A stretch of 32,071 bases of DNA from Acholeplasmatales bacterium (GTDB lineage: Bacteria > Bacillota_I > Bacilli_A > Acholeplasmatales > Acholeplasmataceae): contig JAITXV010000105.1 of assembly GCA_031284605.1 (NCBI GenBank), positions 1-32,071 of the forward strand. The letters run 5' to 3'. This document shows positions 1-32,071 of the stretch, one piece after another; position 1 is the first letter of the stretch, and each line of letters starts with the position of its first letter. A model generated the notes under the pieces. It saw only the letters and a list, made by a program, of their open reading frames with translations. It searched no databases and was not told the DNA's origin. Both the position numbers and the translations under genes were made by a program.

Positions 1-854
1 ATTATGACCCTGTAACAGGAAGATTTATTAGTAGTGATAATCTAAGTATACTAGATGAAACTTTAGGTGATATTAATGGTTTAAATCTATATGCTTATTG
101 TAGTAATAATCCAGTTATGAGAGTTGATAAAAACGGGTGCAGCTGGAGTAGTTTCTGGGAAGGTACTAAGAACTTCTTTAGTAATCCTATTGTGCAAATT
201 GTTATCGGAGTTATTGTTATAGCAGCATTAGCAGTAGCGACAGTATTTACAGCAGGAGCAGCTGGAATTGGAGTTGATGCAGCACTAGTAGCGGGTTTTA
301 CAGGAGCCTCGCTAACGGCAGCGGTTGGTGCATCTGCAGGAGCAGCCTTAGCAGTAACTATATTAAGCGCAGCATTTACTGGTGCGGTGATCGGCTCAGC
401 AGTTGGGTTTGTTGCAGGTGGTATGACATTCACAAATGGTAATATTGGATGGTCATGGGAAAGCGCGGCTAATGGTTTTATGTGGGGCTCAATAACAGGC
501 GCAGCAGCAGCAGGTGGTTCAGTAGTAAGTAGCATTGGTAGTAATATATCTAAAAAAGTGGTGTTCGGTATCATACAAGGCACTTTGAATGCTGGTATTG
601 GTGCTGGTATAACTGCAGTTCAAGGTTTAATTACTAATGAGTTTGAATGGGAAACTGTAGTAATATCTGCATTCTTTGGGGCATTAGGTGGTGTAATCGG
701 TTCAATATTTACTAAACCAGGTATTAGAAATATTATTATTAGCCTTGGTTCAGGATTTGCAGAAGGAGCAGTTGGAGAATTTGTGGAATGGATAAAAAGC
801 AAGCATAACTTATCCTATATTTCTTCAAATACTTGGAAATTGTTATACAATTAA
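1..854 (+). CDS. C-terminal part of Rhs/YD-repeat protein (5' truncated) with Gly/Ala-rich hydrophobic C-terminal tip
   Basis: Frame open from base 3: YDPVTGRFISSDNLSILDETLGDINGLNLYAYCSNNPVMRVDKNG, the typical end of the Rhs/YD core, followed by a ~200-aa variable hydrophobic Gly/Ala-rich tip ending ...SKHNLSYISSNTWKLLYN*. Confidence 0.85.
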   Translation, partial: YDPVTGRFISSDNLSILDETLGDINGLNLYAYCSNNPVMRVDKNGCSWSSFWEGTKNFFSNPIVQIVIGVIVIAALAVATVFTAGAAGIGVDAALVAGFTGASLTAAVGASAGAALAVTILSAAFTGAVIGSAVGFVAGGMTFTNGNIGWSWESAANGFMWGSITGAAAAGGSVVSSIGSNISKKVVFGIIQGTLNAGIGAGITAVQGLITNEFEWETVVISAFFGALGGVIGSIFTKPGIRNIIISLGSGFAEGAVGEFVEWIKSKHNLSYISSNTWKLLYN

Positions 855-877
855 GAAAGGAAGGGGGGTTTTTGTTA

Positions 878-1294
878 ATGCTAGCAACTTTAGTGGCTCT
901 TACAACATTTATTTGGATATTTATTTATATTAATAGTTGTTCTATTGATTTATTTGCTAAAAAAAATTATATGAAAACACTACAAAGAGTCAAGATTCTA
1001 AAAGTTTTTGCTTATTATTCAAGTAGTGGTCTTGTAAAAGATAGGTGTTCTCAACAAGCGGAAATTAACAAAAAATATATTAGTTTGGTGACTTTAATAT
1101 ATCAGATTTTTTCGATAATAATATATGTTTACACTGGTATTATGACTGTGATATCCCCCTTTAATATATCTGTTTGGATTTTATTTCCAGTCTACATTTA
1201 TATATCTTTTAGTGCTTTATTATTATTGTTTTTTATTGATAGAGGTATAATCGATATAAGCATTACATACTTTGTTCTAAAAGAAATTAAATAG
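878..1294 (+). CDS. Small multi-TM membrane protein, candidate immunity protein for the Rhs tip
   Basis: ORF track 833-1294; the more likely start is ATG at 878 with an upstream AGGAAGGGGGG-like RBS. Hydrophobic helices; starts 24 bp after the Rhs stop. Confidence 0.6.
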   Translation: MLATLVALTTFIWIFIYINSCSIDLFAKKNYMKTLQRVKILKVFAYYSSSGLVKDRCSQQAEINKKYISLVTLIYQIFSIIIYVYTGIMTVISPFNISVWILFPVYIYISFSALLLLFFIDRGIIDISITYFVLKEIK

Positions 1295-1302
1295 TTTTCT
1301 TA

Positions 1303-1336
1303 ACAAAGTGCCTATACGTCAATATAGGCACTTTGT
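1303..1336 (+). terminator. Intrinsic terminator-like hairpin after the candidate immunity gene
   Basis: Perfect 14-bp stem ACAAAGTGCCTATA / TATAGGCACTTTGT, short loop. Confidence 0.7.
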
Positions 1337-1423
1337 ATTTAGATATATTATTGCCTTTTACCTATATTTAAGTATATGTTTTATGCAAGTTTATTACTAC
1401 CAAATATGCTTATACATACTATT

Positions 1424-1451
1424 TTGTAAAAAATATAAATGGTGATATAAT
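1424..1451 (+). promoter_or_regulatory. Candidate sigma-A-type promoter upstream of the duplicated orphan module
   Basis: TTGTAA (1424-1429), 16-bp spacer, TATAAT (1446-1451) with extended TGn (TGATATAAT). Confidence 0.45.
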
Positions 1452-1470
1452 TAAAGTGTTAGATTGTTAT

Positions 1471-1606
1471 GGTTTATTAGAAGCATTTTAGTGAGTATAG
1501 GTTCTGGATTTGCAGAAGGACAGTTGGAGAATTTGTGGAATTTTTAAAAAGCAAACATAACTTATCCTATATTTCTTCAAATACTTGGAAATTATTATAT
1601 AATTAA
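1471..1606 (+). pseudogene. Frameshifted remnant of a second Rhs tip (orphan toxin tail)
   Basis: Near-identical to ~717-854 (GCAGAAGGA-CAGTTGGAGAATTTGTGGAAT...ACTTATCCTATATTTCTTCAAATACTTGGAAATT); one base missing (GGACAG vs GGAGCAG) breaks the frame. Confidence 0.75.
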
Positions 1607-1622
1607 GAAAGGAAGGTTATTT

Positions 1623-2035
1623 ATGTTTGGAATTTTGTATATATTAGTTTTATTTTTGGGTGTAATTGTTTATGTTAATAGTTCTATGCTAGATGCACAC
1701 GCTAAAAAAATAATTTAAAAATTTTAAATAGAGTTTCTATACTAAAAATTTTTATTAGATATAATGGAAATTTATTAGATACACGCAAGAAGAGACATGT
1801 AGATGAAACTAATAAAAAAACAATAAGCGTGATAAGTCATACATATCAGATTATTTCAATTGTAATATATACTTATAGCATTATTATGGCTATTTTAATT
1901 CCTAACGATATATATTTTTGGTCTTTATTACCTTGTTATATTTACTTTATATTTTCTATGCTATTACTTTTTTTATTTTTTGTGCTAGCATTCGACCCTA
2001 ATGAAGAATACTTTTATCTAAAAAAAATTAAATAG
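1623..2035 (+). pseudogene. Second, frameshifted copy of the candidate immunity membrane protein
   Basis: ATG at 1623 after AGGAAGG; MFGILYILVLFLGVIVYVNSSMLDAHAKKI then a stop. Adding one A to the 7-A run at 1704-1710 (8 As in copy 1) restores a continuous frame into ORF 1829-2035. Confidence 0.75.
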
Positions 2036-2046
2036 TTTTCTTAATT

Positions 2047-2074
2047 AAGTGCCTACACTTACGTATGGGCACTT
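2047..2074 (+). terminator. Degenerate copy of the 1303-1336 terminator
   Basis: AAGTGCCTAC...GTATGGGCACTT stem, imperfect; same position relative to the second copy. Confidence 0.5.
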
Positions 2075-2121
2075 TATATTATTTATATAAAATTATATGT
2101 TCTATACTAAATATTTAAAAA

Positions 2122-2135
2122 TGTAATCGCTTTCA
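2122..2135 (+). promoter_or_regulatory. Candidate catabolite-responsive element (cre, CcpA box)
   Basis: TGTAATCGCTTTCA (reverse strand TGAAAGCGATTACA) matches TGWAANCGNTNWCA in both orientations, upstream of a glycosidase gene. Confidence 0.55.
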
Positions 2136-2219
2136 AAACGAAATATTAAAAAAAGATAAATAAAAACACATCATTTATCACAAATATTAAAATTACTGTT
2201 ATATTAATTACTTATCTAG

Positions 2220-2257
2220 TTAAAATATATCATATCAATATTAAAATATATCATATC
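2220..2257. repeat. Two identical 17-bp direct repeats, 21 bp apart
   Basis: TTAAAATATATCATATC at 2220-2236 and 2241-2257; the second covers the expected -35 position of the promoter at 2274-2282. Confidence 0.7.
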
Positions 2258-2273
2258 TTAATACTTGTGAATA

Positions 2274-2282
2274 TGGTATAAT
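2274..2282 (+). promoter_or_regulatory. Candidate extended -10 promoter for the surface-protein genes
   Basis: TGGTATAAT (TGnTATAAT). Confidence 0.5.
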
Positions 2283-2432
2283 TACATTAACGATAATGTT
2301 ATTTGTAAATATACAAATATATTCTAGTGGTTAATCTAATATCATCCATATAAAGAGTGCACTTTGAGTTTTATTATGCAGATTAATCCGTAAACGAAAT
2401 AACAAAAAAATTGTATTGAAAGGAAAACAAAC

Positions 2433-5400
2433 ATGATTACAAAAACCACACAAATAGGAAAGAAGACCCTTATAATATGCTTTACATTTTTGGTATTAGT
2501 TTTTAGCATATCTTTATGCATTAAACTAACATCATCACTATACAAAGCATCAAGCTCTTTATATGCTGATTTTGATAGTACAAGTAATACTTTTGTAATA
2601 GGAACTTCTAAAGTAAAAAGAACAATCCAAATCACACCTCAAGGAAGTTATGTTACTAAAAGTTTAATTGATTTAGAAAATCAAACTGAATATGTTAACA
2701 CTAGTGTTAGTGAAGTAAGCATAGTAGTGAATCAAAACTTATTAAATGGAAAAAATAGTATTTGGAGTTATATATCTCATAATACTAATACTTTAAAACA
2801 AGGTGAATTAGAATTAGTGCTTAATACTTCAAACGGAATAGTAAACGTTTCTAAGCACTACATAATATATCCTGAAACATCAATTATCCAAGAATACACC
2901 GATATAACAAATATTACAGGAAGTACAGCTATTATTAGCTTTCCTTCTTTATATAATTATGAATTTGATATTACAGGTTCTAACAATAGTTTTTATTATA
3001 TGACAGGCAATGGTAATTATACAGGTAGTGGAATGTTAAAAGAAATTGATCTAAATAGTAATTATTCAAGACTTTTTGATTCAATAGATAATCCAGAAGT
3101 AGTACCTCTTGATGGATATGCAGCTAACGGAATAGCTAATAACTTTATGGGAGTTGGTATTTATAATGAATTTTTTGCATATAGAGATAATACCAAAAAA
3201 CAAGGAATATTTATTACTTTTGATTATATAGGAAGATGGAATGCAAATGTAAACTACAGCGCTCATCATTTATCTTTAGATTCTAAAGTATATATGAACA
3301 ATTATCAAAGTCCAAATAATCAAGTATTAACTACTCCATATTCTATGATGGGCTTTTATAAAGGTGATATAGATGATATGGGTAATACCATATTAGAGTA
3401 TAACTATATGTATAAATGGGATTACACAAATGTAGAAAATGTTGGTTTTTTAAAAGTTCCACAGTGGATTACTGGTTATCAAACAGATAATGCATTTAAT
3501 ATATCAGAAATATTAAGGTATACAGGTGCTAATGTGTTACATATCGATGATGATTGGTTTGAGACTAGTGGAGTGTGGGAAAACCATCCTTTTGATGATT
3601 TTTTTGAAATCAATGAACTTGCTAAAAAGAGTGGTAATTATATGACAGTATGGATACCAATATGGATGGTTTGGTTTAAAGATCAAGTTGCTCTAGAACA
3701 TCCTGATTGGATTATACCTGGTGAAGAAGGCGAAAGAGGCGGAAACGCTAGTGGACAATCAAGCGTAGGATACGGAACTCATCTTAATACTGCTTTAGAA
3801 GAAGTATACCAATTTATGATAGATAAACTTAATTATTTTCAAGATACCTGGGGTTCATTTATGTGGAGATATGATGCAGAAGCTGCAGCTGTATCTAAAA
3901 TAAATGGAATTAGTAATTACAATGACATGCTATTTCAAAATAATAATTATTTTCGTTTATTAAAGGAATTTAAAGAGACTAATCCTGAAGCTATGGTATA
4001 TGGTTGTTCTAGTGGAGGTCATGCTCTTACTATAGAATCTAGCCGTTATTCTGATACTCAACAAATAAGTGATGGTGGTATTGGTTATATAAATGGTAGA
4101 TACATTAGTTTATTAGTACCTCCTGATAAACTTACTAGTGGAAATACAGGAGTATCTTATGTGTGGGGTAATACTTTCTCTAGGTGGCAACATGCAAATC
4201 TTTTTATGGCTAGTGAGATAACAGGGTTTATAGCAGATGCACAAATAAGCGCAGAAGACAAAGAAGAAGTTAGATTATCTTTAGAAATGTATCGTTTCTT
4301 ACAAAAAGAAAATACAGTTGGTAAATGGGTAAAAGTTTATAGACCTACTGTTAGTGCTGGTATAGATGAGGAACGTTTTAATCAAAAAATGGATAAAGAT
4401 AATAATAAAGGTTATATTTCTATTTCTAATTATGACCAAAAAGTTGGATCAACTTTTAAAGTATATCCAAAAGGTTTAAAAGATTCTTCATATTACACTA
4501 TTTCTTCTTGGTATAACAGCACTCCAGCTCAAACTAAAACAGGACTTGAATGGAAAAATAGTGGTGTCACTATTTCTTCTATGCAAGTAGGCGAGATGTT
4601 ATTTATTAACTTAGAAAATAGACCAGGCAATGGTTGTGATAATGTTAATCCAACTGCTCCTAGCAATTTAACTGTACAAAGTTCTACTTATTTAAATAGA
4701 ACTGGTGTTGAATTAAATTTTAACTCTGGAAGCGATGAAAACTTTTTATCATATTATCAAATATATAGAAATGGTAAAAAAGTTGATAAACTTAGTACAG
4801 GAACTTTTTATTTTGGATTAAACGGAAATATTTATGATACTTGGGGAGTTTCAAGTGTAGATGGAGATGGTAACGAATCAGAAATAATTTATATTACTTC
4901 TGTAGTACAAAATAATCCTAACGTATATAACTATACTACAGATTTTAATATAGATGGAGTTTCAAGAGGATGGAGTTATTATGAGAGCAGGTATGGTAAT
5001 AAAACTCCACTTGTATGGAATGAAGTGATGAAATGCTATGAAAATAGCATATCAGATGCATCTATGTCAATAGATAGATTCAGATTAGGCAATTCAGATT
5101 TAGTTTTTGAATGGACTTCTAAAAAAGCAGGAATAATCAATATTGTAGGTGAAATATCTAAAGTTAAATCAAAAATAGAAGGAGATGGTGTTGTTTTATC
5201 AATATATCATAATTCTAATATTATATTTGGACCATTTTTAATAAGATCTGATAATATATTAGGTATAACCCATAATTTAACAGAGGAAGTTGGTATTGGA
5301 GATGTAATTTCATTTAAGTTAGAAAAGAATTATAATAATATTAAAGACAATGTAAACTATTCTCCAACTATTTATTATGATACAGTTTTTGATGATGTTC

Positions 5401-8015
5401 ATATAGAAAGTTTAGAATTTGCGGATAAAGGATTAGAAGTAGTAATTACTAAAGATAAAAGCATATCACTACCTGTAAGAATATACCCTTTAGAGACCAA
5501 AGAAACTCTTGTAAGATATGAGATAATAGATGGTAATATACTAGCTTCTATAGATAACGCTGGTTTGCTTACTCCTATAGATAGTGGGTTAGTTACAGTT
5601 AAAGTAATATCAATCTATAATGAATCAATATATGATGTTATAGATGTATTAATATACGATAATATGAATATGTTTGTATCTAACTATGATTTTAATGGTA
5701 TACAAGGATATCGTAATTGGGAATACGGATATTTTAGTAACACCGCTTATACAAATTATGGTCTTATGTCATATGATTTTGAAACATTTACTTGGAGAGG
5801 TAACAACCAATATAATATTATTCAATATAATATAATGCATCCTGCAGTTGGTGGCTATCCTTCTAAAACTTTTATAGCTCCTTATTCTGGTAATATTAAA
5901 ATTACAGGAAATGTAAGAAAAGATAGCACAGGAGTTGGTGGAGATGGTATATTTTACACAATCAAACACAACAATAGTTTTATTATTAATAATGGAATAA
6001 TTGAAGGGTGGGACACTATAGGTAAAAACTTCTCATACAATGTTAGTGTAAATAAAGGCGATAAAATATATTTTATAATTGGTTCAAGAAATGAAAATGG
6101 CTATGATGGAACTAATTTTTCTCCTACTATTGAATATATAACTTCACTTAAAGATAGTGTATTTGTAAATAATATCGATTTAAGATTATCAAATAATCAA
6201 ACATCTGTTATGGTTGGTAGTAGTGTTAATATATATGCAGATGTATATCCTAACAACGCCACTAACAAAGAACTTAGATGGAGTATTAATAAAATAACAG
6301 GTGAAGCTTATTTTGATGAATTAAATAAAAGAATAATACCTATTTTGCCAGGTTTTATAGAAGTATATGTAATGAGTAAAGATGCTGCTACTATTTTAAG
6401 AAGTATGGTAATAGAAATTAAAGGTAAAAACAGTGTATTCGTTGCTAATTCAGTTATTGATTATTCTATATTGCAAGGCTTTAATAACTGGTCTTATTAC
6501 TACGCTGCTAAAGGCACTAACAACTATATTTTAATGAATTTAATATCACAAAACGCTAACAACATAACTTATGCTGGGAATGGTTGGAGTAGAATGTTTA
6601 ATAATGGAATGCACCCTGATGCTTCTTACGATGCAATACGCGCATATACCGCAAACTTTAGTGGAACCATTAGGTTAGTAGGTACGGTGTATAAAGACCC
6701 TTCAGGATTAGGAGGAGACGGAGTGGTAGCTCAAGTTAAACTTAACAATGAAACTGTGTGGAACGCTACTATTAGTGGAAGTGATAATATAGGTAAGTAT
6801 TATGATATAAGTATTGATGTAGTGATAGGTGATAAAATATATTTTGTATTAGGTTCTAATATAAATGAATATATGGATTCTACTATATGGATAACTAATA
6901 TAGAATATACAAGCGTTACTGATTCTGGATATAGTAGTAGTAATGCTGTAGATAATGCAATATTAAGTTTACCAAACGTAGATATACTAACTTATGAAGA
7001 TGTAAATCAAGTTTTAGAAGTATACAATATGTATTTAGAATTATCACAAGACGATAAAAAATATGTATTCTATTACCTAGAATTAGACAATCTAGTAGTA
7101 AAAGCTTCTAGCATACTCTTATCTTATAATAAAGGAAAAGAAATAAGCGATTTAATTGCTATAATACCTCCAATAAATAATATAAAATTAACTGATGAAT
7201 ACTTAATTAATAATATATTAGATGCGTACAATAACTTAACTATAGAACAAAAAGCATATGTAACTAATTATTTGGTACTAGAAAATGCAATTAATCAAAT
7301 AAATGTCTTAAAAGATGTTAAAAAAGCTTCTTCGGTATCTAACTTAATTATGTTATTACCTTACAAAGAAGATTTAGAATTAAGCGATAGTGGTATGGTA
7401 AATTTAGTAACTCAAATGTATGAAAATTTAAGTGCTGCTCAAAAAGAATATATAAGTGCTACAGATTATAATAAGTTAATTGCTTTACAAAACCAAATAT
7501 TATTATTAGAAAAAATAGAAACTGTAAAACCTATTATTAACAGTATCCATAATCTTCCTACAAATATAACCGTTTCTAATGAAGATACCTTAAACAATAT
7601 CTTATCAAAATATAATTTACTTGATAGTGAGCATAAGGCATTAGTGACTAATTATAGTAAACTTGAAGATTCATTTAATAAGTTAGAGTTATATAAATTA
7701 GATATAGTAGTAATTAACAATATAAACAAACTAATTAACGATTTACCTTCAAATATTAGTGTTAAAGACAAAGATAAAGTAAATGAAATAAAAGGTTTAG
7801 TCCAGAATCTAACACCTTCTCAACAAAATCTAAAATATTTACTAAATACTGCTAAACTAAACGCTGCTATTAAAGCTTTAGGAAATACAAGTAATAATTC
7901 TAGTAATAATACAATTAAAGTTGTAATGTATGTAGTTATATTTATAGCTGCTGCTGCAGTTGTAACATTTATAATATATTATTTTAAAAAAATAAAAAAA
8001 CTTGGAAACAAATAA
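2433..8015 (+). CDS. Large secreted, C-terminally membrane-anchored glycoside hydrolase (GH36-like) with Fn3, Ig-like/aromatic beta domains and helical repeats
   Basis: N-terminal hydrophobic signal; VLHIDDDWF, MTVWIPIWMVWF, HPDWIIPG, FMWRYDAEA, VYGCSSGGHALTIESSRYSDTQQISDGG pattern of clan GH-D/GH36-like barrels; C-terminal TM VVMYVVIFIAAAAVVTFIIYYFKKIKK. Confidence 0.7.
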   Translation: MITKTTQIGKKTLIICFTFLVLVFSISLCIKLTSSLYKASSSLYADFDSTSNTFVIGTSKVKRTIQITPQGSYVTKSLIDLENQTEYVNTSVSEVSIVVNQNLLNGKNSIWSYISHNTNTLKQGELELVLNTSNGIVNVSKHYIIYPETSIIQEYTDITNITGSTAIISFPSLYNYEFDITGSNNSFYYMTGNGNYTGSGMLKEIDLNSNYSRLFDSIDNPEVVPLDGYAANGIANNFMGVGIYNEFFAYRDNTKKQGIFITFDYIGRWNANVNYSAHHLSLDSKVYMNNYQSPNNQVLTTPYSMMGFYKGDIDDMGNTILEYNYMYKWDYTNVENVGFLKVPQWITGYQTDNAFNISEILRYTGANVLHIDDDWFETSGVWENHPFDDFFEINELAKKSGNYMTVWIPIWMVWFKDQVALEHPDWIIPGEEGERGGNASGQSSVGYGTHLNTALEEVYQFMIDKLNYFQDTWGSFMWRYDAEAAAVSKINGISNYNDMLFQNNNYFRLLKEFKETNPEAMVYGCSSGGHALTIESSRYSDTQQISDGGIGYINGRYISLLVPPDKLTSGNTGVSYVWGNTFSRWQHANLFMASEITGFIADAQISAEDKEEVRLSLEMYRFLQKENTVGKWVKVYRPTVSAGIDEERFNQKMDKDNNKGYISISNYDQKVGSTFKVYPKGLKDSSYYTISSWYNSTPAQTKTGLEWKNSGVTISSMQVGEMLFINLENRPGNGCDNVNPTAPSNLTVQSSTYLNRTGVELNFNSGSDENFLSYYQIYRNGKKVDKLSTGTFYFGLNGNIYDTWGVSSVDGDGNESEIIYITSVVQNNPNVYNYTTDFNIDGVSRGWSYYESRYGNKTPLVWNEVMKCYENSISDASMSIDRFRLGNSDLVFEWTSKKAGIINIVGEISKVKSKIEGDGVVLSIYHNSNIIFGPFLIRSDNILGITHNLTEEVGIGDVISFKLEKNYNNIKDNVNYSPTIYYDTVFDDVHIESLEFADKGLEVVITKDKSISLPVRIYPLETKETLVRYEIIDGNILASIDNAGLLTPIDSGLVTVKVISIYNESIYDVIDVLIYDNMNMFVSNYDFNGIQGYRNWEYGYFSNTAYTNYGLMSYDFETFTWRGNNQYNIIQYNIMHPAVGGYPSKTFIAPYSGNIKITGNVRKDSTGVGGDGIFYTIKHNNSFIINNGIIEGWDTIGKNFSYNVSVNKGDKIYFIIGSRNENGYDGTNFSPTIEYITSLKDSVFVNNIDLRLSNNQTSVMVGSSVNIYADVYPNNATNKELRWSINKITGEAYFDELNKRIIPILPGFIEVYVMSKDAATILRSMVIEIKGKNSVFVANSVIDYSILQGFNNWSYYYAAKGTNNYILMNLISQNANNITYAGNGWSRMFNNGMHPDASYDAIRAYTANFSGTIRLVGTVYKDPSGLGGDGVVAQVKLNNETVWNATISGSDNIGKYYDISIDVVIGDKIYFVLGSNINEYMDSTIWITNIEYTSVTDSGYSSSNAVDNAILSLPNVDILTYEDVNQVLEVYNMYLELSQDDKKYVFYYLELDNLVVKASSILLSYNKGKEISDLIAIIPPINNIKLTDEYLINNILDAYNNLTIEQKAYVTNYLVLENAINQINVLKDVKKASSVSNLIMLLPYKEDLELSDSGMVNLVTQMYENLSAAQKEYISATDYNKLIALQNQILLLEKIETVKPIINSIHNLPTNITVSNEDTLNNILSKYNLLDSEHKALVTNYSKLEDSFNKLELYKLDIVVINNINKLINDLPSNISVKDKDKVNEIKGLVQNLTPSQQNLKYLLNTAKLNAAIKALGNTSNNSSNNTIKVVMYVVIFIAAAAVVTFIIYYFKKIKKLGNK

Positions 8016-8030
8016 AAAAAGGAGTAAAAA

Positions 8031-11000
8031 ATGAAAACAAGTAAAAACAAGTTATTAAAGTTAGTAAGTATGTTTGTAATGCTTTTAGCATTCGCAGTTG
8101 TATTTTTAGCGCTTAAACCTAGTCATTTAAATGCTGACGATCCGTCTAGTGCTAATTTAAGTTTTGACAGTATGGAACAATTTAGTATGACCCAAGGATA
8201 TGCCAATTGGTATTATGGATACATTCTAAGAGATGATGATGTATTTAATCAATATGGCGAAGAAGAAAGATACGATGGTGTATACGGGAGTGACTGGGGA
8301 ATAATATGGCCAAATAGAATCCATCCAAGTACATCTAGAGATGTAGTTAAACAATTCAAAGTTCCATTTGATGGAGTAGTTAATTTATCTGGATTTTTAG
8401 AGAAAATGTCAGGAGGTGGTTGTGATATAGTTTTTACTATTTATAAAAATGGTATAGAAGAATACACTACTACAATAAATTACGGAGTTCACGAAACTTT
8501 TTTGTTAGAAGATGTCTCTGTAGTACAAAATGATACACTTAATTTTAAATTCCACGGTAGTGGGGGAGGAGATATTTGGTGGAATTCATATGGTGAAACC
8601 CTAAACAATATTATAGTTGATTTCACACAAATAACTGATGAATCTGTTATAAGAAAAATTGAATTTGATTTAGCAGGGTCTGTTGAAGTAGGTAAATTAA
8701 TTGATTTTAGTACTTCTTCTATGAATGTTTATCCTAGTGAATTTTCTTCAAACGTAGGATTTGCTCAAATAAGTGGTGACCAAGTATTTTTAACAGAAGA
8801 AGGTAAATTCATCGCACTTATTACAGGAACTTACCAAATAAATGTTCAAGCGCTTGATTCATTAGGACTTGTAAAAGTTCCTATAGTAGTTACAGAAAGC
8901 ACTAGTGAACACGTATATAATTCAATCCAAGATTTTTCAAGCAATCAAGGAAATAGAGGATGGTATTATTTATATAATGAGGGAGAAGGTTTCTATCCTA
9001 TGGTGTATAATGGTGGTAATTCGTGGTGGAATCATCCAAGCTCTACTTATACTATATCAGATGATAGAATGTTTTGTTTAAATAATGTTTCTCACATCGC
9101 AGCTAAAAAATGGGTAGCACCATTTAGCGGAACAATAGATATATCATCTATAGCAGTAAGAAGTAATTTAAGTGGCTCTACATTTAGATTAGGGGTATAC
9201 CATTATAATAGTGAAAATACTTTAGTAGAAGACCTAACTTATGATCAAGATCATCCTTTATTTACAGATGCATCTTATCCTAAAATATTAAATTATTTAG
9301 AAAGTGTTTCTATTTCTGCAGGAGATTATATATTATTTACTTATGAATATGTAGAAGGAGCTAGTGGAATAACAGGAAGTGATGCTCAAGTAACTCAAAA
9401 TATTGAATATACAGAAGTTACAAGTAGTAATGTACTTATAGAAGAAATAAGCATATTAGGTTCTAGTAGTGTTAGTGTTGGTTCTAGTATTACACTTACA
9501 GCTTCAATATTACCTCTAGACGCAGATATCCAAAGCGTTACTTGGTCAGTTGTTAACACTACAGTATCTTCAGGAACAGGAAACGGGGGATTTGCGTATA
9601 TAGATGAAGGTGGAGTATTAAGTGCTTTTGGTGCTGGAACTGTAACCGTTGTAGCTACAGCAGCTGATTTAAGCGGAGTTATTCAAACTAAAGAAATAAC
9701 TATCACGTCTGTATCTAGTAACAAAAACTTTAGTAATTGGGATGACTATTCTATAATTAACGGTACAAGAAATTGGTTTTACGGATATATTAATCCTTCA
9801 AATTATGATTTTACTTTATCAGAATATTTCCAAGATCAACAAAGATATGATTCAGGAGATTGGGGAATTGTATTTAAAGGCTCTATGCATCCTAGTAGTG
9901 ATATTTCTAATAAACGAGTAGCTCTTTGTTTTAGTGTTCCATTTAATGGTACACTTGATCTTGGATTATTAGTTCAAATATCTGCTTTATCTGCAGGAAT
10001 CCCTGGTGATGGTGTGATAGCTTCATTAGTTTATATTAAAGAAGGAAGTAGCCCTTTAGTACTAACAGATAGTAGTTTTGATTTACTAGCTAATGATTTA
10101 TCACCACACAGTTTTACTACAAGTAGCTTTGAAGTTGAAAAGGGAGATAAATTTTTATATATTTTAAATCCTAGAGGAGCTATTGATGGAGATGAAACTT
10201 TCTTCTTAGGATATTTTAATTATACAGTAGTTAATAGTACAGAAGTTAATGCATTCATTAGTGCCTTAGAAAGTTTACCAGAAGTATTAACTTATCCAGC
10301 TAAAAGCAATGTAGAAAGTGTACAAGCTTTATATAGTGCTTTAACATTATTAGAAAAAGGTTTAGTAGACAGTGAGTATGTAGACATTTTAAATACTGCA
10401 ATACTTACAATGGAAGCTTTAGTTAAAGAACACGACGACAATGCGGCAGCTGACAATGTTATAGTTTTAATTAATCAAATAGGAGTAGTATCATCTTCAA
10501 GCGGAGCATCAATTACTTTAGCTAGAGAAGCTTATAATAATTTAACTGCAGATCAAAAAGCTTTAGTATCTAATTATAGTGTATTAACTCAAGCAGAAAC
10601 TGCTTATATATTAGCAGTAGAAATGGTTATTGTCCAACCTGTTATAGATTTAATTGCATCTTTACCAGAAGTAATAGAACTTAGTGATGAAGAAAGTATT
10701 TTAGCAGCTAGAGAAGCTTACGATAATTTAACAGAAGAAAGACAACTATTAGTTAGTAACTTATCAAAACTAATAGATGCAGAAATTCAATTAGTATTAA
10801 TTAAAGAATATGAAATCATAAGACCTACTATTGAATTAATTGATTCATTACCAGAAGTTATAACTTTAGAAGATGAAGTAACAATATTAAATGCAAGGAA
10901 CGCTTATAATTTACTTACATCTGCTCAAAAGGGAGCTATAAGTAATTATAGTGTATTAGTAGCTGCTGAAGCAACATTAGCTTACTTAAAAGAAATGCTT

Positions 11001-12119
11001 AATGTTACGCCTGTTATTAATTTAATTGATGCACTGCCCGCTATTATTTCGTTAAGTGATGAAAATGCTATAATAAACGCTAGAAATGCTTATAACGCAT
11101 TAAGTACTTATGGTAAATCTCTAGTAACAAATGAAGAAGTTCTAGTAAATGCTGAAAATGCTTTAGTTATAGAAAAACAAAAAGCAGCAGCTAAAATAGT
11201 TGTTGATTTAATAAATTTATTACCAGAAGTTATTACTATAACCGATGAAAACACCATTTTAGAAATAAGATCTGTTTATAACGCATTAAGTGCAGAAGAG
11301 AAAGCTTATGTTACTAATTATAGTGTATTTGAACAAAAAGAAATAGATCTTCAAAATGTAAAAAACGCGATAGCCTTAGCTTTACCTGTAATTACATCAA
11401 TAAGCTTAATAAGCACTGAAGTTACACTTTCTGATAAACAAAACATATTAACTGCAAGAGCTTTATATAATGCGCTTACTGCTTCTGCTAAAGCTTACGT
11501 TACTAATTACAGTGTATTAGTAGCTGCAGAAGCTGCCTTAGCAGGATTAGAATTAGATAAAGAAAAAATAGATCATGTAATAGAAATGATATCTTCTTTG
11601 CCTAGTGTAGCTAGTGTAACCCTTAATTATAAAAATGCTATAGATTTAGTACAATCTTTATTTGATGAATTAACTCAAACTCAAAAAGATGGAGTTACAA
11701 ATATCGCAAAACTTCTAGAATTACAAGCTAAGATAGCAGCTTTAGAACTAGAAAAACAAGAAGCAGATAAAGAGGCTGCTTTAGAGGCCGCTAAAGTGGC
11801 AGCTATTGCCCAGTTAGATAATTATAAAGCTAATTTGAATTACTCAGCATCTAACCTAGAAGATAGAACACTTTATTTAATAAATGCTAAATTAGATATT
11901 AATAACGCTACTTCAGTAGAAGAAATTTCTCAAATAGTTTTAGATACTAAAGCTTTAATTGATAATATAGTAATTGAAACAATTAAAGAGGAAACAGACA
12001 CTCACAAAGACAATAATGTAGTTGAAATTGTTGTTATAATAGTAGTAGTTGTTATATTAGTAGCTGCTGCTATAGTATTAGTAGTAATAGTTATAAAAAA
12101 GAAACATTTAAAAGCATAG
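8031..12119 (+). CDS. Large surface protein: signal peptide, three aromatic beta-type domains, eight helical repeats, C-terminal TM anchor
   Basis: MKTSKNKLLKLVSMFVMLLAFAVVFLALKP signal; repeated 'G..NW.YGY' and 'IxLIxxLPexIxLxDExxIxxARxAYNxLTxxQKxxVxNYSVLxxAExxL' motifs; C-terminal VVEIVVIIVVVVILVAAAIVLVVIVIKKKH. RBS AAAGGAG, 15 bp after the previous stop. Confidence 0.8.
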   Translation: MKTSKNKLLKLVSMFVMLLAFAVVFLALKPSHLNADDPSSANLSFDSMEQFSMTQGYANWYYGYILRDDDVFNQYGEEERYDGVYGSDWGIIWPNRIHPSTSRDVVKQFKVPFDGVVNLSGFLEKMSGGGCDIVFTIYKNGIEEYTTTINYGVHETFLLEDVSVVQNDTLNFKFHGSGGGDIWWNSYGETLNNIIVDFTQITDESVIRKIEFDLAGSVEVGKLIDFSTSSMNVYPSEFSSNVGFAQISGDQVFLTEEGKFIALITGTYQINVQALDSLGLVKVPIVVTESTSEHVYNSIQDFSSNQGNRGWYYLYNEGEGFYPMVYNGGNSWWNHPSSTYTISDDRMFCLNNVSHIAAKKWVAPFSGTIDISSIAVRSNLSGSTFRLGVYHYNSENTLVEDLTYDQDHPLFTDASYPKILNYLESVSISAGDYILFTYEYVEGASGITGSDAQVTQNIEYTEVTSSNVLIEEISILGSSSVSVGSSITLTASILPLDADIQSVTWSVVNTTVSSGTGNGGFAYIDEGGVLSAFGAGTVTVVATAADLSGVIQTKEITITSVSSNKNFSNWDDYSIINGTRNWFYGYINPSNYDFTLSEYFQDQQRYDSGDWGIVFKGSMHPSSDISNKRVALCFSVPFNGTLDLGLLVQISALSAGIPGDGVIASLVYIKEGSSPLVLTDSSFDLLANDLSPHSFTTSSFEVEKGDKFLYILNPRGAIDGDETFFLGYFNYTVVNSTEVNAFISALESLPEVLTYPAKSNVESVQALYSALTLLEKGLVDSEYVDILNTAILTMEALVKEHDDNAAADNVIVLINQIGVVSSSSGASITLAREAYNNLTADQKALVSNYSVLTQAETAYILAVEMVIVQPVIDLIASLPEVIELSDEESILAAREAYDNLTEERQLLVSNLSKLIDAEIQLVLIKEYEIIRPTIELIDSLPEVITLEDEVTILNARNAYNLLTSAQKGAISNYSVLVAAEATLAYLKEMLNVTPVINLIDALPAIISLSDENAIINARNAYNALSTYGKSLVTNEEVLVNAENALVIEKQKAAAKIVVDLINLLPEVITITDENTILEIRSVYNALSAEEKAYVTNYSVFEQKEIDLQNVKNAIALALPVITSISLISTEVTLSDKQNILTARALYNALTASAKAYVTNYSVLVAAEAALAGLELDKEKIDHVIEMISSLPSVASVTLNYKNAIDLVQSLFDELTQTQKDGVTNIAKLLELQAKIAALELEKQEADKEAALEAAKVAAIAQLDNYKANLNYSASNLEDRTLYLINAKLDINNATSVEEISQIVLDTKALIDNIVIETIKEETDTHKDNNVVEIVVIIVVVVILVAAAIVLVVIVIKKKHLKA

Positions 12120-12138
12120 TATAGTATAATTAAAAAAT

Positions 12139-12176
12139 ATAAAGCCTTTGTTTACTTTTGTAAACAAAGGCTTTAT
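12139..12176. terminator. Bidirectional intrinsic terminator between convergent genes
   Basis: Perfect 17-bp stem ATAAAGCCTTTGTTTAC / GTAAACAAAGGCTTTAT with TTTT loop, flanked by A/T runs. Confidence 0.9.
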
Positions 12177-12178
12177 TA

Positions 12179-13600
12179 TTAATTTGTTTTATTTTCAGGT
12201 GCTTTAATTCTAGCTTCCATTTCAATAAATTGTGAATACTGTTTATAGAATTGATATTCAATAAAGAAACCAGCACCACCGTGTCTATTTTTAGCTAATA
12301 TCAATTGTGTAACACTTGGTTTACCTTCAGTTCCACTAACATCATCTTTTGTTTTATTATAATAGTCTTGTCTATTTAAAAACAACACAACATCCGCATC
12401 TTGTTCAATTGAACCTGAATCCCTTAAATCAGTTAGTTTAGGTTCTTTATCATCCGTATCATCTACTTTTCTATTTAACTGTGCTACTGCTAGTATAGGA
12501 ATCTTTAATTCTTTAGCCATACTTTTTAAACTTCTAGAAATATGAGATACCTCAACTTGTCTATTTTGTCCTTTAGTTTCTCTACTTCCATTAATCAATC
12601 CTAAATAATCTATTACTACCATATCTAAACTACCATTTAGTTTTAATTGTCTAGATTTAGCTCTAATATCTTCAATAGTAGAACTATTAGATTCATCAAA
12701 TAAAATATTTATTCCTTGTATTCTTGAATCTCTAACTTCTCTAAAACTTGTCCAGTCATCAGCGTTTAAATATGCACCTCTTAATTTATGGTTTTCAATC
12801 CCTCCAAGCATTGAAATCATTCTTTTAACTAACTCTTCATTGCTCATTTCTAAACTAAAGAAAGCTATAGTTGGTTTTTTATTAAGTTCAGTAGCAGCTA
12901 CATTTAAAGCTAAATTTAATGCAAAAGCTGTTTTACCCATTCCAGGACGACTAGCTAAAATAATTAAATGACCACTTCCTAAACCATTTAATGCTTTATC
13001 TAACCTAGTATAACCAGTTGATAAACCCTCAAGTGCGTGATTGCTATTAATAATTTTTTCAGATTTAGAATATATTTCTTTTACAATATCATTAATTTTA
13101 GAAAATTCACCTCTTGATTTACCACTAGATAATTCTAAAAGTCTTTTTTCTGCGAAATCTAAATACTCATTACTGCTAATATCTTCTTTAGTAGTTCCTT
13201 CTTCAATTATTTCTTCTGCTGTTTTAATTAATTTTCTTTTTAAAGACACATCTTTAAGTAATTCAACATATGTATCAAAATAAGATGTAGAAGTAATTTC
13301 ATTGTAAATTTCTTGTAAATATTCAATATTTACAACACTAGATGCAGTTTTAGTTTTTTTAGAATCAATATAAGTCTTTTCTAATTCTGAATATATAGTA
13401 ACAGGATCTAAATTTATTATTTCTTTAACATTTTTATTACTTAACGATTTTAAAGATTGATAAATATAAACATGCTTATCAATAAAAAAATCATCTATAT
13501 TAAGTTTATCTAAAAAATGACCTAATAATTTAGGTTCCCACATCACTGAAGAAATAACTGATTTTTCTGCTTCAATGTGAGATGGATATTTTTTTGTCAT
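12179..13600 (-). CDS. dnaB: Replicative DNA helicase DnaB
   Basis: Walker A ASRPGMGKTAFALNLA, VVIDYLGLI, RDSGSIEQDADVVLFL; conserved position after rplI. Confidence 0.95.
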   Translation of the reverse strand: MTKKYPSHIEAEKSVISSVMWEPKLLGHFLDKLNIDDFFIDKHVYIYQSLKSLSNKNVKEIINLDPVTIYSELEKTYIDSKKTKTASSVVNIEYLQEIYNEITSTSYFDTYVELLKDVSLKRKLIKTAEEIIEEGTTKEDISSNEYLDFAEKRLLELSSGKSRGEFSKINDIVKEIYSKSEKIINSNHALEGLSTGYTRLDKALNGLGSGHLIILASRPGMGKTAFALNLALNVAATELNKKPTIAFFSLEMSNEELVKRMISMLGGIENHKLRGAYLNADDWTSFREVRDSRIQGINILFDESNSSTIEDIRAKSRQLKLNGSLDMVVIDYLGLINGSRETKGQNRQVEVSHISRSLKSMAKELKIPILAVAQLNRKVDDTDDKEPKLTDLRDSGSIEQDADVVLFLNRQDYYNKTKDDVSGTEGKPSVTQLILAKNRHGGAGFFIEYQFYKQYSQFIEMEARIKAPENKTN

Positions 13601-16035
13601 TATTTACTTACCGCTTGGATATCAAATGTAGCTTTGATGTTTTTATAAATAGTAACAACACATTGGTAAATACCAACTGAACTAATCTCATTTGATAATT
13701 CAATTTTTTTACTATCTAATTTAATAGTATGTTGTTCATAAAATGCATCTATAATTTTACTTTTAGTTATAGAGCCAAATGCTTTACCATTTTCACCTAC
13801 ATTTAAATTAATAACTATATTTTTACCGTTAATATCATTTTTAATTCTATTAGCTAAATCTAATTGTCTTTCTTCTTCTTCATTAGCTTTTCTTTGTTTT
13901 TCACTTAAAATAGATAAATTTTCTTTAGTAGCTAACAAAGCTTTTTTACTAGATACTAAAAATTGTCCGTATCCATTGTTAACTTCAATAATATCTTCAA
14001 TATTACCTCTACCTTTAATATTTTCTAATAATATAATTTTCATTTTACTTTCTCCTTCATCTTGATATAGTAATGAAATATGGAATTTAATTAAATCCTC
14101 TATTTCAATAACTGTTTTATTTTCTACTACAAATGCTGCAGCGGTAAAATGACCACCACCGCCCAATCCTAAACTTTCTATAATTGATTGTACGTTAATA
14201 ACTCCATAACTTCTAGCAGATACTTTAATAGTATTAGGAGCAATTTTCGCTATAGCGAATGATGCTTCTATATTTCTAATAGATAATCCACTATCAGCTA
14301 TTTGACTAATAACAACTTGATCCATTATTTCATCTACTGTAATAATACAATACTTTTCTTTATATATTTTAGCTATAGACAAAGCAGAATTAATAATCTT
14401 AATAGTTTCAACATCTTTTCTTAACCACTTCTTAGCACTATCAATATTACCATCATAACTTAGTAATTGAGATAAAGCTTCAAAAGTTCTAGCTGTAGTT
14501 TTATTTGTTAAATCTTGAGTATCTATTAATATACCAGCATATAAAAGAGTAGCTTCAGTAGAAGTAATATCTAATTTTTTATCAAAGAAACTAGATAATT
14601 CTAATAACAACTCTATTACACTACTACCTGTTGTTTCTACATAATTATATAAACCACTAATAGCAGCTACATCACTTCTGTGATGGTCTATAACTACTAT
14701 CTTTTTAATTTTATCTAATAATTCAGGTGAATGAACTATATTTCTTTCTTGTGTATCAACAATTATTAATAAACTATTTTCATTAATTAAATCTAGTGCA
14801 GTTTTAGTACTAACTATATCTTTTTTAACAGGATCATTTTCTTCTACTAATTTATTTAATACAGTTACAGTTAATCTTTCTAATCTTTCTTCATCTGCTA
14901 CTATATAACAATCTTTTTTCAAAGTTTTGCATAATTTATCAACTAAGATACCAGAACCTAAACAATCTAAATCACTATACATATGACCCATAACAAATAC
15001 GTTACTAGCAGCACTTATAGCTTCTTTTATTGAATTAGCAGCTACTCTAACATTAACCATACTTTGAGCAGCTATTTTTTGAACTTTAGCACCAAAATAT
15101 TTAATTGATTCGCCTTCGATATTAACAACTACTTGGTCTCCACCTCTTTTTTCAGCTAAGTCAATAGCAGCTAAAGCGTTATCATTGTTATCACTTGCGT
15201 TAGTTTCATAACTAGAAAAACCAATAGATGCACTAACTTTTAAATTGTTATACATAGAAATAGATCTTACTGTTTCTAAAATATCAAATTTACCACTTAT
15301 CATAGCTAAAAGTCTTTCTCTAGTAGTTATGATAATCATTCTATCTTCACTAAAAGGTCTAAGCAAAGAAGTATATTTAGCACACCATGAAGAGATAGCA
15401 CTCATATACTGAGCTTTTAAGCTAGCTTGTTCTGAAACGCCTAAATTAGAAATAGCTTCTTCTAAATAATCAAAATGGATCATACCAATAGCTAAAATGT
15501 TATTTTTATATTTATCTACAGATTCTTCTCTAGTAGTAACATCAAAGATATAAGCGCAGTTATTATCTTTCATATATAAAATATCACACTTCCTATTTTC
15601 TATTGAAATAATAAAAGATTTTTTATTATCGTCAACAGCTGTTTTAAACTCAGGAATAATAGTAGTTATTCTATTACCTAAAGTTTCTTCTTTAAACATC
15701 TGTTTAAAGAAATCATTTGACCACCTGATAATAAAATCTTCTTCAAAGACTACTATTCCAACTGGAACCTCATTTATAATTTGGTCTGATACTTTGTTAA
15801 CGTGATAACTTATCTTATTCCAATGATCAAGTCTTTTTTTATAGTTATCACTTATTTTTTTATAGTGAACTACTACAATAAAAGAAATAGAAAAGCTTAC
15901 AAAAATAACCGCAAGTATTAAACTAATAAAAGCAAGAAGATTTAATGCATTAAAACTCTTTAAATTATTTATATTAAAAAATATGCATAAACCAAGCAAC
16001 AAAACTGATGAAATTAACAATATTATTTTTCTCAT
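13600..16035 (-). CDS. gdpP-rplI: GdpP-type c-di-AMP phosphodiesterase fused in frame to ribosomal protein L9
   Basis: Two N-terminal TMs, PAS/degenerate GGDEF region, DHH (MGHMYSDLDCLGSG, VVIDHHRSD), DHHA1 (GLGGGGHFTAAAF), then complete 147-aa L9 (MKIILLENIKGRGNIEDIIEVNNGYGQFLVSSKKALLATKENL...). Confidence 0.9.
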   Translation of the reverse strand: MRKIILLISSVLLLGLCIFFNINNLKSFNALNLLAFISLILAVIFVSFSISFIVVVHYKKISDNYKKRLDHWNKISYHVNKVSDQIINEVPVGIVVFEEDFIIRWSNDFFKQMFKEETLGNRITTIIPEFKTAVDDNKKSFIISIENRKCDILYMKDNNCAYIFDVTTREESVDKYKNNILAIGMIHFDYLEEAISNLGVSEQASLKAQYMSAISSWCAKYTSLLRPFSEDRMIIITTRERLLAMISGKFDILETVRSISMYNNLKVSASIGFSSYETNASDNNDNALAAIDLAEKRGGDQVVVNIEGESIKYFGAKVQKIAAQSMVNVRVAANSIKEAISAASNVFVMGHMYSDLDCLGSGILVDKLCKTLKKDCYIVADEERLERLTVTVLNKLVEENDPVKKDIVSTKTALDLINENSLLIIVDTQERNIVHSPELLDKIKKIVVIDHHRSDVAAISGLYNYVETTGSSVIELLLELSSFFDKKLDITSTEATLLYAGILIDTQDLTNKTTARTFEALSQLLSYDGNIDSAKKWLRKDVETIKIINSALSIAKIYKEKYCIITVDEIMDQVVISQIADSGLSIRNIEASFAIAKIAPNTIKVSARSYGVINVQSIIESLGLGGGGHFTAAAFVVENKTVIEIEDLIKFHISLLYQDEGESKMKIILLENIKGRGNIEDIIEVNNGYGQFLVSSKKALLATKENLSILSEKQRKANEEEERQLDLANRIKNDINGKNIVINLNVGENGKAFGSITKSKIIDAFYEQHTIKLDSKKIELSNEISSVGIYQCVVTIYKNIKATFDIQAVSK
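14041..14057 (-). promoter_or_regulatory. Internal Shine-Dalgarno plus ATG for autonomous L9 translation
   Basis: Minus strand AAGGAG-8 nt-ATG: GATGAAGGAGAAAGTAAAATGAAAATTATATTA; ATG at 14043 is codon 665, in frame, and starts a 147-aa L9. Confidence 0.7.
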
Positions 16036-16055
16036 ATTTCAACCCCTATTATTAC

Positions 16056-16064
16056 ATTATAACA
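16056..16064 (-). promoter_or_regulatory. Candidate extended -10 for gdpP-rplI-dnaB
   Basis: Minus strand TGTTATAAT about 21 nt upstream of the gdpP ATG, after the rpsR terminator. Confidence 0.45.
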
Positions 16065-16082
16065 TTTTTATTAAAAAAAATT

Positions 16083-16114
16083 ATAAAAAAAACCAATAGA
16101 ATGTCTATTGGTTT
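16083..16114 (-). terminator. Intrinsic terminator downstream of rpsR
   Basis: Minus strand AAACCAATAG-ACATT-CTATTGGTTT followed by a T-run. Confidence 0.8.
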
Positions 16115-16127
16115 AAATATTGCTCTT

Positions 16128-16391
16128 TTATTCTCTTACAAAAGGTAATAAAGCCATGATACGTGCTCTTTTAATTGCAGTAGCAAGTTGACGTTGCCAC
16201 TTAGCACTAGTGCCTGTTACTCTACGAGGTAATATTTTACCAGTATCTGAAATATATTTTTTTAATAATTCAGTATCTTTAAAATCAATAAATTCAAACT
16301 TATGATCTGTAAAGAAACAAGTTTTTTTCTTTTTTTGGATTTGTCTTTTTTTACCTTGATAGCCTGAGCTTGGTTTTTGGTTATAACTCAT
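16128..16391 (-). CDS. rpsR: 30S ribosomal protein S18
   Basis: [51 protein letters not shown]. Confidence 0.97.
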
Positions 16392-16411
16392 TTTTATTTT
16401 CCTCTCTTTTT

Positions 16412-16849
16412 TTAAAATGGAACATCATCATCTGTTATTTTTTGAGCTGTCTTGAAATATTCATCTTCGATAGGCTCACTATTTTTAGGACTTTGATAAT
16501 CATTTCCATTACTACTAACATTTTCAGATTTTTTATTTTCTAAAAACTGTATACTATTACACAATACTTCAACAACAGTTCTATTATTTCCATCTTTATC
16601 TTGGTATCTTCTTTCTTGGATAGATCCCTCAATTCCAATCAAACCGCCTTTTTTAATATATGTGCATAAATTTTCTGCTTGATTTCTCCAAGCAACACAC
16701 GGAATGAAATAAGCATCTCTTTCATCTTTTTCAACCGCAAATCTCTTCTTTACCGCTAAACTAAAATTAACTACTGAAATGTTGCTTTCAGTTTTCTTTA
16801 GTTCTGGATCATTTGTTAATCTTCCAACTAAAACAACGCTATTAATCAT
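16412..16849 (-). CDS. ssb: Single-stranded DNA-binding protein
   Basis: [33 protein letters not shown]...; C-terminal acidic DDDVPF tip. Confidence 0.97.
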
Positions 16850-17139
16850 TAATTGCCCTCTTTGTCAACAATAATGTATCTAATAACATTTTCGGTAAGT
16901 CTAACAACTCTGTTCCATTCTTTTACAGCTTCTGGCGCAGCTTCAACAACTAGCCAAACATAATAGCCTTTTTTAAAATGGTCGATTTCATATGCCAAAT
17001 CTTTTAATCCAGTTTCTTTTAATTCAATAACTTTTGAATCATAAGAACTAAAAATATTATTAAAGCTATCGATAACTTTTTTAATATCTGCACTTTCTAG
17101 ATTTGGTTTTAAAATATAACCTACATCGTATTTTCTCAT
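16849..17139 (-). CDS. rpsF: 30S ribosomal protein S6
   Basis: MRKYDVGYILKPNLES...GYYVWLVVEAAPEAVKEWNRVVRLTENVIRYIIV; rpsF-ssb-rpsR order. Confidence 0.95.
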   Translation of the reverse strand: MRKYDVGYILKPNLESADIKKVIDSFNNIFSSYDSKVIELKETGLKDLAYEIDHFKKGYYVWLVVEAAPEAVKEWNRVVRLTENVIRYIIVDKEGN

Positions 17140-17166
17140 AAATTAATTCCTCCCTATGGTCTTTTT

Positions 17167-17188
17167 CGGTTTAGTAACTATACTAAAC
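17167..17188 (-). ncRNA. Candidate rpsF leader hairpin (possible S6:S18 autoregulatory element)
   Basis: Minus strand GTTTAGTA-TAGT-TACTAAAC perfect hairpin followed by CCG-type trinucleotide (AAACCGAAAAAGACC) in the rpsF 5'UTR. Confidence 0.35.
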
Positions 17189-17241
17189 AAGGTGTGCACT
17201 TATAATAGCGCTTCTTTTATTATATCATAAAAAACTTAAAA

Positions 17242-18267
17242 TTATATAGTTATAGTAATATCTAAGCTTACAAATACTCCGTTTACTTTTCTAGATACTA
17301 CTAAGTCAATAACTTTACCTACATATAAGGTTCCAACTGCTGCACTAAAGTATTCTAGATCATTTATTACAGTTGACCTAACAGAAGTAATAACATCAAA
17401 AACTTCAATTTTATTAGCACATGGTCTTGTCATATCAACCCCATAAACTACTAATCCACCTTTTAAAGAACTATCAATATATTCTTCTATTTCAGGATTT
17501 TGTATTTTAGCGTAACTAAGAGCGGTTAAAGATAACCCTAATTTTAGTTCTGTAAAATTATAACTTCCATCATACATATCCCTTATTATATCTTTTTTAT
17601 TATTTAAATTTATAGCAAATCCCATTCCTTCTACAGCAACCATTCTTCCTTCCTGCATTGTATCAAAAATTTTAGAAGTGTTTATTCCAATTAATTCACC
17701 TAAAGTATTAAACAAAGCACCACCACTATTTCCAGGATTTAAGCTAGCATCATGCCCAATTACATCAAAATACACATTGGATATAATTCCAAATGTAACA
17801 GTATTAAAGTTTTCTATATTTAGAGGAGAACCAATAGCTATACAAAAGTTACCTTTTTTAAATTTAACTGCTTTAGAAGTAATAGGGTTTTTAGTTTGAA
17901 CTCTAAAAGATAAACTAGATTGAAAAGTAACAATAGCTAAGTCTTCTGCTTCATCGTAAGCATAAACATGACTTTCAATAAAATCATATTCACTATAATA
18001 GACATTAATTTTCATATGGCTTCTAATAACGTGATAATTAGTTATTACAAAGTAGGTATTATTTTCTTTTTTATAAATAACTCCGCTACCTATACTAAGA
18101 AAATTATTAAGACCATCAGTGGATACAACTCCTACTACACTTTTACTAACTTCTTCTACTACACTAGATATATTTTTTTCAAAATCAGTATAATTTCCAT
18201 TTTGTCCTGCGCAAGATGACAACACTAGAACTAACAAAGCAATACAACTTAATAATATTTTTTTCAT
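17242..18267 (-). CDS. HtrA/DegP-like trypsin-fold serine protease, predicted lipoprotein
   Basis: Lipobox VLVLSSCAG; catalytic H (ITNYHVI), D (AEDLAIV), S (LNPGNSGGALFN); C-terminal PDZ-like region. Confidence 0.85.
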   Translation of the reverse strand: MKKILLSCIALLVLVLSSCAGQNGNYTDFEKNISSVVEEVSKSVVGVVSTDGLNNFLSIGSGVIYKKENNTYFVITNYHVIRSHMKINVYYSEYDFIESHVYAYDEAEDLAIVTFQSSLSFRVQTKNPITSKAVKFKKGNFCIAIGSPLNIENFNTVTFGIISNVYFDVIGHDASLNPGNSGGALFNTLGELIGINTSKIFDTMQEGRMVAVEGMGFAINLNNKKDIIRDMYDGSYNFTELKLGLSLTALSYAKIQNPEIEEYIDSSLKGGLVVYGVDMTRPCANKIEVFDVITSVRSTVINDLEYFSAAVGTLYVGKVIDLVVSRKVNGVFVSLDITITI

Positions 18268-18268
18268 A

Positions 18269-19039
18269 TCATTCTCCTTTTATTTTACTAAAAACACGGT
18301 AAGTGTTTTTATTTAATATCGTTTCTAATTCATTTATATCAATATTTCTAATTTGACTTATTTTTTCTAAAACATATTTAACATAAGCTGGTTCATTTTT
18401 TAAAGACCTATGTACTGATGGGGTAAGAAATGGTGAGTCAGTTTCTAGTAAGATATAGTTAATATCAATTAATGATATAGCTTCTCTTGTTAGAGATGCG
18501 TTATTATAAGTTAAGATACCACCTATACCCAAACATAAACCACAATCAATTATTTGCATAGCTTCAGCGTAACCTAAATTAAAACAATGAACAACTCCTT
18601 TTATTTTCCCTTTATAGATTTTTAATATTTTGATTAAATCATCAAATGAATCACGCGAATGAATAATAAGCGGTAAATCATATTTTATTGATAATTCAAT
18701 TTGGCTAATAAAAGCTTCTTTTTGTATTTCAAATGGGTAATCAAAATGATAAAAATCAAATCCTATCTCTCCTATAGCTACAACTTTAGATATATTATCA
18801 AGAAGTAATTTTTCTAATAAATTAATATCAAAAACTGCTAAATCACTAGGATGATATCCAACTGTTGGATATAGTATATTTTCATATTTTGAAGCTAAAT
18901 CAATACACTTAACACTAGTGTTATAATCTATACCAACTACTATCATTTTTAAAACATTAGAATCTAAAGCATTTTTAATTGTTTTATCTATATCGCTGTA
19001 ATAATCTTCAAAATATATGTGAGTATGAGTATCTATCAT
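18269..19039 (-). CDS. tatD: TatD family metal-dependent hydrolase
   Basis: MIDTHTHIYFEDY..., GEIGFDFYHFD, IIHSRDSFDD, GVVHCFN, LLETDSPFLTP. Start moved to ATG 19039 (AGGAG upstream) from ORF-track 19054. Confidence 0.9.
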   Translation of the reverse strand: MIDTHTHIYFEDYYSDIDKTIKNALDSNVLKMIVVGIDYNTSVKCIDLASKYENILYPTVGYHPSDLAVFDINLLEKLLLDNISKVVAIGEIGFDFYHFDYPFEIQKEAFISQIELSIKYDLPLIIHSRDSFDDLIKILKIYKGKIKGVVHCFNLGYAEAMQIIDCGLCLGIGGILTYNNASLTREAISLIDINYILLETDSPFLTPSVHRSLKNEPAYVKYVLEKISQIRNIDINELETILNKNTYRVFSKIKGE

Positions 19040-19059
19040 TTTATCTCCTATCAAATAAA

Positions 19060-19088
19060 AAAGACCGTTTTTAATGAAAACGGTCTTT
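19060..19088 (-). terminator. Terminator downstream of tuf
   Basis: AAAGACCGTTTT-TAATG-AAAACGGTCTTT hairpin, T-run on the minus strand. Confidence 0.85.
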
Positions 19089-19106
19089 AAATGGTAAATT
19101 CAAGTA

Positions 19107-20300
19107 TTATTCGTAAATTTTAACTACGCTACCTGCACCAACAGTTCTACCGCCTTCTCTAATAGAGAATTTAGTACCTTCTTCTAATGCTATTGGGTGA
19201 ATTAATTCAACAACAACAACAGTATTATCTCCAGGCATAACCATTTCAGTACCAGCATTAAGTTCAATGACACCAGTTACATCAGTAGTTCTTACAAAGA
19301 ATTGTGGTCTATAGTTTGAGAAAAATGATGTATGTCTTCCGCCTTCTTCTTTAGTTAATACGTAAATTTGAGCTTCAAACTTATGATGAGGATGAACACT
19401 TCCTGGTTTAGCAAGTACTTGACCTCTTTCAACTTGTTTTCTATCAACACCTCTTAATAATACACCAGCATTGTCTCCTGCTTCTGCATAATCAAGTGTC
19501 TTTCTAAACATTTCAATACCAGTTACAACACTCTTTTGAGTATCTCTAATACCGATAATTTCTACTGGATCTGATAATTTAACTTGACCTCTTTCAACTC
19601 TACCTGTAACAACTGTACCTCTACCTGTAATAGTTAAAACGTCTTCAATAGCTAATAAGAATGGTTTGTCAGTAGCTCTTACTGGAGTATCGATATAAGT
19701 ATCAACTGCATCCATTAATTCTAAAATACCTTTTTCCCAAGCTGGGTTACCTTCTAAAGCTTCTTTAGCAGAACCTCTAATTACAGGAACGTCATCTCCT
19801 GGAAAATCATAAGCACTTAATAATTCTCTAACTTCCATTTCTACTAAGTCAATTAATTCTTCATCTTCTTTACTAATCATATCAACTTTGTTTAAGAATA
19901 CTACCATTTTAGGAACACCTACTTGTCTTGCAAGTAAGATATGTTCTCTAGTTTGAGGCATAGGACCATCTGGAGCACTAACTACTAAGATTGCGCCATC
20001 CATTTGTGCTGCACCTGTAATCATATTTTTTACATAGTCAGCGTGACCTGGGCAGTCTACGTGTGCATAATGTCTTTTAGATGTTTCATATTCAACGTGT
20101 GCGGTATTGATTGTAATACCTCTTTCCTTTTCTTCTGGAGCAGCATCGATTTCGTCATATTTCATAACTTTAATATTTTTATTACCTTTAGCTAAAGTCA
20201 TAGTAATAGCTGCAGTTAATGTTGTTTTACCATGATCAACGTGTCCAATTGTACCGATATTTACATGCGGTTTACTTCTATCAAATTTTTGTTTTGCCAT
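19107..20300 (-). CDS. tuf: Elongation factor Tu
   Basis: [33 protein letters not shown]..., [28 protein letters not shown]. Confidence 0.98.
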
Positions 20301-20389
20301 AAATTTCTCCTTTTATTATTAAATAATTATTTTTTTCTCTTTCTTATTTTATCATATATTGCAAATAAATTGCAATTATAACACTTATT

Positions 20390-22465
20390 TTACTCAGCTG
20401 AGCCTCTTCTTTTGATAATTTCATCAGCAATTGTCTTAGGAGTTCTCTCATAAGCTGATAATTGCATAACGAAGTTTGCTCTTCCTTGTGTATTACTTCT
20501 TAGACTTGTAGCATATCCGAACATTTCAGAAAGCGGAACTTTACATCTTATAGCTACTGCGTTTCCCCTGCCCTCTTGACTTTCAAGTCTACCTCTTCTA
20601 CTTGTTAAATCTCCAATAACGTTTCCTACATAATCATTTGGAGTTACTACTTCAACATCCATTATTGGTTCTAAGATAATTGGAGCACATTTGTTTTTAG
20701 TTTCTTTTAGTGCCATACTAGATGCTATTTTAAATGCCATTTCACTAGAGTCAACATCATGATAACTACCAAATACTAAGTTAGCTTTAATATCAACTAT
20801 AGGGTAACCTGCAACTATACCATTTTGCATTGCTTCTTCAAGACCTTTTTGAACAGCAGGAATGTATTCTTTTGGAATTACACCACCAACTATTTTATCA
20901 ACAAATTCAAAACCTTTACCTGGATTTGGTTCAAAGTTGATAACAACGTGACCATATTGACCTCTACCACCTGATTGACGGATAAATTTACCTTCAATTT
21001 CTGCACTTTTAGAGATTGTTTCTCTATAACTAACTTGAGGTTCTCTAACATTAGCTTCTACATTGAATTCTCTTCTCATTCTATCTACTATGATTTCTAA
21101 GTGTAATTCACCCATACCAGCGATAATAGTTTGACCTGTTTCTTTATCTGTAAAAGTTTTAAATGTTGGATCTTCTTCTGCTAATTTTTGTAATGCAACT
21201 CCCATTTTTTCTTGGTCGTTTTTAGTTTTAGGTTCAATAGCGATATTGATAACTGGTTCTGGGAATGTCATTTTCTCTAAAACTATATCATCTTTTTCAT
21301 TAGTTAAGGTATCACCTGTAGTAGTATTTTTTAAACCAATAACTGCTGCTATGTCACCTGCAAATACTTCGTCTATTTCTTTTCTGTTATTTGCGTGCAT
21401 TTGTAAGATTCTTCCAAATCTTTCTCTTTCACCTTTACTAGTATTAAGAATATAACTACCTGCTTTAACAGTACCTGAATAAACTCTAAAGAAAGTTAAT
21501 CTTCCTACATAAGGGTCTGTCATTACTTTGAAAGCTAAAGCTGTAAATGGTTCACTGTCACTAGGGTGTCTAACAACTTCTTCATCTCTTGAGTTAGTTC
21601 CTTTAACACTTTCTATGTCTGTTGGGGCAGGTAAGTAATCTACTACTGCATCAAGCATAAGTTTTACACCTTTATTTTTAAATGCGCTACCACACATTAC
21701 AGCAAAGAATTTGACATTTAAGGTACCTTTTCTTATTGCTTGTTTAATTTGAGCAATAGATGGTTCTTTATTATCCATATATAAATCCATTACTTCTTCA
21801 CTAAAGTCTGCAACACCTTCAATTAATTCAAGTCTTTTTTCTTCAACTAAGTCTACTAAAGATGCTGGGATTGGAATCTCTTTACTTATTTCATCTTGTC
21901 CACCATCATATTGATAAGCTTTTCTTTCGATAATGTCAATAATTCCATTGAAATTACCTTCAGCACCAATCGGCCAACTAATAGGATAAGCTTTTACACC
22001 TAATCTATTTTGAATGCTTTTTAAAGCTTTTGCATAATCTGCACCAATTTTATCCATTTTATTAATGAATACAATTCTTGGAACTTTGTATTCAGTGGCT
22101 TGACGCCATACTGTTTCTGTCTGGGGTTCTACACCTGCTTGAGCATCAAGCAAGGTTACAGCTCCATCTAAAACTCTCAAACTTCTAGATACTTCAACAG
22201 TAAAATCAACATGGCCTGGAGTGTCAATAATATTGATTCTATGACCTTTCCAATAAGCAGTAGTAGCAGCACTAGTTATAGTGATACCTCTTTCTTGTTC
22301 TTGTGCCATCCAGTCCATAGTAGCAGCGCCATCATGAACTTCTCCTATTTTATGAATTTTTCCTGTGTGATAAAGTATTCTTTCTGTTGTGGTAGTTTTA
22401 CCAGCATCAATATGCGCCATTACGCCAATGTTACGCGTATTTTCTAGCGATATATCTCTAGGCAT
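20390..22465 (-). CDS. fusA: Elongation factor G
   Basis: [69 protein letters not shown]. Confidence 0.98.
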
Positions 22466-22476
22466 ATTTAGTCCCT

Positions 22477-22947
22477 TTACATTCTATAATGTGCAAAAGC
22501 TTTGTTAGCTTCAGCCATTCTATGAACATCTTCCTTTTTCTTAACAGCTCCACCAGTACCATTAGAAGCATCAACTATTTCTTTGGCTAATTTATCTTCC
22601 ATAGTTTTTTCTCTTCTTAATCTAGCGTAGTTTATTAACCATCTTAATCCTAAAGTTTCTTTTCTTTCTTTTCTAACTTCGGTAGGAACTTGGTAATTTT
22701 GTCCACCTATTCTTTTGGATTTTACTTCAATTGTTGGCATAATATTATTTAATGCTTCATTAAATACTTCTAAAGCATCTCTATTAGTCTCTTTTTTAAC
22801 TTTTTCAAGTGCACTATATAGTATTCCTTGAGCAGTTCCTTTTTTACCATCTATCATTATAGTATTAACTATTCTAGTTACCATTTTTGATTGGTAAATT
22901 GGATCAGGTAATACATCTCTTCTTGCGACATGTCCTTTTCTTGGCAT
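22477..22947 (-). CDS. rpsG: 30S ribosomal protein S7
   Basis: [40 protein letters not shown]...; length 156 aa. Confidence 0.98.
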
Positions 22948-22960
22948 CTACGTATCCTCC

Positions 22961-23401
22961 TTATTTCTTCTTAGCAGGAGCTGCTGCACCTGCTTTAGGT
23001 CTTTTAGCACCATATTTAGATCTAGCTTGATTTCTCTTAGCTACACCTGTTGAATCTAGTGTACCTCTTACAATATGATATCTAACACCAGGTAGGTCTT
23101 TTACTCTACCACCTCTTATTAATACAACACTGTGTTCTTGTAAAGAATGTCCTACTCCTGGAATATAAGCAGTTACTTCAGTACCATTTGATAATCTTAC
23201 TCTTGCATATTTTCTTAATGCTGAGTTAGGTTTTTTAGGTGTCATAGTTGCTACTCTTGTACAAACACCTCTTTTTTGTGGGCTAGTGAAACTTGATTGT
23301 TTCTTCTTTAAAGAATTGAAACCATAACCTAGTGCAGGTGATTTGGATTTGTACTCTTTATCTTGACGACCCTCTTTTACTAATTGTGCGATTGTTGGCA
23401 T
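22961..23401 (-). CDS. rpsL: 30S ribosomal protein S12
   Basis: [12 protein letters not shown]...[71 protein letters not shown]. Confidence 0.98.
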
Positions 23402-23436
23402 AATTATTTCTTCTCCTTGTTTTTTTATATATACTA

Positions 23437-23456
23437 AAACACGTTTATACGTGTTT
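23437..23456 (-). promoter_or_regulatory. Hairpin in the rpsL 5' leader
   Basis: Perfect 8-bp inverted repeat AAACACGT-TTAT-ACGTGTTT 35 bp upstream of rpsL. Confidence 0.4.
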
Positions 23457-23623
23457 CTAAAATGTTATTTTATGATTGTAATCAATAAATATATACATTT
23501 TTTTAGCACCTAAATATTATAACACATTAATAATATTAAGTGTTGAAAAGTGATATATTTGGTATTTTTTCGTTTGTATTTAAAATTTGTTTATATTTAA
23601 GTACTTGCATTAGTGTTTTAAGT

Positions 23624-24940
23624 TTAATCCGTTTTATTGTCTTCTAAAAATCCAATTAAGAAAATTGGAATGTATAAGATTTTATTATTTTTTTTAATAT
23701 TATGATTACAACATACGTAAGAGGTATTGATATTTTGGTATGTTTTATTTAAATAATCTAATGTGTTATGATTTTGATAATATTTTTCTTGTTTTATTTC
23801 TACAATTGTTATTTGAGTTTTTGTTTTATTTTCATAAACAAACTTAACTTCCCCATGTTTTCTAGAATTATAATAGTATAAAGAATAGTTATTTTGTAAT
23901 AATTGAGTGCATACAAAATTTTCGTATATATAGTTAAAGTTATAATTTTCATCTTCTATTATTATTTTATTTCTAGTTGTTCTTCCTTCTTTACATATTA
24001 ATAATCCTATATCTAGAAAATATAATTTAAACATTTTTCTTTTACTTTTTTTAATACCTTCTATTAATTCATTAGTTAAATTAATTTTATGAGCATATCC
24101 TGCTGTAATTAAGTAATCAATACTTTTTTCGATTTGTTCATAACGAGAGTTAGAAAACTCTTTAATTGAAAAACGGTTATATTCTTTTTTTGCTTGAGTT
24201 GGAATATTAGAAAATAATTTTTGAATATGTAGTTTCTTATCTAAAGTTTCATATTTTTTAAAATCTTTGTTATATAAAGTTAGTATACGTTGTTGTTCTA
24301 AAAATACTTCTTCATAATTTTGAAATTTTATAAATTTTTCTATTACGCTTGGCATACCGCCAACAATTAAGAATTGCTTAAAATATCTCATAAATGATAA
24401 TAATACTGTTTCTGGCAAATCACTCTCATTTTTTAATTTTTCTTTTGTTAAGAAAATGATGTCTTGTGATACATTTGTAGCAAGTAAAAACTCTTCAAAT
24501 GATAAAGGATAAAGGGTGTGAAGTTCTGCTACTTCAACTATAGTATCTTCTATGTTTCTAAATAAAGGTTCTAATAAAGAACCACAAAGTATATATTTAA
24601 AGCTTCCATCTAACACCAGTTCTTTTATATAAGTTATAAGGTTTGGTAGAGCTTGAATTTCATCTATAAATATAACTGTTTGTCCTATTATAAGTTTATT
24701 AGTAAAAATAGTAGAAAATGCTATTAATATATCTAGTGTGTTATTACATTTTTTTAAAGTATCTTTAGCAAATTTATTAGTAAGTAAATTTATATTTACA
24801 TATGAATCAAAATTTTTAGTACAAAACCAATCTATTATATATGTTTTTCCAGTCTGCCTAGGACCTTGTAAGATGAACGCTTTTGTGTTTTGGTTTTCTT
24901 TCCATTGTTCTAATTTTTTGATTATTTTTCTATAAAACAT
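23624..24940 (-). CDS. AAA ATPase with DUF4143-type C-terminal region
   Basis: Walker A LQGPRQTGKTYIIDW, Walker B VIFIDEIQALPNL, YYYNSRKHGEVKFVYENKTKTQITIVEIKQ C-terminal PD-(D/E)XK-like segment. Start moved to ATG 24940 (AGAGGAAA upstream). Confidence 0.8.
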   Translation of the reverse strand: MFYRKIIKKLEQWKENQNTKAFILQGPRQTGKTYIIDWFCTKNFDSYVNINLLTNKFAKDTLKKCNNTLDILIAFSTIFTNKLIIGQTVIFIDEIQALPNLITYIKELVLDGSFKYILCGSLLEPLFRNIEDTIVEVAELHTLYPLSFEEFLLATNVSQDIIFLTKEKLKNESDLPETVLLSFMRYFKQFLIVGGMPSVIEKFIKFQNYEEVFLEQQRILTLYNKDFKKYETLDKKLHIQKLFSNIPTQAKKEYNRFSIKEFSNSRYEQIEKSIDYLITAGYAHKINLTNELIEGIKKSKRKMFKLYFLDIGLLICKEGRTTRNKIIIEDENYNFNYIYENFVCTQLLQNNYSLYYYNSRKHGEVKFVYENKTKTQITIVEIKQEKYYQNHNTLDYLNKTYQNINTSYVCCNHNIKKNNKILYIPIFLIGFLEDNKTD

Positions 24941-25009
24941 AATATTTTCCTCTTCATATATTAAGTATATCATAAATTGCTTAACAAAAAGGAAATAAAA
25001 TATTATATT

Positions 25010-25050
25010 GCACTATGTCGTAAAAATATGATAGTTTTTTCGCACTATGT
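25010..25050. repeat. Pair of GCACTATGT direct repeats in the AAA-ATPase upstream region
   Basis: GCACTATGT at 25010-25018 and 25042-25050, 32 bp apart; a TATAAT on the minus strand lies adjacent to the first. Confidence 0.5.
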
Positions 25051-25137
25051 TTTTAAAAGTTCAACAGAATATTTTTAAAATTATGCAGAAAATAGGCTGT
25101 TTTAGTCTAAAAATAACATTTTAGTATAACAAATAAA

Positions 25138-25167
25138 ATGTAGCGATGTAATATGTAGCGATGTAAT
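25138..25167. repeat. Tandem duplication of a 15-bp unit
   Basis: ATGTAGCGATGTAAT x2, exact. Confidence 0.85.
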
Positions 25168-25320
25168 ATGTTTATAAAATATTATTAATTTTTATACACT
25201 TCTTAATAAAAAGGGATAATATTAAAATATGTGATATAAAACTTTAAAAACGTAAATAACTTTTAGAAGTTACTTGAAAAAGTTATTTTTATCATTTATA
25301 AAGCATAATTGCTTATTTAG

Positions 25321-25329
25321 TGGTACAAT
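25321..25329 (+). promoter_or_regulatory. Candidate extended -10 for the leader ORF/csm operon
   Basis: TGGTACAAT (TGnTAnAAT), followed by AAAAAGGA RBS and ATG at 25360. No good -35 seen. Confidence 0.4.
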
Positions 25330-25359
25330 TATTGTAAGAATAAAAAGGATTAGTAATAT

Positions 25360-25464
25360 ATGAAAAATAGTGAAAGACTAATAATTAAAAACTCAATTTT
25401 CAAAAATACATCAGCTGAACCCGTGAGGGGGGGGGGGTATATTATTTTATCTCTTAAATTCTAA
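25360..25464 (+). CDS. Short ORF (34 aa) containing a poly-G tract upstream of csm6; candidate leader peptide or phase-variable gene
   Basis: RBS AAAAGGA 10 nt before ATG: MKNSERLIIKNSIFKNTSAEPVRGGGYIILSLKF*. Not in the supplied ORF track. One fewer G extends the frame to 25552 (63 aa). Confidence 0.45.
   Translation: MKNSERLIIKNSIFKNTSAEPVRGGGYIILSLKF
25427..25437. repeat. Poly-G tract, G11
   Basis: GTGAGGGGGGGGGGGTAT, 11 consecutive Gs in a strongly AT-rich context. Confidence 0.95.
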
Positions 25465-25489
25465 AACTAAAAATAAAAAATTAATGAAC

Positions 25490-25520
25490 AAAAATTCATC
25501 TTTTTTAGATGAATTTTTTT
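25490..25520 (+). terminator. Intrinsic terminator/attenuator-like hairpin directly upstream of csm6
   Basis: AAAAATTCATC-TTTTTTA-GATGAATTTTT perfect 11-bp stem continuing into a T-run; ends ~25 nt before the csm6 ATG. Confidence 0.7.
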
Positions 25521-25544
25521 ATTTGAAAAGAATCTGGAGGTTAT

Positions 25545-26756
25545 ATGAGTAGCTATATTATTAATATTGTTGGCAATGCTGACCCAGTGTCTTTTGTCAA
25601 TAATGAAATTAAAGATGGTCCCATCTTACATTCAATTAGGTATTATAAGCCTTCTAAAGTATATTTAATTTATTCTGATGTTATGAGAGCTAAAGAAGAT
25701 AATATAAACCTGCATCTTAATTATATGAAACAAGCCTTGACTATTGACTTCGAAGTAATATCAATATATCTAACCAAAGATTCCAAAGTATGGGAATTTG
25801 AAATAGCTAGAGATATTTATGCTATTTTAAACAAGATAGATAATGAGAATGAAAATATTTTTAATAAATATATTCAAATATCTGGTGGAACAGCACAGAT
25901 GGATTCTGCACTGATATTTTGGTCATCATTCCACTTAGATTATAAATTAATAAAAGTTAGCGCTGGAAGTATGAACAATACTAGGACAAACGAATATACT
26001 TTTAATGAACCTAAAGATAACACCGATTATAAAAATGAAATTAATAGAACTTCTATACCTGAGTTGTCTGAAATAAATAAAACACTTTGGTCAACTCAAA
26101 TACTAAAACTTATAGAAAGCGGCAATGTTGAACAAGCCCTCGAAGAAGGCACAAATCTACAAATTATCAATACTGATTGGGAAGAGTATAAAAAGATAAT
26201 TAGATTATATAAAGGGATATTGGGGGCTAAAGACGCAAGAAAAATAGTATCTTTAGAAAATGAACAAATTTTAAATGAAAAAGTATTAAAAATAATATCA
26301 TATGCTAATATAACTTTCTTATATTTTAGTACAAAAAAATATGAAGAATACTATTTAAATGTTAATCCTTTGTTATTTGAACTATTTAGATATCATTTTG
26401 AAAATACAAAAGATAATAGTTTTATTGAAAAAATAAAACTAAATAATAAAAATCAATTGGTATTTAAATCAAATGATAAATATGTATACTTAAATGATTT
26501 ACAGGATTTATTACTTGGTGTAGATGATGATTTATACAATAAATTAGATGAAATAATTAATTTTAGTGAAGTTAGAAATAAAATAGCCCATCAGTTATTC
26601 CCTAAGATTGATGCTCCCACTGAAATATTTAACAAAAAGATAAAATCATTAGTTTTAAAAATTACTTTAGCAAATAAAAAATACTTTGAAATATTACCTT
26701 CTTTGTTAGAGAACTTAAAAAACAAAATAAAGAAACTAGGTGACGAAAATGAATAA
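25545..26756 (+). CDS. csm6: Csm6: CARF-HEPN cyclic-oligoadenylate-activated RNase
   Basis: CARF-like N-terminus with QISGGTAQMDSALIFW; C-terminal HEPN Rx4H (RNKIAH, 26574-26591); RBS CTGGAGG. Confidence 0.85.
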   Translation: MSSYIINIVGNADPVSFVNNEIKDGPILHSIRYYKPSKVYLIYSDVMRAKEDNINLHLNYMKQALTIDFEVISIYLTKDSKVWEFEIARDIYAILNKIDNENENIFNKYIQISGGTAQMDSALIFWSSFHLDYKLIKVSAGSMNNTRTNEYTFNEPKDNTDYKNEINRTSIPELSEINKTLWSTQILKLIESGNVEQALEEGTNLQIINTDWEEYKKIIRLYKGILGAKDARKIVSLENEQILNEKVLKIISYANITFLYFSTKKYEEYYLNVNPLLFELFRYHFENTKDNSFIEKIKLNNKNQLVFKSNDKYVYLNDLQDLLLGVDDDLYNKLDEIINFSEVRNKIAHQLFPKIDAPTEIFNKKIKSLVLKITLANKKYFEILPSLLENLKNKIKKLGDENE

Positions 26757-29160
26757 ATTTAAAAAAGATATAATAATTGGTGCATTGCTGCACGATATAG
26801 GCAAAGTAGTTTATAGAGCAAGAAATTTAAAAGAAATACTATCACACTCAGAAGCTGGATATAGATGGGTTAAAGACAATATTAATTTCAATAATACTGA
26901 AAGTCTTTTTAACAAATATGATATTGAAAATTCAATTCATTATCATCACAGGAATAAGATGCCTGAATATGGTAAAGGATTAAAAATAAATGATAAAGCT
27001 TTCATTGTTTCTTTAGCTGATCATATATCAGCAGGAGCTGATAGAAGATTAGCTGATGAAAAGCATTTAGATGAATTTCATAATTCTCAAACTACTAGGC
27101 CTTTAGAATCAATATTTTCTAGTTTAAATAGAACTGCTAATCAAGTATCTTATTTTTATAATTCTAAAAATTTAGATAGTGATGCTAGTATTAAATATCC
27201 TTCATTAGAAAAAGAAGCAAGTGTAAGTGAAGTTGAATATGAATCATTACTTACTAACCTAAATAGGATATTAAAAGAACCAAAATTGCATGAAGATGAT
27301 AATCATCTTAATTCTCTAATTAATTCAATTAGATACTTGTTGAAATACTGTCCATCTGATACTAGAATAAATATGCAAAGTGATATTTCTTTAGCTGATC
27401 ATTTGATAACAACTGCAGGAATAGCTAGTGTTATCTATGATTATTTCGAATCTAAAAATATTACTAACTATTACCAAAAATGGGATAACGAAAAAGATTT
27501 TTTCAATGAAAAAGCATTTTTATTATTTTCATTTGATTTTTCAGGTATCCAACAATTCATATTTGATATAACTATAAAAAACGCTTTAAAGAATATGAGA
27601 ACTAGAAGTTTTTATTTAGAGATATTAGGAGAATATTTAGCAGACAACATATTAACAGCATTTGAACTAACTAGGGCCAATGTTATTTATATTGGTGGTG
27701 GACACTCATATATTTTATTACCAAATATAACCAATGCTGATTCAATACTAAATGAAGTAATTTCATCTTTTAATAAATTTCTACTTGATTTATTTGATTA
27801 TAAATTATTTGTTGGTTCTGCTTATGTTAGTGTTACAGCTAATGACTTAATGAGTAAAGATATTAGTGCTAATGATTCAGATACATTTAGAAAACAGATG
27901 GATGAATTATTTAAAAAACTTAGTGATTCTAAAAGAAATAAGTACAATGGAAGTGTCTTAAAAGAATTAAATGAAAAAGAATTCATAGTTGGTCAAAGAG
28001 AGTGTACTAGTTGTGGAAAAACCACTAAATTATTAGATAAACAGGACATTTGTGAAACTTGTAATATGTTTATTGAGATGTCAAGTGAGCTAATGAATGA
28101 AAAAAAGGATGTATTTGTAGTTTCTAAAGTTAGGTTTACTAATCTACCATATTTTGTAATGCCTAATGATAATTACTTGTTTTTGTTTACCAAAAATGAA
28201 TATTCTAGTTCAAATATTGATAAATCTACCATAGTTTTTACTTATATAAAAAATGATTTTATTAATACATATAAAAATTCTGCCTCTTTATTTATGTGTG
28301 ATTATGCAGCTAAAGATAGCCACAATAATCAACTATCAATAGAAGATATTATAAAACAAGGGTATATAGATAATGGAAACAAAGGTATAAAAAGAATTGC
28401 AGTAATGAAAGCCGATGTTGATAACTTAGGAGAAACATTTAAAAACGGATTTTCTAATAGTCTATATACTATTAGCAGAATGACATCATTATCTAGTTAT
28501 CTATCTTTATTTTTCAAATATTATATGAAGGATTTGTTGAAAAAATTAAACATTACTGTTATTTATTCGGGTGGTGATGATATATATTTGGTTGGGTATC
28601 TTCCAGATATTAAAATATTTTCAAAAGAATTATACGAAAGTTTTGATAAGTATACTATCTCTAAATTACATTTCAGTGCAGGAATAGGTATATTCAAACA
28701 AACTTATCCAATTTATAAGATATCTGAATATGTAGAACAATTAGAATCTTCTGCTAAATCAGTAGATGGTAAAAACGCAGTATGTATATTTTCTACTAAA
28801 TATAACTTAAAATGGAATGAATTCTTTGACTGTTTAGACAACGAATATAAGTTGTTAGAAAAAGCCATAGACGAAGATTTATTATCAAGTACAATGCTTT
28901 ATAATTCTATTTATAAATTAATGCAAGACCTAGATAGTAAAGATATTGATGTTAAAAAGAAAGTCCCTTATAAGATAGCTTATTTACTAGGAAGAATAAG
29001 GAAAGATAAGTTAAAAGATGGTAATAAAAAAACATTTGAATCATTTAGCCAATTATTATTTGAATGTGGAAATGAAGCAAATACAATGAAGAGAATTAAA
29101 TTATTAGTAGCTATACAATATTATATGTATATCAATAGAGAAGGAGAAAACAATGAGTAG
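26749..29160 (+). CDS. cas10: Cas10/Csm1 with intact HD and GGDD motifs
   Basis: LLHDIGKVVYR (HD), SLADHISAGADRR, zinc-finger CTSCGKTTKLLDKQDICETC, YSGGDDIYLVG (GGDD at 28570-28581). ATG 26749 preferred over GTG 26740. Confidence 0.95.
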   Translation: MNKFKKDIIIGALLHDIGKVVYRARNLKEILSHSEAGYRWVKDNINFNNTESLFNKYDIENSIHYHHRNKMPEYGKGLKINDKAFIVSLADHISAGADRRLADEKHLDEFHNSQTTRPLESIFSSLNRTANQVSYFYNSKNLDSDASIKYPSLEKEASVSEVEYESLLTNLNRILKEPKLHEDDNHLNSLINSIRYLLKYCPSDTRINMQSDISLADHLITTAGIASVIYDYFESKNITNYYQKWDNEKDFFNEKAFLLFSFDFSGIQQFIFDITIKNALKNMRTRSFYLEILGEYLADNILTAFELTRANVIYIGGGHSYILLPNITNADSILNEVISSFNKFLLDLFDYKLFVGSAYVSVTANDLMSKDISANDSDTFRKQMDELFKKLSDSKRNKYNGSVLKELNEKEFIVGQRECTSCGKTTKLLDKQDICETCNMFIEMSSELMNEKKDVFVVSKVRFTNLPYFVMPNDNYLFLFTKNEYSSSNIDKSTIVFTYIKNDFINTYKNSASLFMCDYAAKDSHNNQLSIEDIIKQGYIDNGNKGIKRIAVMKADVDNLGETFKNGFSNSLYTISRMTSLSSYLSLFFKYYMKDLLKKLNITVIYSGGDDIYLVGYLPDIKIFSKELYESFDKYTISKLHFSAGIGIFKQTYPIYKISEYVEQLESSAKSVDGKNAVCIFSTKYNLKWNEFFDCLDNEYKLLEKAIDEDLLSSTMLYNSIYKLMQDLDSKDIDVKKKVPYKIAYLLGRIRKDKLKDGNKKTFESFSQLLFECGNEANTMKRIKLLVAIQYYMYINREGENNE

Positions 29161-29578
29161 AGAAGAATTTAATGTAATGAAAAAAGATTATACACAGTAT
29201 GCGGAGAAAAAGATTAAGGCGTTAAAAGATTTAAATTATAATCCAGCATTTGTGGTACCAACTATTAAAACAAATCAGTTAAGAAATATATATGCACTTA
29301 TTTCACCATTTTTTGAATATTTTAATTATGGTAAGGAACCAAACAAAGAAGAAGCTATAAAAATACTTCAAAAAGCAAAAATAAAAATAGCTTATCAAAT
29401 TGGTCGTGACAACAATACAAGCAAATTAGGAACTAAAAATTTTAATAAAATTACACTTGCATTAGATTTCATTGATGTAGTATTAGCATCAACAACATTT
29501 ATGGAAGATTTAAAAATATATTGCAATTATTTTGAAGCTTTAGTAGCGTATCATAAATTCATAATAGAGGAGAAATAA
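29153..29578 (+). CDS. csm2: Csm2
   Basis: Small protein (141 aa) between cas10 and csm3 with the Csm2-like LRNIYALISPFFEYF...KIAYQIGRDN pattern; overlaps cas10 by ATGAGTAG. Confidence 0.85.
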   Translation: MSREEFNVMKKDYTQYAEKKIKALKDLNYNPAFVVPTIKTNQLRNIYALISPFFEYFNYGKEPNKEEAIKILQKAKIKIAYQIGRDNNTSKLGTKNFNKITLALDFIDVVLASTTFMEDLKIYCNYFEALVAYHKFIIEEK

Positions 29579-29579
29579 A

Positions 29580-30224
29580 ATGAAAAAAATTGAGATTAAG
29601 GGTATTTTATTAGTAAAGACAGGTTTACATATAGGAGGAGATGCTTCTTTTAGTGCAATAGGTAGTATTGATAGTCCAGTTATTAGAAACTCAGGAACAG
29701 GTAAGCCAATGATTCCAGGGAGTAGTTTAAAAGGAAAGATTAGATATTTGTTAGCTAAGAATGCTAGTCAAAAACTAGGCAACCATAAAAATGATCCTAA
29801 AGAAATTTTGAAGTTATTTGGTTCAGATGATTACAGAGCTAGATTATTCTTTTTTGATTTAGATCTATGTGATTCTGACGTTAGTAAGACTTACACTGAA
29901 GGTAAATATGAAAATACAATCGATAGAGATACATGCAAAGCTAATCCTAGACAAATTGAAAGAGTTATACCAAGTACAAGATTTAAGTTTCTTCTTACAT
30001 ATAATGTAGAGGACGAAAAAGAAATAGAACAAGACTTTGAAAAAATTAAAGAAGGATTAAAACTACTTCAAGCTGATTATTTAGGTGGCGGAGGTACTAG
30101 AGGAAATGGTAGAATCCAATTTTTAGAACTAAAAGCCGAAAGTGAAAATAGCAGTTATAAACTAGAATCAATTAATGAAAAGTTAAAAGAAATATGCGAT
30201 TTTGGTGAAAAAGTATATAAATAG
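29580..30224 (+). CDS. csm3: Csm3 (RAMP backbone, target RNase)
   Basis: GLHIGGDASFSAIGSIDSPVIRNSGTGKPMIPGSSLKGKIRYLLA; Asp31 aligns with the catalytic Asp of Csm3; LGGGGTRGNGRIQF. Confidence 0.95.
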   Translation: MKKIEIKGILLVKTGLHIGGDASFSAIGSIDSPVIRNSGTGKPMIPGSSLKGKIRYLLAKNASQKLGNHKNDPKEILKLFGSDDYRARLFFFDLDLCDSDVSKTYTEGKYENTIDRDTCKANPRQIERVIPSTRFKFLLTYNVEDEKEIEQDFEKIKEGLKLLQADYLGGGGTRGNGRIQFLELKAESENSSYKLESINEKLKEICDFGEKVYK

Positions 30225-30225
30225 T

Positions 30226-31152
30226 ATGATTAATATAATAAAATTAAAATTTAAAACTCCAATACATATCGGTAATTTTGGAAAACCTGGGATAGAAAAA
30301 ACAGATGCTTATTTTTGTTCTGACACATTATATAGTGCGTTATTTTATTCATTTCCAGCACATATTGATGAGTTATTAGGATATATTAATAAAAATGAAT
30401 TATTAATAAGCGACGCATTACCATTTGTTGGAAATGAGTTGTTAGTGTTTAAACAGCCATCTTCTTTTGTGTTTGGTAATAGTACAGTAGAAATAGATAG
30501 AAGCATTTTTAAAAAAATGAAAAAATTAACCTATGTTCCATCTAGCAAATATGTTAAGTTATATAAAGGCTGTGATATAAGTGACATTGAAGATTGTCTT
30601 ACACTGTCTAGTAATATAGGTACAGAGGAAATCAGAACATTTAACACAATATCTAGAGTACAATCTAACTCATCTTCTACTACCCCTGTTTCTTTAGCAA
30701 CATTTACATTTGATATTAATTCTGGGTTATATGTTGTTATAAATAGTACTGATAAGGTATTTTCACTTATTTTAAATTTATTTAAAGAACTTGGTCTTAT
30801 TGGAATTGGTGGAAGAAGAAGTGCTGGGTTAGGAAAATTTGATGTTGAAGTATTAGAAAGTATACCAGATTTTTTTAATAATCAAAGCGGTAAAAAAATA
30901 TTATTACTCTCTACTTTTTTACCAACCGATTATAACAAATTAAATAATAATAATTTCAACGTCATAAAAAGAAGTGGTTTTTATCAAAGTTCTATAGACA
31001 ATAATTTATATAAAAAGAAAGATATTTATGCAATTAAAAGTGGGTCAGTTTTTGATAGTGAAATTAAAGGTTCAGTCCTAGATAATTTATCATCTAAAAG
31101 TGAGAAAGTATATAGAGTATTATTACCTCTTTATATAAAGGTGGACTTATAA
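30226..31152 (+). CDS. csm4: Csm4 (RAMP)
   Basis: IIKLKFKTPIHIGNFGKPGIEKTDAYFCSDTLYSALF..., GLIGIGGRRSAGLGKFDVE. ATG 30226 preferred over TTG 30202. Confidence 0.9.
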   Translation: MINIIKLKFKTPIHIGNFGKPGIEKTDAYFCSDTLYSALFYSFPAHIDELLGYINKNELLISDALPFVGNELLVFKQPSSFVFGNSTVEIDRSIFKKMKKLTYVPSSKYVKLYKGCDISDIEDCLTLSSNIGTEEIRTFNTISRVQSNSSSTTPVSLATFTFDINSGLYVVINSTDKVFSLILNLFKELGLIGIGGRRSAGLGKFDVEVLESIPDFFNNQSGKKILLLSTFLPTDYNKLNNNNFNVIKRSGFYQSSIDNNLYKKKDIYAIKSGSVFDSEIKGSVLDNLSSKSEKVYRVLLPLYIKVDL

Positions 31153-32071
31153 TGAAAAAATACAAATTAGTTTTAGAAACACTATCAAATTTGCATATAG
31201 GAAGTGGGAATATACTTCAATCATTTGATTATTTTTATGATAAAGAAAAATTTAATGTTGTCGATCAAGATAAATTGGTAGATTTATTAATTAGCAACAA
31301 CAGAGTTAATGATTTTGTTAGAGAAGTTGCACAAGGAACTACTAATTCAAGTAGAGAACTATCACCCACATTATCTAAATTCAATATTGATAAAAATAAT
31401 ATAATTAAATATTCTCTTGATGGTCATATCATTACTGATAAAGATATAAATAGGGCGACAAGAGCAAGATTAAAACCAATTGAAGAGTTTATTAAAGATG
31501 AAGAAGGTAATCCGTATATACCTGGTTCTAGTATTAAAGGTTTTATTTCTAATATCTTAGGAATAGATATTAAAGCTAAAAATCCTAAAATGTTTTTTTC
31601 TGTATCTGATAGCAAACCACTGTCAATTGATTTATTGTATGTATCTACACCAGTCCATTTCAATATTCGTAATCTTGTTGTGAGTGAATGGAACCAAATG
31701 AACTATGTTGAGTTTTTGCGAAGGGGTGCAACTATTGAATTTACAATTATAGATTATAAATGTACTGGCAACTTTACTGATGACATAAATTCAAAGGTTA
31801 AAATGCTCAATAAAAAATACAATAATAATTTTATTGATAAGTTTGGAATTGGCTTAAATGATATATACAATGATGATTATAAGAATCGTTTTATGTTTTT
31901 TAGTGATAATGAATCATATTTTAGAATTGGTAAGTATACTAATTTTTTATTAAAAACTAAGCACATTAGCGAAAGTAATACTAAAGACGGTTTATATAAT
32001 GCTGTCAAAGATAAAGTAAAATTTATGAATTTTAAAAATGCTAAGTCTGGTAATTTACCTCTAGATATATC
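31152..32071 (+). CDS. csm5: Csm5 (RAMP), truncated by the window end
   Basis: Open frame to the window end: MKKYKLVLETLSNLHIGSGNILQSFDYFYD...RLKPIEEFIKDEEGNPYIPGSSIKGFISNILG. Absent from ORF track because it has no stop. Confidence 0.9.
   Translation, partial: MKKYKLVLETLSNLHIGSGNILQSFDYFYDKEKFNVVDQDKLVDLLISNNRVNDFVREVAQGTTNSSRELSPTLSKFNIDKNNIIKYSLDGHIITDKDINRATRARLKPIEEFIKDEEGNPYIPGSSIKGFISNILGIDIKAKNPKMFFSVSDSKPLSIDLLYVSTPVHFNIRNLVVSEWNQMNYVEFLRRGATIEFTIIDYKCTGNFTDDINSKVKMLNKKYNNNFIDKFGIGLNDIYNDDYKNRFMFFSDNESYFRIGKYTNFLLKTKHISESNTKDGLYNAVKDKVKFMNFKNAKSGNLPLDI

Follow-up and report, generated by a model that had tools for sequence, protein, structure and literature searches.

The window, by which we mean the whole stretch of 32,071 nt that was analysed, carries on its plus strand a run of closely packed cas genes. 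Family matches identified csm6 (25545-26756), the first gene of the operon, which encodes a CARF-HEPN ribonuclease and is preceded by the Shine-Dalgarno (SD) sequence TGGAGG (25535-25540), followed by cas10/csm1 (26749-29160), whose translation contains the HD and GGDD motifs, csm2 (29153-29578), csm3 (29580-30224) and csm4 (30202-31152). An ORF cut by the contig end (31152-32071) occupies the position of csm5. The csm6 product scored 110.6 bits, under the NCBIfam cut-off of 150, and was matched by the PADLOC CARF-HEPN/Csm6 models; its HEPN motif RNKIAH, at residue 344, was intact. Judged by the presence of csm6, cas10, csm2, csm3 and csm4 together, the operon is a type III-A CRISPR-Cas system. 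The csm6 and cas10 genes overlap in ATGAATAA (26749-26756), and cas10 and csm2 in ATGAGTAG (29153-29160). Elsewhere in the window (2433-12119) there were two very large adjoining ORFs of 1860 and 1362 aa, the former without a PADLOC match and the latter without an NCBIfam match.

No close relatives of csm6 or of its leader were found in the genome and viral collections. The 100 nearest genomes lacked csm6, and Cas10 was not found in any of the 87 other genomes of the family that were compared. The AAA ATPase gene neighbouring the csm region was not found in the congeneric genome compared (G001). No tract of at least nine G was found beside cas10 in 14 other loci of the same class with a Cas10 match or in 21 more Cas10 loci spread over many phyla, several of the 35 loci being short contigs; one locus (L162) had a single G9 more than 8 kb away from cas10.

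The csm6 leader and its poly-G tract

The region upstream of csm6 is bounded on the other side by the minus-strand ATPase gene (23624-24973), so that no upstream gene reads into it and a hairpin located there can act solely within the csm leader. Such a hairpin, AAAAATTCATCT-TTTTT-AGATGAATTTTT followed by a T run (25490-25520, plus strand), was found by folding; its arms (25490-25501 and 25507-25518) form a perfect 12-bp stem with a ΔG of -11.0 kcal/mol (z about -4.9 when compared with dinucleotide shuffles). Clear U-tailed hairpins that lie at the ends of genes in the window have values of -10.8 to -22.5; the terminator-like hairpin of the leader, a candidate attenuator, is about as strong as the weaker of them (-10.8 and -13.1). 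A consensus terminator scan demanding three G-C pairs missed this AT-rich hairpin. The leader region had no match in Rfam. Farther upstream, at 25003-25058 and 25134-25171, we observed two direct repeats containing GCACTATG and a 15-bp tandem repeat of 2.5 copies (TAATATGTAGCGATG), which may be regulator sites.

A candidate extended -10 element, TGGTACAAT (25321-25329, plus strand), was read upstream of the leader, placing the expected transcription start near 25336. It was not returned by a consensus promoter scan in which the -35 box was obligatory. Similar elements precede the poly-G leaders of two other genomes described below (TGGTATTAT at L045 and TGGTATTA in G424). Downstream of it lies the SD sequence AAAAAGGA (25342-25349, with AGGA at 25346-25349), separated by AGGA-N10-ATG spacing from a start codon at 25360. 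The leader ORF opened by this ATG begins MKNSERLIIKNSIFKNTSAEPV-RGGG, and includes a tract of 11 G (25427-25437), the longest other G run in the window being G6.

The initial annotation had placed the start, the tract, the stops for each tract length and the hairpin at these coordinates, all of which held on translation and folding. With the assembled 11 G the leader (25360-25464) ends at a TAA (25462-25464) 25 nt short of the hairpin, a closed state; with 12 G the stop ends at 25457, 32 nt short of it. With 10 or 13 G the leader would be open from 25360 to 25552, crossing the hairpin and stopping at a TAG (25550-25552) within tATGAGTAG, at the csm6 start. The resulting 8-nt overlap with csm6 has the same form as the csm6/cas10 and cas10/csm2 joins, as had also been pointed out before. 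No frame extends beyond 25552 or is in frame with csm6, so none fuses the leader to it, and the locus does not show the pattern of in-gene phase variation of the coding type. The count of 11 G was read from one metagenome-type assembly of 132 contigs that is 88% complete.

Shuffled sequences were used as nulls, and these leave coding and regulatory constraints out of account. Shuffling the csm6 leader gave an ORF that has an SD and stays open into the tract in 0.8% of cases. One of the three frames was open as far as csm6 with P 0.07, and past the hairpin with P 0.14. The initial annotation had warned that an open run of 37 codons could be due to chance, which was fair: by itself this run is weak evidence, suggestive and not convincing, and for that part comparative evidence was needed.

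Poly-G leaders in the family and in the class

The genome containing the operon (G000, 1.32 Mb) has three runs of at least eight G, one of which is a G8 inside a gene. The other two are the csm6 tract and a G10 on contig C95; for runs of at least 10 G about 0.017 were expected in this genome and two were found. The sole congeneric genome compared, G001, had no such tract, and G002, from another genus of the same family, had exactly two, G10 and G11. These four, located by following up the csm6 finding, make up the full list of non-genic tracts of at least eight G in G000 and G002 (about 2.5 Mb) and were not selected; each one lies within a short leader ORF. Three of the leaders precede defence operons (csm6, a methyltransferase-like gene and a GIY-YIG/C5-methylase operon) and one a BspA surface protein. 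At all four loci one frame passes an obstacle or overlaps the gene start, and each of the remaining two ends after at most 31 nt; combined over the four, the passage of an obstacle by one frame gave a Fisher P of 0.0014. SD-preceded leaders arose in shuffles with a frequency of 0.008 for csm6, 0.020 for C25 and 0.005 for C95.

On C95 (L006:929-3745) an SD-preceded leader with G10 and a U-tailed hairpin are followed by the gene of a BspA-type leucine-rich lipoprotein of 827 aa. Of its three frames, two close at +13 and +29, and the third (9 G) extends to +192, crossing the hairpin (-12.4) at +95 to +134 and ending short of the gene start. In G002, a G10 leader (L045:5753-8114, contig C18) lies upstream of a gene for a DNA methyltransferase-like protein of 733 aa, with an AbiEi-like gene directly upstream. 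By eye, GAFYTP and NPPY were recognised in this protein as motifs characteristic of DNA methyltransferases; the protein gave a weak PHROG methyltransferase match and none in Pfam, NCBIfam, PADLOC or the PDB. With 11 G the leader ends in ATGA on this gene, whose start sits in a hairpin of -9.2. The second leader of G002 (L046:2629-6814, contig C25, minus strand) starts with GTG, contains G11 and lies just downstream of tRNA genes; it precedes the gene of a GIY-YIG protein (PADLOC PDC-S14), then a C5 methylase and a GHKL ATPase, and with 10 G ends in ATGTTAG on the GIY-YIG gene. No U-tailed hairpin was found at C18 or C25, where the SDs are also weaker, so at these two loci release of the start codon or translational coupling would dominate.

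These loci bear on the possibility that the csm6 tract is a fortuitous G run, or a decaying one, with a luckily open frame and no switching. The open-frame P at csm6 alone (0.07-0.14) speaks for such an accident, as does the fact that no close relatives of csm6 or its leader were found in which conservation could be compared. Long G tracts, however, far exceed expectation, the four non-genic ones are all in leader ORFs, three of the four leaders precede defence operons and the cassette is multi-copy in another family, and we consider chance or decay unlikely.

Codon use ahead of the tract was mildly gene-like in the four leaders (z 1.4 for csm6 and 0.9, 1.9 and 0.9 for the others), and after the tract it was neutral, with no signal of bias at any of the four. 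A functional product of the leader, either a small protein or a cas-associated peptide, that is itself phase-variable would account for the SD and for the weakly coding-like codons before the tract, but the peptide had no family match, the residues after the tract lack a coding signal and the four leader peptides share no obvious likeness beyond Gly-Gly-Gly, which makes a product of this kind highly improbable. Neutral codon use after the tract is expected if the passage of the ribosome, and not the peptide made, is what matters.

The other family with such cassettes was f14. The pattern AGGA-ATG-N40-70-G9 was searched in 397 genomes of the class and a similar one in 196 f14 genomes. Leaders of the same build were found in six f14 genomes (G424, G463, G468, G506, G538 and G555) as multi-copy cassettes consisting of an SD-ATG, a leader of 13-20 codons, G9-13, a strong terminator hairpin and then a gene, which by its N-terminal sequence was mostly of membrane or surface type. 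In these leaders one frame stops close upstream of the hairpin or inside it, and another at least 17 nt short. This relation of frames to hairpin was found in 10 of the 10 loci tested, csm6 and C95 among them, with P about 0.001 in a test that is approximate, since for the f14 loci it takes as the hairpin the strongest U-tailed one in 230 nt. Paralogous leaders whose upstream 50 nt are identical or almost so carry different numbers of G (G11 and G10 in G555, G10 and G11 in G602), an indication that the length of such tracts does change. On this comparison of sequences, the case for a switch is much stronger with the independent loci of the same build than with the open run alone.

The pattern searches also gave many more poly-G loci, some of which, in G554, G592 and G602, were in-gene tracts. 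Among these, L220-L239 (G554 and G602) comprise 5' ends with G9-G11 that number in the dozens, are nearly identical to one another and are fused in one frame to long ORFs; they appear to be large in-gene phase-variable families of f14, the G554 members being type IV pilin-like by eye.

Other poly-G classes in the order

Tracts of at least 10 G were present in 31 of the 161 genomes of the order. Family f3 had many of them between perfect TTGACA and TATAAT boxes. Loci L086, L089, L090, L100, L110, L111 and L113 of this family have G10-12 in that position, apparently a phase variation of the promoter spacer, and genomes of its genus g23 carry many such tracts each. A different set, L079, L083, L087, L091, L104 and L117, shares in several species an orthologous TATCCTCTCTC ... 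TATACT-G10-TAT with exactly 10 G, seemingly invariant, upstream of a gene whose product starts ..LFDLYGTL (HAD-like by eye). Several G runs at contig ends (L081, L088 and L114) were excluded as probable artefacts of assembly or adapters.

Promoter-spacer tracts of the form TTGACA-N-G10..13-TATAAT (L086, L090, L100, L110 and L113) are common in f3, a different family of the order, which raises the question of whether the csm6 tract, too, lies as a spacer within a promoter (CTGAAC-17-TATATT, 25415-25443) and tunes transcription by its length, the leader ORF being irrelevant. One of the sister loci, L045, does have such a match (TTGTGC-19-TATAAT, shuffle P 0.009). When position weight matrices were applied to real and shuffled flanks, however, no -35 and -10 boxes standing out from the shuffles were found around the csm6 tract at 15-20 nt: its match was equalled in 14% of the shuffled flanks (12% for C95 and 34% for C25), whereas the loci of the promoter class scored at or near 0%. 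A spacer would also leave unexplained the SD-preceded ORFs that run into the tract and the hairpin downstream, and we therefore think it quite unlikely at csm6.

Four loci of f2 and f3 (L058, L102, L106 and L112) share a C/T-rich stretch, G10-12, TAA[C/T]TT..., a small hairpin, a terminator and a gene. CCTTGCC occurs in three of the four. No Rfam match was obtained for L102, L106 and L112, and the arrangement may be an RNA-level poly-G attenuator. Loci of this build, one of them (L058) without a usable leader start, lend some plausibility to an RNA-structure switch at csm6 that works without translation, the G run pairing with pyrimidines on its upstream or downstream side and its length shifting the fold of the attenuator. 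At csm6, though, the sole upstream partner seen is the CCC of CCCGTGAGGG, and the whole post-tract region folded no better than shuffles (z -0.88), a value that also gave no support to a larger fold sequestering the csm6 SD. As the SD-preceded ORF would again go unexplained, we regard such a switch as very unlikely.

Proposed switch and comparison with known systems

The elements present in the sequence, namely an SD-preceded ORF, a G tract, frame-dependent stops, a hairpin, an overlap with csm6 and the same build elsewhere, make it fairly probable that the csm6-cas10-csm2-csm3-csm4 operon as a whole is under the control of a phase-variable leader-peptide attenuator. Transcription would begin at a putative promoter upstream of 25360, and ribosomes would translate the short leader ORF, the sole role of which would be to fix the point at which they stop. 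If the tract has 11 or 12 G, the ribosome would leave 25 or 32 nt ahead of the hairpin (25490-25518), which with its U run would then terminate most transcripts before csm6, so that the assembled state would be OFF. Loss of one G by slipped-strand mispairing (10 G, or equally 13) would keep the frame open through the hairpin, and a ribosome within it would block formation of the terminator and allow the operon to be transcribed (ON). This ribosome would end in ATGAGTAG and may additionally re-initiate on csm6.

The initial annotation had proposed that slippage switches the passage of ribosomes through the hairpin together with translational coupling to csm6. The first part is well supported by the anatomy of the leader and the independent loci of the same build and matches the Pil1 precedent described below, and the second may contribute. 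As csm6 carries its own strong SD, the main step is more likely to be relief of termination, with coupling or re-initiation secondary. The effect of the switch on immunity would be that most cells are OFF and a minority ON; that type III-A immunity is phase-variable in this manner, as part of a lineage-wide switching of defence and surface genes by poly-G leaders, is a reading for and against which we judge the chances evenly balanced.

How bacteria weigh the benefit of CRISPR against autoimmunity, RNA damage by Csm6 and blocked uptake of plasmids is an open question. The csm6 leader offers a concrete and testable candidate in which one G would decide CRISPR immunity and, if the proposal is true, this defence could be on in some cells of a population and off in others. 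The authors of a study of the type III system of S. epidermidis explicitly speculated that phase variation could regulate CRISPR immunity (PMC3784566), and beyond this speculation no phase-variable CRISPR-Cas system was found in the literature searched. Our results also suggest that phase variation of the attenuation type is recurrent in small-genome lineages of the class, the literature found being limited to streptococcal pili, and they provide a simple pattern with which to search for such switches (SD-ATG, 10-20 codons, G9-13, terminator, gene).

In design, the proposed csm6 switch would be the mechanism of Pil1 of S. gallolyticus, a proven attenuator with a repeat in a leader-peptide gene, which needs both translation of the leader and the terminator (PMC3894217). 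Short Pil1 leaders stopping 28-49 nt before the terminator give low expression, and high expression goes with longer leaders, which end within the terminator, beyond it or immediately ahead of it (PMC3894217); the 11-G stop of csm6, at 25 nt, is slightly below the 28 nt minimum of the OFF-like isolates. Pil1/Pil3 and the csm6 leader have in common an SD-preceded leader ORF with a simple repeat whose number sets the frame, a terminator hairpin, a target operon downstream, and a short leader for OFF and a longer one for ON. They differ in the repeat unit (a GCAGA pentamer in Pil1, poly-G here), the target (a pilus operon and a CRISPR-Cas operon, respectively) and the terminator (-18.7 and about -11 kcal/mol) and, unlike that of Pil1, the ON leader of csm6 also overlaps the start of the first gene. 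Relative to this precedent, the poly-G form, its spread and the CRISPR operon as target would be new. Poly-G slippage turns ON and OFF the type IIG restriction enzyme cj0031 of Campylobacter jejuni (PMC4889913), which is likewise a phage-defence gene but has its tract in the coding sequence, without a leader ORF or attenuator. As in trp-type attenuators, the position of the ribosome on a leader ORF would decide whether the terminator forms, with the reading frame setting that position in the csm6 leader in place of the amino-acid supply. The operon itself is like other type III-A Csm operons in having csm6, cas10, csm2, csm3, csm4 and an ORF in the position of csm5, with their catalytic motifs.
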